Source of the DNA: Seonamhaeicola sp.
GTDB lineage: Bacteria; Bacteroidota; Bacteroidia; Flavobacteriales; Flavobacteriaceae
Direction of reading: 5' to 3'
Assembly (NCBI RefSeq): GCF_028281565.1
Contig: NZ_JANQJQ010000018.1
Span: 124,001-188,000 of the forward strand
DNA: 64,000 nucleotides
Part shown: piece by piece, positions 1 through 64,000 of the stretch
How the letters are laid out: the number at the start of each line of letters is the position of its first letter
How positions within the stretch are numbered: the first letter of the stretch is position 1
The notes under the pieces: model-generated
The model's database searches: none
Told to the model about the DNA's origin: nothing
Seen by the model: only the letters and a program-made list of their open reading frames with translations
Made by a program: the position numbers and the translations under genes

Positions 1-74
1 TCATTTAAAAATTTATCTTGTGAATACCCGATAAATTGAACTAAAAGTAGGTATAGGACAACAAATCTTATCAT
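1..74 (-). CDS. N-terminal fragment of a secreted protein (cut by the window edge)
   Basis: Reading leftward from the ATG at 74 gives 24 codons before the window ends. The peptide begins MIRFVVLYLLLVQFIGYSQ, a short basic start, a hydrophobic core and a small-residue cleavage site ending in SQ, then DKFLN. This is a typical flavobacterial Sec signal peptide, so the gene probably encodes an exported periplasmic or outer-membrane protein. Nothing of the mature domain is visible, so no function can be given. The gene lies downstream of the tonB-like pair on the same strand, separated by about 270 bp of repeat-bearing DNA, so it probably has its own promoter. Confidence 0.6.
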   Translation of the reverse strand, partial: MIRFVVLYLLLVQFIGYSQDKFLN

Positions 75-175
75 GGAAAAAGATTAAGCATTGATTTAAA
101 GTTGAAAGATAGCATATTTTTTTGATGAAGCGATTTTGATTATTCAAAAACATAAAACCATATACATCAATCGGA

Positions 176-284
176 CACTGAGGCTCTCGAAGTGTATTTC
201 AGGTTCTCATCATAAAATCACCTATTATTAAGATTCCGAAATACCTTGCCTGACGGCAGGCAGGAATTTGGAATGACACAACAG
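176..284. repeat. Intergenic palindromic repeat elements
   Basis: The gap between the truncated gene and the first tonB-like gene holds short palindromic elements of the kind scattered through flavobacterial genomes. At 176-194 an imperfect dyad runs from CACTGAG to AAGTG. Around 247-263 a GC-rich hairpin (TTGCCTGACGGCAGGCAGG) is followed by GGAATGACA. No coding potential is seen. Related but not identical elements occur near 1263, 13394, 14511, 14870, 15927, 41047 and 46905. Confidence 0.6.
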
Positions 285-286
285 AG

Positions 287-320
287 AAAAACCGCTACCA
301 ATTGATTTGATAACGGTTTT
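287..320 (-). terminator. Probable intrinsic terminator after the first tonB-like gene
   Basis: AAAACCG (288-294) pairs with CGGTTTT (314-320), and the stem extends partly into the loop. It lies 27 bp beyond the stop of the leftward gene that ends at 347. The T-run on the minus strand is largely part of the stem, so it is a moderate rather than a strong terminator. Confidence 0.5.
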
Positions 321-346
321 AGAGCTTTAAAATCATCTGGTTCCAG

Positions 347-1129
347 TTATTGGACATCAAAAATTATAGGCAAGGTATACCTGACTTTTACAGGTTTATC
401 ACGTTGTTTCCCAGGTTTCATTTTAGGCACCTTATTAATAACACGTTCAGCTTCTTTATTCAATCTGGGATGCGGTGCTCTTGTTTGAATGTCGATAACA
501 TTTCCCTGTTTATCAATAGTGAATTGCGTTAGAACGGTTTGTCTACCGGATAAGCCTAATTCATCTCCCAGTGATGTATCGAACTTTTTCCTAATCAGCT
601 TAGTCAACTTCTCAGACATACACTTTTTTCTGGCATCATTAGTTTTCTTGTTTTCACATCCGGGATAAACCGGCACTTCTTCAATAAAAACAAAATCAAC
701 AATAGGTTCCTCAGTTGGCTCTTCTATTGAGTCAAAATCCTCTAATGGTGGATTTTTATCTTCCACGGGTTCATCAGGAGTGTCTAAGATTTGCTCAATA
801 ATAGGCTCGTTATCTTCTACTTCAATAAAGTCTTTCGGTTGTTTAACTTTCTTCTGTTGAACCGGTTCTTCAGTTGGACGCTTTTCAGGTGTTATCAACG
901 GGATGTCGATACTGTAAGGGTCATCGGGAGGTAACTGGCTGGCTACTGTTGGAATCTTAGTTTCAAATTTCATTTCAAACAATCCATGGGTGATCAACAG
1001 GCACACAATTAGTCCTACCTGGAAATAAAGGGTGGAGTTTTTTTGTAAATTTGCTTCATGCTTTTGCGGTTTTTTCACAGGTTTCTCATTTTGCCGAATG
1101 AGCCTGTGAGATTCTTTACGATGTCTCAT
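347..1129 (-). CDS. TonB-like energy transducer (copy 1)
   Basis: A 260-residue TonB-type protein. It has a basic cytoplasmic start, one membrane helix at about residues 34-51, a long acidic Pro/Glu-rich linker (about 60-150) and a C-terminal TonB domain from about 155 to 260 with the core IDKQGNVIDIQTRAPHP and the ending LPIIFDVQ. TonB proteins couple the proton motive force, through ExbB/ExbD, to TonB-dependent outer-membrane transporters. Neither exbB, exbD nor a transporter gene is nearby. The C-terminal half is clearly paralogous to the next gene upstream (1338-2057): both carry PGCE, LGLSGRQ, RAPHP and KMKPGKQR. Two cysteines, in PGCE and KKCMS, are shared. A terminator separates the two copies, so they are probably transcribed independently. 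Confidence 0.85.
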   Translation of the reverse strand: MRHRKESHRLIRQNEKPVKKPQKHEANLQKNSTLYFQVGLIVCLLITHGLFEMKFETKIPTVASQLPPDDPYSIDIPLITPEKRPTEEPVQQKKVKQPKDFIEVEDNEPIIEQILDTPDEPVEDKNPPLEDFDSIEEPTEEPIVDFVFIEEVPVYPGCENKKTNDARKKCMSEKLTKLIRKKFDTSLGDELGLSGRQTVLTQFTIDKQGNVIDIQTRAPHPRLNKEAERVINKVPKMKPGKQRDKPVKVRYTLPIIFDVQ

Positions 1130-1189
1130 AATTAATTATAATTTAAATGTTAATATTATGATAAAATCACAAGAAGCATACCAAAAAAG

Positions 1190-1220
1190 AAATCCCGTTA
1201 CAAAATTTGTAACGGGATTT
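1190..1220 (-). terminator. Intrinsic terminator between the two tonB-like genes
   Basis: A near-perfect 31-nt hairpin with arms AAATCCCGTTACAAA and TTTGTAACGGGATTT. On the minus strand it is followed by TCTTTTTTGG. It lies about 120 bp beyond the stop of the gene ending at 1338 and should end that transcript. Confidence 0.8.
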
Positions 1221-1262
1221 TATATGGTTACTTAGCGCTGCTAAGTGGTTTAATTTTTGTTT

Positions 1263-1290
1263 GGATTCCCGCTTTCGCGAGAATGACAAT
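1263..1290. repeat. Flavobacterial intergenic repeat element
   Basis: The stretch GATTCCCGCTTTCGCGAGAA followed by TGACA has a CGC-TTT-GCG hairpin core and resembles a widely dispersed flavobacterial repeat. The small hairpin CTTAGC-GCT-GCTAAG at 1231-1245 lies just before it. No coding content. Confidence 0.5.
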
Positions 1291-1337
1291 TTCAATAGAA
1301 ACATTGATGTAAAAACATCAATGAATCATTTTTTAAA

Positions 1338-2057
1338 TTAATCCTGAACCTGGAATATAATTGGTAACGAATAAGGAACGTTTACCGGCTTACCACGTTG
1401 TTTACCAGGCTTCATTTTAGGTAACAAACCAATAACTCTTTTAGCCTCTTTTTCTAATCCGGGGTGCGGCGCTCTTGCTCTGATTCCGGTAACAGTACCT
1501 GTCTTATCAATTTTGAAAATTACATTAATACGTTGTCTTCCTGATAAACCTAGGTCACTTGCCAACTCCGTATTAAACTTCTTATTTACAAACTGCGATA
1601 TCTTTTTAGACATACAGGCTCTTTTTGCATTGTTATCCCCTTTTTCGCATCCAGGGAAAATCGGCACATTTTCAATAACCGCGAATGGTACATCAATATC
1701 CTCTTCTACTTCTTCAACAATTACTTCCTCAACTTCAACAATCTCTGTTTCCTGATCTACCTCTGTTGATTCAATTACTGTTTCTTCAACTTCTTCTTCA
1801 TCCTCCACAATCTCAATCACCTCAGGGGCAGCCGGTGGCGGTGGCGGTGGCGGTGGCGTTTGGATCTGCTCTGTAATTGGAATTTCTTCTTCCAATTCTT
1901 CATCCATATTTAACTGACCAATATCTATATCAGATTTGTCATAAGTCTTGTAATTGATAGCATAATTTGTTAAAAATAACATTAATGCCAAACCAATCGC
2001 GAAGTAAAGCGAACTGTTACGTCCTACATTTGCTTTAGAATTTTTCTTTGGTTCCAT
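1338..2057 (-). CDS. TonB-like energy transducer (copy 2), proline-rich linker
   Basis: A 239-residue TonB-type protein with a basic N-terminus, a membrane helix at about residues 16-32, a Glu-rich linker with a run of eight prolines (TPPPPPPPPAAP, about residues 67-78), a Val/Glu stretch, and a C-terminal TonB domain (about 130-239) ending LPIIFQVQD. The domain shares PGCE, LGLSGRQ, RAPHP and PKMKPGKQRGKPV with the adjacent paralogue at 347-1129. The role is energy transfer from the inner membrane to TonB-dependent receptors; the partner receptor is unknown. The proline run is encoded by four perfect copies of a hexanucleotide. It is followed by a strong terminator at 1190-1220. Confidence 0.88.
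   Translation of the reverse strand: MEPKKNSKANVGRNSSLYFAIGLALMLFLTNYAINYKTYDKSDIDIGQLNMDEELEEEIPITEQIQTPPPPPPPPAAPEVIEIVEDEEEVEETVIESTEVDQETEIVEVEEVIVEEVEEDIDVPFAVIENVPIFPGCEKGDNNAKRACMSKKISQFVNKKFNTELASDLGLSGRQRINVIFKIDKTGTVTGIRARAPHPGLEKEAKRVIGLLPKMKPGKQRGKPVNVPYSLPIIFQVQD
1834..1857. repeat. Hexanucleotide microsatellite (GGTGGC)x4 in the tonB-like gene
   Basis: Four perfect in-frame tandem copies of GGTGGC encode the proline run of the TonB linker. Gain or loss of a unit would change the linker by two prolines without a frameshift. Confidence 0.8.
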
Positions 2058-2116
2058 AATTTATTCGTTTATCAAGATTGCTAAAATAACTATTTATTTA
2101 TCAAAAAAGCAAGTGT

Positions 2117-2494
2117 TTATAAGTTTTTAACGTGGAAACTTTTTGTAACCCATAATACCAATGATGCCAGCAATGCTCCTAAAGTATTTGCCAGGGCATC
2201 ATAAACATCCAATGCTCTGTAAGCGGTCATACTCCCTTGTAATACCTCAAGAATTATACCAAAAACAACCGATAACACGGCCGCTGATACGATGGCTTTC
2301 CCAATTTTAAATTTGAAAGTCCAAAAGAATGAATAAAACCACAATGCGGTTAAGACGGCGTACGCACCAAAATGGAATACTTTATCTCCAAAAGATATTT
2401 TAATATCCGGTAAATTGTTAAGCCTTACCAGACTAACAACTACTATGAATACAGTATACCCAATAGTAGCCGCAAACACTCCTTTTTTAAGCAC
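2117..2494 (-). CDS. VanZ-like family membrane protein
   Basis: A 125-residue integral membrane protein with four hydrophobic segments. It carries the hallmark of VanZ-like proteins: [12 protein letters not shown] near residues 37-48, then GIILEVLQG and [18 protein letters not shown]. The family is named after VanZ of teicoplanin resistance, but most members, including short flavobacterial ones, have no known function. The start codon lies inside the end of gcvH (8-nt overlap), which suggests translational coupling and expression from the gcvH promoter. There is no biochemical link to the glycine cleavage system that I can name. The order maeB-ruvA-sprA-gcvH-vanZ is a familiar flavobacterial arrangement. 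Confidence 0.85.
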
Positions 2495-2867
2495 CTATTA
2501 AGGCTTTGTAATCCTCTGCAGACATAAGCCCTTCTACTTCAGACAGGTCTGAACATTTCACTTTGATCATCCATCCGTCACCATAAGGGTCTGAATTTAC
2601 TTTTTCAGGTTCATCCTCCAGGGATTCGTTAAATTCAACTATTTCACCAGAAAGCGGCAAGAATAGATCTGATACTGTTTTTACGGCTTCAACCGTTCCA
2701 AAAACTTCCTCGGCATCTAAAGTCTCATCAACCGTTTCTACCTCAACATATACAATGTCTCCTAATTCGCTTTGCGCAAAATCCGTGATCCCTATGGTAG
2801 CAACATCGCCTTCAACTTTAACCCACTCGTGGTCTTTAGTATATTTTAATTCTGATGGAATATTCAT
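2487..2867 (-). CDS. gcvH: Glycine cleavage system H protein
   Basis: A 126-residue lipoyl carrier protein. H protein shuttles the aminomethyl group between the P, T and L proteins of glycine cleavage and also takes part in lipoate metabolism. The fold is recognisable along its whole length: [14 protein letters not shown] at the start, GDIVYVEVE, then the lipoylation loop [13 protein letters not shown] with the modified lysine at K63, followed by [11 protein letters not shown] and [12 protein letters not shown]. The length is normal. A canonical promoter (2894-2924) sits just upstream, so gcvH leads its own transcript with the overlapping VanZ-like gene. The genes for GcvP and GcvT are not in the window. 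Confidence 0.97.
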
Positions 2868-2893
2868 GTGTTAATCAATTAATATTGTTTTGG

Positions 2894-2924
2894 CAAATGT
2901 ATTTATTCAAAAAATAAATTCAAA
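2894..2924 (-). promoter_or_regulatory. Canonical flavobacterial promoter of gcvH
   Basis: On the minus strand TTTG (2921-2924) is separated by exactly 19 nt from TACATTTG (2894-2901). This matches the Bacteroidota -33/-7 consensus TTTG-N19-TAnnTTTG. The predicted start is about 2887, giving a leader of roughly 20 nt. Confidence 0.75.
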
Positions 2925-2962
2925 GTTTCGAGAACAGACTTTCGATTACTGTATCTTTTTGA

Positions 2963-3115
2963 CACGGATTTCACGGATTTTTCACAAAGCTTCCAACTGA
3001 ATTTTTCTCGCAAAGGCGCTAAGACGCAAAGTTTCAAAAAAAAAATACTAAATCTCTAAACTGCCAACTGCAACTAAAGGTTTCTCGCAAAGACGCGAAG
3101 GTGCAAAGTTTCAAA
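2963..3115. repeat. Dispersed repeat cluster between gcvH and sprA
   Basis: This 332-bp gap has no gene. It holds a direct duplication of CACGGATTT (2963-2980) and two 35-nt copies of one repeat, 3004-3038 and 3081-3115, both beginning TTTCTCGCAAAG and ending GCAAAGTTTCAAA and differing at four positions. A degenerate relative (GCTCGCAAAGGAGCAAAGC) lies at about 46813-46831. The rest is low-complexity AACTGCxAACTG-type sequence. Confidence 0.7.
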
Positions 3116-3199
3116 TCCTCCTAACTGTAAAATTCCAAAGCTAAATTTTCAACTGTAAACTGCGACTGCGACTGAATACTGCCTACTGAACACGAGAAA

Positions 3200-6100
3200 C
3201 TAGTTTCCAAAATTATATCTAAGGGTTAAACCGGACCTGATAGTCGTTTGCGGAAATGCCGTAGAAATAGCGTATTCTGAGAAGGCATAATCAAAATAAA
3301 AGATCCCTGTTAAGTTCTTGCTAAAGGCATAATCTGCGGTATATTTTAAACTCCAGATGGTTTGTCCCGAGGTCACCTGGTTGTTCTCCAAATCTAAATA
3401 CCTGATAATGGTCTTATTATCTCTGACAGAGATATCGGCTTTCATGTCCAGATCACTTACAATACGCTTTTTAGGACCTGCCAGGTTAGAGCGAATACGT
3501 AAATCTTTAACCCTATAACCTAACCCGAGTGTGTATTCATTTCCTTGTACCTCTGTAAGCAGGTTATTATCAAAGCTAAGTGACAACATTCGGTCTTTTG
3601 CAACTTCGGCTAAAATCTTAACCGAGTTTTTCATTTCAAAATCAATGCGAACCAACGGACTAAAAGATTCTGTTAAATTAACTCCTCCAAACAATCGTTC
3701 ATTTTTGAAATTCCCGGACTGGTCTTTTCCTGCGTCTGGTTGATTTGGATCATTATAGGGTATTCCCGGAACCGGCGCTTCATTATCATCCGGATTGGTA
3801 TTTAAATTTAGGTTTGTATTAAACTGATTGATGGTATACGCCGAACGATACCCATGGGTTAATGAAAAACGTTTAAAGTGCTTTTTAAACCAGTTAAATT
3901 TCATAAAACCGGAATACTTCAAATCCCAGTTAGGGATCGGGATATCCCTAAACGCCCCGGTTCTAACTTTACCGGCGTCCTGCCCGGAATAAGCTGCTAA
4001 AAATGCCGGCAGTAGTACTTTCTGATTATTCTTTCCAAACCCCAGCGGGAAACCATCATCAGGATTTCTTGCGTAGGTAGTAGTACCATAGAATTGTTCC
4101 GCCAATCGTTCTGCCACTATTAACCTGTTGGCCCTAAAATCATTAAACGTTTCAGAGGTTATCTCATCACTCTTACTAAAGGCCGTTTTTATTAGTATGG
4201 TTGAAATATTAAAATTCCCAAAGGTATTGGGTGTTAAGGATTGGTATTCCAACAAACCACCCGTATCATTCACCCGATAGTTTTCGGTGTAATTTTCATA
4301 ATAGGTCCTGTTTCCAACCACATCAATCTTTAGATCCCTTACCGGCTCCAGGCTTGCCGAAACATCCAACTGTTTGGTATGTGTGGCCGTATATTGTTGA
4401 TTAAATTCGTCAAACACGGTTAGCCATCCCTTTCTGGCTGCCAAATGCCTGATATCACTTTGACTCCCAAATGTAAAACCTAATGTAGGTCGTAGCGTAC
4501 CAATAAACCCGGGTGTTTGGGTATACCCCGGTAAAAAGGTTCCGTTGTTCTCAGAATACCTGAATTGCATCCTTTTGATACTGGTTAAAATATCTACACC
4601 GGCATTCAATATTTTAGTAACGGACTGGTTCTTAACCTTAGGCCTGGATTTATTGTTGTTATCCGCTCCCGGAGGCCCACCGGTAGGGGTGGTTCGCCTT
4701 CTTGCACGTCTAATTGGTTTTTTAACCAGTCCAATGTACTTGTAAAGCTTTTTCATATCCAATGAAGCATTAATATCATGCACGTTGGAATTTGAAATGG
4801 TATTAATATCTTCGCCTATCGCCTCGCCATACAAATCCGAGTCTTTTTGCCAATTGAACGTTCCGGTATATTGGTAGGTAGCATTCACAAAACTTAAGGT
4901 TGGTATTTTCTTTAAAGGTAATTGATAGGTCATTCCCAAGGTCTGCGTTTGCCGGTTAGGGTCACCAGCATCAAACAACCCGTCCCATACATCTAAAGTT
5001 TCATCCTGTTCACCCCGAATTAAATCGTTATCCTTAAAATAGTTACGTACAATATTATTATTGGCAGCATTAAAGTTTAATTGTAACGCATCGGTCACAT
5101 TGTAATTTATGGTATATTGAAAATCAAACGTGTAATTTCTTCTAAATAATTCTTCAATACCAATATTTCCTCCCCCCAGATCTACCTCTCTAAACTTCTG
5201 ACGGTTAAACTGCCTGTTAATATCGGTGTTAATCGCAAAGCTTGATGGCAGCAAATTAAAATTAAAATCCTTTAAGAGTTTCCAGTATTTCCCGGTGAAT
5301 AAGGAATCGCTCTTTTTAAAAGGTTCAATTTTAACCGGATTAAAGTTGAAAGCATAGTTAGCACCAACACGAACCGTTTTGTTCACCGAATTTTCAATCT
5401 CAAAATCCCTGTGCTCCACTTCGTTATACGAATAGTTGAGAGTTAAATTTTCCACATCATAAAAACGTGGTGTTTTATCTGTAGTCCTCGTTTTACGTAC
5501 TCCAATGAAGTTGATACTTTGGCGCTTTGTGTAATCTTCGGATTGTTTCTTTATAGTTTCCCGTTCTTCATTACTGTTAGCGGCATCTAATCGGGATTCT
5601 AAAGTCAGATCTTTGTAGAACTGGTCATATTTAGGTGTGATAAGTTCTTCGCTTTGCGCATAATTAAACGGTATTTGAATGCCCCATTTTTTTGGCAGTA
5701 ATTGCCCTATCTGGACATTGGTAACCACATCATATTGCTTAACATCTTCCAAACTACGTTGGCTTGGGCCTTGCTCAATGGAGCCAAAGCCCGAGGTACT
5801 TTGTCTACCTGTAGCACTAATGTTGGCAAAATCGGCAATGTTGGTATCCATACTTACCACAGCTGCCCAACCACCTTCGTTATCCATATCGGACAACCGT
5901 AATTCATTAAACCAAACCTCGGCACATACATCATTTCTGGTGGTGGCATTCTTAACACCCACCATAAGGCTCCTTACATCTCCAAAGTTTGGATTTCCTT
6001 TTATACCAATTCTGTGTTGCCCCGGAACATACCCTGAAAACGGATCACCTACCGGTACCAGATCATTACCAACCACATCATAAAACGTAGGGTCTTCATT

Positions 6101-9100
6101 GGTCAATGTGCCGTCTGAAATGCCATTGGATTTAATCCGGCCCAATAATTCTATGGGCAAATTAATTTCATTGGCTTCCGGCCAAAGTCCTTCCCTGGTT
6201 GTTGACGTTGATACCTGCAATGGTATTTCAATCTGATAGAAGTTATCGTTTAAATCATTACCGATCCTGATAAACCCCACTATGTCATTATCGCTTAGAT
6301 TACCCCCCTCATTATCGCCGGCATGCATAAACATTCTTAAACGTTTAAATTGCCGCATATCAACGCTGATGTTTTTAAAAACTGCCTTAGAATCTTCTGA
6401 TTCCAGATTACAAACATTCACTACTAAGGATTGCTCATTTTGCGGTACCACGGTATTATTATTGAATAACTGTTCCGGTTCAATGCCCGGCGGTCTTTGA
6501 TAGCTTCCTTCGTTCTCAAGGGTTCCAATAACACTTACGGCAAAATCGGTCTGAGGATCATCAGGTGTAGGATCATTTTTGTCAAGTGCCTGTGTGTAGC
6601 GCCTCCAGTCACTTCTAACTAAATCGAGTGTTCCAAAACGGAAAACAGTGGTTTGGCTGAACTCTTTAAGATACATACGCACAAAACGAACCGATCTTAA
6701 ATCACTTATTCCACCCACTGCCCTAACATGACTACCTACCACCGGAACTCTAAACAGATACCACCTCACATTTTCAGAATCGCCATTAGGAAATGCCCGA
6801 GGCCTTTCTTTGTAATCCCTTAAAAAGTCCCTTAACGGATTACTGCTTGGTATGTTATCAAAATCTGCTTTTGACTGCGGTAAGTTTTGTCTTGTAATAT
6901 CCAGTTCATATTCAAAATAACTATCAATCGTGTTCATGGTATTATCACGGTTGATATCCTCAACATCCGGCTGTGTATTGGCAGCTCTTTCCGTATCGGT
7001 AAAGGTATCCGGTGTATTTCCTTCTACACCGTTATATTTTTTATAACGTTCAAAAATATCGCCTTCGGTATCTAAGAAGTATGAATAATTGTCGTTTGCC
7101 GGATCCGGTCCAAAATTAGCCCCGAAAACACTGGCTTCTTCTGCATCATCATACCCATCATACCCCACATCCTGGTTGACACGTTCCTGACCGGTGGTAT
7201 CAAAAGCATAAATTAAAGATTGATTTTGAGGTGTTACGGTTCCCCAGGACGTAGTTGGTAACAAACTAATATCACCATCTGCAGGCAATCCGTTTTCATA
7301 AAGCTTTTTACCGTCTTTTATAACATCCTCAGAAATATTACCCAGGTTAAACACCAATTTACCTCCGGGATTAGACGGATTCTCCTGAAACGGATCCTGT
7401 AACCAAAAATCTATGTACTCTACATTTTGCTGCTCAAAATCTGTAGACGTAAGTTGCCTGGTAATACCGGCCCAACTTTGATCCGGATTATCTATGATAC
7501 CATCAGCAGCGGTAGATTCAAAATTATATGGCCCCCTTTCCTGAGGATAATAGGCCAGATCTAAAGTAAAAAGTACTGTATTTTGCCCTTGAACTAACTC
7601 CCTGTCGGGAAATAATTCATTGATAAAAACCCTACTGGTATATAAATTGGATAAGTCATTATCTGAAATGTCCCCCGGACGCCTGGTACTGTAAAAAATA
7701 GGGTCAATAGTGTACCAGTTTAACATAGCCCTACCATAACCGTTTTGAATACCGGCGTTGTCATCACCCGGTGAATTTGTTAAATCCAAAGGCCTACTGG
7801 ATAAGAACCAGGATTGTTGCGCTGTTAGATCTATGGCGTTTTGCGTGCCTTCAAAATCGTCTATATATGAGGTAGCCTCCCCATTAAGATCGGTTCCTTT
7901 TGGTGCTCCCGGAGCCAAATAGGCAAACTCACCACGGATGGACAAGTTAGACTCGGCATCCGTGTCAATATTTGGTAACTTATTGGCCAATCTTGTTAGA
8001 AAAGGCACTTTAGTGGCATAATTTCCGTTTACTCCAAAAATGGTATTGTTTATAGGTTCTGTCCCGTAATTAGCTTTTTGAGTAATGGGTCGTTCATTCA
8101 GATTTAAAAGGGTAGCCCCTAAAACAAAATCTTCATTGAACTTATGTTCAATATTCAAGCCTGTAAAGCGCCTGGTTTGCTGACCAAAAACCGCATTGTT
8201 TTCGGTAGACACCTCAATGGGAGTATTTGACGCTTTCAGGGCTTCATCTAAAATTTGGACACGCCCTAACTGATAATTTACCGTATAATCAACACCTTCA
8301 ACTAACAAACGACCACCGGCAGTTACTCTAACCGATCCTCTGGGAACATTAAACGCTCCCAACGGGATACCGTCATTACCAGCCGATTTATAACGTCCCT
8401 TAAGTTTGAATTTGTTCTTTTCTACTTCTTCTAAGGCAGCTGTCTTGGTTTGCTTATACAGAATATCGTAAACGTACTTCTGTTGATCTTCATTATAAGA
8501 CAGGTTATCATCATAATTACCGCCGCCTAATTTGTTAAACAGGTATTCCCCAAAGGGTTCCGCACTGGTGAAAATAATTTTTCCGCCTTCAGTTATCACG
8601 GTAATTCCCGGATAAAAATCAAAAAAACCATCTCCTTTGGCCTGGGGATCATTATTAAAATTCAACTTATCTAAATTGAAAACTCTCAATAACGGCACAT
8701 TTTCTATTAAATCATCTTCAGGCGTTGCTCCTGTAACCGGGTTCCCGTTGATATCCAAATCGAAACTTCCGCCAACCGGTGTGATAAAGTTTAATGGTGA
8801 TGCCTCGTTGTAGAAAATGTTCAATTTGAAATCGTCCTGACTCAAATTATAAGCCCCGGTATCGTAGATGTTTTTCATCATCAAATCCCAAACCGGTTGA
8901 TCCACATTGGTAACGCTACTTTTTAAAAGCTTTAAAACCAAACTTGTATTCACTACATTGGTCACTTGCCCTGATCCGTTAGTAGTAACATTGGTAGCAT
9001 CAACGCCATCATTAGCAAACTCACCTACCTGGTACACCTGTCCGCCAACCGTATATTGAAAGGCTACCGCTAAAACCTCATCATTATTAAGACGTTGGTT

Positions 9101-10420
9101 TAATGAAATATACCCCAGCTGTGAATTCAAATCGTATTCCTGTGGTGTCAGCTTTCTGGCGTTTTCCAATTTAGCATAGTCAAATCCTTCATTAGCCACA
9201 TTAGAAAGCGTACCAAAACCTTGTTGGGCTGTTGAAATATCTCTTATGGCTTCCGTAAGAATAGAACCTGAGCCAATGGTTGTGGGGTCTAAATTATTAT
9301 TACCATTATCAGGAAAAGCTCCCGGCACCCCCACAGGATTTCCAAACACCTCGGCCTCAGCCAGGTCTTGTATGGCTACAATATTTCTAACATTTTCTGT
9401 TCTGTTGCTTCGGTTGGTAATCCAAACTTCAATTCTTGTGATTTGTAACCCTTTATTATCTATAAAAGGATAATTCCTTAAGGATCTATCATAAGTATCT
9501 TTAAAATACTGGGCTAAATAAAAGTGCCTGTTTTCATCATAATCTCTAATGAACAGTTCAAATTCCTCCACCGTTCCTCCACCCTGTGCCACAACGGTGT
9601 TTGCCTGTGATTTCTGTTCCGAAAACACCCCGGTAACCGTTGTTCTTCCAAACTGAAGCTGCGCTTTAACACCAAATAAACTTTGTGCTCCCGTGATTAA
9701 CGCGCTGTTTAATGGCATATTGACATTACCAACTTCTATTTTTTGAATGATATCATCTTCGGTTGGCGTAAAATCCAGCTTAATAAGGTTTTGAAAATCA
9801 AAAGACGCCTGGGTGTCATAATTCGCGTTAACCTGAAGTCTTGTACCTACTTTCCCTTGCAAACTCAAATTGATTCTCTGGTCAAAATCAAAAGTGAAGT
9901 TACTTCTGTTTCTGGGCGAAAAAGAGGGGTTATCCTGTCTTGAAAACAGGATTCCCAGATCCATTTCTACGGAACCTTGCGGAACCACTTCAATAGTGTT
10001 CCCTCCAAAAATAGTTTCAAACAAACCGGATTTTACATAAAACTCCGGCAATAAATTTTTCTGCCCGTCTTCGCCTCCTTTTCTACCATCAAAAGCATCA
10101 ATTTTTTCTTTGTAATAGGCCTTAATGTTTTCCCTTGCTACAAGCTCGTAATACTCTTTGGGTGTTAAGATAATTGGATATTTAATATTGAAGCTTCCAA
10201 TTTTTTCGGTATAAATATATCGGTTAGTTACGGGGTCATAAGTGTATTTAGACTCAACACTATTGGGATCAGGGGACTTTATGGTTCCTTTGTTAAAGCC
10301 TGTTTTAACAGAATCCTGAGGTGTTTGTTGTGACCAGGCAAACACTGAATAGAATAGCACTAAAACTAAGAAAGTATATTGTTTAACTGACTTATAAAAT
10401 TTGAGGTTAGTTCTGTTCAA
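3200..10420 (-). CDS. sprA: SprA, type IX secretion system outer-membrane translocon
   Basis: A 2406-residue outer-membrane protein, the usual size for SprA (Sov in Porphyromonas). SprA forms the very large beta-barrel through which T9SS substrates, including gliding adhesins and secreted enzymes, cross the outer membrane. The N-terminus is basic with a hydrophobic core (FLVLVLFYSVFAWSQ) and cleavage after SQ. The body is rich in alternating aromatic/polar beta-strands and Asn/Asp loops, and it ends in FNFGN-like aromatic residues (YNFGN), as expected of a BAM substrate. A basic stretch RRARRRTT lies about three quarters of the way along. It starts 6 nt after the ruvA stop and is probably cotranscribed with ruvA. 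T9SS core genes gldKLMN are not in the window; candidate substrate and partner genes are at 20639-28221. Confidence 0.97.
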   Translation of the reverse strand: MNRTNLKFYKSVKQYTFLVLVLFYSVFAWSQQTPQDSVKTGFNKGTIKSPDPNSVESKYTYDPVTNRYIYTEKIGSFNIKYPIILTPKEYYELVARENIKAYYKEKIDAFDGRKGGEDGQKNLLPEFYVKSGLFETIFGGNTIEVVPQGSVEMDLGILFSRQDNPSFSPRNRSNFTFDFDQRINLSLQGKVGTRLQVNANYDTQASFDFQNLIKLDFTPTEDDIIQKIEVGNVNMPLNSALITGAQSLFGVKAQLQFGRTTVTGVFSEQKSQANTVVAQGGGTVEEFELFIRDYDENRHFYLAQYFKDTYDRSLRNYPFIDNKGLQITRIEVWITNRSNRTENVRNIVAIQDLAEAEVFGNPVGVPGAFPDNGNNNLDPTTIGSGSILTEAIRDISTAQQGFGTLSNVANEGFDYAKLENARKLTPQEYDLNSQLGYISLNQRLNNDEVLAVAFQYTVGGQVYQVGEFANDGVDATNVTTNGSGQVTNVVNTSLVLKLLKSSVTNVDQPVWDLMMKNIYDTGAYNLSQDDFKLNIFYNEASPLNFITPVGGSFDLDINGNPVTGATPEDDLIENVPLLRVFNLDKLNFNNDPQAKGDGFFDFYPGITVITEGGKIIFTSAEPFGEYLFNKLGGGNYDDNLSYNEDQQKYVYDILYKQTKTAALEEVEKNKFKLKGRYKSAGNDGIPLGAFNVPRGSVRVTAGGRLLVEGVDYTVNYQLGRVQILDEALKASNTPIEVSTENNAVFGQQTRRFTGLNIEHKFNEDFVLGATLLNLNERPITQKANYGTEPINNTIFGVNGNYATKVPFLTRLANKLPNIDTDAESNLSIRGEFAYLAPGAPKGTDLNGEATSYIDDFEGTQNAIDLTAQQSWFLSSRPLDLTNSPGDDNAGIQNGYGRAMLNWYTIDPIFYSTRRPGDISDNDLSNLYTSRVFINELFPDRELVQGQNTVLFTLDLAYYPQERGPYNFESTAADGIIDNPDQSWAGITRQLTSTDFEQQNVEYIDFWLQDPFQENPSNPGGKLVFNLGNISEDVIKDGKKLYENGLPADGDISLLPTTSWGTVTPQNQSLIYAFDTTGQERVNQDVGYDGYDDAEEASVFGANFGPDPANDNYSYFLDTEGDIFERYKKYNGVEGNTPDTFTDTERAANTQPDVEDINRDNTMNTIDSYFEYELDITRQNLPQSKADFDNIPSSNPLRDFLRDYKERPRAFPNGDSENVRWYLFRVPVVGSHVRAVGGISDLRSVRFVRMYLKEFSQTTVFRFGTLDLVRSDWRRYTQALDKNDPTPDDPQTDFAVSVIGTLENEGSYQRPPGIEPEQLFNNNTVVPQNEQSLVVNVCNLESEDSKAVFKNISVDMRQFKRLRMFMHAGDNEGGNLSDNDIVGFIRIGNDLNDNFYQIEIPLQVSTSTTREGLWPEANEINLPIELLGRIKSNGISDGTLTNEDPTFYDVVGNDLVPVGDPFSGYVPGQHRIGIKGNPNFGDVRSLMVGVKNATTRNDVCAEVWFNELRLSDMDNEGGWAAVVSMDTNIADFANISATGRQSTSGFGSIEQGPSQRSLEDVKQYDVVTNVQIGQLLPKKWGIQIPFNYAQSEELITPKYDQFYKDLTLESRLDAANSNEERETIKKQSEDYTKRQSINFIGVRKTRTTDKTPRFYDVENLTLNYSYNEVEHRDFEIENSVNKTVRVGANYAFNFNPVKIEPFKKSDSLFTGKYWKLLKDFNFNLLPSSFAINTDINRQFNRQKFREVDLGGGNIGIEELFRRNYTFDFQYTINYNVTDALQLNFNAANNNIVRNYFKDNDLIRGEQDETLDVWDGLFDAGDPNRQTQTLGMTYQLPLKKIPTLSFVNATYQYTGTFNWQKDSDLYGEAIGEDINTISNSNVHDINASLDMKKLYKYIGLVKKPIRRARRRTTPTGGPPGADNNNKSRPKVKNQSVTKILNAGVDILTSIKRMQFRYSENNGTFLPGYTQTPGFIGTLRPTLGFTFGSQSDIRHLAARKGWLTVFDEFNQQYTATHTKQLDVSASLEPVRDLKIDVVGNRTYYENYTENYRVNDTGGLLEYQSLTPNTFGNFNISTILIKTAFSKSDEITSETFNDFRANRLIVAERLAEQFYGTTTYARNPDDGFPLGFGKNNQKVLLPAFLAAYSGQDAGKVRTGAFRDIPIPNWDLKYSGFMKFNWFKKHFKRFSLTHGYRSAYTINQFNTNLNLNTNPDDNEAPVPGIPYNDPNQPDAGKDQSGNFKNERLFGGVNLTESFSPLVRIDFEMKNSVKILAEVAKDRMLSLSFDNNLLTEVQGNEYTLGLGYRVKDLRIRSNLAGPKKRIVSDLDMKADISVRDNKTIIRYLDLENNQVTSGQTIWSLKYTADYAFSKNLTGIFYFDYAFSEYAISTAFPQTTIRSGLTLRYNFGN

Positions 10421-10426
10421 AATCTA

Positions 10427-11008
10427 TTATAAATTTTTTAAGGCCTGTTTAATAATGGTTTCAACATTAGCGTCTGGTTGTGAAACAACAATTTTGTCCA
10501 CAACACGTTCTGCCTGTTTTTTAGTAAAACCAAGCACTTCTAAAGCAGATAACGCTTCATCTTTATTGGTATTGTCCTGTGAAACCGAAACTTCATCAAT
10601 ATCATAGATCTTCAGGATCTTATCTTTCAAATCTAAAATAACACGTTGCGCCGTTTTTGCCCCGATACCTTTGATAGACTGAATTAAGGCCACATCATTA
10701 TTGGCGATACCTTCACGTACCTGTTTAGGGGTTAAAGATGACAACATGGTACGCGCTGTGCTGGCCCCAACACCACTTACTGAAATTAATAACCTGAAAA
10801 TCTCTCGTTCCGCCATTGAAGAAAAGCCATAAAGCGTATGCGCATCTTCCCGTATTTGAAGATGGGTAAATAACTTTAAATGTTCGTTATCCGGGATTTG
10901 AGAGAATGTGTGCAATGAAATGTTAATCATATAGCCCACTCCGTTACAATCAATAACAACATGCGTTGGATTTTTTTCGGTTAGTCTCCCTTGTATGTGC
11001 GTTATCAT
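10427..11008 (-). CDS. ruvA: Holliday junction branch migration protein RuvA
   Basis: A 193-residue DNA-binding subunit of RuvAB. It binds four-way junctions as a tetramer and loads the RuvB motor. The order is an N-terminal OB-fold domain (MITHIQGRLTEKNPTHVVIDCNG start), helix-hairpin-helix motifs (VSGVGASTARTML and IKGIGAKTAQRVI), and a C-terminal RuvB-contacting domain (ALEVLGFTKKQAERVV). The length is typical. It lies between maeB (49 bp) and sprA (6 bp). ruvB is encoded separately at 14904-15926, with queG and the GIY-YIG gene between, so the two subunits are not cotranscribed. Confidence 0.97.
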   Translation of the reverse strand: MITHIQGRLTEKNPTHVVIDCNGVGYMINISLHTFSQIPDNEHLKLFTHLQIREDAHTLYGFSSMAEREIFRLLISVSGVGASTARTMLSSLTPKQVREGIANNDVALIQSIKGIGAKTAQRVILDLKDKILKIYDIDEVSVSQDNTNKDEALSALEVLGFTKKQAERVVDKIVVSQPDANVETIIKQALKNL

Positions 11009-11057
11009 TTATTGTAATTCCTTAACCGTCAAATGTACTAAAATTATTGCCACCATA

Positions 11058-13355
11058 TTACTTCTTTTTGGCATTTTCTGCTTCCCATTTTTCTTTCTGT
11101 TGTGCATCGATTACAGCAATAGCAGTCATGTTTACAATTTCATCAACACTAGCACCTAATTGCAATATGTGAACGGGTTTACGCATGCCCATCATGATAG
11201 GCCCGATAGAGTCTGCTTCATGCAGTTCTTTTAGCAATTTATAAGTAATATTTGCCGAATCCAGATTAGGAAATATCAATGCGTTTACTTTTTTACCTAC
11301 TAATTTAGAAAACGGGAATTTTTCTTTAAGCATGTCATCATTCAATGCGAAATCGGTTTGAAGTTCTCCGTCAACGTCCATATCCGGAAAATGACGATGC
11401 AAATAAGAAACCGCCTCACGAACTTTTGATGCTTTTTCATGTTCTGATGATCCAAAGTTAGAGTAACTGACCATAGCCAAAACCGGATTCATCCCGAATA
11501 GTTTTATAACCGATGATGTCATTTGAGTAATTTTAGCCAAATCTTTCGCAGTGGGATCAATATTGATAGATGTATCACTCAAAAATAATGGCCCGCGTTT
11601 CGTCATCATTAAGTTGGTGGTGGCAATTCTGGTCACACCATGCGCCATGCCAATAAGCTCTAACATAGGTTTAACAACGGTTGGATAACTACGTGAGTAT
11701 CCCGAAATTAATGCATCTGCCTCCCCCTGATCTACCATCATAGCAGCAAAGTAATTACGCTCACGCATGAGTCGCTGTGCGGAATAATAAGTAACACCTC
11801 TACGCCTGCGTTGGTCCCAATACACCTTGGCATACCTGTTTTTTCTTGGGTTTTCTTCTTCGGTTTTAGGGTCAATAATAGGAATATCAGCATCAAATTC
11901 AATGGAAGCCATAAGTTCCTTTATAGTTTCTGTTCTTCCCAGCAAAATAGGTTTTGCAATACCTTCTTCATGAGCAATTTGAGCTGCTTTTAACACATCT
12001 AACTGATCTGCTTCCGCAAACACCACACGCTTTGGGTTAAGTCTTGCCCTGTTAAGCAATAACCTTACCAGTTTGTTATCAGAACCCAGGCGCTGAAGTA
12101 AAGCATCTTTATATTTTTCCCAGTCTTTAATAGACTTTTTAGCCACACCGCTATCAATAGCTGCTTTTGCTACTGCCGGCGGCACTTCGGCTATTAATCT
12201 TGGATCAAAAGGTTTTGGTATGATATACTCTTTTCCAAATGTCAATCTGGTTTCACCATAAGCAATATTTACCTGTTCAGGCACCGGTTCTTTTGCTAAT
12301 CTTGCCAATGCTTTAACCGCTGCCATTTTCATTTCTTCGTTGATCTTGGTGGCCCTAACATCTAAAGCGCCTCTAAAAATAAATGGAAACCCCAGGACAT
12401 TATTCACCTGATTAGGATGGTCACTTCTACCGGTGGCCATGATAATATCCTTTCGGGTAGCAACCGCCAGATCATAATTGATCTCCGGATCCGGATTAGC
12501 CATAGCGAACACAATAGGGTTTTTGGCCATAGCTAACAGCATGTCCGGACTTACTATATTCGCCAACGACAAACCGATAAACACATCGGCACCCTTCATG
12601 GCTTCTTCAAGGGTGTCTATTTTTCTATGTGTGGCAAATTCGGCTTTTTCGGCGGTAAGGTTTTCTCGGTCTTTTCTAATAACACCCTTACTGTCAAGCA
12701 TAACCATATTTTCCTTTTTTGCACCACAGGCCCGATATAGCCTGGAACATGAAATGGCCGCTGCTCCGGCGCCACTGATCACAATTTTAGTCTTGTCAAT
12801 CTTTCTCTTAGTAAGTTCTATAGCATTTAATAAGGCGGCCGCCGAAATAATTGCTGTTCCATGTTGATCATCATGCATCACCGGAATATCCAGCTCTTCT
12901 TTTAAGCGTCTTTCTATTTCAAAAGCTTCGGGAGCCTTAATATCTTCAAGGTTGATCCCTCCGAAAGTTGGTGCGATATTCTTGACCGTTTCAATAAAGG
13001 CATCCACATTTTCCGTATCCACCTCAATATCAAACACATCTATACCGGCAAAGATCTTGAACAAAAGGCCTTTCCCTTCCATAACCGGTTTTGAAGCTTC
13101 CGGACCAATATTTCCCAAGCCTAAAACTGCCGTACCATTGGAAATTACAGCTACTAAATTTCCTTTTGAGGTATAGCGATAAGCCTGGTCCTTGTCTTTT
13201 TCAATTTCCAGGCATGGCGCGGCAACTCCGGGTGAATACGCTAATGACAAGTCTCTTTGACTGGCATATTTTTTAGTTGGAACTACCTTGATTTTCCCGG
13301 GTCTGGGTTTTGCATGATATATAAGGGCTTCTCGTCTTTTACTTTCTTCGCTCAT
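11058..13355 (-). CDS. maeB: NADP-dependent malic enzyme with phosphotransacetylase-like domain
   Basis: A 765-residue bipartite MaeB-type protein. Residues about 1-430 form the malic enzyme: SPGVAAPCLEIEKD, GNGTAVLGLGNIGP-type nucleotide loops, HDDQHGTAII for metal and substrate, and a Rossmann GAGAAAISC. Residues about 440-750 form a phosphate acetyltransferase-like domain (VFAEADQLDVLKAA, DALISGYSRSYP, SYSNFGSSEHEKASKV). It converts malate to pyruvate and CO2 with NADPH production; the Pta-like domain is thought to be regulatory and not catalytic. The start ATG is 5' of a repeat-bearing gap, and it leads the gene group with ruvA and sprA. A TATATTTG box at 13519-13526 could drive it. Confidence 0.96.
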   Translation of the reverse strand: MSEESKRREALIYHAKPRPGKIKVVPTKKYASQRDLSLAYSPGVAAPCLEIEKDKDQAYRYTSKGNLVAVISNGTAVLGLGNIGPEASKPVMEGKGLLFKIFAGIDVFDIEVDTENVDAFIETVKNIAPTFGGINLEDIKAPEAFEIERRLKEELDIPVMHDDQHGTAIISAAALLNAIELTKRKIDKTKIVISGAGAAAISCSRLYRACGAKKENMVMLDSKGVIRKDRENLTAEKAEFATHRKIDTLEEAMKGADVFIGLSLANIVSPDMLLAMAKNPIVFAMANPDPEINYDLAVATRKDIIMATGRSDHPNQVNNVLGFPFIFRGALDVRATKINEEMKMAAVKALARLAKEPVPEQVNIAYGETRLTFGKEYIIPKPFDPRLIAEVPPAVAKAAIDSGVAKKSIKDWEKYKDALLQRLGSDNKLVRLLLNRARLNPKRVVFAEADQLDVLKAAQIAHEEGIAKPILLGRTETIKELMASIEFDADIPIIDPKTEEENPRKNRYAKVYWDQRRRRGVTYYSAQRLMRERNYFAAMMVDQGEADALISGYSRSYPTVVKPMLELIGMAHGVTRIATTNLMMTKRGPLFLSDTSINIDPTAKDLAKITQMTSSVIKLFGMNPVLAMVSYSNFGSSEHEKASKVREAVSYLHRHFPDMDVDGELQTDFALNDDMLKEKFPFSKLVGKKVNALIFPNLDSANITYKLLKELHEADSIGPIMMGMRKPVHILQLGASVDEIVNMTAIAVIDAQQKEKWEAENAKKK

Positions 13356-13393
13356 AATGGATTATCTTTTTTTATTCTCGCCTTTACTGAACC

Positions 13394-13456
13394 CAGACTT
13401 CGATACTTCGACAAAGCTCTGCACAGGCAAGCTTAGTCTGAGAGTTTGGTACAAAC
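13394..13456. repeat. Palindromic repeat element between queG and maeB
   Basis: The element has outer arms CAGACT (13394-13399) and AGTCTG (13435-13440) around ACTTCGACAAAGCTCTGCAC, then a perfect small hairpin GTTTG-GTA-CAAAC (13444-13456), and ends near GAGAATGACAG. It shares the CTTCGACAAGCTC-like core with elements at 14517, 14870, 41047 and 46905. It would lie in the maeB leader. Confidence 0.55.
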
Positions 13457-13518
13457 ACGAGAATGACAGTTTTATATGAACTCTTTAAGCAGAAACTTAA
13501 AGAAGTTCTTTCAAACTT

Positions 13519-13526
13519 CAAATATA
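13519..13526 (-). promoter_or_regulatory. Possible -7 box upstream of maeB
   Basis: TATATTTG on the minus strand matches TAnnTTTG, but no good TTTG is found 19 nt upstream. If used, the leader of maeB would be about 155 nt and contain the palindromic element at 13394-13456. Confidence 0.3.
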
Positions 13527-13548
13527 ATAATCCTGAAAACGATAACAG

Positions 13549-14472
13549 CTAATCTTTTACAAAATCAATATTCCTTTTTAAGCCGCTAAACTTGGTACGC
13601 TTTACGGCCGATTTCTTAAATACTTTGCGAAACGTTTCTTCGGTAATTTCTTCCCAGTCTTTTTTTGACATGGATAATAATTCCGGATGTGGATTGAACA
13701 AAGGTTCCTTATGCGGTTTTGAAAACCGATTCCATGGGCATACATCCTGGCAGACATCACAGCCAAACATCCAATCGTCAAATTGGCCTTTGTATTCAGC
13801 AGGAATGTTATCTTTTAACTCAATGGTAAAATAGGAAATACATTTACTGCCGTCAACTACATAAGGTTCTACTATGGCTTGTGTTGGGCAAGCCTCTATA
13901 CAAGCCGTACAGCTACCACAATGATCGGTTGTTGGGGCATCATAATCTAATTCCAAATCCACAATCAATTCAGCTACAAAGTAAAATGATCCCACTTGTT
14001 GGGTTAATAAATTGCTATGCTTGCCTATCCATCCCAGTCCGCTTTTTGCTGCCCAGGCTTTATCAAGCACTGGAGCGGAGTCTACAAAGGCGCGTCCGTT
14101 CACCTCGCCAATTTCTTCCCGGATAAATTGTAACAGTGATTTTAATTTGTCTTTTATCACAAAATGATAATCGGTTCCGAAGGCATATTTGGAAATCTTA
14201 TAGCTGTTACTATTTTGTTCTTCCTGAGGATAATAATTTAGTAATAAGGAAATCACACTTTTTGAACCTTCTACCAGTTTTGTGGGATCTAATCGTTTAT
14301 CAAAATGGTTTTCCATATAACGCATCTCCCCATGCATGTTTTGGTTTAACCAAGTTTCCAATCGCGGTGCTTCTGCTTCTAAAAATTCCGCTTTACTTAT
14401 ACCACATGATAAAAAACCGAGGCGCTTTGCTTCGGTTTTGATAAGTTGGGTATGTTTAGTTTTTGAAGTCAT
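13549..14472 (-). CDS. queG: Epoxyqueuosine reductase
   Basis: A 307-residue cytosolic enzyme that reduces epoxyqueuosine to queuosine in the wobble position of GUN tRNAs, using cobalamin and two [4Fe-4S] clusters. The N-terminal cobalamin-binding reductase domain has [20 protein letters not shown] and KHSNLL. The C-terminal ferredoxin part has [12 protein letters not shown] and [11 protein letters not shown], the two cluster motifs with all eight cysteines. It is shorter than the E. coli protein, as is common in Bacteroidota, where the extra C-terminal repeats are missing. Other queuosine genes are not nearby. It lies downstream of the GIY-YIG gene on the same strand, with one arm of an inverted repeat in the gap. 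Confidence 0.96.
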
Positions 14473-14510
14473 GATTATGAGACCAAGCCAAAATTGAAAT
14501 ATGTAACGAT

Positions 14511-14532
14511 GTCACACTGAGCGCAGTCGAAG
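14511..14532. repeat. Left arm of inverted repeat enclosing the GIY-YIG gene
   Basis: A 22-nt arm containing CTGAGCGCAGTCGAAG (14517-14532). Its inverted partner is at 14870-14891; the 16-nt core is identical and the whole 22 nt differ at two positions. The arm ends 7 nt from the stop codon of the GIY-YIG gene. It is also weakly self-palindromic (CACTGAG...AAGTG at 14515-14534). Confidence 0.85.
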
Positions 14533-14539
14533 TGCTAAT

Positions 14540-14851
14540 TTAGCTATTATATTTATAGTGTGTAGCATTTCTGCATTCTGACAGTATTTTAAGCATATCG
14601 TAATCACCATTTATTAAAGCTTGTTTCTTAGCTCGAGTCCAACCCTTAATTTTCTTTTCAAAATAAATTGCCTGAAGTACATCATTAAATTCCTGATAAA
14701 ACTCTAAGGATAAAGGTCTTCGCTTAAAAGTATACGCGTCTTTTTTATAACCTGCCTGATGTTCTTCAATCCTTTTGCTTAAATCGTTGGTTATTCCAAC
14801 ATAAAAAGACTCGTCAGAACACTTGAGTATATAAATGTAGTAGATATACAT
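14540..14851 (-). CDS. Small GIY-YIG nuclease family protein
   Basis: A 103-residue single-domain protein of the GIY-YIG fold (UPF0213/YhbQ-like size). The opening YIYYIYILKC and YVGITNDLSKRIEEHQ give the two conserved tyrosines, the glycine and the arginine, and FEKKIKGW supplies the conserved Glu of the active site. GIY-YIG domains cut DNA; short stand-alone members have no settled role. What is unusual is the setting: the gene is enclosed by a perfect 16-bp inverted repeat 7 nt after its stop and 18 nt before its start, forming a compact unit of 381 bp (14511-14891). Short GIY-YIG genes are known to occur in many copies in flavobacteria. A mobile, repeat-linked nuclease is my inference. 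Confidence 0.9.
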   Translation of the reverse strand: MYIYYIYILKCSDESFYVGITNDLSKRIEEHQAGYKKDAYTFKRRPLSLEFYQEFNDVLQAIYFEKKIKGWTRAKKQALINGDYDMLKILSECRNATHYKYNS

Positions 14852-14869
14852 ATTGATATTATAATTGGG

Positions 14870-14891
14870 CTTCGACTGCGCTCAGCCTGAC
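14870..14891. repeat. Right arm of inverted repeat enclosing the GIY-YIG gene
   Basis: The arm contains CTTCGACTGCGCTCAG (14870-14885), the exact reverse complement of the core at 14517-14532. It begins 18 nt before the GIY-YIG start codon and 12 nt after the ruvB stop. No clear target-site duplication is visible outside the two arms. Confidence 0.85.
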
Positions 14892-14903
14892 ATAAGGAAT
14901 AGG

Positions 14904-15926
14904 TCAAAACAAGCCACCCTGAATATTGCCTTTTATTTTACCCAAATGTTTATAAGCCAATTCTGTAACTTCACGTCCGCGTGGTGTGCGCATAATAAAG
15001 CCTTGTTGGATTAAAAAAGGCTCGTAAACCTCTTCAATGGTCTCAGGGCTTTCACTGACAGCTGTGGCAATCGTAGTGATACCAACAGGGCCTCCTTTGA
15101 ATTTATCTATAATGGTCGATAATATTTTGTTATCCATATCGTCTAATCCGTGTGCATCAACATTCAATGCTTCCAGTGCGAATTTTGCTATTTTAATATC
15201 AATGTTCCCATTCCCTTTTATTTGGGCAAAATCACGTACACGACGCAACAAGGCGTTGGCAATGCGAGGTGTTCCCCTGCTTCGTCCTGCAATTTCAATA
15301 GCTGCTTCCATGGAAATTGGCACATCTAAAATAGAAGCACTACGCTGGATGATGGTAGTCAATAAATCGGTTTTATAATATTCCAACCTGCTTTGAATGC
15401 CAAAACGCGCACGCATTGGCGAGGTTAATAACCCCGAGCGTGTAGTTGCTCCAACAAGTGTAAAAGGATTTAAATTAATTTGAACCGTGCGGGCATTGGG
15501 ACCAGACTCAATCATGATGTCGATCTTATAATCCTCCATGGCAGAATACAAATACTCCTCCACAATGGGACTTAACCGATGGATCTCATCAATAAACAAT
15601 ACATCACGCTCTTCTAAGTTAGTAAGTAACCCTGCCAAGTCTCCGGGTTTATCTAATACCGGTCCTGATGTAACCTTTATACCTACACTTAATTCATTGG
15701 CCAGAATATGTGCCAGGGTAGTTTTTCCTAATCCCGGTGGGCCATGAAACAAGGTATGGTCTAAGGCTTCGCTACGCAGATTGGCTGCCTGAACAAACAC
15801 CTGAAGGTTTTCCAGTACCTGATCCTGACCTGTAAAATCATCAAAAGCTAAGGGCCTTAACTTTTTTTCTACGTCTAATTCTTCAGGAGAATAGTTTTCG
15901 CTGGATGGGTTTAGGTTTTCGTTCAT
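14904..15926 (-). CDS. ruvB: Holliday junction branch migration ATPase RuvB
   Basis: A 340-residue AAA+ motor that, with RuvA, drives branch migration. Walker A is GPPGLGKT (residues 62-69), Walker B FIDEIH (111-116), followed by the sensor-1 region LVGATTRSG and arginine finger region RARFG; the C-terminal winged helix ends with the typical RGREVT. I chose the ATG at 15926. A longer frame opens at 15971, but its extra residues read CHSERSEES, the well-known translation of an intergenic repeat, so this part is untranslated leader. A TATATTTG box at 15973-15980 would start the transcript just before that repeat. Confidence 0.96.
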
Positions 15927-15965
15927 AAGAGATTCTTCACTACGTTCAGAATGACAAAAAATTCT
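15927..15965. repeat. Intergenic repeat in the ruvB leader
   Basis: On the minus strand this reads TCATTCTGAACG followed by TAGTGAAGAATCTCTTA, a dispersed repeat common in Bacteroidota. It directly precedes the ruvB start codon and so probably provides the ribosome-binding region. Translated in frame with ruvB it gives the artefactual peptide CHSERSEES. Confidence 0.75.
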
Positions 15966-15972
15966 ATACAAG

Positions 15973-15980
15973 CAAATATA
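15973..15980 (-). promoter_or_regulatory. Probable ruvB promoter (-7 box)
   Basis: TATATTTG matches TAnnTTTG. TTTC or GTTT occurs 16-17 nt upstream, inside the terminator hairpin of the preceding gene (15985-16014), so promoter and terminator overlap. Confidence 0.5.
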
Positions 15981-15984
15981 AAGA

Positions 15985-16014
15985 AAAAGCCTTTCCGAAA
16001 CAGAAAGGCCTTTT
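15985..16014 (-). terminator. Intrinsic terminator after the ABC transporter operon
   Basis: AAAAGCCTTTC and GAAAGGCCTTTT form a hairpin around CGAAACA, with T-runs on both strands. It begins 4 nt past the stop of the permease-peptidase gene and separates it from ruvB. Confidence 0.85.
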
Positions 16015-16018
16015 GATA

Positions 16019-19000
16019 TTATTCGGAAGATATGGTTTTTATGTTATCATCATAAACCCTGTCAATTAAGAGGCGTCTTGGGTCTATAGCGGCTTTTCTT
16101 GGTATTGAATCCACTTCAAACGTGAAAGTTATTTTAGGTTTATTGATTTTTACACGTTCTTCATACAACAGATGTTCTTCATCGGCATCTGAAAATACGC
16201 CAATATCAACCCAGTCATTTATATCTACTTTGGTTTCATTCCCGATAGAATCCGCTTTGATCTTATACGATTCTATATCCATAGACACCTGATACTTCCC
16301 ATTACTCAGTTTAGTATATTTAGCTGCTTTCATTCTATTATCATATAGTGTGATCTCTTTAAACCAATCTTTAATTAAGTAGTTTAAAGAGTCCGGAACC
16401 TGTGGTTCCAAATACCTCAGGAAATCTAACGATGTTGGGTAAGGCGGTGCTTGGTATTTGTATTCATTCAGAAATTCCCGCATAGCTGTATTCACCTTTT
16501 CCTCGCCTATATAATCCTGAAGGGCATATAGAATAACACTTCCTTTTCCGTAATGAATGTGCCCTTGGTTTTCTACTTTGTATAATGGCAACTCTATATC
16601 AACTTCACTACTTCTGCCTCTTAAATAGCGGTCGTGATCATACTTGAGAAACTCCCGCATCTTCATAGGTGTTTTTGATATGCTTTTCATGGTCATCAGT
16701 GCCGAATACTCTGAAAAACTTTCACTCATTAAAGTACTTCCCTGCATATTGGCACCAACTACCTGGTGTGCCCACCATTGGTGTGCCATTTCATGTGCAA
16801 TGACGGCATCTACCACATTGTTGTCTTTTTCATCTTCCAGGTTGATTATAAAACCAATGGCTTCCGAGTATGGCATAGTTCCTGGAAATGCCTGTGCAAA
16901 AGAGGCATAACGCGGAAACTCTACAATCCTGCATTGTTTATGATAATACGGGCCGAAATTTTCTGTGTAATATTTTAAAGAGCGCTCTACAGCATCCAAC
17001 ATCATATCCACATTCCAGGGATGTTTTTCATCGTGATATACTTCAATATCAATACCGTTCCATTTGCGTTTTGCTACCTCGTATTTAGCCGAAATAAAGG
17101 AATAAAAGTTTTGTGACGGGTGATCTGATCTGTAGTGATAATAATTCCTGCCGTTTTCTTCCCATTGTTTCTGCAACGATCCCGGTGCAATGGCAATTTG
17201 GTCTTTTGTTGTGGAAATAACGGTTTCTACACTTATGTAATCTGAACGCCCGTCTGACAAATAATTGGCCATACAACTTTCGGAACAATTTTCTTCCAGT
17301 TCCGGCATTCGGTCCTTCGGTTTTAAACCATATTTTCTGCGGGTGTTTTTATCACTTAACTCAACATTGGAATCGTAACCCAGGCTTGGTAAAATTTCAA
17401 AATTATTCAGAAACGTCCCGTTGTTGACAATCCCAGTACTTCCTCTACCGTTTTCAAAACCCTTGGTAATATATTGGGTGTTGATCTCTATCTCAATAGT
17501 ACTTTCCGGCTGCAATGATGTATTCAGTTTATAAATTAAATATCCAAATTCTTCATCTTCTACAACTAAATCGGAATTCGGTATTTTAATCTCCGGTTCC
17601 CAGCGTTCATCTATCACAAAATGAAGGGAATCTATGGGCTCATTGGTCTCGTTAGTCAATTGCAATTTAGATTTTACTAACACATCTCTCTTGTAAGGAA
17701 AAATATCTATAAAATATTTAGCATCGGTTATTTTAGGGTGATTTACATTTTCGTATCTCTTGTATTTCTTTTCAAAGTCGGCAAAAAGCACTTCCTGCTC
17801 CTCAGATGTTCTGTAACTATTTAAAACCTGTGTGTTATAGTACACATAGCCTGCAACTGCTCCCCAGGCAATAGTAAAGACCAATGTTAAAATTTTATAG
17901 CTTTTTGGCACTTCTTTTTTAGCAGTTAACATCTTTTCCTTTAAAGAAGTTACAACGCCTCTATTCCATAGAGCTCCGGCAATCAGTAAACAAATAATGG
18001 CAAAAAGGCTCCAATACAAATTAAACCACATGGCACTTTTGAGTCCCGGACCAAATGCATTCATATCCGAATACATCAATGAAGGCCCTGCGCCTATTTC
18101 AACCATATTGCTTTGGATGTCTAAAATGGCTAAAACGATCTCCCAAATAAAAATAACAGCTATTGAAATGAAATATCCAATGTATTTGTTGCTGGATACC
18201 ACCTGGATCATGATCATAACACCACTCCAAATAACATAAAGTATCAGGTTAGAGTAAATGAAATCCAGAAAATAGATATCTAATTCTATCCTGGTATAAC
18301 CGTTTAGTAACTGATAAATAATCCCACAGAACACAAAAAATACATGTAGAATTGTTGTAACTCCAACTAAGGACAGTGCTTTGGCAGATAACGAAATAAG
18401 GGACTGATGCGGCGTAGCATCAATTACCTCGTTGATTTTATGATCTCTGTCACGCCAAATCAATTCACCGCTAAAAAACACCAGGGTGATTACTACAAAA
18501 ATCCCCGAAGCATCATTTATTAAATCTATGAGCTTGTAGGTTAACGGGTAGGATTGGAGGCCATAATATTCAAACCCTCCAACCAGGTTGGAGATCAGGA
18601 TAATAGCACTAAAAATGAATAATATCTTAAATGTTACACTTTTAACTATACTTAAAAAGTTAACGTAAAAAAAGCTTTTAAACTGAAGCCAATTTGTTTT
18701 TTTATCGAATTGAAATTGAAGTTCGGGGAATGAAAAAACAGCTTCATTTTCTTTTGTCTCAACTTTTTGGGCTTTTACCTTTTTGTTCTTCTCTTTAAAT
18801 GAGAAGCCAAAATATGCCAATAACAAAATCAAAGCGCCAACAGCAATCCAAATAACCCGGTTCCATAAAATCAGACCTTCAAACGCAGGGCTAAGCGTAT
18901 TCTTTTCTATTGGTGTGTAATACTGCGTATGAATTGAGTACGTTCTGTTTCCAAAAATATCGGTAAGTGCTGCCAGGGTTTCATTATCTACATCAGACAT

Positions 19001-19597
19001 TAAAGTTCCCGAGATGATATAGGCCACAATGATAATTAAGGTGCCGGCGAATGAAATGACCGTACTACGCCATTTATTGGCAATGGCATAAATAATAGCG
19101 CCAACAAAGAACATGTTTGGCAAAACAAATACGAGGTAATTGTTTACAAAGGTTGCCAAATAAAAATCACCAAATCGTTCCGCATCCACCCAGCCAAAAG
19201 CCGGTGCCATAGCCGATCCTACTAAAACACCAACGTAAACCCCCAGTAATGGCACTGTAGCCACGATCAATGCCCCGAAAAATTTACCAAAAAAGTACCC
19301 TAACTTACTTAACGGCGTACTAAAAATTATTTCATTAAAATTGTTCTTAAAATCCCTTAAGGCCGCATTATTGAAAAATGCCGTGGCAATGATCAATCCA
19401 AAAATGGTAAGTACATTAACGTAAATTGTAATAATATACGGTGCATTTTTATAAATGTTACCAACGGCCCCTCCTATTCTAACATTATCGCTAACAATCG
19501 CAAAAAACACTAATATACTTATGACACCCAGGAAGATATACACCATGGGCTGCCTTAACGTATATTTTAATTCTGAAAAAAAGAATGTTTTAAACAT
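16019..19597 (-). CDS. ABC-2 type permease fused to M1-family metallopeptidase
   Basis: A 1192-residue fusion protein. The N-terminal half (about residues 1-600) contains two sets of membrane helices resembling ABC-2 permeases ([19 protein letters not shown] opening, then [21 protein letters not shown] for the second). The C-terminal half is a gluzincin peptidase of the M1 type: HEMAH at 935-939 is followed 19 residues later by the zinc-ligand Glu in SESFSEY, with the family-like [11 protein letters not shown] between. Such permease/M1 proteins are known in Bacteroidota; the substrate is unknown. The peptidase part probably lies outside the cytoplasmic membrane. It follows its ATPase by 15 bp, so the two form one transporter. 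Confidence 0.9.
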
Positions 19598-19612
19598 GAT
19601 GGAAATTATTGG

Positions 19613-20497
19613 TTAAACGAGGCTATTGGATGTATTAATCCTTGAAAAGAAAACATCCTCCAAATTAGGTGTTACCGGTTCAAATCCATGTTCCGGATGT
19701 GACTCGCTTAACACATGGATCAGAGGTTTTCCTCCGGACATCTTATTGGAAATGATATTGTAGTTTTGGGCATACATTTCCAATTCTTTTCGTTCAACCA
19801 ATTTTCTATATACTCTACCGTTTAATTCCTGAATAGCATTTTGTGGTGATCCCTGATAGACTATTTCACCCAAATTCATAATGGCCATTTTGGTGCATAA
19901 TTCTCTAACGTCATCCACTATATGCGTAGACAGAATGACAATAACATCTTTACCAACATCTGCCAATAAGTTGTAAAACCTATTCCTTTCACTCGGGTCT
20001 AATCCGGCTGTAGGCTCATCCACAATAATTAACCTGGGGGCCCCAATTAAGGCTTGTGCAATTCCAACACGTTGTTTCATCCCACCGGAAAAACTCTTGA
20101 CACTTTTGTTTCGCTGTTCATATAAATTAACCTTATTTAATAGGTAATTGACCATATCTTTTCGGTGAGACTTTCTGGTGATACCCTTTAATATCGCCAT
20201 ATGATCCAACAGTTGTTTTGCGGTAATTCTGGGATACACACCAAATTCCTGAGGCAGGTACCCTAATACTTTACGTAATTCTGCGGGTTGGTTAATGATG
20301 TCTATGTCTCCTAAAGTTGCTGACCCGGAATCGGCTTCCTGTAAAGTAGCAATGGTGCGCATTAAAGAAGATTTTCCCGCACCATTTGGGCCTAGTAGTC
20401 CAAATATCCCGTTTTCAATTTCAATACTTACATCTACTAAAGCTTTAACGCCATTGGGGTATGTTTTCGATAAATTGGTGATAGTTAGTTTATTCAT
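19613..20497 (-). CDS. ABC transporter ATP-binding protein
   Basis: A 294-residue nucleotide-binding subunit. Walker A is GPNGAGKSS (about 36-44), the Q-loop YLPQEFGVYP, signature SFSGGMKQR, Walker B LIIVDEPTAGLD and the H-loop STHIVDDV. It has the single-ATPase architecture of ABC-2 exporters (CcmA/NatA-like) with a C-terminal extension of about 80 residues. It should power the permease-M1 fusion encoded 15 bp downstream. The direction of transport and the cargo cannot be read from the sequence; ABC-2 systems are generally exporters or membrane-remodelling machines. Confidence 0.93.
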   Translation of the reverse strand: MNKLTITNLSKTYPNGVKALVDVSIEIENGIFGLLGPNGAGKSSLMRTIATLQEADSGSATLGDIDIINQPAELRKVLGYLPQEFGVYPRITAKQLLDHMAILKGITRKSHRKDMVNYLLNKVNLYEQRNKSVKSFSGGMKQRVGIAQALIGAPRLIIVDEPTAGLDPSERNRFYNLLADVGKDVIVILSTHIVDDVRELCTKMAIMNLGEIVYQGSPQNAIQELNGRVYRKLVERKELEMYAQNYNIISNKMSGGKPLIHVLSESHPEHGFEPVTPNLEDVFFSRINTSNSLV

Positions 20498-20576
20498 TGA
20501 AGTGGTTTTAGTTAGTTAAAACAATGATTAGACGACCTTTGGGAGAATTCGTTACATCTTAAATATACACAAAAAA

Positions 20577-20599
20577 GTCCCTTCCAAACTGGAAGGGAC
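20577..20599 (-). terminator. Intrinsic terminator after the gliding cassette
   Basis: A perfect 9-bp stem, GTCCCTTCC and GGAAGGGAC, with a 5-nt loop. It is followed on the minus strand by TTTTTT, 40 bp past the stop of the OmpA-family gene. Confidence 0.9.
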
Positions 20600-20638
20600 C
20601 TTTAAATAAATACTAGGTATTTGGTTGGTATACTATAA

Positions 20639-22525
20639 CTAATTCAAAATAGTGAACTCGCAACGTCTGTTTATATCATATTCGGAATCATCGCAAATGC
20701 CTTCTTTAACACATTTGTTAAGTGGTTGCATTTCGCCATAACCGATACTTTTTAAGCGGTTTCTGTCAATGCCCTGGCTTACCAGGTACTCTAAAGTGGA
20801 AGCCGCTCTGCGCTTAGACAAGTCTAAATTGTATTGGTCCGGTCCGCGAGCATCCGTATGTGCTGAAACCTCAACTTCCATAGATGGATATTTCTTCATT
20901 AAATCTACTAACACATTTAGGGTAACCGCGGCATCTTCCCGAATATGAGACTTATCAAAATCGAAATATATCTTATCTAATTTCACTTGTACATCGCCTT
21001 TTTCAGTTTCCTTTATACGTTCTTCGGCATCGGCAAAAGACTCTAAGCTGAGGTAAATATTATGTTGTACTTTCCCTTTACTATCTGTGGAGAATTCAAC
21101 ATCCTGGGGAATATAGGCTTTTCGCGTTCCGCGAACTTTGTACTTTTTGTTAGGTTCTATTTTGAAAATATAATACGCATCATCACCAACTATAGTGTCT
21201 TGTATTACAGTGTCTGATTCATCAAATAGCGTTACTAAAGATCCTGCTAATAATGCTTTACTGTTTAAGTCTTGTACAATGCCCTCAACCTGGTACTTTG
21301 TCAACGGGTTTTCTTCCCTGGCAAAACCAAATAGTCTATCATATCCTGTTCGGTTTGACGATACATAACCCCTATTATCTTTTTCTCTAATAACATAAGC
21401 AAAGTCGTCTAAATGACTGTTTATGGTAGGTCCTAAATTAACCGGTCTATCAAAACTGCCGTTTACCATATTGCTTCTAAATACATCTAAACCGCCGTAC
21501 CCCTGGTGGCCAATTGACGAAAAATACAAGACATTAAATTCGCTTATAAACGGAAATTGTTCTCTGTGTTTTGTGTTTACCGTGTCACCTAAATTTTCCG
21601 GCTCCCCGTAAGTTCCATCTTCATTGATGGCTACTTTGTAAATATCAAAACTCCCATAGGTTCCAGGCATATCACTGGCAAAATAAAGTGTTTTTTCATC
21701 TTTACTTAAAGCCGGATGTTCTGTGCTGTAACTATTTGATGTAAATGGCAATGCCGTAACATTCGTCCATTGTCCGTCTACCAGTTCCGCTTTATAAATT
21801 TTGATATGCGCTATACGGTCTTCATCTGTTTTCTTTCGCGTTGTATTGGTCCTGTTAAAGTACATGGTTTTGCTATCTTTGGTAAAAACGGCATTACTTT
21901 CATGCGAATCCGTATTAATCGCATCGGAAAATGGCTCGACATCCTTTAGCGCATTACCATCTGTAAGTGTAGCGCTGTATAGGTCTAAATAGGGTAACTC
22001 ATTCCATGAATAGGACGGATTTTCGGTATTTCTTGCGGAAGCAAAAGCCACTTTGTTGTTTCCATAAAAAGTCAAACCAAAGTCACTGCTCGAACCTTCA
22101 TTTTCAATTTGTTTTAATTCAAAATTGTGAGGCGTGGTTTTTTCTGTGGTTTTGATAAACGCCAGCGTGTTTACAGGTTTATTATAATATCTGCTTAGGT
22201 GTTTATCTGCTTCTTTATAGTTTTTAACGCCTTTTAGGGCTTGTGCATATCGAAAATGGTATTCAATATCAATAGAATCGCCATATTCTACAAACAACTC
22301 CCTATAGGTTTTAATCGCTTTTTGAAGGCTTGTATTATAGTAATAACTATCCGCTAAGTTTTGAAGCACCTCCTGGTTACGCTCTTTGGTTTCGTACAAT
22401 TCCGCTGCTTGTGTATAAGCACGCATTTCAAAAAGCTTATTAGCTCGTTTCGTATTTCCTTTTTGGGCCAAAGCTATTCCGCTAACTAATAAAAGGCTTG
22501 CAAGTATGTATATTTGTTTTTTCAT
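20639..22525 (-). CDS. OmpA-family outer-membrane protein with TPR and PD40-like repeats (T9SS/gliding cassette)
   Basis: A 628-residue exported protein. A signal peptide (ILASLLLVSGIALAQ) is followed by TPR-like helices (about 25-130), a beta-propeller built of PD40-like blades (KTMYFNRTN, KTLYFASDMPGTYGSFDIY, LYFSSIGHQGYGGLDVF; about 150-400), a carboxypeptidase-regulatory-like beta domain (about 410-490), and a C-terminal OmpA domain (about 505-628) with the peptidoglycan-binding signature SAHTDARGPDQYNLDLSKRRA split across TDARG and LSKRRA. Proteins of this design often sit next to PorP/SprF genes and anchor T9SS-related outer-membrane components to peptidoglycan. It is last in a three-gene cassette, 18 bp after the PorP/SprF gene. 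Confidence 0.9.
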   Translation of the reverse strand: MKKQIYILASLLLVSGIALAQKGNTKRANKLFEMRAYTQAAELYETKERNQEVLQNLADSYYYNTSLQKAIKTYRELFVEYGDSIDIEYHFRYAQALKGVKNYKEADKHLSRYYNKPVNTLAFIKTTEKTTPHNFELKQIENEGSSSDFGLTFYGNNKVAFASARNTENPSYSWNELPYLDLYSATLTDGNALKDVEPFSDAINTDSHESNAVFTKDSKTMYFNRTNTTRKKTDEDRIAHIKIYKAELVDGQWTNVTALPFTSNSYSTEHPALSKDEKTLYFASDMPGTYGSFDIYKVAINEDGTYGEPENLGDTVNTKHREQFPFISEFNVLYFSSIGHQGYGGLDVFRSNMVNGSFDRPVNLGPTINSHLDDFAYVIREKDNRGYVSSNRTGYDRLFGFAREENPLTKYQVEGIVQDLNSKALLAGSLVTLFDESDTVIQDTIVGDDAYYIFKIEPNKKYKVRGTRKAYIPQDVEFSTDSKGKVQHNIYLSLESFADAEERIKETEKGDVQVKLDKIYFDFDKSHIREDAAVTLNVLVDLMKKYPSMEVEVSAHTDARGPDQYNLDLSKRRAASTLEYLVSQGIDRNRLKSIGYGEMQPLNKCVKEGICDDSEYDINRRCEFTILN

Positions 22526-22543
22526 TTTCCTATTATTAAATGT

Positions 22544-23500
22544 TTAGAAGAATCTTGGTGAACGGTCATAACCGCCTTTAAGTCCGAATAAATCCACATC
22601 AAACAAAATGAAGATCTCATGAGACCCTGAATTAAAATCCCCCAAATTAGAGGTTGTAAAATCATAGGCATAACCAATGCGTAAATCGGGGCTGATTCTA
22701 AAATTAACCAATCCGCTAATGGCGTCACCTAAACGGTAGCCTAAACCAGCTTCCAGTTTTTCATTAATTAAAACATTTGCTGTAATATCCAGAGCCGGCG
22801 GTGCACCACTTACGCCTCTTGCCATAAAGGCAGGTTTAAATTTTAAGTTCTGGTCAATATCAAAAACATAACCTCCCGTAAGGAAATAATGTACACTTTG
22901 AACGCCTGTGGCTCTGACACCATTCTCTGTTTCAATATGTTTTGTTGTTAACATATTGGGGGCAGATAATCCTAAATAATAAGTATCGGTAAAAAAGAAA
23001 GCACCGATTCCTAAATTAGGAAATGCTTTACTCACGTTTTCATTAAAAGCCACATCGGTGGTTGTATTACCGGATTGCAACACAAAACCATCAAAGGTCG
23101 TATCGAAAAAAGTGAATCCGGCTTTTAAGCCTAAGGATATTTTACTTTCAATACCTACCGGCAATACATAGGCAAAATCTGCAAATACATTATTTTCGTT
23201 TACCACATCACCAATATTATCGTTTGTAAAAGAGATGCCCATCTCAATTTTATCATTTATCGGTGTGTGTGCAAAAAAGGTTCCTGTTTTCGGAGCGCCT
23301 TCTAAACCTACCCATTGTGTTCTGTAAAGCCCACCAAGGTTTAAAATACCTTCGTCTGCGATAGCATAGGCAGGATTTATTACACTCATATTATACATAT
23401 ATTGAGTGAATTGCGGGTCTTGTTGCGCATGACTTTGAAAGGACAATACTATGATACTTAACAAAGCAGCTATTTTATGATATATATTTAAATGTTTCAT
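22544..23500 (-). CDS. PorP/SprF-family outer-membrane protein
   Basis: A 318-residue predicted beta-barrel with a signal peptide ending SHAQ and the family's opening QDPQFTQYMYNMSVINPAYA. The body alternates beta-strands typical of the family (GLKAGFTFF, LGLSAPNML, YFLTGGYVF, LEAGLGYRLGDAISGLVNF) and ends with an aromatic strand. PorP/SprF proteins help secrete or attach particular T9SS substrates; SprF of Flavobacterium johnsoniae is needed for export of the adhesin SprB. Here it lies between a large repeat protein with the gliding-type C-terminal domain and an OmpA-family protein, so that repeat protein is its likely client. Many paralogues usually exist, so I give no gene symbol. Confidence 0.93.
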   Translation of the reverse strand: MKHLNIYHKIAALLSIIVLSFQSHAQQDPQFTQYMYNMSVINPAYAIADEGILNLGGLYRTQWVGLEGAPKTGTFFAHTPINDKIEMGISFTNDNIGDVVNENNVFADFAYVLPVGIESKISLGLKAGFTFFDTTFDGFVLQSGNTTTDVAFNENVSKAFPNLGIGAFFFTDTYYLGLSAPNMLTTKHIETENGVRATGVQSVHYFLTGGYVFDIDQNLKFKPAFMARGVSGAPPALDITANVLINEKLEAGLGYRLGDAISGLVNFRISPDLRIGYAYDFTTSNLGDFNSGSHEIFILFDVDLFGLKGGYDRSPRFF

Positions 23501-23526
23501 TGTCTTAAATTTTACTTTGTTATAAA

Positions 23527-26500
23527 TTATCTGCTTAAGTATAAGCGTCCTTGTTCCGGTTTATGTTCGCCATCGTTATAATAGAATATGTAGAAGTAAA
23601 CACCAACGGGTAAATCGCCACGACCTAATGTTCCGGATTGGTTAGACCTTCCGTTAAATCGAGGGGTGTTGGCATTTCCTTTGTAAACTACATTCCCGTT
23701 TCTGTTATAGATCTCCATGGCGAAATTTGGATATAAAATGTTTAGATTATCCACATCAAAGGTGTCGTTCACCCCATCGCCATTGGGTGAAAATCCATCC
23801 GGAATAATCAAATCACCACAGGATGTTAAATCCGGAGTTACGGGTAATCGTACATTACTTTCACATCCGGTAACCAAATCGATTAAAACGGCATAATATG
23901 TAGCTCCGTTATCGAGTGAACTACTTTCGGAGATGACCGATCCACCTACATCACTATCGTACCAGGCTACGCTATAAGATGATGGATCAAAATCGATATT
24001 AGAGGTTAGTTCACTAATAGTAGGGCCATCATTGATACATAGTTCCTGGTTTGCAGAAACCAGTGTTGGTGTAGGAGCATCATTTACGGTTACCGTAACC
24101 GGCACACTGGTTGAAGACTCGCAGCCAGAATTGTTAGTTTGGGTTGCATAATAATCTTCCCCATCAACTAAAGTATCTGTGGCATTTGCAGCCGTAGTTA
24201 AAGCAGCATCTTCATACCAGGTAATGGTTCCGCTGGAACTAATTAAGGCATCTAAATCTGAAACTGTTGGATTGTCAGCCAAACAGAATTGAGGTGCACC
24301 ATTAGTTACTGTTGGTGTAGGTGTGTCCTCAATGGTAACTGTAATACTTGCTGAGGCATCTGAAGCACAAGGTGATGTTGCTGCTACTGTATAGGTGTAA
24401 ACACCTGCAGTGTCAACCGTAGGATCAAACTCTCCCGTACCACTGGCTAATGCGGGTGACCATATACCTCCGCCTTGAGCGCCGCTTCCTAAAAGTGGGA
24501 ATAGGTCTGTAATGCCGTCAATTATACAAATTGTTGCAGGTGCATCCGACCCTGCGAAGGGTGCTAAGGTTACCGTGACATCCACTTCACTGCTAAACGT
24601 ACCACAACCATTAGTTAAGGTGTATGTATAAGTTCCTGGAGCATCAATTAAAGGATCGAAAACACCTGTACCACTATTTAAGGCAGGAGACCAGGTTCCT
24701 CCGGTATCTGCACTTCCAATAAGTGTAAACAGATCTGTGGTTCCGTCATTACTACAGACGTCTAAAGTATTATTTGTTCCTGCGTTTAAAGGCTCATCAA
24801 TAGTTACTGTTATTGTTGTACTATCGTCAACACATGGTGCAGAAGCTGTTATTAAATAGGTAAATTGATACGTTCCTGCTGAAACAGCCGTAGCATCAAA
24901 AATATTTCCTGTTAAAGCTCCTGTGCCGTCATCATCTATCCAGGTTCCGCCTGTATCCTGAGTACCGTCTAAACCGGTATCCAAATCTATACTATTGTTA
25001 TCATTACATGCCAGAATTGAGGTTGTATTCGGATTTCCGGCATCAGGTGATTGATAAATTGTAACAACTACTGCTGTCCTTGCTGATGATTCACATCCGG
25101 TTGTTGCATCTGTTTGCGTGGCATAATAGGTTTGCCCATCAACCAAAGCAGTCGTGTCTGCCAGTGGAGTACCTCCGGTTGTAACATCATACCATTGGAT
25201 TGTATTCCCCGTGGCCACCAAATCAGCCACCGTTGCCGTATCACAAAACTCCTGGGGAGATGTAGCAGCTGGTGCCGGTGTATCATTAATAATAATGCTT
25301 ACGGTCACATTAACATCATCACAAGACCCAATAGCATTAACGTCATAAGTAAAATTATAGGTGCCCTGGGCTAAACCGTCAAGTGTTACTGTGTTACCAC
25401 TTAATGCTCCGGAAGCATCATCATCATTCCAAACACCCGATTGGTCTTCTCCTGTTAACAGATCGAACAGATCATAGGTTTGTGCAGGTGTTATTTCTCC
25501 TAAGCAAAAGGCAACCGGCGTATTTGGTGTTCCGGATTCCGGTGCATCTTCAACGGTAACCACTACTGTTGAACTGTTTGTACAGCCGTTAACATCAGTG
25601 ATGCTATAGGTAAAACTGTATGAACCAATGGCTAATACTGTTAAATCAACATTACTTCCTGTTAAAGCCCCTGTTGTATTATCATCTGTCCAGGCGCCTC
25701 CGGCATCTTCTCCTGATAGCTGCCCGAATAGATCTAAAGGCGAATTTGCCACTAAATCATTTTCACAAAATGTAGCCGGTGTTGGGGTTCCTGTTTCCGG
25801 CCTTGGCCATACGACAATTTGAACGGTTACATCAACATCTGAACAACTTCCAATATCCGGTACTGAATAGGTATAATTATAGGTTCCATCAGTTAAAGCT
25901 GAAATGTCAATAGGATTGGTAGCAACTGCTCCCGAAGTATCCGACCCGATATACCAGATCCCGTTGGTGTCTTGCGTACCATCTAAAAGTGTAAACAGAT
26001 CGAATGGAGAATTTGTTCCTACATTTTCTTCACAAACTTCAAACGGGGCTAAGGCATTTCCGGACTCCGGTGCGTCTTCAACGGTAACTACCACTGTTGA
26101 ACTGTTTGTACAGCCGTTTGTATCTGTGATACTATATGTAAAACTGTACGAGCCAATGGCTAGAACTGTTAAATCAACATTGCTTCCTGTTAAAGCCCCT
26201 GTTGTATTATCATCTGTCCAGGCGCCGCCGGCATCTTCTCCTGATAGTTGTCCTAATAAGTCAAGCGGTGAATTCGCTGCTAAATCATTTTCACAGAAAA
26301 CAGCTGCTGTTGGAGTTCCTGTATTGGGTAATGGGTTAATGGTTACTGAAACCGTAACCAAGACATCGTCACAACTTCCTATAGCGTCAACATCATAAGT
26401 AAAACTATAGGTTCCCGAAGTATACCCTGATAAATCTACCGGATTTGAAATAGTGGCTCCGGAATTATCTGTTCCTATATGCCATGTTCCTGTTTGATCC

Positions 26501-28221
26501 TCTCCTACTAATAAATCAAATAGATCATAACCGGAAGGCGCTGTCCCTTCACAGTATTCCGGGAAGGTTGCAACCGGTGCCCCTGATTCCGGAGCCGGTT
26601 CAACAGTAATAGTGATCGACTCTGTATCTGAACATGATCCGTTATCAATAGTATAGTTAAACGTATAAGGACTTCCTGCTACCGTAAAACCGGTTATATC
26701 TATTGGATTGGAAACTGTTGTGCTCGTTGCATCTGTCAAGGTTCCGCTATTATGGTCCTGAGACCCGTCCAGGGCATTAAATAGATCGAATGGTGAATTC
26801 GCTGCCAGGTCATTTTCACAAAATGTTTGATTAACAGCATTTCCTGCATTTGGATCTGAAAGCACAACAACCTGAACCGTTGTAGATTCTTCCGGACAAG
26901 GGTTAGGTGCTAAATTTTGAGTATAAGTAAAATTATAAGTCCCCGCTGTAAAACCACTTAAATCTATGGGGCTTGTAACTACCGGGTCTGTACTTAAAGT
27001 CCCTTGCGTCCATTGTCCATTGGAATCGTAGTTTTCTATAAGTGTAAATAAATCGAAGGAACCCGGTAATTGAGACTCGCAATAGGTTGCCGGGTTTAAT
27101 CCTGATGGTATTCCTGATGATAATGTTTCATGAACTGTTATAACGACTGTTGAAACTCCGTCAGGACAAACTCCTGTGCTGGGTACGGTATAAGTAAATG
27201 TATAATTTCCGGGTGTTGTTAATGTTGAGATATTAACGGTTCCCAAATGTCCGTTTGAAGTTGCTAACGGGCCGGACCAAGCTCCGGTTGTATCTGGCGT
27301 ACCTCCCAGTTCATCGAATAAATTAAAGTCACCGGCCGGTAAACTACTATCACAATACTCTAAAGTTCCCGGTGTTCCCGGATCAACCGGAATATCAATG
27401 GTTACTGTAACCGCTGCCGGGTTACTAACACAAAAAATATCGTCTATTTGTACATAATATGTTTGTCCGTCAACCAGTGGTGCTAAAGGCGATAAAGCCG
27501 GAGGTATTGGTTCTCCAAAAGCATCAAGATCTTCGTACCAATTATAATTTGTAGCCGTTGTCCCAGGGTCTAAATTACCAACCAAAGGGTTTGAATCTGA
27601 ACAAAATTCCTGGTTACTGGCTGGCGTAGGATCCTGTGGTGCCGCAAATACTCCTATTTGACCTATTTCCAATTGACTTTTACAGCTGCCATTATCAACA
27701 AATACGATGTAATAATTGGCTGCTCCACCGGCCAGGGCATCCGTAGTATTGGCTTGATTTGTTAAACTAAAATCATAATAGATCTCAACAGATCCGCCTG
27801 GTGGGATACTTGATTGCAATACATCATCTATATAAGTTTGAATGGTAGCATTTTCATTACTACAGTAGATCTGATCCAAATTTTGATTTGAAGGGTTCAC
27901 CTGAAAATCAATAACTATAGATGCTCTTGAACCGCAGGTTCCGGAATTGTCATCTGCATAGTAGGTGCCTTCATCAACAAGTTGATTTGGATTAAAAGGA
28001 CTACCTCCGGTAGCAGCATTATACCAAACAATACCGTTACCATTATCAGTGGCATAGTCTGCACTTAAATCTGAAAAGGTATAACCAGATGCGTCGCAAA
28101 TTGTTGGGTTGGGGTCTGTAATTGTAGGACATTGCCCGAAACTTGCGTACGATGTCCAGAGCAATACCAAAATATAGGATGCCTTTCTAAATACATTCCT
28201 AAGCGAGGATTTTGTTATCAT
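23527..28221 (-). CDS. Large repeat protein with gliding motility-associated (type B) T9SS C-terminal domain
   Basis: A 1564-residue surface or secreted protein. A signal peptide (SYASFGQ) is followed by about a dozen Ig/PKD-like modules of 75-100 residues, recognisable by recurring FCENDLAANSPLDL, GTYNFTYxV and VTVxxAPESG motifs, and by modules with GTTYYAxQT and CESS. It ends in a CHU_C-type sorting domain, IPDGFSPNGDGVNDTFDV then MEIYNRNGNVVYKG and GVYFYIFYY. That domain directs T9SS export and attachment, usually with a PorP/SprF partner, which is the next gene 26 bp downstream. It is likely an adhesin or other surface filament protein; the ligand is unknown. Two modules are nearly identical at the DNA level (25532-25770 and 26060-26298). 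Its symbol is uncertain; it is much shorter than SprB. Confidence 0.9.
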   Translation of the reverse strand: MITKSSLRNVFRKASYILVLLWTSYASFGQCPTITDPNPTICDASGYTFSDLSADYATDNGNGIVWYNAATGGSPFNPNQLVDEGTYYADDNSGTCGSRASIVIDFQVNPSNQNLDQIYCSNENATIQTYIDDVLQSSIPPGGSVEIYYDFSLTNQANTTDALAGGAANYYIVFVDNGSCKSQLEIGQIGVFAAPQDPTPASNQEFCSDSNPLVGNLDPGTTATNYNWYEDLDAFGEPIPPALSPLAPLVDGQTYYVQIDDIFCVSNPAAVTVTIDIPVDPGTPGTLEYCDSSLPAGDFNLFDELGGTPDTTGAWSGPLATSNGHLGTVNISTLTTPGNYTFTYTVPSTGVCPDGVSTVVITVHETLSSGIPSGLNPATYCESQLPGSFDLFTLIENYDSNGQWTQGTLSTDPVVTSPIDLSGFTAGTYNFTYTQNLAPNPCPEESTTVQVVVLSDPNAGNAVNQTFCENDLAANSPFDLFNALDGSQDHNSGTLTDATSTTVSNPIDITGFTVAGSPYTFNYTIDNGSCSDTESITITVEPAPESGAPVATFPEYCEGTAPSGYDLFDLLVGEDQTGTWHIGTDNSGATISNPVDLSGYTSGTYSFTYDVDAIGSCDDVLVTVSVTINPLPNTGTPTAAVFCENDLAANSPLDLLGQLSGEDAGGAWTDDNTTGALTGSNVDLTVLAIGSYSFTYSITDTNGCTNSSTVVVTVEDAPESGNALAPFEVCEENVGTNSPFDLFTLLDGTQDTNGIWYIGSDTSGAVATNPIDISALTDGTYNYTYSVPDIGSCSDVDVTVQIVVWPRPETGTPTPATFCENDLVANSPLDLFGQLSGEDAGGAWTDDNTTGALTGSNVDLTVLAIGSYSFTYSITDVNGCTNSSTVVVTVEDAPESGTPNTPVAFCLGEITPAQTYDLFDLLTGEDQSGVWNDDDASGALSGNTVTLDGLAQGTYNFTYDVNAIGSCDDVNVTVSIIINDTPAPAATSPQEFCDTATVADLVATGNTIQWYDVTTGGTPLADTTALVDGQTYYATQTDATTGCESSARTAVVVTIYQSPDAGNPNTTSILACNDNNSIDLDTGLDGTQDTGGTWIDDDGTGALTGNIFDATAVSAGTYQFTYLITASAPCVDDSTTITVTIDEPLNAGTNNTLDVCSNDGTTDLFTLIGSADTGGTWSPALNSGTGVFDPLIDAPGTYTYTLTNGCGTFSSEVDVTVTLAPFAGSDAPATICIIDGITDLFPLLGSGAQGGGIWSPALASGTGEFDPTVDTAGVYTYTVAATSPCASDASASITVTIEDTPTPTVTNGAPQFCLADNPTVSDLDALISSSGTITWYEDAALTTAANATDTLVDGEDYYATQTNNSGCESSTSVPVTVTVNDAPTPTLVSANQELCINDGPTISELTSNIDFDPSSYSVAWYDSDVGGSVISESSSLDNGATYYAVLIDLVTGCESNVRLPVTPDLTSCGDLIIPDGFSPNGDGVNDTFDVDNLNILYPNFAMEIYNRNGNVVYKGNANTPRFNGRSNQSGTLGRGDLPVGVYFYIFYYNDGEHKPEQGRLYLSR
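25532..25770. repeat. Intragenic near-identical repeat, copy 1
   Basis: A stretch of about 239 bp encodes one module (FCENDL..., GEDAGGAWTDDNTTGALTGS) of the large repeat protein. The second copy, 528 bp away in the same frame at 26060-26298, encodes almost the same 80 residues and differs mainly at synonymous sites. Confidence 0.8.
26060..26298. repeat. Intragenic near-identical repeat, copy 2
   Basis: The partner of 25532-25770. The offset of 528 bp is 176 codons, two modules, so the duplication or conversion kept the reading frame. Confidence 0.8.
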
Positions 28222-28403
28222 GTTTGAAATATTAAAATCATGTATTAATAGCTTTCTAAATCAGGCTGAAAATTATTCTTTCTTTAATATGGAATTAATC
28301 TTACAATCTAATTAGACGTTGCAATTTAACTGATTTTTTTGTATTTCAACGATATTTTTTAATTTTTTTTGCATTTTATCGAAAAAAAATGCTTTTAAAC
28401 GAT

Positions 28404-28431
28404 AAAACTCACCGTTTTAAAGGTGAGTTTT
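28404..28431 (-). terminator. Intrinsic terminator of the act-cox operon
   Basis: AAAACTCACC and GGTGAGTTTT form a hairpin 26 bp after the coxA stop, with a T-rich end on the minus strand. Beyond it, 28222-28400 is very AT-rich and shows no gene; it must hold the promoter of the large repeat protein, but I cannot identify a consensus match. Confidence 0.8.
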
Positions 28432-28457
28432 AAGTATGTATGATAAGAATCTCTTTC

Positions 28458-30248
28458 CTAATGCTGAAGTTCCTCTTCGCCGTCTTTTAACGGAATGTGC
28501 TGAGGTACAAAATCATCATCATGTCCCGGTTTACTATAATCATAAGACCAACGGTGTACATGAGGGATCTCGCCTTCCCAGTTTCCATGAATGTGCTTTA
28601 TTGGAGCCGTCCACTCCAAAGTAGTGGAACGCCATGGATTTTGTACTGTTTTCTTTCCGTAGAAGATACTAATAAAGAAGTTATATAAATATACTATTTG
28701 AACCGCCCCCCCAATTAAGGCAAAAATGGTAATGATAACATTTACATTGGCCACATCATCAAATAACGGGAAGTTACTGTTTGTATAATATCTACGTGGT
28801 AAACCTGCCATACCAATAAAGTGCATTGGGAAGAAAACGCCATAGGCACAAACAGCGGTTACCCAGAAATGAATATATCCTAAATTCTTATTAAGCATTC
28901 TACCGTACATTTTCGGATACCAGTGGTAAATACCTGCAAACATACCATATAAAGCAGAGATACCCATTACCAGGTGGAAGTGAGCCACTACAAAGTAAGT
29001 ATCGTGTACGTTAATATCCAAAGCACTGTCTCCAAGAATAATTCCGGTTAGACCTCCGGTGATGAATGTAGATACAAACCCGATAGAGAATAACATGGCC
29101 GGGTTCATCTGGAGGTTCCCTTTCCAAATCGTCGTTATCCAGTTGAATGCCTTCACCGCAGATGGAATTGCAATTAATAAGGTGGTAAACGTAAATACAG
29201 ATCCTAAGAACGGATTCATTCCCGAAACGAACATATGGTGACCCCATACTATTGTTGATAAGAATGCAATGGCTAAAATAGAAGCAATCATGGCACGATA
29301 CCCAAAAATCGGTTTACGCGAATTGGTTGCCATAATTTCGGATACCAAGCCCATCGCCGGTAAGATCACAATATATACCTCCGGATGTCCTAAGAACCAG
29401 AACAGGTGCTCAAATAATACCGGTGAACCACCCTGATAATGTAATACTTCACCTTGAATAAATATATCTGATAAGAAGAATGATGTACCAAAACTTCTAT
29501 CCATTATTAATAATAAGGCTGCAGATAATAATACCGGAAACGAAATAACCCCAATAACAGCAGTGATAAAGAACGCCCAAATAGTTAAAGGTAATCTGGT
29601 CATAGACATCCCTTTTGTTCTAAGGTTTATTACTGTCACAATGTAGTTTAACGATCCTAAAAGTGAGGATGCAATAAAGATTGCCATAGATACTAACCAC
29701 AAGGTCATACCGGCACCGGAACCACCTTGTGCCATTGGTAACGCACTTAACGGCGGATAGATAGTCCAACCGGCAGCTGCTGGACCTGCCTGTACGAATA
29801 AGGATATTACCATCACCACACTGGATAGGAAGAACAACCAGTAAGATACCATGTTCAGAAATCCTGAAGCCATATCGCGTGCTCCAATCTGTAACGGTAT
29901 TAAAAGGTTACTGAACGTACCACTCAGACCGGCTGTTAATACAAAGAATACCATAATAGTACCGTGGATGGTTACCAATGCCAAATAAATATCGGCATCC
30001 ATAACACCATCCGGTGCCCATTTTCCTAATAACGCTTCAAAAATCACATTAGGTTCTTCCGGCCATGCAATTTGCATACGGAACAATAAGGACATTATTA
30101 CTCCAATAACACCCATAATAGTACCGGTGATCAGGTACTGCTTGGCAATCATTTTATGGTCCTGACTAAATATATATTTAGTTACAAACGTTTCTTTATG
30201 ATGATGTCCGTGGTCGTCGTGAGCGTGAGTATCTGCGTGTGCTGACAT
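28458..30248 (-). CDS. coxA: Cytochrome c oxidase subunit I
   Basis: A 596-residue heme-copper oxidase subunit with at least 12 membrane helices. The CuB and heme ligands are present: WFLGHPEVYI (about residue 286, including the proton-channel Glu), WGHHMF for the other two CuB histidines, and HDTYFVVAHFHLVMG for the heme a3 and low-spin heme histidines. This is an A-type, aa3-like oxidase that reduces oxygen to water and pumps protons. The N-terminus is unusually His-rich (AHADTHAHDDHGHHH). It is the last gene of the operon, 27 bp after coxB, and receives electrons from alternative complex III, possibly by direct supercomplex contact. Subunit III (coxC) is not in the window. Confidence 0.97.
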   Translation of the reverse strand: MSAHADTHAHDDHGHHHKETFVTKYIFSQDHKMIAKQYLITGTIMGVIGVIMSLLFRMQIAWPEEPNVIFEALLGKWAPDGVMDADIYLALVTIHGTIMVFFVLTAGLSGTFSNLLIPLQIGARDMASGFLNMVSYWLFFLSSVVMVISLFVQAGPAAAGWTIYPPLSALPMAQGGSGAGMTLWLVSMAIFIASSLLGSLNYIVTVINLRTKGMSMTRLPLTIWAFFITAVIGVISFPVLLSAALLLIMDRSFGTSFFLSDIFIQGEVLHYQGGSPVLFEHLFWFLGHPEVYIVILPAMGLVSEIMATNSRKPIFGYRAMIASILAIAFLSTIVWGHHMFVSGMNPFLGSVFTFTTLLIAIPSAVKAFNWITTIWKGNLQMNPAMLFSIGFVSTFITGGLTGIILGDSALDINVHDTYFVVAHFHLVMGISALYGMFAGIYHWYPKMYGRMLNKNLGYIHFWVTAVCAYGVFFPMHFIGMAGLPRRYYTNSNFPLFDDVANVNVIITIFALIGGAVQIVYLYNFFISIFYGKKTVQNPWRSTTLEWTAPIKHIHGNWEGEIPHVHRWSYDYSKPGHDDDFVPQHIPLKDGEEELQH

Positions 30249-30275
30249 AATCTTATATCGTTTTTTCTTTTTTTA

Positions 30276-31349
30276 TTAGTTAATTAGAGAGTTTTTGAAT
30301 TCCTTTTGCTCTTTAATCCAAGCGTCGTATTCTTCTTGTGTTTCCACTACAATTTTCATTTGCATGTTGTAGTGTGATTTTCCACAAATCTTATTACAGA
30401 TCAATACATAGTCAAATTCGTAACGCTCTAAAGCATCTTCACCTTTGGCTACTAATTTCTTACTGTTTTCAACTCTAATTTTATTGATGTTGGCAACTTT
30501 ATCCTTCATTTGCTGAGTATCCCTCATTTCAGCCGTAGTCTTGGTTGGTGTAAACCCAAACTGCGTTATCATACCAGGCACACAGTTCATTTGAGCTCTA
30601 AAGTGAGGCATGTAAGCAGAGTGTAATACGTCTTGTGAGCGCATTTTAAATAATACCGGTTTGCCCACCGGTAAGTGTAACTCTGTTGTAATGATATCAT
30701 CTTGTGCATTCGGGTCTGACTCATCCAACCCTAAAATGTTGGCACGGTCTATATCAATCAAACGAACATTAGCTTTACCCAACGTATTATCTGCCCCAGC
30801 ATAACGGGCTTTCCAGTTAAACTGTTGCGCATATAATTCAACTACTAAAGGATCATCACTCTCATCAACGCCCATAATGTTGATCCAGGTATTTAATCCG
30901 TAGATGATTAAACCTGCTAAAACAATTACCGGAATAATAGTCCAGATAGCTTCCAACTTATTGTTATCGGCAAAAAACAGTGCTTGTTTTCCTTTTTCAC
31001 CTTTATATTTAAATGCGAAATAGTGTAATAAAAATTGAGTCACCGTCTGAACAAAAAAGATAATAACCATAGAGACAATCATCAGATTGTCAATTGTTGG
31101 CCCGTGTTCCGATGCCGAGTTTGACATCAATGGTAAATCACCCCATTTTACACAGCATATAATAGTTATCACATAGATGAACGCTAAAAAGCCCATCATT
31201 AAATAGCCGTTTAAGGTATTATCTTTATCTGTGGCAACTCCAGGTATATCATTGCCATTCTTAGCTTGTGCCAAATCGAATATCTTGACCATTTGCCAGA
31301 TGGCAATTAAAATAAATACTAAAACTATAATTGTTAATAAAGCAGTCAT
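30276..31349 (-). CDS. coxB: Cytochrome c oxidase subunit II
   Basis: A 357-residue membrane-anchored CuA subunit. There are three hydrophobic segments at about 1-20, 50-68 and 90-112, and another near 138-155. The periplasmic cupredoxin domain follows with the first CuA histidine in LHSAYMPHF (about 241) and the binuclear CuA loop CNKICGKSHYNM (from about 316), containing both cysteines, the histidine and the methionine. It accepts electrons from cytochrome c or from alternative complex III and passes them to subunit I. The extra N-terminal helices make it longer than textbook subunit II but are common in Bacteroidota. It lies 30 bp after actF. Confidence 0.96.
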   Translation of the reverse strand: MTALLTIIVLVFILIAIWQMVKIFDLAQAKNGNDIPGVATDKDNTLNGYLMMGFLAFIYVITIICCVKWGDLPLMSNSASEHGPTIDNLMIVSMVIIFFVQTVTQFLLHYFAFKYKGEKGKQALFFADNNKLEAIWTIIPVIVLAGLIIYGLNTWINIMGVDESDDPLVVELYAQQFNWKARYAGADNTLGKANVRLIDIDRANILGLDESDPNAQDDIITTELHLPVGKPVLFKMRSQDVLHSAYMPHFRAQMNCVPGMITQFGFTPTKTTAEMRDTQQMKDKVANINKIRVENSKKLVAKGEDALERYEFDYVLICNKICGKSHYNMQMKIVVETQEEYDAWIKEQKEFKNSLIN

Positions 31350-31379
31350 TGGTATTGTTCGTCTTTATTTATTCTTTAA

Positions 31380-32756
31380 TTAATAATGAAATTCTTCACT
31401 TTCCTTTTTGAAAGGATATCTTTTAACTAGTAATGGTGCTTTTGTTAAAGCGGTAAACACTACAAAAATGAATAAGCCGGCGAATAATAAAATTGAGCTT
31501 ATCTCAGGAATCCCCACAGACCATCTGTCACCAACCGTAGCCGGCATGATCATGTTAAAGATATCAATGTAATGCCCTAAAAGGATTACTAATCCGGTCA
31601 TCACCACAAACCATGGAACACGTTTGTAATCGGCATTCATTAACATTAAAATCGGGAACACAAAGTTTAAGACTACCATACCTAAGAATGGTAATTTATA
31701 ATCGTTGAATCTTGCTATAAAGTAAGTCACCTCTTCCGGTATATTCGAATACCAGATAAGCATGAACTGTGAGAACCATAAGTAGGTCCAGAAAATACTA
31801 AATGCAAACATGTATTTAGCCACATCATGCAAGTGATTTTCATTTACAAAATCCAAATACCCTCTGGATTTCAGGTATAATGAAATTAAAGCTATTACTG
31901 TAATTCCACTTACAAACATACTGGCAAATACATACCATCCAAATAAGGTTGAGAACCAGTGTGGATCTACACTCATGATCCAATCCCAGGACATCATGGA
32001 TTCCGTATAAATAAAGAACACTAAAAATCCAGCTGCAATACGGAATGACTTTTTAAAGTTTTTATTGTCTTCGGCAGTGTCTTGGGCAATTGAGAATTTA
32101 CGTGAAAAATGACGGTATAATGACCATCCAGCAATAAATATTACGCCTCTAACTATAAACCATGGTAGATTCAAAAATCCTGATTTACCTTTAATTAGTT
32201 TATCATGTTCTACCACTTCCGGATCCATCCAAATAAATAAATTGTAATGTCCGATTGTTCCGGATGCAATGGCAATAATTAGAACAATTACTGCACCAGG
32301 TAAAAGATAAGCAGTAATACCTTCCATGACTCTAAAAAGTACCGGAGACCATCCTGCCTGTGAAGCAATTTGAATGGCATAAAATGCTAAAACTCCCAAA
32401 GCGATCATCATAAAGAAAAATGCCGCAACATATAATGCTGCCCAGGGTCTGTTATGAATTTGATGTTGAACATGCTCAATGTGTTTTGCATGTGCATCGC
32501 CGGCATGTGCCTCATCGCCATGTGCTCCGTGAGCATCATGTGATGCTTCTGCATGCGTATCATGAGAAGCTTCTTCGGCATGCCCGTTTCCATGATCTCC
32601 ATGTCCGCCATGATGCGCTTCTTCAGCTAAAAGCGCTTCTACCTTTTCCGGAGTATCATAGCTGCCTGCGTTAATAAAACCATATGCAACACCTAACAAC
32701 CCTAAAATCATTAGAATGATAGAAAATGTCTTTAATTTTTTTGAAAATGTATACAT
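31380..32756 (-). CDS. actF: Alternative complex III subunit ActF (quinol:cytochrome c oxidoreductase, quinone-binding)
   Basis: A 458-residue membrane protein of the NrfD-like family with about ten helices; ActF is a smaller relative of ActC within ACIII. One helix at the N-terminus (residues 10-28) is followed by a remarkable extramembrane loop (about 43-100) with roughly 16 histidines, alternating with Ala, Asp, Glu and Gly, before the helical core. Recognisable family segments are WSPVLFRVMEGITAYLLPG and MSWDWIMSVDPHWFSTLFGWY. It lies 20 bp after actE and before coxB, as in other Bacteroidota. Its place as the sixth act gene is the main evidence for the name. Confidence 0.92.
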   Translation of the reverse strand: MYTFSKKLKTFSIILMILGLLGVAYGFINAGSYDTPEKVEALLAEEAHHGGHGDHGNGHAEEASHDTHAEASHDAHGAHGDEAHAGDAHAKHIEHVQHQIHNRPWAALYVAAFFFMMIALGVLAFYAIQIASQAGWSPVLFRVMEGITAYLLPGAVIVLIIAIASGTIGHYNLFIWMDPEVVEHDKLIKGKSGFLNLPWFIVRGVIFIAGWSLYRHFSRKFSIAQDTAEDNKNFKKSFRIAAGFLVFFIYTESMMSWDWIMSVDPHWFSTLFGWYVFASMFVSGITVIALISLYLKSRGYLDFVNENHLHDVAKYMFAFSIFWTYLWFSQFMLIWYSNIPEEVTYFIARFNDYKLPFLGMVVLNFVFPILMLMNADYKRVPWFVVMTGLVILLGHYIDIFNMIMPATVGDRWSVGIPEISSILLFAGLFIFVVFTALTKAPLLVKRYPFKKESEEFHY

Positions 32757-32776
32757 ATCTATATAATCTTATCTTC

Positions 32777-33328
32777 TTACTTTTCTAAATCTGCTTTTAA
32801 CTTTAACACGTATGAAACCACCTGCCAACGCTCTTCTTCTTCCAACTGATTAGCATAAGATCCCATACTGTTTTTCCCGTAATAAATAGTGTGATAAATA
32901 CTTCCTGCTGTGATTGCTCTACCGGCATCATCATAACTTGGGATACCAAGTATCTTTTCGCGTTTTACCAAATTACCTTGTCCGTCACCTTTTGTACCAT
33001 GACAAATACCACAGTAAATATCATAAAGTTCTTTACCCTGTACTAAATCCACTTTAGTAGAATCCAACGGACTTGTTAAAGTTGCTTTAGCCAACTCATA
33101 CCCTTCAATGGTATTTTCAATATCAAAAGGAATATGTCCCCTGGAAATAGTTCCTTCAACCGGTAACTGAGCTTCAATACCGTTAGGGAAGGCCGCTTCA
33201 CCATAAGTTTCATAGCCTTCAGATTCATACATCTGCGGGAAGAATTGATAGTTAGGAGCCGTATCTTTTTTACATGATACCGCTATAAAAACGATTGCTA
33301 TTGCAAATATTTTAATTAAGCTCTTCAT
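32777..33328 (-). CDS. actE: Alternative complex III subunit ActE, monoheme cytochrome c lipoprotein
   Basis: A 183-residue lipoprotein. The signal peptide ends in a lipobox with Cys19 (IAVSC). The cytochrome c domain has one heme site, CGICH (106-110), and a likely axial Met in NSMGSYANQL. In ACIII, ActE and the ActA hemes form the electron wire between the iron-sulfur subunit ActB and the terminal oxidase. It is 9 bp after actD and 20 bp before actF, all in one operon. Confidence 0.94.
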   Translation of the reverse strand: MKSLIKIFAIAIVFIAVSCKKDTAPNYQFFPQMYESEGYETYGEAAFPNGIEAQLPVEGTISRGHIPFDIENTIEGYELAKATLTSPLDSTKVDLVQGKELYDIYCGICHGTKGDGQGNLVKREKILGIPSYDDAGRAITAGSIYHTIYYGKNSMGSYANQLEEEERWQVVSYVLKLKADLEK

Positions 33329-33337
33329 AATAATTTA

Positions 33338-33871
33338 TTAATGCGCTTCTTTATCTACTAAATTAATTTCTACAGCACCGGTTTCTTTAAGCAAGCCCTC
33401 TAACTCACTTTCGTTTCCATGAACTGCTATTTCCATTAAAAAATGATCATCAGTGGTTCTTGGATCCGGGTTTTCAGCTTTTTTAAATGGCCACATTCTA
33501 CTGCGTAAATAAAATGTGATCACCATTAAATGCGCTGCAAAAAATACCGTTAACTCAAACATAATTGGCACGAACGCCGGCATGTTTTCCAGGTAACTAA
33601 AACTTGGTTTACCACCAATATCTTGAGGCCAGTCTTTAATCATGATAAAATTCATCATGGTAATAGCTACAGTTAAACCAACCAAACCGTACATAAATGC
33701 TGTAATAGCGATACGTGTTGGCTCTAATCCCATAACTTTGTCCAGGCCGTGCACCGGAAACGGTGTGTATATTTCTTCTATATGATGTTTTTCTGCCTTT
33801 ACTTTTTTAACAGCAGACATTAACACATCATCGTCGTTATAAATAGCGTGAATTACTTTTGAAGCTTCCAT
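33338..33871 (-). CDS. actD: Alternative complex III subunit ActD (DUF3341)
   Basis: A 177-residue protein of the DUF3341 family with two membrane helices (about 54-75 and 97-118) and a cytoplasmic N-terminal domain (YNDDDVLMSAVKKVKAEKHHIEEIYTPFPVHGLD). ActD has no cofactor and is a structural membrane subunit of ACIII. Its start is 3 nt after the actC stop, so translation is probably coupled. Confidence 0.94.
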   Translation of the reverse strand: MEASKVIHAIYNDDDVLMSAVKKVKAEKHHIEEIYTPFPVHGLDKVMGLEPTRIAITAFMYGLVGLTVAITMMNFIMIKDWPQDIGGKPSFSYLENMPAFVPIMFELTVFFAAHLMVITFYLRSRMWPFKKAENPDPRTTDDHFLMEIAVHGNESELEGLLKETGAVEINLVDKEAH

Positions 33872-33874
33872 ATG

Positions 33875-35332
33875 CTACTTGTCGTTTTTTGTTTCTTTAT
33901 TACTAGCTCCTGAAGTTCTGGCATCTACTCCTGCTCCTACTAAACTCTCACCAGCTTCTCTTAGTTTCTTATACTTTTCTCCAGAAGATTTTAAAATGGT
34001 CTTAACCTCAGCCTGTGCAATTACAGGGAATGTTCTTGAGTACAATAGGAATAACACAAAGAAGAATCCTATAGTTCCTATAAATATTCCTATATCAACA
34101 AAGGTTGGCGAGAACATGGTCCATGACGATGGTAAGTAATCCCTGTGCAACGAGGTTACGATGATTACAAAACGCTCAAACCACATCCCTATATTTACTA
34201 CAATAGAGATAAAGAACGAGAACATGATACTGGTTCTTAATTTCTTGAACCACATAAACTGCGGCGAGAATACGTTACAGGTCATCATCGCCCAATAGGC
34301 CCACCAGTAAGGTCCTGTGGCCCTGTTTAAGAAGGCATACTGCTCATACTCCACACCGGAATACCAAGCTATGAATAACTCCGTGATATAGGCTACACCT
34401 ACAATAGAACCGGTAATCATGATAATGATGTTCATTAACTCGATGTGCTGTACCGTGATATAATCCTCCAGGTTACACACTTTACGCATGATGATAAGAA
34501 GTGTGTTTACCATGGCGAATCCTGAGAATACCGCACCGGCAACGAAGTAAGGCGGGAAAATGGTGGTATGCCAACCCGGGATCACCGACGTTGCGAAGTC
34601 AAACGATACAATAGTATGTACAGAAAGTACTAATGGTGTTGCCAAACCGGCAAGTACCAAAGACACTTCCTCAAAACGTTGCCAATCTTTAGCTCTACCG
34701 GACCATCCGAAAGACAATAATGAATATATCTTCTTTTGAAAAGGTTTTACCGCTCTATCTCTGATCATTGCGAAATCAGGTAATAATCCTGTCCACCAGA
34801 ATACTAATGATACCGACAAATAGGTTGAGATGGCGAATACGTCCCAAAGTAATGGTGAGTTAAAGTTCACCCAAAGGGATCCGAATTGGTTCGGAATTGG
34901 TAATACCCAATACCCTAACCATGGACGTCCCATGTGAATGATAGGGAATAATCCGGCCTGAACTACCGAGAAAATAGTCATGGCCTCTGCAGAACGGTTA
35001 ATGGCCATTCTCCATTTTTGACGGAATAATAAAAGTACTGCAGAAATAAGCGTTCCTGCGTGACCAATACCTACCCACCAAACAAAGTTGGTGATATCCC
35101 AGGCCCAACCTACGGTTTTATTTAAACCCCAGGTTCCAATACCCGTAGATATGGTATAAATGATACATCCAATTCCCCAAAGAAAAGCGGCCAATGAAAT
35201 GCCAAAAACAATCCACCATTGTTTATTTGCTTTTCCTTCTACAGGTTTTGCTACATCCACAGTCACGTCGTGGTATGATTTATCTCCTGTAACTAAAGGT
35301 CTTCTAATAGGTGCTTCGTAATGAGACGCCAT
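33875..35332 (-). CDS. actC: Alternative complex III subunit ActC (NrfD/PsrC-like, quinol site)
   Basis: A 485-residue NrfD-type membrane protein with about ten helices. Conserved stretches include WAWDITNFVWWVGIGHAGTL, where the His and Asp belong to the proposed quinol site, HMGRPWLGYW, and HTIVSFDFATSVIPGWHTTIFPPYFVAGA. ActC oxidises menaquinol and passes electrons to ActB. It lies between actB (75 bp) and actD (3 bp). The length and gene order match ACIII operons of Flavobacterium and Rhodothermus. Confidence 0.96.
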   Translation of the reverse strand: MASHYEAPIRRPLVTGDKSYHDVTVDVAKPVEGKANKQWWIVFGISLAAFLWGIGCIIYTISTGIGTWGLNKTVGWAWDITNFVWWVGIGHAGTLISAVLLLFRQKWRMAINRSAEAMTIFSVVQAGLFPIIHMGRPWLGYWVLPIPNQFGSLWVNFNSPLLWDVFAISTYLSVSLVFWWTGLLPDFAMIRDRAVKPFQKKIYSLLSFGWSGRAKDWQRFEEVSLVLAGLATPLVLSVHTIVSFDFATSVIPGWHTTIFPPYFVAGAVFSGFAMVNTLLIIMRKVCNLEDYITVQHIELMNIIIMITGSIVGVAYITELFIAWYSGVEYEQYAFLNRATGPYWWAYWAMMTCNVFSPQFMWFKKLRTSIMFSFFISIVVNIGMWFERFVIIVTSLHRDYLPSSWTMFSPTFVDIGIFIGTIGFFFVLFLLYSRTFPVIAQAEVKTILKSSGEKYKKLREAGESLVGAGVDARTSGASNKETKNDK

Positions 35333-35407
35333 ATTTTGTTGTTTAAATGTTTATCTGTTTAAACGTTTAAAGTTGTTCTACTTTTAACATTTAACTTTTT
35401 ACTTAGT

Positions 35408-38400
35408 TTATGCTTCTGTTGTATTTCTCACTTTGGTTTGATACATCACGTTTGGTTTTGTTCCCACGTGCTCTAACAAGTGATACATACGGTTATCTTC
35501 TTTAAGTTTTGCAACTTTACTTTCCTTATCATTGATATCTCCAAACGTCATAGCGGCACTGCTACATGCTGCAGAACATGCTGTTTGAAGCTCACCGTCT
35601 TTAACAGCGCGCCCGTCACGTTTAGCATCTAAAATGGTCTTCTGTGTCATCTGGATACACATAGAACATTTTTCCATCACACCACGAGAACGTACCACCA
35701 CATCCGGATTCAATACCATACGTCCTAAATCATCATTCATATGATAATCGAACTCATCATTGCTGGCATATAAGAACCAGTTGAAACGACGTACTTTATA
35801 AGGACAGTTGTTTGCACAATATCTGGTACCTACACAACGGTTATAAGCCATATGGTTTTGCCCCTGACGACCATGTGATGTTGCCGCTACCGGACAAACC
35901 GTTTCACAAGGTGCATGGTTACAATGCTGACACATAACCGGTTGGAAAGACACCTGCGGATTATCAGCCGGAGATTCCATTTCGTTGAATTCGCTTAAAG
36001 AACTTCCTAAACCTGCAATATTCTCTTTCTTTTCATTATCGCCTGCAAAAGATTCCTCAGAAGAATAATATCTATCGATACGTAACCAATGCATATCACG
36101 TGATCTACGTACTTCTTCCTTACCTACAACAGGAACGTTATTTTCAGCATGACAAGCAATCACACAAGCGCCACATCCCGTACAGGCATTTAAATCGATA
36201 GACAGGTTAAAGTGATGTCCGATAGAACGATCAAATTCATCCCAAAGATCTACTTCCGGAGAATCAACAGGAACAGGCTCGTGATTTAACGACACCGTTG
36301 GAATAGCATTCCAATACTTTTTATCCTTCGTATTAAATACTTCTAAAGTAGTTTCTTTAAGAATGTCACCACGTCCCATCAGGGTATTGTGTAACTGCAC
36401 ACAAGCAAATTCGTGCATTCCCGAAGCGGCTTCTACAGTAACACTTTGGACATTGTTAAAGTTATTATATAATGCAAAGGCATTCACCCCTGTTTGCAAT
36501 TCTTCTTTAAGACCTGCGGTTCTACCATAACCAAATGACAAACCTACAGACCCTTTTGCTTGCCCCGGTTGAATGATCACCGGTGCTGTAATGGTCGTTC
36601 CGTTTACAGTTATATTAGCATAACTACCGTTTAAGGCACCTGTAGCTTCATGCTCATTTATTAAACCTAAAGCCTCAGCATCCGCTTTTGAAACGGTTAA
36701 ATAGTTATCCCAGGACGCTCTTGTAATAGGATCCGGGAATTCTTGCAACCATGGGTTATTGGCTTGTTGACCATCACCCATACCCACTTTAGTATATAAA
36801 GTCAATTCTAAACCATCAGTAGATTTTACAGATGCTGCTAAAGTACTGGCTGCGTTTCCTGCAGGAGCCTCAGCTTCCTCAGTGCTGTCAGCTGTGGTAT
36901 CTTCTGTTTCCGTAGCAATGGTTCCAACAAATACACCATCGTGTAACGCTTTGTTGAATGACCCGCCACTTAAAATACCGGTTCCCCAACTATCTTTAAT
37001 ATAATCTAAGTAAGACTCCTCATTTTCGGTCCACTTTAATAAAGCTTCCTGGAATTGTCTTGTACTGAACAACGGACGAATAGCCGGCTGTGTTAAGGCA
37101 TAGTGTCCTTTTTTGATTTCCACATCACCCCAGGACTCTAAATAATGAGGCGCTGCAGCTATATATGTTACTAATGACGATGTCTCATCGGCTTTCATTG
37201 AGAAAGCCACAGAGAATGTATTCTTTAAACCTTCAGCAAAATCAGCTGCATTTGGTAAGGTGTAAACAGGATTTACACCACTCATAATAAGCACACCAAT
37301 GTTACCAGCTTTCAGATCAGATACTAAAGCAGCAACATCTTTATCGTTACCCTGTCTTGTTTTTATAGGTGTCTTTGGATCAAACGCTTTACTTCCTAAA
37401 GCTTCGTTGATCTCAAGTGCAACGGTTTGCGCATTTACGTCCTGAATACCTGTAACCACAACCCCTTTGCTTCCTGCTTTTTTAAGTTGAGACGCTGCTT
37501 TTTGAACCGCATCTTCAACGTTTTCCGGTAAGCTTCCTCCGGAGTAACCGCCTCCAACTACCAAGCTATGTAGTTTAGCTAAGGCCAATTTTTGTTGACC
37601 AGGTGTTAATGGCACACGTTTATCAGCGTTAGCACCGGTTAACGACATATTAGATTCAAACTGAATATGACGTGACATTTTTCCATGATCCGGAATTCTG
37701 TTTTTGGCATATCCCGAATCAAATCCGCCACCTTGCCAATCGCCTAAGAAATCAGCTCCCACCGATACAACAGTCATGGCTTTGGAGAAATCGTAATTTG
37801 CTAGTCCACGCTCTCCGTATTTAGCCTGATAAGCGTCCAGTGCGGCAGATTCAGACACTGCATCATACACTACATGACGTACATTACCATATTTTTCTTT
37901 GAATTCTGAAATCAACTTGCTTGTTGACGGACTGGCAAATGTTTGTGTTAACAACACAATGTCTTTACCCGAACCGGCTGCCTTAGTTAATTCTGAAACA
38001 ACTTCAGCATCTAAATCATCCCAGGAAGCAGATGCGCCACCTTTCTTTGGACTTTGAATTCTTAAACTGTCATACAATCCTAAAACCGAAGCATTCACTC
38101 TGGCATTGGCACTACCATGCGTAGTTGCTAAAGCATTATTTTCAATTTTAATTGGACGACCTTCACGAGTTTTTACTAAAACACTTGCGAAATCAAATCC
38201 ATCAGCAATAGTTGTTGCGTAATAATTGGCAACACCGGGAATAATTTCTTCAGGTTGTACTACGTAAGGAATCGATTTTTTTACCGGCCCTTCACAAGCT
38301 GCCAATGAAGCTGCTGCTGTACTAAACCCAACATATTTTAAGAAATCGCGACGTGTTGTAGAACTGGTCTCTAATGTATCTTTATCTCCTAAAAATTCAT

Positions 38401-38503
38401 CTACAGGAATTTCTTCTACAAACTCGTTTTGTTTTAGCGTCTCAACAATAGAACTATCGTTTAGCTCTTCAACACTTTTCCAGTATTTCTTGTTTGATGA
38501 CAT
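35408..38503 (-). CDS. actB: Alternative complex III subunit ActB (iron-sulfur, molybdopterin-oxidoreductase-like)
   Basis: A 1031-residue extracytoplasmic subunit. A twin-arginine signal TRRDFLKYVGF (about residues 48-60) is followed by a lipobox-like LAAC, typical of the Tat-variant signal of this family. Residues about 90-740 resemble a molybdopterin oxidoreductase, but the region is known to lack the Mo cofactor in ACIII. From about 773 to 985 lies a ferredoxin domain with CTGCGACVIACH, CQHCNHAPCETVC, CVGTRYCANNC and CSMC plus CSAAC, enough for three [4Fe-4S] and one [3Fe-4S] clusters. It carries electrons from quinol oxidation to the heme subunits. It lies 72 bp after actA. Confidence 0.96.
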   Translation of the reverse strand: MSSNKKYWKSVEELNDSSIVETLKQNEFVEEIPVDEFLGDKDTLETSSTTRRDFLKYVGFSTAAASLAACEGPVKKSIPYVVQPEEIIPGVANYYATTIADGFDFASVLVKTREGRPIKIENNALATTHGSANARVNASVLGLYDSLRIQSPKKGGASASWDDLDAEVVSELTKAAGSGKDIVLLTQTFASPSTSKLISEFKEKYGNVRHVVYDAVSESAALDAYQAKYGERGLANYDFSKAMTVVSVGADFLGDWQGGGFDSGYAKNRIPDHGKMSRHIQFESNMSLTGANADKRVPLTPGQQKLALAKLHSLVVGGGYSGGSLPENVEDAVQKAASQLKKAGSKGVVVTGIQDVNAQTVALEINEALGSKAFDPKTPIKTRQGNDKDVAALVSDLKAGNIGVLIMSGVNPVYTLPNAADFAEGLKNTFSVAFSMKADETSSLVTYIAAAPHYLESWGDVEIKKGHYALTQPAIRPLFSTRQFQEALLKWTENEESYLDYIKDSWGTGILSGGSFNKALHDGVFVGTIATETEDTTADSTEEAEAPAGNAASTLAASVKSTDGLELTLYTKVGMGDGQQANNPWLQEFPDPITRASWDNYLTVSKADAEALGLINEHEATGALNGSYANITVNGTTITAPVIIQPGQAKGSVGLSFGYGRTAGLKEELQTGVNAFALYNNFNNVQSVTVEAASGMHEFACVQLHNTLMGRGDILKETTLEVFNTKDKKYWNAIPTVSLNHEPVPVDSPEVDLWDEFDRSIGHHFNLSIDLNACTGCGACVIACHAENNVPVVGKEEVRRSRDMHWLRIDRYYSSEESFAGDNEKKENIAGLGSSLSEFNEMESPADNPQVSFQPVMCQHCNHAPCETVCPVAATSHGRQGQNHMAYNRCVGTRYCANNCPYKVRRFNWFLYASNDEFDYHMNDDLGRMVLNPDVVVRSRGVMEKCSMCIQMTQKTILDAKRDGRAVKDGELQTACSAACSSAAMTFGDINDKESKVAKLKEDNRMYHLLEHVGTKPNVMYQTKVRNTTEA

Positions 38504-38575
38504 ATTTTTACTAGTTATTAGTTGATGGTTATTAGTTAATGGTTTCCCTAAAAACTAAAACCGTTACTTTAATTA

Positions 38576-39922
38576 TTAATAATGACACTTACCACATTCC
38601 AGTCCGCCCATTTCGGCAACTGTTAATTGCTCTACACCGTACTTCTTGGATAATTCTTCATGAATTTTCTCGTAGTAAGCGTTATCGGCAACATTCACAT
38701 TAGTAGTTCTGTGACACTCAACACACCAACCCATGGTTAATGGCGCATGTTGATATAATACTTCCATTTCCTCTACAGGTCCGTGACAGGTTTGACACTC
38801 CTGACCACCAACAGATACGTGCTGAGCGTGGTTAAAGTAAACGAAGTCCGGTAAGTTGTGAATTCTAACCCATTTTACCGGTTTAGACTCCCCTGTATAT
38901 CTTTGGTCTGCATCGCTCCATCCAACGGCAACATAAAGCTCTTGAATCTCAGCGTTGTAATCTTGCCCAATTGCAACACCTTCAGCTTGAGTCTCAGGAG
39001 CGACTTCAGAAATTGTCTTATGACAGTTCATACAAACGTTTAATGACGGAATACCGGAGGTTTTACTAACTCTAGCAGAAGAGTGACAGTATTTACAATC
39101 TATACTATTATCTCCGGCATGTATCTTATGTGAGAAATGAATAGGCTGTACCGGTTGATATCCCTGATCTATACCAATCTGCATGAAATAACCAAACGCA
39201 AAATAAGCACTGGCCAATAAGAAGAAGATAGCCGTTACCAACATTAAGAATTGGTTTTCTACAAACACTTTCCACAGTGGTTTTCTATCGGTTACTTCCG
39301 GTAGATCTATATCCTGGGCAGCAGCAAAACGGCGTAATGTTTTGTTTACCAAATACAGACCGGCAGCTAACAACACGAATAGGATAGCTAAAGCACCTAA
39401 GATAAGTTCGTTTGAAATACCTCCTGAAGCAGTAGTTGCTTGACCTCCACCTGCAGTCTCTGGCCCCGGAGTTGCCGGAGCAGGTTTTTCCTGAGCAGTA
39501 TAGGCCAAAATATTATTTAAATCTTCATCAGATAACTGAGGGAACGGTGTCATTGCTGCACCACCATATTCATTGAATACCTCATTTGCATAAGCGTCAC
39601 CAGACTTAATCATCGCCGGACTGTTTCGAATCCAGGCATAGATCCAATCCCTGTCAAGTCCTTTATCATCAGCTAAACGCTGTTCAACGTGACGTAACGC
39701 AGGCCCCGTCATTTTCTTATCTAAGTGATGACAAGCGGCACAATTGGTATTAAATAATGATTTTCCTTTTGCTGGGTCTCCGTCTTGAGCGGAAAGCGAG
39801 GTTGTAAACGCTAATAAAATAACTAGGCCAAAACGAAGAATGTTTTCGCCTAATCTGCGGTGAATCACCTGTTTCATATTATTGGTTAAATTAACTTCTA
39901 ATCTTTGGTATGATTTTTTCAT
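38576..39922 (-). CDS. actA: Alternative complex III subunit ActA, multiheme cytochrome c with fused monoheme domain
   Basis: A 448-residue c-type cytochrome with six CxxCH heme sites: CAACH near residue 60, and CKYCH, CMNCH, CQTCH, CVECH and CGKCH between about 274 and 446. The last five form the pentaheme domain of ActA. The first belongs to a class-I cytochrome c domain (about 45-155) joined through a Pro-rich linker and two helices (about 180-200 and 222-245). The hydrophobic signal segment is RFGLVILLAFTTSLSAQ. An internal ATG at 39877 gives a more normal signal peptide length and may be the true start. It is the first gene of the act-cox operon, behind a promoter at 39960-39990. Confidence 0.93.
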   Translation of the reverse strand: MKKSYQRLEVNLTNNMKQVIHRRLGENILRFGLVILLAFTTSLSAQDGDPAKGKSLFNTNCAACHHLDKKMTGPALRHVEQRLADDKGLDRDWIYAWIRNSPAMIKSGDAYANEVFNEYGGAAMTPFPQLSDEDLNNILAYTAQEKPAPATPGPETAGGGQATTASGGISNELILGALAILFVLLAAGLYLVNKTLRRFAAAQDIDLPEVTDRKPLWKVFVENQFLMLVTAIFFLLASAYFAFGYFMQIGIDQGYQPVQPIHFSHKIHAGDNSIDCKYCHSSARVSKTSGIPSLNVCMNCHKTISEVAPETQAEGVAIGQDYNAEIQELYVAVGWSDADQRYTGESKPVKWVRIHNLPDFVYFNHAQHVSVGGQECQTCHGPVEEMEVLYQHAPLTMGWCVECHRTTNVNVADNAYYEKIHEELSKKYGVEQLTVAEMGGLECGKCHY

Positions 39923-39959
39923 TAAAACATGACAAATATCATACTTCTAAAATCTCACG

Positions 39960-39990
39960 CAAAAGTAATACTTAAAGTCGATTTTAGAAA
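39960..39990 (-). promoter_or_regulatory. Promoter of the act-cox operon
   Basis: On the minus strand TTTC (39987-39990) is 19 nt from TACTTTTG (39960-39967), one mismatch from TTTG-N19-TAnnTTTG. It lies about 40 nt before the longer actA start and 85 nt before the internal start. Confidence 0.55.
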
Positions 39991-40065
39991 TGTTAGAGAG
40001 TTGTTAATTGTTAATTTAGAGAGATTCTAAATAATAAAAAGAACCATAGTTTAGTTAATATCGTA

Positions 40066-40073
40066 TACATTTG
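40066..40073 (+). promoter_or_regulatory. Probable promoter (-7 box) of the SPOR-domain gene
   Basis: TACATTTG matches TAnnTTTG and is 15 nt before the ATG at 40089. No TTTG stands at the ideal distance; TTTA at 40050-40053 is too close. This would make a very short leader. Confidence 0.45.
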
Positions 40074-40088
40074 TAGAAATCATTAAAA

Positions 40089-40490
40089 ATGGAACATTTG
40101 AGTTTAAAATTTAAAATCGTAACCACCCTTTGTTTATTGATGTTTACTGCAAATAGCTTTGGGCAACAAGGGCAGGTTGACATCAATCAGGACCAGGACA
40201 TTACCAGGCTATTAAACGTAAAAAAACAACTTAATAAAACCGAAAACAGTTCAGACCGATATAAAATCCAAATTTACAACGGCAACCGGTCCGGTGCTTA
40301 TGCTGCTCAAAAAGAGTTCCACGAAACTTTTAGCGATTGGCGTTCCAGGATAGAATATGAATCGCCCAATTTTAAAATTTGGGCCGGTAATTTCAGAACG
40401 CGCCTGGAAGCCGACAGAGCTTTAAAAAGAATTAAACGAAAATTCCCAAGTGCGTTTATTTTTAAACCGAAGAAGGAGAAGAATGGGTGA
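40089..40490 (+). CDS. SPOR-domain protein
   Basis: A 133-residue exported protein: a signal peptide ending NSFGQ, a linker, then a SPOR domain (about residues 57-130: YKIQIYNGNRSGAYAAQKEF, YESPNFKIWAGNFRTRLEADRALKRIKRKFPSAFIF). SPOR domains bind denuded peptidoglycan glycan strands, often at division sites, so the protein is likely periplasmic. It is transcribed divergently from the act-cox operon. It ends in basic residues (KPKKEKNG). The partner is unknown. Confidence 0.9.
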   Translation: MEHLSLKFKIVTTLCLLMFTANSFGQQGQVDINQDQDITRLLNVKKQLNKTENSSDRYKIQIYNGNRSGAYAAQKEFHETFSDWRSRIEYESPNFKIWAGNFRTRLEADRALKRIKRKFPSAFIFKPKKEKNG

Positions 40491-40639
40491 AGAAAGAGAG
40501 ACTTCGCTGATGCCAGTCTTGCGAGCATTCTGTGATGAAAACTGGTGATTACACTTATTCCCAAAAAGCTTTCCATTTTCCGTTAACTCATCAACAGAGC
40601 TAAGGTAGTTACCTTTGATTTTATAAATTTAAACACACC

Positions 40640-41100
40640 CCTTACTCCCCTCTTACTCGAACTAGCTGTGCCCACGGGTATATTTAGATTAATTTAACCC
40701 TCCTAATCCCGATTTCCATCAGGATCCGCCTCCCTTAAAAATAAGGGAGGAGCCGGCTATTCCGGTATTATTGTCTTAGCGGTTCAAACCACCCTTTCTT
40801 TAGCTCTCACCTTAAATTTTAAGGGGAGAATGAATTTCGATTTTCTTAAAATCGGAAGAAAGAGGGGTTTTATCTCAATTATTTTGGCAAATTGAGAAAT
40901 TTATGATTGGAACGCATGGCATGGAGCTATGACGCAGGTTAAGTGAGCTACTTAGTTCTACGTCGGCCTACTAAGGATGTGGTACGCGGTAGCTTTCTAG
41001 AGGGGAAACTCATACCCTATATTTTTTAAGCAACAGTTTCCCTCCTAACCTTGTGCTGAGCTTAGTCGAAGTAAAGGAGGGATTAAGGGAAGTGTAAAAC
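40640..41100. repeat. Array of composite palindromic elements in an 846-bp gene-free gap
   Basis: The gap 40491-41336 has no credible gene. It contains several palindromic units. CCTCCCTTA/TAAGGGAGG forms a hairpin at 40729-40750. At 40786-40870 an outer stem (AAACCACCCTTTCTT with AGAAAGAGGGGTTT) encloses two hairpins, 40806-40828 (CTCACCTTAA...TTAAGGGGAG) and 40838-40854 (CGATTTT-CTT-AAAATCG). CTCAATT/AATTGAG follows at 40874-40896. TCCCTCCT (41039-41046) pairs with AGGAGGGA (41075-41082) around a GCTGAGCTTAGTCGAAG core. The ACACCCCTTACTCCCCTC-like piece near 40634 recalls the elements beside the DUF559 gene at 58551. Confidence 0.7.
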
Positions 41101-41173
41101 TATTTGATGTAAAACCTGTTTAAATCTAATTATCTCCCACATCTCATTTAGAAGCCAATACTCAAGATGATAT

Positions 41174-41206
41174 AAAAAAAGCGAACCAAATGGTTCGCTT
41201 TTTTTA
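41174..41206 (-). terminator. Intrinsic terminator of rimP-nusA-infB
   Basis: A strong hairpin with arms AAAGCGAACCA and TGGTTCGCTTT and a 2-nt loop, flanked by A and T runs so that it may work both ways. It lies about 130 bp after the infB stop. Confidence 0.85.
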
Positions 41207-41220
41207 TATAACTTTTTTTG

Positions 41221-41300
41221 TCATACTGAACTCGTTTCAGTATCTCAGAACATTAAAATTAATACTTTTATGAGACCTTGAAATACTGAAACAGGTTCAG
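41221..41300. repeat. Inverted pair of palindromic repeat elements after infB
   Basis: CTGAACTCGTTTCAGTA at 41226-41242 and its inverted relative TACTGAAACAGGTTCAG at 41284-41300 face each other. Each is itself partly palindromic (CTGAA...TTCAG). The right copy continues into CACAGGCAAGTTCAAGGTGACA. The pair sits between the infB stop and the operon terminator, so it would be in the 3' end of the transcript. Confidence 0.6.
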
Positions 41301-41336
41301 CACAGGCAAGTTCAAGGTGACAAAATTTAATGTAAA

Positions 41337-44033
41337 TTACTTCAACGTTTTCTTAACGGCTACTTCCTGGAAGGCTTCAATAATATCACCTTCTTTAATA
41401 TCGTTGTAATTCTTCACCTGCATACCGCAATCGTATCCTTTTGATACCTCCTTAACATCGTCTTTAAAGCGTTTCAACGTGGCCAATTCACCTGTAAATA
41501 TTACAACACCTTCCCTGATAAGTCTTACTCCGGAATTTCTGAATATCTTACCGTTAGTAACCATACAACCTGCAATGGTTCCGACTTTAGAGATCTTGAA
41601 CGTTTGCCTGATCTCTGCTGTACCGGTAACTTCTTCTTTAAACTCCGGCGACAACATCCCTTCCATGGCATCTTTTAAGTCGTTGATAGCGTCATAAATA
41701 ATTGAGTATGTTCTAATATCGATCTCTTCCTTATCTGCTATCTGACGTGCATTCCCCATTGGACGTACATTAAACCCAATAATAATAGCGTCAGATGCCG
41801 AAGCTAATAACACATCACTTTCGGTAATGGCTCCAACCCCTTTATGTAAAATGTTAACCTGAATCTCTTCAGTAGATAGTTTTTGGAACGAATCGGTTAA
41901 GGCTTCAACAGAACCATCCACATCCCCTTTAAGAATGATGTTAAGCTCTTTAAAGTCGCCTAATGCAATACGTCTTCCAATCTCATCAAGTGTAATATGA
42001 CGTTGTGTCCTAACGGATTGCTCACGTTGTAACTGCGCACGTTTTGTCGCAATGGATTTTGCTTCACGCTCATCTTCAAACACATTGAACTTATCGCCTG
42101 CCTGTGGTGCACCGTCTAAACCTAAAATTGATACCGGTGTTGAAGGCCCGGCTTCTTTTACATCTTTACCTCTTTCATCATGCATGGCTTTCACCTTACC
42201 ACTGTGCTGGCCTGCCAATACGTAATCACCAACTTTCAATGTTCCCGCCTGTACTAAAATGGTTGACACATAACCACGGCCTTTATCGAGGAATGCTTCC
42301 ACAACAGTTCCTACAGCCGGTTTCTTGGCATTAGCTTTTAACTCCAGTAACTCTGCTTCTAATAATACCTTTTCAAGTAACTCATTCACTCCGGTACCGT
42401 TTTTAGCAGAAATATCGTGCGATTGTACTTTACCGCCCCAATCTTCAACCAATAAGTTCATATTGGCTAAGCCTTCTTTAATCTTATCTGGATTTGCTTC
42501 GGGTCTATCTATCTTATTAATTGCAAATACGATAGGCACCCCTGCCGCTTGTGCATGTGAAATAGCCTCTTTGGTTTGAGGCATGATATCATCATCCGCC
42601 GCAATTACAATAATAGCCAAATCTGTTACCTGGGCACCACGCGCACGCATGGCGGTAAACGCTTCGTGACCCGGTGTATCTAAGAAAGCTATCTTCTGAC
42701 CGTCTTCCAACGCTACACCGTAAGCACCAATATGCTGTGTAATACCTCCTGATTCACCAGCAATTACATTTTCTTTACGTATGTAATCCAGTAACGACGT
42801 TTTACCATGGTCTACGTGACCCATAACAGTTACAATAGGCGCTCTGGGTGTTAAGTCTTCTTCTTTATCTTCAACAACTTCAATAGCTTCTTCAATATCG
42901 GCAGTAACAAATTCTACCTGGTAACCAAATTCTTCAGCAACAATGGATAGGGTTTCAGCATCTAAACGCTGATTCATAGTTACCATCATTCCTAAGGACA
43001 TACAAGCCGAGATGATTTCGGTAACGCCAACATCCATCATGGTAGCAACTTCACTGGCTGTAACAAACTCTGTTACTTTTAGTATTTTACTTTCAGCTTC
43101 TGCCTGTTCTAAACTCTTCTCGGTTTGGTCTCTATGCTGCTCTCTTTTTTCTCTACGATATTTAGCACCTTTACCTTTAGAAGATTTACCCTGAAGTTTC
43201 TCAAGAGTTTCTCTTACTTGTTTCTTTACATCTTCCTCGCTGGGTTCCTCTTTAACAATATTACGTCTTCCACCACCCTGCTTTCCTTTGAAACGATCAT
43301 TTCCTCTGCCTCCTCTGTTATTGTTTCCTGGCTGTGGCCCGCCAACTTTACTGATCCTGCGACGTTTCTTTTTGTTAGCTGCATCGCCCTCTTTGGCCTC
43401 GGGCTTTTTCTCTTCTTTCTTTTTCTTTGGCTTATTGAACTTAGATAAGTCAATTTTATCTCCGGCAATTTTAGGCCCTGTAAGTTTTTGGTATTGTGTT
43501 TTAACCTTCTCTTCCGGAATAACCACTTCTTCCGGCGTCTCTGCTTTCTTTTCAGGCGCTTCTTTCTTAGCTACCGGCTTTTTTTCAACCTTAGCTGCAG
43601 GAGCAGGTTTTTCTACTTTCGGTTTTTCTTCCTTTACCGGCTCTTTTTTGGCCGGCTCCTCTTTTTTAACTTCCTGCTTTTTAGGCGAAAGGTCTATTTT
43701 GCCAACTGTTTTAGGTCCGGAAAGTGTTCCGGTGGCTTTAACCACTTCTTCCTTTTTGGCTGTTTCCTGTTGTTTTGCTTCAAGTTCACGCTCGCGCTGC
43801 TCGCGCAACAAATCTTTCTCTTTCTGCTTTGCTTCACTAACTTCTTTAGACGCTACTTTCTTACTGGCATCCGTTTCAAACTCATCTGAAAGAATCGCAT
43901 AAACTTCTTCAGAAATTTTTGTAGTCGGGCGCTTCTCAATCTCAATACCTTTGGAATCTAAAAATTCCACGGCACGATCTAAAGAGATATTAAGCTCGCG
44001 TAATACTTTATTTAATCTTATTGTTTCAGCCAT
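41337..44033 (-). CDS. infB: Translation initiation factor IF-2
   Basis: An 898-residue GTPase that brings initiator tRNA to the small ribosomal subunit. The N-terminal IF2 domain (about 1-55) is followed by a long low-complexity Lys/Glu/Pro/Ala linker (about 75-300) with a [17 protein letters not shown] patch. Then comes a second IF2-N domain (about 315-370) and the G domain with GHVDHGKT (405-412), DTPGHEAF and NKID. Domains II to IV follow to the end. The length is normal for flavobacteria. It lies 104 bp after nusA, and the three genes rimP-nusA-infB form the usual bacterial operon. Confidence 0.98.
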
Positions 44034-44137
44034 AAATTGCCTTTAAAATACTCAAATATATGTGATATACCACTTCAACCATAATTTTAAGCTAATATGC
44101 TTGTACATTTTAGTTTAAAATCAGCATCAAACAGGCA

Positions 44138-45370
44138 TTATTCTTCAAACTCCTCTCTCAGAATCCTAACAACATCGTTAATTGTTTCTTCTTCAAGGTC
44201 AGTTCGTTTCACTAAATCGTCTACATCTTGCTCCAGCACACTTTTAGCGGTATCTAAACCGGCCTTTTTAAATTCCTGGATGATCCACTCTTCTATTTCA
44301 TCAGAGAATTCGCTTAATTCCACATCTTCTTCAGCACCTTCTCTAAACACATCAATTTCATAACCGGTTAATTGACCTGCCAAACGAATATTATGACCTC
44401 CTCTACCAATAGCTTTACTTACTTCTTCCGGTTTTAAAATAACCTCGGCACGTTTGTTTTCTTCATCAATTTTAATGGATGTCACTCGTGCCGGACTTAA
44501 AGCCCTGGTAATATATAATTGTAAATTGTTTGTGTAATTAATTACATCAATATTTTCGTTTCCTAATTCACGAACGATACCGTGAATTCTTGACCCTTTC
44601 ATACCCACACAAGCTCCCACCGGATCAATTCTGTCATCATAAGAATCTACAGCTACTTTTGCTTTTTCTCCCGGGATCCTTACCACGTTTTTAATGGTAA
44701 TCAACCCATCAAAAACTTCCGGTATTTCCTGTTCAAATAATTTCTCTAAAAATACAGGAGAGCTTCTGGACATCAAAATAGTAGGTTTAGCTCCTTTAAG
44801 TTCTACCGTATCTATAACACCTCTTACATTGTCTCCTTTTCTAAAGAAATCCGAAGGGATCTGTTTATCTTTTGGCAATACAATTTCGTTACCTTCATCA
44901 TCTAATAAAATAACTGCGCGGTGACGAATATGGTGTACCTCTGCCGTATAAATCTCGCCTACTAAATCTTTAAATTGCTTGTAGATGATGGTATTGTCAT
45001 GCTCATGAATTTTAGAAATAAGGTTCTGGCGCAATGCTAAAATGGCTCGTCTTCCTAAATCCACTAACCTTACTTCTTCCGATACGTCTTCGCCTACTTC
45101 AAAATCCGGCTCAATCTTTCTTGCTTCAGATAATGAAATTTCCTGGTTTTCATCTTCAACCTCACCATCAGCCACTACAATTCTGTTTCTCCAAATCTCT
45201 AAATCCCCTTTATCCGGATTTACAATAATATCAAAATTATCATCATCGCCATATTTCTTTTTTAAGGCGCTTCTAAACACATCTTCTAAAATGGCCATTA
45301 ACGTAACTCTGTCAATTAGCTTATCGTCTTTGAATTCTGAAAAAGATTCAATTAACGCGACATTTTCCAT
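44138..45370 (-). CDS. nusA: Transcription termination/antitermination factor NusA
   Basis: A 410-residue RNA polymerase-binding factor that affects pausing, termination and antitermination. The NusA N-terminal domain (about 1-125), S1 domain (about 130-200: GEIYTAEVHHIRHRAVILLDDEGNEIVLP in part), and two KH domains (VGACVGMKGSRIHGIVREL and AIGRGGHNIRLAGQLTGYEIDV) are clear. The C-terminal acidic repeats of E. coli NusA are absent or shortened, as is usual in Bacteroidota. It is 13 bp downstream of rimP. Its own leader hairpin (45856-45881) raises the possibility of autoregulation. Confidence 0.98.
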   Translation of the reverse strand: MENVALIESFSEFKDDKLIDRVTLMAILEDVFRSALKKKYGDDDNFDIIVNPDKGDLEIWRNRIVVADGEVEDENQEISLSEARKIEPDFEVGEDVSEEVRLVDLGRRAILALRQNLISKIHEHDNTIIYKQFKDLVGEIYTAEVHHIRHRAVILLDDEGNEIVLPKDKQIPSDFFRKGDNVRGVIDTVELKGAKPTILMSRSSPVFLEKLFEQEIPEVFDGLITIKNVVRIPGEKAKVAVDSYDDRIDPVGACVGMKGSRIHGIVRELGNENIDVINYTNNLQLYITRALSPARVTSIKIDEENKRAEVILKPEEVSKAIGRGGHNIRLAGQLTGYEIDVFREGAEEDVELSEFSDEIEEWIIQEFKKAGLDTAKSVLEQDVDDLVKRTDLEEETINDVVRILREEFEE

Positions 45371-45383
45371 AACTCTTACTGAA

Positions 45384-45845
45384 TTAAAATTTAATCATAA
45401 CTTTTGCTTCTACAATATCTTTATAAGCGATATCCGCTTCTTTTGTTACAGTTACTTTGCCCTTGCCAACCGGTTTGGGCTCTCTAACTTTCCACTGTAA
45501 AGTAATCCCGTCATCTGTAGCATTTGAAAGCGTGCCTTCCATTTTCTCAGCTTCCGTTTTTACTTTAAGCGTTCTATTTAAGTTCTTTTTATACTGGCGC
45601 TTATGAACCAACGGCGAGGTAGCTCCGGCAGACATGACATCTAAAGAAAAGTCTTGTGCTTCCCTGTCCAGATTGTGCTCTATAGCCCTGCTGATAAAGA
45701 TACAATCCTCTACCAAAACCCCGTTATCACCATCAATAACTACTTTAATCTGATTATCTCCCTGGATGGAAAAATCTATAAGAAACAAATCCGGCCTGTC
45801 TTTTAAAGCAGCCTCCAGTAAATTTTCAACCGTAGTTTTAAACAT
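45384..45845 (-). CDS. rimP: Ribosome maturation factor RimP
   Basis: A 153-residue factor for 30S subunit maturation. It has the family's N-terminal alpha/beta domain (VVIDGDNGVLVEDCIFISRAIEHNLD) with the conserved VMSAGATSPL turn, where most bacteria have SPGLDRPL, and the C-terminal SH3-like barrel (LKVKTEAEKMEGTLSNATDDGITLQW). First gene of rimP-nusA-infB. The start codon lies only about 10 nt after the T-run of a terminator-like hairpin. Confidence 0.95.
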   Translation of the reverse strand: MFKTTVENLLEAALKDRPDLFLIDFSIQGDNQIKVVIDGDNGVLVEDCIFISRAIEHNLDREAQDFSLDVMSAGATSPLVHKRQYKKNLNRTLKVKTEAEKMEGTLSNATDDGITLQWKVREPKPVGKGKVTVTKEADIAYKDIVEAKVMIKF

Positions 45846-45855
45846 TTTTCAGTAT

Positions 45856-45881
45856 AAAAAGAGGGGACTTTCCGTCCCCTC
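45856..45881 (-). promoter_or_regulatory. Terminator-like hairpin in the rimP-nusA-infB leader (possible attenuator)
   Basis: On the minus strand a perfect 8-bp stem, GAGGGGAC and GTCCCCTC (45861-45881), with a GGAAA loop is followed by TTTTT (45856-45860) and then, 10 nt later, the rimP ATG. The only leftward transcription that could reach it comes from the promoter at 45910-45939, because the upstream gene points the other way. It is therefore placed to act as an attenuator and not as the end of another operon. Confidence 0.65.
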
Positions 45882-45909
45882 ATTGCCTTAGTTTTGCCTT
45901 ACAACGCTG

Positions 45910-45939
45910 CAAATATATACATTTTTATTGATTTTTAAA
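45910..45939 (-). promoter_or_regulatory. Promoter of rimP-nusA-infB
   Basis: TATATTTG (45910-45917) matches TAnnTTTG, with TTTA (45936-45939) 18 nt upstream on the minus strand. The start is predicted near 45903, giving a leader of about 57 nt that contains the hairpin at 45861-45881. Confidence 0.6.
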
Positions 45940-45983
45940 GTATTAATTCATAAATTTAGGTACCACCATCACCCACCTTTGAT

Positions 45984-46808
45984 ATGAAAAAAATATTGGT
46001 CCCCACGGATTTCTCCGAACAGTCTGAAAACGCCCTAAAAGTAGCAGCCCAGTTAGCAAGAACTTATGACTGTGAAATTTATATGCTACACATGTTAGAA
46101 ATGCCACTGCATAAAGTCGATCCATTAAGCTCTTATAATGATTTACCCGAGGCTGTTTACTTTATGAAATTGGCCCATAAAAAGTTTGAAGCCTTATTGG
46201 ACAAAGACTATTTAAAAGATCTGGTTATTCATGAAACGGTAGATTTTCATGACGTTTTTAAAGGGATCTATAAAGCTTGTGACAAATATAACATTGACCT
46301 GGTCATTATGGGATCTCATGGCATCAGTGGGTTTAAGGAGCTTTTAATTGGAAGCAACACCGAAAAGGTAGTTAGAACCTCTGAAGTGCCCGTCCTGGTT
46401 ATTAAAAAAGAGCATAAAACTTTTAAAGTAGACCATTTTGTTTTTGCGTCGGACTTTAAAGAGGAGTCTAAAGTCCCTTTTTTAAAAGCCTTAAAATTTG
46501 CGGAACTTTTTGAGACTGAAGTCCACCTGCTTATGGTAGTTACCGCGAATAAATTTGTCACTACTGTTGAAGCAAAAGAACGTATTCAAGGATTTCTGGA
46601 TGCCGTAACGCCAAACTTTTGCTCCATTCATATCTATAATGACGAAACCATTGAGAAAGGCATTATGAATTTCTCACAATCTATTGAAGCCGATCTGATA
46701 GGTATGAGTACTCATGGCAGACAAGGCATTTCACATTTCTTTAATAGCAGCATTAGCGAAGACCTGGTGAATCATGCTAAGCGGCCTGTTATTACTTTTA
46801 AGATTTAA
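45984..46808 (+). CDS. Universal stress protein, two UspA domains
   Basis: A 274-residue cytosolic protein with two tandem UspA domains. The first opens MKKILVPTDFSEQSENALKVAAQLA and carries the ATP-binding type motif MGSHGISGFKELLIGSNTEKV. The second is more divergent, with FVFASDFKEES and MSTHGRQGISHFFNSSISEDLV. Usp proteins accumulate under starvation or stress; the target is unknown. It is divergent from rimP and stands alone. No terminator of its own is clear in the 50 bp after it, where a GCTCGCAAAGGAGCAAAGC repeat lies. Confidence 0.94.
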   Translation: MKKILVPTDFSEQSENALKVAAQLARTYDCEIYMLHMLEMPLHKVDPLSSYNDLPEAVYFMKLAHKKFEALLDKDYLKDLVIHETVDFHDVFKGIYKACDKYNIDLVIMGSHGISGFKELLIGSNTEKVVRTSEVPVLVIKKEHKTFKVDHFVFASDFKEESKVPFLKALKFAELFETEVHLLMVVTANKFVTTVEAKERIQGFLDAVTPNFCSIHIYNDETIEKGIMNFSQSIEADLIGMSTHGRQGISHFFNSSISEDLVNHAKRPVITFKI

Positions 46809-46858
46809 CAAAGCTCGCAAAGGAGCAAAGCTTCCATATATCATTTATGGCATAAAAA

Positions 46859-46885
46859 AAGTCCTCACATTTACTGCAAGGACTT
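46859..46885 (-). terminator. Terminator-like hairpin after the tRNA remnant
   Basis: AAGTCCT and AGGACTT pair around a 13-nt loop, with an A-run on the plus strand that gives a U-run in a leftward transcript. It stands in the same position relative to the tRNA remnant as 46964-46992 does to the intact tRNA gene. Confidence 0.7.
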
Positions 46886-46886
46886 C

Positions 46887-46906
46887 TAAAATTACTGTTG
46901 GCCTAT
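46887..46906 (-). pseudogene. Remnant 3' end of a tandem tRNA gene
   Basis: On the minus strand this reads TAGGCCAACAGTAATTTTA, matching the 3' acceptor strand (TAGGCCA) and trailer of the intact tRNA-Gln (47007-47013 and beyond) except for one base deletion. The body of the tRNA is missing; a dispersed repeat (ACTTCAACAAGCTCAGC at about 46907) follows where it should be. Confidence 0.65.
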
Positions 46907-46925
46907 ACTTCAACAAGCTCAGCAT
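46905..46925. repeat. Dispersed repeat fragment beside the tRNA remnant
   Basis: ACTTCAACAAGCTCAGCA resembles the CTTCGAC..GCTCAG cores at 14870 and 41047. It abuts the truncated tRNA sequence. Confidence 0.5.
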
Positions 46926-46963
46926 AAACTTCTCGCCCTATTATAAATTCTTGTCCCAAAAAA

Positions 46964-46992
46964 AATCCCGACCTCTTTTTAAGATCGGGATT
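46964..46992 (-). terminator. Terminator of tRNA-Gln
   Basis: AATCCCGA and TCGGGATT form a perfect 8-bp stem. The minus-strand transcript continues into a run of Us (A-run at 46958-46963 on the plus strand). Confidence 0.85.
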
Positions 46993-47005
46993 GTAAAATT
47001 ACTTG

Positions 47006-47078
47006 TTGGCCTACTAGGGCTCGAACCTAGACTCTTCTGGACCAAAACCAGACGTGTTGCCAGTTACACCATAGGCCA
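47006..47078 (-). tRNA. tRNA-Gln (anticodon UUG)
   Basis: A complete cloverleaf of 73 nt on the minus strand. The 7-bp acceptor stem is TGGCCTA/TAGGCCA with discriminator A. The anticodon stem TCTGG/CCAGA encloses the loop TTTTGGT, with TTG at positions 34-36, so it reads CAA (and CAG by wobble). The T arm is CTAGG-TTCGAGC-CCTAG. CCA is not encoded. A perfect promoter lies 18 nt upstream (47096-47126) and a terminator 14 nt downstream. Confidence 0.97.
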
Positions 47079-47095
47079 TTGTATAATTGAGGGTG

Positions 47096-47126
47096 CAAAT
47101 TTAGTACAAAGTTTTATCTGTACAAA
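47096..47126 (-). promoter_or_regulatory. Canonical promoter of tRNA-Gln
   Basis: TTTG (47123-47126) is exactly 19 nt from TAAATTTG (47096-47103) on the minus strand, a full match to the flavobacterial consensus. Transcription would start about 10 nt before the mature 5' end. Confidence 0.8.
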
Positions 47127-47317
47127 CATTTTTAGAAAAAATAATTCTGAAACCTTAACGTTTATTTAAAAAGTTTGACCTATCACTAGCTTAATATTTT
47201 TACTTTTTACAAATCAATGTAATTCAATAAAATGAATAATGTTAAGACAAACCAAATACTTAGGCCTCATGTCATATTTATTGTTAAATTCGCCAAAGCA
47301 AATAAACACAGAATTTT

Positions 47318-50300
47318 ATGACCACTATAAACTTTAAAAAATGGAATACGCTTTTAGGCTGGTTCTCTTTTTTAATAGCACTAATCACTTATAGTTTAAC
47401 GGTTGAACCTACAGTGAGTTTTTGGGATGCGGGAGAATATATTTTAACTTCTGCTAAATTACAGGTCGGGCATCCGCCCGGAGCACCCCTTTTCCAGATG
47501 TTTGGTGCCTTCTTCTCTACGTTTGCTTTAGAACCTTCGCAAGTTGGTTTTATGATGAATATGATGAGTGCAGTTGCCAGTGCGTTCACTATCCTTTTTA
47601 TGTTCTGGACCATAACTCTTTTGCTTAAAAAACTGGTTGGCAATGGTGAAGGCGATCAACCCAAAGCTATGGCCATCCTTGGTAGCGGTCTTGTAGGTAG
47701 TTTAGCGTTTACGTTTACTGACTCCTTTTGGTTTAATGCTGTTGAGACCGAAGTATATGCCATGGCTACTTTAATAATGTCTATCCTGTTTTGGTTGGGG
47801 TTACGCTGGGAGCAGGATATGGATAAACCCCGCGGCAACCGTTGGCTTATTTTAATTGCTTTTGTTATTGGTTTATCGTTTGGGGTTCACTTTATGGGAC
47901 TTTTAACCATCCCAGCTATTGGACTTATCTATTACTTTAAAAACTACAAAACCATTACCGTTAAGAATTTTATTATTGCCAATGTGGTTTCGGTAGCCGT
48001 CCTACTATTTGTATTTAAACTGTTAGCGCCTAACATACTTAAAATATTTAGTGTTTCCGAGATCTTTTTTGTGAACTCAATCGGATTGCCTTTTAATTCA
48101 GGTTCTATTATTGCAGCATTGGTGTTAGTGGCACTTATTTTTTATGCTTTAAAATATACACGCCAAAAGAAATACACACACCTTAACACAGGTATTCTAT
48201 GTTTAACGTTTATCATTATCGGGTTTTCCACCTGGTTGATGCTCCCCATACGAGCCAATGCCAATGTGGTCATTAATGAAAATAATCCTTCCAGTGCGCG
48301 GGAACTTCTGGCATATTACAACCTGGAACAATACCCTGAAACCCACCTGTTCTATGGCCCTTTATTTACGGACCAATACGCTGCTTTAGACGAAAACAAC
48401 CCTTATAAAGATGACAAACCCAAATATGAAAAAGACGAAGCTAAAGGGGAATATGTTATTGTAAACGACTATAAGAACGCCAGGCAAAATTACAATTCGA
48501 AACACGCATCCATATTACCGCGTATGTGGAGCGGTGAACATGCCGAAAATTATATGATGTTCTGCGGGTTTCTGGATTTTAAGCTGAAACCGGAATATCA
48601 AATGCAAAACGAATTACGTTCCTTAGTCAGTAATTTTAAAAAAGAAGTTTTTGAGGGAAATGTGGATTATGAAGGCTACAACAGCTTTTTAAGGCAATAC
48701 GGCTCCTCCTATTTTGATATAGAGAAACCTTCCTTTGGTGATAACCTGGCTTATTTATTTGAATACCAGTTAGGCTATATGTACTGGCGTTATTTTATGT
48801 GGAATTTTGCCGGAAGGCAGGATGACATCCAAGGCAAGTATGATAATCACGGTAACTGGTTAAGCGGTATCAAACCCCTTGACGAATGGCATTTGGGGTA
48901 TTCTCAGGAAAATTTACCCAGTGATGTTAAAAACAACAAAGCCAGAAACACCTATTATTTATTACCGCTTATTTTAGGAATTATTGGTTTTTTCTTTTTA
49001 TTCAATAAAGACAAAAAACTGTTTTGGGTCATGTTAGTCTTTTTCCTGTTCACAGGATTGGCTATTCAGGTTTACACCAATGTGCGTCCGTTTGAACCAA
49101 GAGAACGCGATTACTCGGTTGTTGGGTCGTTTTACGTATTTGCGATTTGGATCGGGTTTGGAGTGTATGCCATTTACGATACTCTAAAAAACCACCTTCC
49201 TAAAAAGTTGGCAGCTCCAATAATCACTATAGTTTGTTTAATATTGGTTCCGGGAATTTTAGCGGCCAACAACTGGGACGACCATGACCGCTCGGGCAAA
49301 TACACTGCGCAGTCCATGGCTAAAAAGTATTTGGATTCCTGTGCCGAAAATGCCATCCTCTTTACCATTGGGGATAATGATACATTTGCACTTTGGTACG
49401 CCCAGGAAATTGAAGGCTATAGAACCGATGTACGTATTGTAAATACCAGTTTATTTCAAACCGACTGGTATATTGACCAAATGAAGCGCAAAGCCTATGA
49501 AAGTGATCCTATACCTTCGCAATTAACACATGAGCACTACAAGCACGGTACTAATGATTATGTAAGAATAGAATCCATTGCAAAAGACACTATTGAGATA
49601 AAACAAGCTTTAAACTTTATTACTAATAATCCAAAGTCCAAATTAAAGTTCTTCCTGGAACAGTTCACAGATCAGGACGTAAGCAGATATCCTTCACAAC
49701 ACCTTAATCTCAGATATTTGCCAACCGAGTTTTTAAGGCTTCCGGTGAATAAAGAAAATGCTTTAAAACATGGTATTGTAAAAGAAAAAGATGCCGATAA
49801 AATAGTGCCTTATATTGATATTCAAATTAACGAAGGGGCTATATACAAAAACAGGTTGCTTATGTTAGATGTGGTGGCTAACAACGAATGGAAGCGCCCT
49901 ATCTATTTTACCGGTGGCAGCTTTGGTGATGATGATTATATCTGGATGAAAGATTACCTGCAGCTTGATGGTATGTGCTACAAATTAGTCCCAATTAAAA
50001 CTGAAGTAAATAGAGCGAATCCTTTTGATATGGGGCGTATCGATTCAGACCTCATGTATGAACAGGTTAAAAATTGGGATTGGGGTAACAGCGGTAGTTC
50101 GGACATCTACCACGATCCTGAAACCAGGAAGAATTCCATTACTTACAGAGGTAATGTAGCCAGGTTAATTGAACAATTAATAATCGAAGATAAACCAGAC
50201 ATGGCTGAAGAAATTGCAGACATCGCTATGACCAATATGCCTGTTGATTATTTTGGCTATTACACCCTTTTAGAACCTTATATAAGTGCCTATTATGAAG

Positions 50301-50641
50301 TTGGCAACAAAGAGAAAGCCCAGCAATTGTTTAAAGACGTGGCTGTTAAATATCAGGAAAATTTAAAATACTACAGCAGTTTAAAACTGCGAAATCAAGA
50401 ACGCGCTTTTGAAGAGATCTATACAGATATTCAACGGTATAAAGCGCTTATAGATGTCCTGATTGAGTACGATATTGAATTAGCCAATGCTGAAGGGGAT
50501 GTTTTTAATGATTACCTGAGAATGTTCAAACATTTCTATGGTGATGGTGATCAAGAATCTGAAGAAGCACCTACAGACCAGGATATTCCTTCTCAATCGG
50601 ATAGTATAGATCCGGAGCAAGCTAATGATACTGCAGAGTAA
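47318..50641 (+). CDS. DUF2723 family membrane protein (TMEM260-like, probable glycosyltransferase)
   Basis: An 1107-residue protein. The N-terminal half is a polytopic membrane domain with about twelve helices, and the C-terminal third (about 670-1050) is largely soluble with TPR-like helices (KAQQLFKDVAVKY). The opening SLTVEPTVSFWDAGEYILTS, with its acidic FWDAGE turn near residue 35, and VGHPPGAPLFQM are signatures of DUF2723. The human member TMEM260 is a protein O-mannosyltransferase, so a GT-C type sugar transfer to secreted proteins is a reasonable inference; Bacteroidota are known for O-glycosylation of exported proteins. It ends in acidic residues. The next gene starts 4 nt after its stop. 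Confidence 0.85.
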   Translation: MTTINFKKWNTLLGWFSFLIALITYSLTVEPTVSFWDAGEYILTSAKLQVGHPPGAPLFQMFGAFFSTFALEPSQVGFMMNMMSAVASAFTILFMFWTITLLLKKLVGNGEGDQPKAMAILGSGLVGSLAFTFTDSFWFNAVETEVYAMATLIMSILFWLGLRWEQDMDKPRGNRWLILIAFVIGLSFGVHFMGLLTIPAIGLIYYFKNYKTITVKNFIIANVVSVAVLLFVFKLLAPNILKIFSVSEIFFVNSIGLPFNSGSIIAALVLVALIFYALKYTRQKKYTHLNTGILCLTFIIIGFSTWLMLPIRANANVVINENNPSSARELLAYYNLEQYPETHLFYGPLFTDQYAALDENNPYKDDKPKYEKDEAKGEYVIVNDYKNARQNYNSKHASILPRMWSGEHAENYMMFCGFLDFKLKPEYQMQNELRSLVSNFKKEVFEGNVDYEGYNSFLRQYGSSYFDIEKPSFGDNLAYLFEYQLGYMYWRYFMWNFAGRQDDIQGKYDNHGNWLSGIKPLDEWHLGYSQENLPSDVKNNKARNTYYLLPLILGIIGFFFLFNKDKKLFWVMLVFFLFTGLAIQVYTNVRPFEPRERDYSVVGSFYVFAIWIGFGVYAIYDTLKNHLPKKLAAPIITIVCLILVPGILAANNWDDHDRSGKYTAQSMAKKYLDSCAENAILFTIGDNDTFALWYAQEIEGYRTDVRIVNTSLFQTDWYIDQMKRKAYESDPIPSQLTHEHYKHGTNDYVRIESIAKDTIEIKQALNFITNNPKSKLKFFLEQFTDQDVSRYPSQHLNLRYLPTEFLRLPVNKENALKHGIVKEKDADKIVPYIDIQINEGAIYKNRLLMLDVVANNEWKRPIYFTGGSFGDDDYIWMKDYLQLDGMCYKLVPIKTEVNRANPFDMGRIDSDLMYEQVKNWDWGNSGSSDIYHDPETRKNSITYRGNVARLIEQLIIEDKPDMAEEIADIAMTNMPVDYFGYYTLLEPYISAYYEVGNKEKAQQLFKDVAVKYQENLKYYSSLKLRNQERAFEEIYTDIQRYKALIDVLIEYDIELANAEGDVFNDYLRMFKHFYGDGDQESEEAPTDQDIPSQSDSIDPEQANDTAE

Positions 50642-50644
50642 GGC

Positions 50645-51331
50645 ATGACCTTGACACCTATAAAAACACCCGTTGTTGCCAAAAAGATATTCCCTAATTA
50701 CATTTGGGACATCCCATCAGCGGATAAATCCATTTACTTAACGTTTGATGACGGGCCTACACCTGAAATCACCGACTGGGTGTTAAACACTTTGAAACCA
50801 TTTCATGCCAAAGCAACGTTCTTTTGTATTGGCAATAATGTTGACAAGCATCCTGACATTTTTCAAAATGTTTTAAAGGAAGGACATCGTATAGGAAACC
50901 ATACCCAGGATCATATTAAAGGCTGGAAAACAAAAGCAAAAGCTTATCTGAAGAATATTTATGATGCAGAGCAAATTATGAGTTATGAGTTAAAAGTCAT
51001 TAATAGAGACCTAAAAGCAAACAATAACTCTGAACTTTTAACTCTAAACTCTAAACTTTTTAGGCCACCATACGGACAGCTCACACCCAAACAGGGAAAA
51101 CAATTAATAAAATTAGGATACACCATTGTGATGTGGGATGTATTGTCCTTTGATTGGGATAAAAACATCAGTGAAGAAACTTGTTTAAACAATGTGATTT
51201 CAAAAGCCGGACCGGGAAGCATTATTGTGTTCCATGATAGTGTAAAAGCATCCAAAAACATGATGCACGCGCTCCCAAAAGTTTTAGATTATTTCAGCAA
51301 ACAAGGTTATACGTTTAAGACTATACCCTAA
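50645..51331 (+). CDS. Polysaccharide deacetylase (NodB homology)
   Basis: A 228-residue CE4-type hydrolase that removes N-acetyl groups from glycans such as peptidoglycan or other polysaccharides. The active-site aspartates are in TFDDGP (D35, D36), the zinc histidines in GHRIGNHTQDH (H86, H90), the FRPPYG motif follows at about 139-144, and MWDVLSFDWD and SIIVFHDS complete the fold. Between H90 and FRPPYG lies an unusual hydrophilic stretch, about residues 112-138 (SYELKVINRDLK...NSELLTLNSKL). Its DNA contains an 11-bp inverted repeat, so it looks like an in-frame repeat insertion. No signal peptide is obvious. It is coupled to the DUF2723 gene (3-nt gap) and overlaps the convergent thioredoxin-like gene by 4 nt. 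Confidence 0.9.
   Translation: MTLTPIKTPVVAKKIFPNYIWDIPSADKSIYLTFDDGPTPEITDWVLNTLKPFHAKATFFCIGNNVDKHPDIFQNVLKEGHRIGNHTQDHIKGWKTKAKAYLKNIYDAEQIMSYELKVINRDLKANNNSELLTLNSKLFRPPYGQLTPKQGKQLIKLGYTIVMWDVLSFDWDKNISEETCLNNVISKAGPGSIIVFHDSVKASKNMMHALPKVLDYFSKQGYTFKTIP
50978..51058. repeat. In-frame palindromic insertion within the polysaccharide deacetylase gene
   Basis: GAGTTAAAAGT (50987-50997) and ACTTTTAACTC (51034-51044) form a perfect 11-bp inverted repeat. Tandem GAGTTATGAGTT- and AACTCTAAACTCTAA-like runs flank it. This sequence type is common in gene-free DNA of flavobacteria but here is translated. Confidence 0.65.
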
Positions 51332-51624
51332 ACATATTCCTGAATAATACCAATAAGCGTATTGGCATCCAGCTCCCCACTTTGTCGCCACTTCATCTCA
51401 CCATCCTTATAAATAATCAAGGTTGGAAGTGATTTTACGCGTAAAGCATCTGCTAATTCTTCATTTTTATCAACATCAATCTTAATAACTTTAGCTTTAT
51501 CGCCTAGAGCGGCAGCTACATCTCTTAAAACCAGATGCATCGCAGTGGATTGGTCATTCCAGTCCGTATAGAATTCTAACAACACCGGAATTTCTACATC
51601 TATGAGTTCCCCAAATTTTGACAT
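51328..51624 (-). CDS. Thioredoxin-like protein lacking the CxxC motif
   Basis: A 98-residue protein with the complete thioredoxin fold pattern: VLLEFYTDW at the first strand, KAKVIKIDVDKNEELADALRVKSLPTLIIYKDGEM with the cis-proline and C-terminal beta strands. At the active-site position it has WNDQS (residues 22-26) in place of WCGPC, so both redox cysteines are missing and there is no cysteine at all. It cannot do disulfide exchange; a binding or chaperone-like role is more likely. TAGGTTTG at 51659-51666 may be its -7 box. I believe similar cysteine-free homologues exist in other flavobacteria, but I cannot check this here. Confidence 0.85.
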   Translation of the reverse strand: MSKFGELIDVEIPVLLEFYTDWNDQSTAMHLVLRDVAAALGDKAKVIKIDVDKNEELADALRVKSLPTLIIYKDGEMKWRQSGELDANTLIGIIQEYV

Positions 51625-51782
51625 ACTATTTTAGTATTAATTGGTAAATGCTGTACTACAAACCTACACATTTTTTTTTGTATTTATCTAATTCCTTAAA
51701 AATCAGTTACAAAAGAAGGTTTGTGCACGTCTAAATTTATTAAAAAAGGGTGAAACAACACAATTTTAAATACTTAATTTAA

Positions 51783-53015
51783 TCATGCCGTTTTAGGACC
51801 TTTTTTAAGCTCAATCACTGTTATTTCTGGCCATATACCAACGCGCCCCGGAAATGCCAAATACCCAAAACCACGGTTCACATTTATATATTGTCCCAAT
51901 TCTTCGTAAATACCTGCCCAATACTTATAGCGCCACTTTACCGGGCTCCACTTAAACCAACCGGGAATTTCAATACCAAATTGCATGCCGTGGGTATGTC
52001 CGCTCAATGTCAAATGGTAATGATAATCATCCTGAATCACTTCTTTTTCCCAATGAGACGGGTCATGGCTCATCAATATTTTGAAATCATCTTTTTGTAT
52101 TCCGGAAGCCGCTTTTTTTAAATCGCCTGCTTTTTTAAAACCTCCCGCTCCCCAATTTTCAACACCAACAATAGCTATACGTGTTCCATCCTTTTCAATA
52201 AATCGGTGTTCATTCAATAGCAAATCAAAACCAATTTCCTTTTGAATGGACTTTAAATCCTCTAAATTTTGATGCTTGGCCTCTTTGGAATCCCATCGCA
52301 CATAATCGCCATAATCGTGATTTCCCAACACCGAATACATGCCGTCTTTCGCGTTAAGTTTACTGAAAATATCAATGTAAGACTTCATCTCATCCGCCTT
52401 GTTATTCACCATATCTCCAGTAAACAAAATCACATCACTTTGTTGCTCATTTACTAAGTCGATAGCATAATCAACTTTCTCTTTGTTATCGAAACTTCCT
52501 GAATGAATATCACTTATCTGAGTAAGCCTGTAACCGTCAAAAGCATTGGGCAGATCTTCAAAATGCAAGGTGTATTTTAGTACTTTAAAATTGTATTTGC
52601 CCCTGTAAATGCCATAAAGAATAGATGCAAACGGTATGGCTGCAATCCCCAAAGCTATTTTAGAAATAAAAGTTCTTCTGGAAGGCATATAACTTCCTTG
52701 AGCAACCGTTCCTTCAGTAAAATATCTATAGAGGGCATGAGGTACTCTAAAAATATCCTCGGCGAACATGATCATAAGAAGCATAACTTTTGGAATGATC
52801 AAGGCAATTAAAAATCCAAAAGCATAGGCATGAGCTGTTCCAAAATCCCCTCTATTTAGATCATATAAGCGATAAACAAAATTGCCGATCACTAAAAGTG
52901 ACACGGCCCAGTACAAAATATTTAACCACTGATTTTTTGATACGGTCTTAAATGCCTGGTAAGCATAAATATCAATGATTCCGAAGATAAGTATGAAAAT
53001 TATCCAGCGTAGCAT
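51783..53015 (-). CDS. Membrane-anchored metallophosphoesterase
   Basis: A 410-residue protein. The N-terminal third has about four membrane helices (1-20, 36-52, 72-92 and around 118-135), and residues about 155-400 form a calcineurin-like phosphoesterase with ISDIHSGS, FTGDMVNN, GNHDYGDY, SHDPSHW and SGHTHGMQFG, all five metal and phosphate motifs. The topology is that of YkuE-like membrane phosphoesterases, some of which act on lipid pyrophosphates or nucleotides; the substrate here is unknown. TATATTTG at 53029-53036 is a good -7 box only 14 nt before the ATG. Confidence 0.9.
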   Translation of the reverse strand: MLRWIIFILIFGIIDIYAYQAFKTVSKNQWLNILYWAVSLLVIGNFVYRLYDLNRGDFGTAHAYAFGFLIALIIPKVMLLMIMFAEDIFRVPHALYRYFTEGTVAQGSYMPSRRTFISKIALGIAAIPFASILYGIYRGKYNFKVLKYTLHFEDLPNAFDGYRLTQISDIHSGSFDNKEKVDYAIDLVNEQQSDVILFTGDMVNNKADEMKSYIDIFSKLNAKDGMYSVLGNHDYGDYVRWDSKEAKHQNLEDLKSIQKEIGFDLLLNEHRFIEKDGTRIAIVGVENWGAGGFKKAGDLKKAASGIQKDDFKILMSHDPSHWEKEVIQDDYHYHLTLSGHTHGMQFGIEIPGWFKWSPVKWRYKYWAGIYEELGQYINVNRGFGYLAFPGRVGIWPEITVIELKKGPKTA

Positions 53016-53162
53016 TTCCTTTTTTTATCAAATATAGCGGTAATCTAAATTACAACTTAAAAACCACTATTTATTTAACTTATAGTTAAGATTTAAAACT
53101 ATTGATAAATCATTCAGTAAAACAAGAGGGCTTGGATAATACCTTCATGTTAAGTAACTATT

Positions 53163-53885
53163 TTACTGAATAGCTTTCAAAATCTCTTTGATAGTTTGCT
53201 TACTGGAATAAGACGTGATCGTTTCATTAAATAACCTGTTATTGTTCATAGGAACCTTAGGCAATTCATTAACCACTTCAATAGCGGAAGCGGACACATG
53301 AATTTCTGAAAAACCAACTTCCTTAAACAATGCTGCATTCCTAATATTAACGCCCCCTCCGGGAAGTATCCCAATGGCTCCATTGGCCAATGCTTTTAAT
53401 TCTGAAAGCAGTGTAATACCACTTTCAGCTGAAGACTGCTGCCCTGAAGTGAGCACCCTGTTAACTCCTGTTTCAATTAACTTCAGTAGTGCTTCTTTAG
53501 GGTTTGGTACCCAGTCAAAAGCCCGGTAAAATGTAAAATGCAATGGCTTTGAAAGGTCAACAAGTGCTTTGGTCCGTTCAACATCAAGGGTATTATCCTT
53601 ATTTAATATTCCCGAAACTATGCCTTTACATCCAAGCTCTTTACAGAGTTTGATATCCTGTTTCATGATGTCATATTCAGCTTCTGAAAACGTGAAATTC
53701 CCACTTCGAGGTCTGATTAAAACAAATACCGGGACAGATACAGCCTGCATAACTTGTTTTAAAAGCCCATAAGAAGGCGTTATACCGCCTACAGCTAATT
53801 CCGAACACAATTCAATCCGATGCGCTCCGGCTTCAGCTGCATTGATCGCTGATTGATATGAATTTGCACAAACCTCAAGAATCAT
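53163..53885 (-). CDS. cutC: CutC family protein
   Basis: A 240-residue TIM-barrel protein. It begins MILEVCANSYQSAINAAEAGAHRIELCSELAVGGITPSYG, the family signature, and has VPVFVLIRPRSGNF, HFTFYRAFDW, VLTSGQ and GGGVNIRN. CutC was named for copper homeostasis in E. coli, but its true activity is unsettled. It stands alone. TATTTTTG (53946-53953) with TTTA 19 nt upstream (53973-53976) is a plausible promoter. Confidence 0.95.
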   Translation of the reverse strand: MILEVCANSYQSAINAAEAGAHRIELCSELAVGGITPSYGLLKQVMQAVSVPVFVLIRPRSGNFTFSEAEYDIMKQDIKLCKELGCKGIVSGILNKDNTLDVERTKALVDLSKPLHFTFYRAFDWVPNPKEALLKLIETGVNRVLTSGQQSSAESGITLLSELKALANGAIGILPGGGVNIRNAALFKEVGFSEIHVSASAIEVVNELPKVPMNNNRLFNETITSYSSKQTIKEILKAIQ

Positions 53886-53945
53886 TGGTAATACCGTTTT
53901 GAGTATAGATTTAAAAAACCAAATTCCGAATTATAAATCACAAAT

Positions 53946-53976
53946 CAAAAATAGTTTTGTAGATTTCTTCCGTAAA
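53946..53976 (-). promoter_or_regulatory. Possible promoter of cutC
   Basis: TTTA (53973-53976) is 19 nt from TATTTTTG (53946-53953) on the minus strand, a near match to the consensus. The cutC leader would be about 55 nt. Confidence 0.4.
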
Positions 53977-54070
53977 ACAAAAGTTTGATTTTAGCAATGT
54001 GCAAAATTTAGTTTTACCTCAGTAACCACTGCGTTTGCACATAAAATTCTTTCATTTATTTTCTTGTGAA

Positions 54071-54100
54071 TTTTTAAATGAAAAATTTCCTGTACATTTG
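54071..54100 (+). promoter_or_regulatory. Promoter of polA
   Basis: TACATTTG (54093-54100) matches TAnnTTTG, with TTTT at 54071-54074 18 nt upstream. Transcription would start near 54107, about 16 nt before the ATG. Confidence 0.55.
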
Positions 54101-54122
54101 ATATTCTATCAAAACAATATCC

Positions 54123-56972
54123 ATGTCCGAACAAAAACGTCTTTTTTTAGTAGATGCATACGCACTTATTTTTCGCGGCTATTATGCTTTTATAAAGAAT
54201 CCCAGAATTAACTCCAAAGGTACTGATACCTCGGCCATTCTCGGGTTCATGAATTCGTTGTTAGATGTTATTAAACGGGAACGCCCAGACCATTTGGCCG
54301 TTTGTTTTGATAAAGGCGGAAGTGTAGACAGAATTGAAATGTATGAGGAATATAAAGCTAACAGAGACGAAACCCCCGAAGCCATTAAAATTGCAGTCCC
54401 TTATATCCATGAGATATTGAAAGCCATGCATATCCCCATTATGGTAAAGGAAGGTTATGAAGCCGATGACGTTATAGGAACCCTTTCCAAACAAGCCGAA
54501 AAAGAAGGTTATAAAACCTATATGGTTACCCCGGATAAGGATTTTGCACAATTGGTATCTGAAAATATTTTTATGTATCGCCCCGTTTTTGGTGGTGGTT
54601 ACGAAACCTGGGGCATTCCGGAAGTAAAACAAAAATTTGAAGTTGAAGACCCGTTACAGGTTATTGACTTTTTAGGTATGATGGGAGATTCCAGTGACAA
54701 CATCCCCGGGTTACCTGGTGTTGGTGAAAAAACTGCTAAAAAGTTTATTAATCAATTTGGATCTATGGAAGGCTTATTGGCTAATACGGACCAGCTAAAA
54801 GGCAAAATGAAAGAGAAAGTTGAGGCTAATGGGGAATTAGGTTTGCTATCTAAAAAACTAGCCACTATCATGCTGGATGTGCCGGTGACTTTTGATGCCA
54901 AAGATTTTGAACTGGAGCAACCCGATATTGAAGCTGTAAAGCACATTTTTCAGGATTTGGAATTTAGGCGATTAACCGAAAACTTCCTGAAAACCTTTGC
55001 AGGAAATGGTGAAACGGCCCCTGCTTCAACAGCAACCCAAACAGTTAAAACGGAAACCAAAGCAGCTCCTAAACCAAAAGCAGCGGCCGGAGCGGGACAA
55101 TTTTCCTTATTTGGTGATGACAACGATATCGCTACTGAAACCACATCAACATATACCAGAAAAACGGCGGATACTTCATCTCATTTATATCAATACATTA
55201 ATACCGCAGTTGCTAAAAGGTTATTTCTTGAAAAACTCATGCAACAAGCCAGCGTATGTTTTGATACCGAAACTACCGGCATTAATCCGATAACTGCTGA
55301 ATTGGTTGGTATCGCTTTTTCCTGGGAAGTCGGCAAAGGCTTTTATTTGCCATTTCCAGAAAGCAAAGAAGAAGCACAAGAACTTATTGAGGAATTACGA
55401 CCCTTTTTTGAAAGTGAATCCATTGAAAAAATTGGTCAGAATTTGAAATACGACATTAAAGTTTTAGCTAAATACGATGTTTCCGTAAAAGGTAAATTAT
55501 TTGACACCATGCTGGCCCATTACCTCATCAATCCGGATATGCGTCATAATATGGATGTACTGGCGGAAACCTATTTGAATTACACGCCCATTTCCATTGA
55601 AACACTCATAGGTAAAAAAGGAAAGAATCAATTGTCCATGCGTGAAGTAGCTTTGGAAAGACAAACAGAATATGCTGTTGAAGATGCCGATATTACTCTT
55701 CAGCTAAAAGAACATTTTCAAAACGAATTGGGTGAAGCCAATATCCAAAAACTGTTTGACGATATTGAATTGCCATTGCTTCGGGTTTTAGCAGACATGG
55801 AGCTGGAAGGCATTAATCTTGACAAAGCCTTTTTAAATTCACTATCGGAGGCTTTGGATAGTGATATCAAATCTTTGGAGCAAAAAATATATGATAAAGC
55901 CGGAGAAGCGTTCAACATTGCTTCACCAAAACAATTGGGTGTTATTTTGTTCGAAAAACTAAAACTGGTTGATAAACCCAAAAAGACCAAAACCGGGCAA
56001 TACTCAACTTCAGAAGACGTGTTAAGCTATTTGGCGAAGGACCATGAGATCATTCAAAATATTTTAGACTTCAGAGGACTTTCAAAACTTAAAAGCACTT
56101 ATGTTGATGCCTTACCAACTCAGGTGGAGGAAAATACCGGAAGAGTACACACCGACTATATGCAAACCGTTGCAGCCACCGGACGATTAAGCAGTAACAA
56201 CCCAAACCTTCAAAACATCCCTATTCGTACGGAACGCGGTAGACAAGTTAGAAAAGCTTTTATTCCACGAAACAAAAATTACACGCTTTTAGCGGCTGAT
56301 TATTCGCAAATAGAACTTCGTGTTATTGCTGCTTTAAGTAAAGAAGAAACCATGATTGAAGCCTTTAAAAATGGGGAAGACATTCATGCTTCTACCGCTT
56401 CAAAAGTGTTTAATGTTCCCATTGACGAGGTAAGCAGGGAGCAACGTAGTAATGCCAAAACAGTAAACTTCGGGATCATTTACGGGGTTTCTGCATTCGG
56501 ATTAAGTAACCAAACTAACTTGAGTAGAAGCGAATCTAAAGAATTGATAGATACTTACTATGCCACGTATCCTAAGTTGAGAAGTTTTATAAGTGATCAG
56601 GTAGCATTTGCAAGAGATAATGGTTATGTCCAAACAGTTTTAGGCAGACGCAGGTATTTAAAAGACATTAACTCCCGTAATGCCGTAGTGCGAGGTGCTG
56701 CAGAACGCAATGCTGTAAATGCGCCAATTCAGGGGAGTGCTGCCGATATTATTAAAATAGCTATGATTAACATTCATCAAAAATTGAATGAAGGTGATTT
56801 TAAAACTAAAATGTTACTACAGGTACATGATGAGTTGGTGTTTGATGTTTATAAACCGGAACTGGACACTATTAAAACCCTGGTAAAAACCGAAATGGAA
56901 AATGCTTATAAGCTGGAAGTGCCTTTAGATGTTGATTTAGATATTGGGGATAACTGGTTGGAAGCGCATTAA
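54123..56972 (+). CDS. polA: DNA polymerase I
   Basis: A 949-residue repair and Okazaki-fragment polymerase. The 5' nuclease domain (about 1-290; LFLVDAYALIFRGYYAF, DDVIGTLSKQA, GDSSDNIPGLPGVGEKTA) is followed by a 3'-5' exonuclease domain (about 365-550) with an intact DTETTG (D381) and AVEDADITLQL, so proofreading is expected. The polymerase domain (about 580-949) has DYSQIELRV, the O-helix region RSNAKTVNFGIIYG and VHDELVFD. A linker rich in Ala/Lys/Thr (about 297-335) joins the nuclease and exonuclease parts. Its stop overlaps by 4 nt the end of the convergent KAP NTPase gene. Confidence 0.97.
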   Translation: MSEQKRLFLVDAYALIFRGYYAFIKNPRINSKGTDTSAILGFMNSLLDVIKRERPDHLAVCFDKGGSVDRIEMYEEYKANRDETPEAIKIAVPYIHEILKAMHIPIMVKEGYEADDVIGTLSKQAEKEGYKTYMVTPDKDFAQLVSENIFMYRPVFGGGYETWGIPEVKQKFEVEDPLQVIDFLGMMGDSSDNIPGLPGVGEKTAKKFINQFGSMEGLLANTDQLKGKMKEKVEANGELGLLSKKLATIMLDVPVTFDAKDFELEQPDIEAVKHIFQDLEFRRLTENFLKTFAGNGETAPASTATQTVKTETKAAPKPKAAAGAGQFSLFGDDNDIATETTSTYTRKTADTSSHLYQYINTAVAKRLFLEKLMQQASVCFDTETTGINPITAELVGIAFSWEVGKGFYLPFPESKEEAQELIEELRPFFESESIEKIGQNLKYDIKVLAKYDVSVKGKLFDTMLAHYLINPDMRHNMDVLAETYLNYTPISIETLIGKKGKNQLSMREVALERQTEYAVEDADITLQLKEHFQNELGEANIQKLFDDIELPLLRVLADMELEGINLDKAFLNSLSEALDSDIKSLEQKIYDKAGEAFNIASPKQLGVILFEKLKLVDKPKKTKTGQYSTSEDVLSYLAKDHEIIQNILDFRGLSKLKSTYVDALPTQVEENTGRVHTDYMQTVAATGRLSSNNPNLQNIPIRTERGRQVRKAFIPRNKNYTLLAADYSQIELRVIAALSKEETMIEAFKNGEDIHASTASKVFNVPIDEVSREQRSNAKTVNFGIIYGVSAFGLSNQTNLSRSESKELIDTYYATYPKLRSFISDQVAFARDNGYVQTVLGRRRYLKDINSRNAVVRGAAERNAVNAPIQGSAADIIKIAMINIHQKLNEGDFKTKMLLQVHDELVFDVYKPELDTIKTLVKTEMENAYKLEVPLDVDLDIGDNWLEAH

Positions 56973-58498
56973 AATAATGTTTTAATAGTTTTCTTCATTT
57001 CTATCAGTGGGATATTTGACACATCACTCAGTTCATTAAATTTTATATTGTCTTGTAACAAATACTTAATAAAATAGTAACTTACTGTAACCTCCTCTAC
57101 TCTTAATCCCTTTTTAAACGTTCCAATTGTGATAATTGACCGAGCATTCATTTTCTGAATATCAGAGGGGCAAAATAAAGTATTTATATAGGCAAATTCA
57201 GAAATTGGATTGAGACCTCTTCTTTTGTCACTTTCATTTAGGTAAAACCTAGTTGACAAAATTTCACTTAACGAAATTCGTTCAACTACAATCAACTCAT
57301 AAATACGAGAAAAAAAATCGAGCCCATCATTAACAGTATTTGCTATATAAACTTGACTTTTATTGGAACTATTAATTTTTGCACTTTCTTCAATAGCCTT
57401 TTCAAAAACTTTCATTTTTAAGTCGAGATTAAACATGTCATCCAGTATCTCAGGGTAAAACTCATGTATAACGATTAAATAAAGCGTTATTACTGTCTCC
57501 AAATAGTTTCCCCCATTAGATGTCAAAATGCATGGGATTAACCTACTCTGTTTTTCTTGTAAAGTATCTTGTTCTTTCAGGTTTTTTATGGTTAGATATT
57601 TATTCAGAACTTTTTTAACCTTTCTAGGGTTAGTAAATCTCAGTTCTCTAAAAAATTTTGCAATATTCACATTCAAACGTCCATCAACTTCTTTTAATTT
57701 TCTGTCATCAAAATATTGACTTACTAGCTTTAACAAATCATCATGCTCAGGCATTGTAAAAGAAATATCAAATACTTTTTCTAAATATTCATTAGCCTTT
57801 ACCACATTACCATATTTGGTTTTTACTGCCTCATTAACCGCTTTTTTATCAACACCACAAAAGAAAATGGTCTTTTCTCCATAGGTAAAAAACAGCTTTA
57901 AAGCTGATAACAAATTCAACACATTTTCAGGTTCACACCTATCTAAATCATCAATAAAAACAATGTTAAACTTTGGATTCTTACCTCTAGTTACATGACT
58001 CTCCCATTTTCCAAATTCTTCTTGAAACTTTTTCTTTAATTGATAAAATGTTTCTTTTGGTTCTTCCTCTAAAGATTCAACTATTTTACTTCCATCGATA
58101 CTTAGCCCAGGGACAGTTATCCTCATAGATTTAGAAAAACCCCTAAATAATTTTGCAGCAACTTCGACTATTTCGCCTAATGCTTCTTCAGTTGAATCTG
58201 AACTCTTATAACTTAAATATTCAAGTAATGACAAGGATAAATTATCATCACTTTCATACTGCCAGGCTTCAAAGAAGTAGGTATTAAAACTTCCTTTTAA
58301 CTCTTTTTCCAAATATTTCATTAATGTACTTTTTCCACTCCCCCATTCTCCATAAAGAGAAAACATTTTTATCTCCGTAAACTCCTCTGTATTACTTTCT
58401 AAAAAGGTTTTTATAATTTGGCCTTTATCAATAATTCCCAGATAGTCATTCTCTTCATTTAAGTCTTCAACGGGTAGATTATTCAGTATTTTGGACAT
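56969..58498 (-). CDS. KAP-family P-loop NTPase
   Basis: A 509-residue STAND-like NTPase of the KAP family. Walker A is GEWGSGKS (residues 50-57), FFEAWQYESDDNLSL (about 75-90) is the family's Trp motif, and Walker B is IVFIDDLDRCEP (about 179-190), followed by GVDKKAV and LRFTNPRKVKKVLNKYL (lid/winged-helix part). KAP proteins often have membrane helices between Walker A and B; none is visible here. Some KAP proteins act in phage exclusion or other defence, but no partner toxin or nuclease is fused. The gene is more AT-rich than polA by eye, points toward polA, and shares an intergenic region with the DUF559 gene, so horizontal origin is plausible. Confidence 0.85.
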   Translation of the reverse strand: MSKILNNLPVEDLNEENDYLGIIDKGQIIKTFLESNTEEFTEIKMFSLYGEWGSGKSTLMKYLEKELKGSFNTYFFEAWQYESDDNLSLSLLEYLSYKSSDSTEEALGEIVEVAAKLFRGFSKSMRITVPGLSIDGSKIVESLEEEPKETFYQLKKKFQEEFGKWESHVTRGKNPKFNIVFIDDLDRCEPENVLNLLSALKLFFTYGEKTIFFCGVDKKAVNEAVKTKYGNVVKANEYLEKVFDISFTMPEHDDLLKLVSQYFDDRKLKEVDGRLNVNIAKFFRELRFTNPRKVKKVLNKYLTIKNLKEQDTLQEKQSRLIPCILTSNGGNYLETVITLYLIVIHEFYPEILDDMFNLDLKMKVFEKAIEESAKINSSNKSQVYIANTVNDGLDFFSRIYELIVVERISLSEILSTRFYLNESDKRRGLNPISEFAYINTLFCPSDIQKMNARSIITIGTFKKGLRVEEVTVSYYFIKYLLQDNIKFNELSDVSNIPLIEMKKTIKTLF

Positions 58499-58536
58499 AA
58501 GTTTTATTTTCTATTAAAAGTAAGAAAAATCTAATT

Positions 58537-58544
58537 TATATTTG
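58537..58544 (+). promoter_or_regulatory. Probable -7 box of the DUF559 gene
   Basis: TATATTTG matches TAnnTTTG. Transcription would begin near 58551, the first base of the palindromic element, so the element would form the whole 5' leader. A -33 TTTG at the right distance is lacking. Confidence 0.45.
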
Positions 58545-58550
58545 TGTTCA

Positions 58551-58625
58551 ATACACCCCTATAATCCCCTCGAGGGGATATTGGTTTGGATTGTCCCCTT
58601 GAGGGGACCACAGGGGTGTCAGTAT
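58551..58625. repeat. Composite palindromic element upstream of the DUF559 gene
   Basis: An outer stem, ACACCCCT (58553-58560) with AGGGGTGT (58612-58619), encloses two strong hairpins: the perfect palindrome ATCCCCTCGAGGGGAT (58564-58579) and GTCCCCTTGAGGGGAC (58593-58608). This gives a three-way-junction shape. It ends 8 nt before the DUF559 start codon. Confidence 0.85.
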
Positions 58626-58632
58626 ACATAAA

Positions 58633-58998
58633 ATGAGAAACAAAATAATCCCATATAACCCGGAATTAAAATTACTGGCAAGACAGTTAAGAAAAAATAG
58701 TACCTTACCAGAAGTTTTATTATGGCAAAATATAAAACAACGTGCTATGGGCGTACAGTTTCACAGACAAGTCCCCATGCTCAATTATATTGTTGATTTT
58801 TATTGCCATGAAATTGGTTTGGCAATTGAAATTGACGGTAAAAGTCATGATCATAGTTTTTTATATGATGTCAAAAGACAAGGAGCATTAGAAGCGTATG
58901 GTGTTAAATTTCTAAGGTTTTCTAATGATGACATTAAAAAGAACATGTTCAGTGTTTTATTAGTTATTGAGGAAACTGTGAAAGATTTGTTAGAATAA
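58633..58998 (+). CDS. DUF559 (Vsr-like) endonuclease-domain protein
   Basis: A 121-residue single-domain protein of the DUF559 family, related in fold to the very-short-patch repair nuclease Vsr and other PD-(D/E)xK enzymes. Recognisable parts are ARQLRKNSTLPEVLLWQNIK, FHRQVPMLNYIVDFYC, LAIEIDGKSHD and GVKFLRFSNDDI; the D in VDF and the E and D of EIDG are the probable catalytic acids. The biochemical role of short DUF559 proteins is not established. The gene is enclosed by related palindromic elements on the left (58551-58625) and right (59012-59050, 59125-59143). It is transcribed away from the KAP gene. Confidence 0.88.
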   Translation: MRNKIIPYNPELKLLARQLRKNSTLPEVLLWQNIKQRAMGVQFHRQVPMLNYIVDFYCHEIGLAIEIDGKSHDHSFLYDVKRQGALEAYGVKFLRFSNDDIKKNMFSVLLVIEETVKDLLE

Positions 58999-59011
58999 AT
59001 TAGAATTAAAA

Positions 59012-59050
59012 ACACCCCTAAAGTCCCCTCAAGGGGACATTGGTTTTGGA
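59012..59050. repeat. Palindromic element downstream of the DUF559 gene, direct copy
   Basis: ACACCCCT (59012-59019) is followed by GTCCCCTCAAGGGGAC (59023-59038) and ATTGGTTTTGGA. It is a direct copy of the left half of the upstream element (58553-58590), which reads ACACCCCT, ATCCCCTCGAGGGGAT, ATTGGTTTGGA. It starts 14 nt after the stop codon. Confidence 0.8.
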
Positions 59051-59116
59051 ATATTCAGTGAAATTGGAAATGAAATTAAACATCCTTTAAGTTAAAATAT
59101 GTCAGGCAAGCACTCA

Positions 59117-59143
59117 CAAAGGGGTTGTCCCTCAAGGGGACAA
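59117..59143. repeat. Palindromic element, further copy downstream
   Basis: AAAGGGGTTGTCCCTC then AAGGGGACAA: the hairpin TTGTCCCTCAAGGGGACAA (59125-59143), with AGGGGTT on its left instead of ACACCCCT. It marks the right limit of the repeat-bounded region and lies 31 bp before the NTF2-like gene. Confidence 0.7.
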
Positions 59144-59174
59144 TCTGATTTGAAAAACTTTTATAACCTTTAAT

Positions 59175-59528
59175 ATGACCACACAACAACTTGTAAATAA
59201 ATGGTTTGATGTTTGGGAGCGTGGTGATTTTGAAAACATCCCGGTTTCTGATAATTTTTCGCATACAAGCCCTTTTGGAACCATTAGTGGTAAAAAAGCG
59301 TATTTAGCTCTCGTTTCTCTAAACAAAGAGCAATTTTTAGGGCATGACTTTATTATCCATGATATTATTTCAGAAAACAATAAAGCCTGTGTTCGTTATA
59401 CCGCAGTAAAAGGTGATTTTAGATTGGATGTTAGCGAATGGCACTATTGCAACAATAATCTCATCGAAAAGATCATAGCCCATTATCACATTGGTGAGAT
59501 TAGGGAGGATAAACAATTAAATATGTAA
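59175..59528 (+). CDS. NTF2/SnoaL-like small protein
   Basis: A 117-residue protein of the NTF2-like (SnoaL_2) fold: an N-terminal helix pair (TTQQLVNKWFDVWERGDFENIPVSD), FSHTSPFGTISGKKAYLA, then beta strands (DFIIHDIISENNKACVRYTAV, DVSEWHYCNNNLIEKIIAHYHI). The family includes small-molecule isomerases and many proteins of unknown role. A pocket is likely but its ligand cannot be inferred. It converges with the lipoprotein gene, with a gap of 13 nt. Confidence 0.82.
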   Translation: MTTQQLVNKWFDVWERGDFENIPVSDNFSHTSPFGTISGKKAYLALVSLNKEQFLGHDFIIHDIISENNKACVRYTAVKGDFRLDVSEWHYCNNNLIEKIIAHYHIGEIREDKQLNM

Positions 59529-59541
59529 CCTTAAGTAAGCT

Positions 59542-60111
59542 TTAAAGATTATCTAAATCCGGTTTAATAGTTACAGTAACCGTTATAGACACATCGGTAA
59601 TAAAGCTCACCGGATTGTCTGATACGGATCCGTGATATAAAAATCCAATGGACCTAAATTGAGAGATAGCCTTATTAACATTGGTGAAGTCTCCTTCCAA
59701 CGTGTATAATGTATTATTGAAATCGGCTTGCGCTAAATTGGTCACCACGGTATCAAAGGATTCTCCGCCTTGCCCTACAGAAAATGTCATGGTACCCTCA
59801 ACATGAGCATCCTGATTTCCAACGACATCCTTAAAAAAATAGCGCACCGTATTGATTTCAATTTTAGTTATCTCATCCGGATCGCCTAAAAAATCTACTA
59901 TATTAGGGTCTTTGGAAAAATCCCAAAATCCAAGATTGGATTCAAAGTCCATAGCTTCATCAGGGGAACTACCATGAGGAACATTAATTTCTAATTCTGT
60001 AATAAAAGTAGATTTTACTTCTATTTCTTCTTCAAATAGTTCTTCCAACTCCTCGCATGAAGACATAAGCATAAAAAAAAGTGAAAGAAAGATCAATAGT
60101 TTGCGTTTCAT
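59542..60111 (-). CDS. Hypothetical lipoprotein
   Basis: A 189-residue protein. The signal MKRKLLIFLSLFFMLMSSC places a lipidated Cys at position 19, followed by an acidic segment (EELEELFEEEIE). The rest is predominantly beta-strand (KSTFITELEINVPHG, VTNLAQADFNNTLYTLEGDF, FITDVSITVTVTIKPD). I do not recognise the family. The acidic residues after the cysteine may be an export signal to the cell surface in Bacteroidota, though that is an inference. Confidence 0.7.
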   Translation of the reverse strand: MKRKLLIFLSLFFMLMSSCEELEELFEEEIEVKSTFITELEINVPHGSSPDEAMDFESNLGFWDFSKDPNIVDFLGDPDEITKIEINTVRYFFKDVVGNQDAHVEGTMTFSVGQGGESFDTVVTNLAQADFNNTLYTLEGDFTNVNKAISQFRSIGFLYHGSVSDNPVSFITDVSITVTVTIKPDLDNL

Positions 60112-60166
60112 AATCTTTAGTCTTTTACGTTTGAAGTAAAATTATGGCAACCCTTCAATCATTCAT

Positions 60167-60184
60167 ATACCTAACTGTAGGTAT
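60167..60184. promoter_or_regulatory. Dyad operator candidate overlapping a -33 box
   Basis: ATACCTA (60167-60173) and TAGGTAT (60178-60184) form a perfect 7-bp inverted repeat with a 4-nt centre. The last base overlaps TTTG (60184-60187), the -33 element of the promoter for the Cys-rich secreted protein. Its size and position suit a dimeric regulator. Confidence 0.5.
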
Positions 60185-60214
60185 TTGTTGCTCTTAGACC
60201 GGTTTGTAGCTTTG
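60184..60214 (+). promoter_or_regulatory. Canonical promoter of the Cys-rich secreted protein gene
   Basis: TTTG (60184-60187) is exactly 19 nt from TAGCTTTG (60207-60214). This fully matches TTTG-N19-TAnnTTTG. The start is near 60221, about 10 nt before the ATG. Confidence 0.75.
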
Positions 60215-60231
60215 ACACAAAAGCTTTAATC

Positions 60232-61080
60232 ATGAAATCAATTTCTTTATCTCTCATTCTATTGACACTATTTACAGGAAGTGTCATGGCCCAAAGTATA
60301 GGCCTTAAAGACATCGTTCAAAAAAGAACCAATGATTTTAACGCCACAGTCAGGGCCGATCATTATGGAGGCAGTATAGCCTTTAACCGAACGTATAGAG
60401 CCAATTGTGTTGGTACTTACGATATTACATGGAAATTCAACAAAAGCCTGTATCAGATACAAAACGGAGAACAGTTTACCATTACTATTACATGTAGAAA
60501 TTGTAGAACGGCTTGCGGTTATAAATGGGGCATTGCCAATGTTTATGCAGCAAATAATGTTAGAAACATCAGCCAATACCCAAACTATACTTACAATGCC
60601 AATATCACTCAGGTAAGAACAACCGCAGGCGCTTCAGGTGTACACGATTGGTATCCGGGACACCGGTCTCATAACTATACCTTTGTATACAACAAGAAGA
60701 AAAATGCCCCCCTAACTGCTTTTGTTTTCAATTTTGCAGGGCACATGGTATACTATGTTTTTGAAGAAGGGGTTACAGGTTCCCGTTCCGGGGCAGTAAA
60801 TTGCCATACGTTATTTGGACTGGGCAAACTGGTATATGGGTTAGAACTTGGTGCTTACGAAGGTTACGGATGGGAATGGATGAACACTACAATTGGCTAT
60901 GCCCTGGAACACATTAAGGCTTCCAATTGCTTAAGCAGCACCTATCTTACAGACCTGAAACGCCGAATTTACGGAGCTCCAAACACAAAACTATTTTTAG
61001 AGGAAATAAAATCGTATTCCAGAAAACTGGATAGTGAAATTAATAGTTCCTGTGGTTGTTGCGCCACCTGCAACAATTAA
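60232..61080 (+). CDS. Unidentified Cys-rich secreted protein
   Basis: A 282-residue exported protein. The signal peptide is MKSISLSLILLTLFTGSVMAQ. The mature chain has about ten cysteines in clusters (FTITITCRNCRTACGYKWG near residues 80-97, and SSCGCCATCNN at the end), many aromatic residues, and several His (VHDWYPGHRSHNY). I do not recognise a family. The opening part looks beta-rich, the rest helical (YALEHIKASNC, LTDLKRRIYGAPN). Cys/His clusters suggest metal binding or disulfides. It has its own regulated-looking promoter and lies 34 bp before the sensor kinase gene on the same strand. Confidence 0.7.
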   Translation: MKSISLSLILLTLFTGSVMAQSIGLKDIVQKRTNDFNATVRADHYGGSIAFNRTYRANCVGTYDITWKFNKSLYQIQNGEQFTITITCRNCRTACGYKWGIANVYAANNVRNISQYPNYTYNANITQVRTTAGASGVHDWYPGHRSHNYTFVYNKKKNAPLTAFVFNFAGHMVYYVFEEGVTGSRSGAVNCHTLFGLGKLVYGLELGAYEGYGWEWMNTTIGYALEHIKASNCLSSTYLTDLKRRIYGAPNTKLFLEEIKSYSRKLDSEINSSCGCCATCNN

Positions 61081-61114
61081 AATATAAAGGCACAAATATG
61101 TATCTTTAAAGGAA

Positions 61115-63055
61115 ATGATTTGCTCTGTTTTGAAAAACAATTTATTGCTCATATTCATATCCATAAGCTGTTTTGTTTGCGGACAAAATGGCCTGGTGGA
61201 TAGTTTAACCACCAAACTCTCTGAAACAACTTCATTATTTGAAAAGGCTAAACTCAATTTGCAACTGGCCAATATATATGAACGCATTGACTTAAATAAA
61301 GCCAAATCATATGCCTATGAAGCCCTAAAATATACCGACAACGATTCCTTATTGGCAGAAACCAGTAATCAATTGGGGCGATTTCATTTTTTTACGGCAC
61401 AACTGGATTCTGCTTCCATTTACTTTAGTGAAGCCAAAACCATTTTAAAAAAACTTAAAGATGAGCATCGTGCAGCTATTATCAATATTAGTTTAGGAGC
61501 TATTCAGTTGCGTCAGGGACATTATGAGAACACAATAAAAATCTTAACTGAAAGCGCCTCATTCTTTGAAGACACCAATGATGACCTCAATGCAGCAAAA
61601 TGCTACAGTAATATTTCAAGTGCCTTTGCCGAACTGGACAACTATGATAAGGCTATTGAGTATAGTGAAAAAGCCTTAACTATATTCCACAAGAATGATT
61701 TAACCCAATTTCAATTAATTACACTTCCCAATCTTGCAACCCAACATTTTAAAAAGGGAGATACCTTAAAAGCCATTGGCTATTATAATGATGCCGAAAC
61801 TATAGCAAAATCGGTTAACGATAATAGGTCACTTTCAATTATTTACAATAACCTGGGGCATATTTATTTAGAGAACGATACTGACAAATCTGAAAACTAT
61901 CTTAAGCAGGCTCTTAAATTAAAAAATGAATTGAATCTTAACTCCGGTATTGAAATCACAAAAAGTAATTTGGGCTATATCTATTTAAAAAAGAAAGATT
62001 ATGCTAAAGCTATTGCCCTTTTAAAAGAAGCGGAACCATTAATTAAAGGCAAACAACTTAGCTCTGTATATGATTTCTTATCAAGGAGTTATAAGGGTTT
62101 GGGAAACTTCCCCAGAGCATTAGAATTTGCTGAAAAAGCAAAACAATTAAATGATAGCCTGCTTAGTGCCGAGAACCAAAATACTATCCTGGACATTCAG
62201 ACCAAGTACGAAACGGAAAAAAAAGAAAAAGAAATTCTGCAACTCAAGGCAGACAATTTGGAGGCCAATTATAGGCGACGTCAAAACAGGAATTTATTAA
62301 TCGCAGCACTTGCAGCCCTGGTGGTGGTAGTTTTAGGCTTGTATATGATTGTAAAAAATGCCAAACGTAAACGCATAATCATGGAGCAAAATCTAACCAT
62401 CCAGGAACAAAATTTCAATCAATTACTAAAAGCTCAGGAACTTGAGGAAATTGATGCTATTTTAGATGCTCAAGAACAGGAGCGTACTAAAATGGCTGCA
62501 GACCTGCACGATAATCTTGGTAGCAAAGTAGCAACCCTTAAACTTTATTTAGAAAATTATGATGAGAATGAATCCTTTTCAACCTTTTATGAAAAGCTTA
62601 AATCCCTGATGAATGAAACCTACGACGAAATAAGAAGCATTGCCAGGAATAAGAATTTTGGAGCTAAAATAGATAAAGGGCTTATACCATCAACTTCAAG
62701 CATTGCCAAACAAATCTCCGATTCCAACAAACTGAATATTAAGGTCATTAATGTGGATGTTAAAAACAGAATTGAAAACACTTTAGAGATTCAGTTGTTC
62801 AGAATCATTCAGGAATTGTTAACCAATATCATTAAACATGCTAAGGCAACGGAAGCCATAGTCCAGTTCTCTGAAGATAACAATGTTTTAAATATTATTG
62901 TGGAAGACAATGGAAAAGGGTTTAACGTTAATAATCAACGTTCTGGCGTAGGACTAAATAATATTGAAAAACGTGTGGAAAAGATCAATGCCGAATGGGT
63001 TATTGACTCCTCTGAAGGAAACGGAACAACTGTAATTTTAAATATTCCATTGTGA
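61115..63055 (+). CDS. TPR-containing sensor histidine kinase (HisKA_3 type)
   Basis: A 646-residue membrane sensor. A signal-like segment (LLLIFISISCFVCGQ) is followed by about seven TPR motifs (about 30-350; KAIEYSEKALTIF, LGYIYLKKKDYAKAIALLKEA), a coiled coil (about 355-390), one membrane helix (about 395-413) and the kinase: HisKA_3 with the phosphoacceptor H465 in MAADLHDNLGSKVATL, and HATPase_c with LLTNIIKHAKA and VEDNGKGF. The periplasmic TPRs probably detect a protein or peptide signal. The TGA stop overlaps the GTG start of the response regulator (GTGA), a classic coupled pair. Confidence 0.93.
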   Translation: MICSVLKNNLLLIFISISCFVCGQNGLVDSLTTKLSETTSLFEKAKLNLQLANIYERIDLNKAKSYAYEALKYTDNDSLLAETSNQLGRFHFFTAQLDSASIYFSEAKTILKKLKDEHRAAIINISLGAIQLRQGHYENTIKILTESASFFEDTNDDLNAAKCYSNISSAFAELDNYDKAIEYSEKALTIFHKNDLTQFQLITLPNLATQHFKKGDTLKAIGYYNDAETIAKSVNDNRSLSIIYNNLGHIYLENDTDKSENYLKQALKLKNELNLNSGIEITKSNLGYIYLKKKDYAKAIALLKEAEPLIKGKQLSSVYDFLSRSYKGLGNFPRALEFAEKAKQLNDSLLSAENQNTILDIQTKYETEKKEKEILQLKADNLEANYRRRQNRNLLIAALAALVVVVLGLYMIVKNAKRKRIIMEQNLTIQEQNFNQLLKAQELEEIDAILDAQEQERTKMAADLHDNLGSKVATLKLYLENYDENESFSTFYEKLKSLMNETYDEIRSIARNKNFGAKIDKGLIPSTSSIAKQISDSNKLNIKVINVDVKNRIENTLEIQLFRIIQELLTNIIKHAKATEAIVQFSEDNNVLNIIVEDNGKGFNVNNQRSGVGLNNIEKRVEKINAEWVIDSSEGNGTTVILNIPL

Positions 63056-63681
63056 CTATAAAAATTCTCATAGCGGATGATCACCAACTGTTTATTGATG
63101 GCATCAAATCCATCTTATTAAAGGAGATTGGAATTGATGTTATTGCCGAAGCTTCCAATGGTTTAAAAGTACTTCAACTACTGGAAAACAATGTATCTCC
63201 CGACATTATAATCACCGATATTCGTATGCCTGTAATGGATGGTATTGCACTAACAAGGGAGCTCACCAAATCTTATACTAATATTAAAGTTCTTGCTTTA
63301 AGCATGTACGATCAAACTGCTGATGTGATAGAAATGCTTGATGCCGGTGCCAAAGGCTACGTAACAAAAAATGTAGATAAGAAAGAACTGGTTAATGCCA
63401 TACACACTTTGGTGAAAGGCGATTATTTTTTTAGTGACAACCTTCCTCAAGACATAAAAGACTGGTTTAACAAAGAACAAACGAGCCATAAAGCTTCTCT
63501 AACAAGACGAGAAAAGGAAATATTAAGCCTGTTAGCAAAAGGAAGAACCTCATTGCAAATGGCTGAGCAGTTAAAATTGAGCAAATACACCATAGATACC
63601 CACCGCAAAAACATCCATAAAAAATTAGGTATTAAGACCAATGCCGGATTAATAAATTATGCCATTCAAAACCTTATTTGA
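63052..63681 (+). CDS. NarL/LuxR-type response regulator
   Basis: A 209-residue DNA-binding regulator. The receiver domain (about 1-120) has the acidic pair D9/D10, phosphoacceptor D56 in IITDIRMPVMDG, and the lysine in YVTKNV. The LuxR-type helix-turn-helix is at about 145-205 (LTRREKEILSLLAKGRTSLQ, then KYTIDTHRKNIHKKLGIK). The start codon is GTG, overlapping the kinase stop by 4 nt. It is partner of the kinase at 61115. Possible targets in view are the dyad at 60167-60184 and the gene starting at 63840, but this is inference. Confidence 0.95.
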   Translation: MTIKILIADDHQLFIDGIKSILLKEIGIDVIAEASNGLKVLQLLENNVSPDIIITDIRMPVMDGIALTRELTKSYTNIKVLALSMYDQTADVIEMLDAGAKGYVTKNVDKKELVNAIHTLVKGDYFFSDNLPQDIKDWFNKEQTSHKASLTRREKEILSLLAKGRTSLQMAEQLKLSKYTIDTHRKNIHKKLGIKTNAGLINYAIQNLI

Positions 63682-63839
63682 TAAACCTTCATGGAAAAGA
63701 ACTTTGCATTGAAATAGCTAGCGCTAACTTATTGTATTATATAAGCAATTAAATCTCTAACCGGCTCCCGGAAAACGTTAAAATTAGTAAGGCTTATCAG
63801 CAATTAACGACCTCATATACAACCACTAACGGAGTTGCT

Positions 63840-64000
63840 ATGAGTTATAAAGGGGTTCTTTGTGTATTAGGCATTTTATATGCTGTAACAAATAATGCTC
63901 AGACGTGTTGTTCAGGTGGTATACCGCTTTCTAATAATTTGGGGTTACCTATTTCTGAAAAAGGCACACTTCAACTAGGGCTTAATTATGATTATAATAA
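63840..64000 (+). CDS. N-terminal part of a secreted protein (cut by the window edge)
   Basis: From the ATG at 63840 the frame is open to the end: MSYKGVLCVLGILYAVTNNAQ is a signal peptide, followed by TCCSGGIPLSNNLG and ISEKGTLQLGLNYDYN. The mature start has adjacent cysteines, and the LQLGLNYDYN stretch looks like a beta strand of an outer-membrane barrel. I cannot assign a family from 53 residues. It is on the same strand as the two-component genes, 158 bp downstream. Confidence 0.6.
   Translation, partial: MSYKGVLCVLGILYAVTNNAQTCCSGGIPLSNNLGLPISEKGTLQLGLNYDYN

Follow-up and report, generated by a model that had tools for sequence, protein, structure and literature searches.

A stand-alone GIY-YIG nuclease gene enclosed by inverted, outward-tagged REPs: a candidate RAYT-like element of the CGTC class

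The window—the whole 64,000-nucleotide stretch of a Seonamhaeicola sp. contig that was analysed—contains a REP-nuclease-REP unit (14510..14892), delimited from the sequence and by comparison with congener loci. The unit lies between two minus-strand ORFs, which we take to be ruvB (14904..15971, the site marker in congeners) and a queG-like gene (13549..14472), both outside the unit. Its single gene, on the minus strand (14540..14851), encodes a stand-alone GIY-YIG nuclease of 103 aa, as judged from the ORF list, PF01541 and its PDB relatives. In agreement with the initial annotation, CTGAGCGCAGTCGAAG is present at 14517-14532 (+) and its exact reverse complement at 14870-14885, with gaps of 7 nt and 18 nt to the enclosed ORF and with matches at 20/22 positions once the outer 6 nt are included. 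The 16-mer is, however, only part of a longer element, TGTCA-nn-CTGAG-CGCAGT-CGAAG-nn, whose nn positions differ between the two arms (GG..CC vs CA..TG), yet pair within each arm. The arm 3' of the stop codon (14510..14534, plus strand) reads TGTCA-CA-CTGAG-CGCAGT-CGAAG-TG and the arm 5' of the start codon (14868..14892, minus strand) reads TGTCA-GG-CTGAG-CGCAGT-CGAAG-CC; in both, assigned from the sequence and from the covariation of 65 type C copies described below, the tag faces outward. Rfam returned no match over 14300-16000 of the window.

Lone TGTCA-tagged hairpins were read from the sequence at three other positions: 1265..1287 (minus strand; type A, TGTCATTCTCGCGAAAGCGGGAATCCA), 15932..15955 (minus strand; a different REP type, TGTCATTCTGAACGTAGTGAAGAATCTC) and 41220..41243 (plus strand; type B, TGTCATACTGAACTCGTTTCAGTATCTC). 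Among the related cores proposed initially, one could be placed by a mismatch scan of the window at 41056..41071 (plus strand) as a degenerate type C core with 2 mismatches, whereas 13394 and 46905 hold nothing within 3 mismatches. At ≤3 mismatches, 3 copies of the 16-mer core were found in the window, both arms included, against 0.15 expected by chance. Genome-wide, at ≤2 mismatches and with the central base left free, there are 105 copies (53 + 52) vs 3 (1 + 2) for the reversed pattern.

The structure of the repeat was examined in a covariation set of 65 distinct copies of YYGAGCGNAGTCGARR with their context, drawn from the collected loci and the window. Counted from the outside inward, complementarity at the four outer stem pairs amounts to 86, 98.5, 98.5 and 100% of the copies vs 40, 30, 53 and 55% after shuffling, and the second of these pairs occurs as four kinds of base pair; the two inner stem positions were restricted to pyrimidine-purine by the search pattern itself. 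The TGTC 5' of the stem is unpaired and 81 to 87% conserved per base across the same copies. Stem covariation and the unpaired, conserved TGTC thus identify type C as a structure-conserved REP with an unpaired tag. We relied on covariation because DNA folding energy was uninformative—both window arms fold no better than shuffles (z 0.32 and 0.35)—and the stem contains a tandem G.A. In a separate case (L078), the upstream type C arm is apparently broken in its loop by ~45 nt of extra sequence, as read by eye. One nuclease clade has longer arms (GTCACTTCGAGTG ... TGTATCGAGAAGT; loci L077, L086, L090, L102, L110, L069, L070 and L224), apparently a further REP type.

The window protein matches PF01541 with 65.7 bits (cut-off 22.6) as a single GIY-YIG domain, and across this domain it shows clear sequence kinship with UPF0213/YhbQ/YazA (COG2827), the group of its closest PDB relatives, 1zg2 and 1ywl. 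The residues Y6, Y16, R26 and E64, which we take to be the catalytic Tyr, Tyr, Arg and Glu of the GIY-YIG superfamily, are kept in about 100% of 238 to 242 aligned domains. No HUH Y1 transposase fold was found in the protein, PF01541 alone lying above its cut-off and the T5orf172 match falling below its own; an ordinary IS or RAYT is ruled out by the lack of an HUH domain. A search of the protein against NCBIfam gave only a weak group I intron endonuclease match, far under the cut-off. The C-terminal tail varies by nuclease clade (CRNATHYKY in that of the window) and is a candidate for repeat recognition. At three loci (L001, L010 and L009), REP arms overlap the ORF ends and add short repeat-encoded tails or heads, such overlaps being a possible source of misannotated termini. 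The named plasmid-collection records label these nuclease genes only 'GIY-YIG nuclease family protein' or hypothetical.

Enclosure of GIY-YIG genes by inverted arms was defined by an inverted-repeat score of ≥14 between the upstream and the downstream flank. The window genome has 15 PF01541 genes: two long frames (611 and 457 aa), two beside a tRNA gene (L002, L013) and 11 short ones away from tRNA genes. Eight of these 11 score ≥14 (L001, L004, L006 and L008-L012), L009 through a loose alignment, though its arms are visible by eye; the remaining three (L003, L005, L007) score 8 to 9.5. By eye, the arms in this genome are of several REP types, with a GTC tag in most and a decayed tag in L012. 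A broader family set comprised the window genome plus one genome per genus, with 29 new loci and 40 further stretches in listing order, among the matches listed; three genes were left out, 2 for cut flanks and 1 for a length above 200 aa, and gene copies in overlapping loci were counted once. Here, 35/86 short GIY-YIG genes score ≥14 vs 2/132 other ORFs of the same loci and 37/1290 mismatched flank pairs, and 4 of the 35 belong to a sister clade described below. Together, the core counts against expectation, the genome counts against the reversed pattern and the family-set controls rule out a chance origin of the arm-gene pairing.

Enclosure was also found far outside this family. The many-phyla set was obtained by a protein-similarity scan of named genomes with A1 as query, which favours this nuclease clade, and consists of the best 80 of 548 confirmed places, with 1 gene with cut flanks left out; 62/81 of its genes score ≥14 vs 8/241 other ORFs. 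Mismatched flank pairs also score high in these best 80 of 548 places (332/1215) because type A arms resemble one another, so that the other-ORF control is the one that counts there. For the order of Devosia, a search of 81 genomes, from which 29 new loci were taken, gave 14/28 vs 4/40 controls. For 16 genomes of the phyla set (best 80 of 548 places), which partly repeat genes already in the many-phyla count, the figures are 18/28 vs 3/47, with outward tags on both sides in 11/28 vs 2/47; 2 genes over 200 aa and 1 with cut flanks were left out of the Devosia-order and 16-genome sets. Moreover, a sample of 12 of 36 plasmid-collection records—picked for variety, some of them chromosomes by size—contained 10/12 enclosed genes in a count made without a control, 6 of them with outward tags on both sides; the records without enclosure (2/12) were Photobacterium sp. 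GJ3 and Rhizobium sp. L51/94. In Azospirillum lipoferum 4B (L326), the unit is located between sufB and sufC, with CGTCATCCCCGCGAAGGCGGGGATCCA on both sides. Across 105 enclosed genes, the arms lie a median of 4 nt past the stop codon on one side and, on the other, a median of 28 nt ahead of the conserved domain. At one locus (L070, genome G012), two nuclease genes encode the same protein, have the same enclosing repeats and are separated by about 1.04 kb.

The tags have a preferred identity and orientation. In the many-phyla set (best 80 of 548 places), outward GTC-tagged hairpins occur on both sides of 53/81 genes and inward ones on both sides of 9, while outward GTC tags on both sides were found at 2/115 control ORFs >350 nt away and at 8/238 of all control ORFs. 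Other tags—GAC, CAG, TCG, ATG and CTG—gave 0, 0, 1, 3 and 8 of 81 in the same best 80 of 548 places. Under a strict outward-tag test, the family set yielded 11/86 vs 0/132 other ORFs; in the order of Devosia, only 7/28 genes have outward tags on both sides vs 3/40 controls. When all genes scoring ≥14 were pooled (105/186) and classified by a simple pattern, the tag faced outward in 69, inward in 7, both ways in 3 and neither way in 26. The tag on the flanking REPs was TGTC or CGTC rather than GTAG. At least one gene scoring ≥14 with outward tags on both sides was found under 13/25 phylum labels, some of them unclassified records (best 80 of 548 places). The pairing is shared by Pseudomonadota, Chloroflexota, Myxococcota and several candidate phyla within these places; the flavobacterial scope given in the initial annotation was therefore too narrow, and the many-phyla set and the plasmid-collection records rule out a strictly flavobacterial feature.

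In a tree built from 105 proteins of the family and genus sets, two clades separate, one of 75 members (hereafter the REP clade) and one of 30 (the sister clade). Under a relaxed test, outward tagged arms on both sides are present in 17/75 REP-clade genes, 0/30 sister-clade genes and 0/156 other ORFs. By score alone, 39/75 REP-clade genes reach ≥14 vs 4/30 in the sister clade, three of these four (L059, L071, L106) looking terminator-like by eye. Tagged arms are absent from the sister clade, so enclosure by such arms characterises one clade and is ruled out as a property of all short GIY-YIG genes. The refuting result named in the initial annotation, other GIY-YIG genes without these arms, was thus obtained in part: for the sister clade, and for the 36/75 REP-clade genes below the cut-off. 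The 30 sister-clade genes are distributed over 22 loci, with a tRNA gene present in 15/22 (L002, L013, L079, L093, L064, L104, L229, L230, L234, L217, L103, L105, L100, L059 and L047). The tRNA neighbours are Val, Pro, SeC, Arg, Met, Leu, Ala, Asp and Asn, often very close and sometimes accompanied by tandem nuclease copies; the sister clade may represent a parallel tRNA-linked homing system.

Arm similarity and protein similarity are correlated, with a Mantel r of 0.60 in the family and genus sets (43 genes) and 0.43 in the phyla set (62 genes, best 80 of 548 places); 0/2000 permutations reached the observed value in either case. For the 27 genes with a classed arm, mapping the REP class onto the tree requires 4 changes for 4 classes, whereas 200 shuffles required 13 on average and never fewer than 9; the changes drop to 3 after relabelling L097, whose arm is of type A by eye. 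In these arm and protein comparisons, repeat type follows nuclease clade.

We also compared repeat copy number with nuclease content in 66 genomes, counting as related any relative of the window nuclease at E 1e-12. Five or more type C copies occur in 23/29 genomes with a related nuclease vs 4/37 without, a comparison of related genomes that ignores kinship, and in 10/10 genomes with a close relative of the window nuclease vs 17/56 (kinship likewise ignored). With kinship ignored, type B likewise reaches five or more copies in 6/6 genomes with a close clade B nuclease vs 15/60 without. In rank regressions that ignore kinship and score as clade B-positive one genome whose clade B gene is fragmented, type B depends on clade B (t 4.3), not on clade C (t 0.4); for type C, the dependence on clade C (t 3.1) exceeds that on clade B (t 1.7). 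Both copy-number effects are still significant with one genome per genus (3 and 7 nuclease-bearing genomes). Genomes with the matching nuclease thus tend to have more repeats of types B and C, but there are exceptions: type C copies were counted in G017 (31), G056 (16), G024 (15) and G019 (9), none of which has a matching nuclease at E 1e-12, and 6/29 genomes with a related nuclease have <5 type C copies.

Gene-less REP pairs mostly show the same orientation as the unit. Among neighbouring type C copies ≤150 nt apart (11 genomes, 150 copies), 15 pairs are inverted with tags outward, 3 are inverted with tags inward and 5 lie on the same strand. The two copies are 43 to 46 nt apart in 11/15 of the tag-outward pairs, 8/15 of which come from G017; two pairs of this genome (L301, L305) are near-identical over the unit and differ in their surroundings, and one gene-less inverted pair was read in the window genome (L307). 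In arrangement, these pairs resemble REPINs.

Presence and absence of the unit differ between sister species. The empty sites asked about in the initial annotation do exist: 0/6 congeners have a GIY-YIG gene after ruvB. Read by eye, 4/6 congeners keep ruvB next to queG, two with one TGTC-tagged REP at the site, one with decayed sequence and one with none; the single REPs in G061 and G062 are of another type than the window arms (by eye). In G065, one REP directly follows ruvB, with a neighbour other than queG (by eye). Between trpB and trpA, a type A unit is present in 3/7 genomes of the genus, the window's own included (with decayed tags there), again by eye; at this position, G061 and G062 have, in place of the unit, two inverted REPs of other or mixed types with their tags outward, and of the remaining two congeners one has another insert ending in a REP and one has neither (all by eye). 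In three other genomes, one locus is occupied by nucleases of two clades with different arms (L056, L218 vs L224). L056 has ~85 bp of the downstream gene's 5' end repeated upstream of its REP-nuclease-REP unit (by eye), as if the target had been duplicated by insertion or repair.

Some units are, conversely, inherited in place, as indicated by the 37 of 234 similar-nuclease pairs (both clades, different loci) that share a flanking protein. The shared neighbour lies on the opposite side in L004/L078, L097/L237 and L008/L098, which might reflect inversion. Several units occupy the same locus across genera; they are, then, not always moving.

Considering these results together, we regard it as probable that the 0.38-kb unit is an autonomous REP element, made up of a nuclease gene and inverted cognate REPs with their tags outside, and that it works like a RAYT/REP system with an unrelated enzyme. 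Enclosure of one clade far above that of other genes and the six congeners without the unit support the putative RAYT-like role first suggested for the GIY-YIG nuclease, which came through most of the computational checks proposed with it. In RAYT/TnpA-REP systems, too, inverted REPs of matching type enclose a small enzyme gene, a tag lies by the hairpin and gene-less inverted pairs occur. A RAYT is, in contrast, an HUH/Y1 transposase with a covalent tyrosine link and a GTAG tag, whereas here a GIY-YIG nuclease is combined with a TGTC/CGTC tag. We know of no bacterial GIY-YIG enzyme that acts as a transposase, and hydrolysis alone does not join DNA. Cleavage and spreading by the nuclease would, we infer, begin with recognition of the cognate tagged hairpin, single-stranded or as a cruciform, once extruded; the enzyme would then nick or cut it, and copying in repair or lagging-strand replication could place a REP, a REP pair or the entire unit elsewhere, in some cases at a position already taken by another REP. 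Points against this explanation include the 36/75 REP-clade genes below the cut-off, the low counts of outward tags in the order of Devosia and in the family set, the exceptions to the copy-number trend, the units that stay at one locus across genera, the folding energies of the window arms, the near-identical REP pairs of G017, a genome without a matching nuclease, and the 7/105 enclosed genes with tags inward and 26/105 with neither orientation.

In a different, though unlikely, account, REPs spread by other means and the nuclease uses them merely as an insertion or cleavage site, like a free-standing homing endonuclease gene. Such endonucleases, of which I-TevI and the Seg type are examples with a separate DNA-binding region, resemble the unit in having a GIY-YIG catalytic domain, a small mobile gene and presence/absence at a site. 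Absence from the corresponding site in relatives is seen here too (0/6 congeners after ruvB, 4 with ruvB and queG adjacent). This account gains from the congeners that have a single REP (G061, G062, and G065 after ruvB) or a REP pair (G061 and G062, trpB-trpA) where the window genome has a unit, from the wealth of repeats and REP pairs in G017 without a matching nuclease, and from the different nuclease clades with different arms at one locus. Yet the copy numbers of types B and C both go with their matching nuclease, that of type B with clade B and not clade C; repeat type tracks nuclease clade; and the REPs at the empty ruvB-queG site differ in type from the window arms. To our knowledge, moreover, free-standing GIY-YIG homing endonuclease genes do not have inverted copies of a genome-wide repeat at their borders.

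A domesticated role in maintenance seems improbable: the nuclease would clear REP hairpins or cruciforms and stay because host and repeats need it. Units fixed at one locus across genera and the intact catalytic residues fit with this, as does a passage of a review that groups E. coli YhbQ and B. subtilis YazA with the structure-selective nuclease Slx1 as one family; but neither the own-type inverted repeats at each nuclease's borders nor the patchy presence among congeners would be explained. Passive accumulation, whereby REPs gather round dispensable small genes or act as terminators and have no dealings with the nuclease, can draw on the abundance of REPs between genes and on the 4/30 sister-clade genes with high scores, three of them terminator-like, but it is highly improbable given that the equally small sister-clade GIY-YIG genes have outward tagged arms on both sides in 0/30 cases, that control ORFs of the same loci are rarely enclosed, and that type matching and the copy-number correlation would go unexplained.

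The reading of the unit as an autonomous REP element connects it to the CGTC REP superfamily. Passages of Di Nocera et al. 2013 (PMC3733652) state that these REPs 'apparently lack a dedicated transposase' and suggest that their enzyme may have disappeared. In the description given there, the superfamily has a CGTC/TGTC tag, a stem-loop, frequent inverted dimers and a range of bacterial groups overlapping with ours; an unpaired CGTC/TGTC tag beside a stem-loop is likewise found in type C (65 copies). The same text specifies a tag, a stem of 8-9 bp whose first two positions are AT, a loop of 4-5 nt and a CCA tail. Many type A arms, e.g., TGTC-ATTCCTGC-GCAG-GCAGGAAT-CCA, fit its tag, 8-bp stem, 4-nt loop and CCA tail, whereas in the window's type C, compared by description, the stem is interrupted by G.A, the loop is 6 nt long and the CCA tail is missing. 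Two species named in the text of PMC3733652, Azospirillum lipoferum and Novosphingobium aromaticivorans, carry a REP-enclosed GIY-YIG gene. No associated enzyme is reported in those passages, whereas a GIY-YIG nuclease clade is associated with the repeats here. Among the open-access matches listed (titles, abstract starts and term counts), no literature link between a GIY-YIG nuclease and REPs was found, and subscription journals or preprints may hold one. One Moraxella paper mentions both a RAYT and a GIY-YIG endonuclease, as separate entries in the passages covered, and a term search of a 2025 REP survey yielded no nuclease, transposase, GIY or RAYT in the text covered.

REPs are common bacterial repeats, with an enzyme known for the GTAG class and none found for the CGTC class according to the 2013 survey text (PMC3733652). 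The pairing described here supplies the CGTC class with a named candidate enzyme and each nuclease clade with a cognate DNA, and it offers a simple test of cleavage. Passages of PMC8266576 describe in vitro cleavage of tagged single-stranded REPs by TnpA-REP enzymes, for which the GTAG tag is important; a comparable assay is therefore available. The chances seem about even that this GIY-YIG clade comprises dedicated, independently evolved mobilisers serving the CGTC REP superfamily as a whole, with cutting done by a hydrolytic nuclease and joining by host repair. If so, the nuclease would be the dedicated enzyme reported as missing for CGTC REPs, doing with an unrelated protein the part that RAYT plays for GTAG REPs; GIY-YIG enzymes would drive a genome-wide repeat system in many phyla, and the partnership between REPs and an enzyme would have evolved at least twice.
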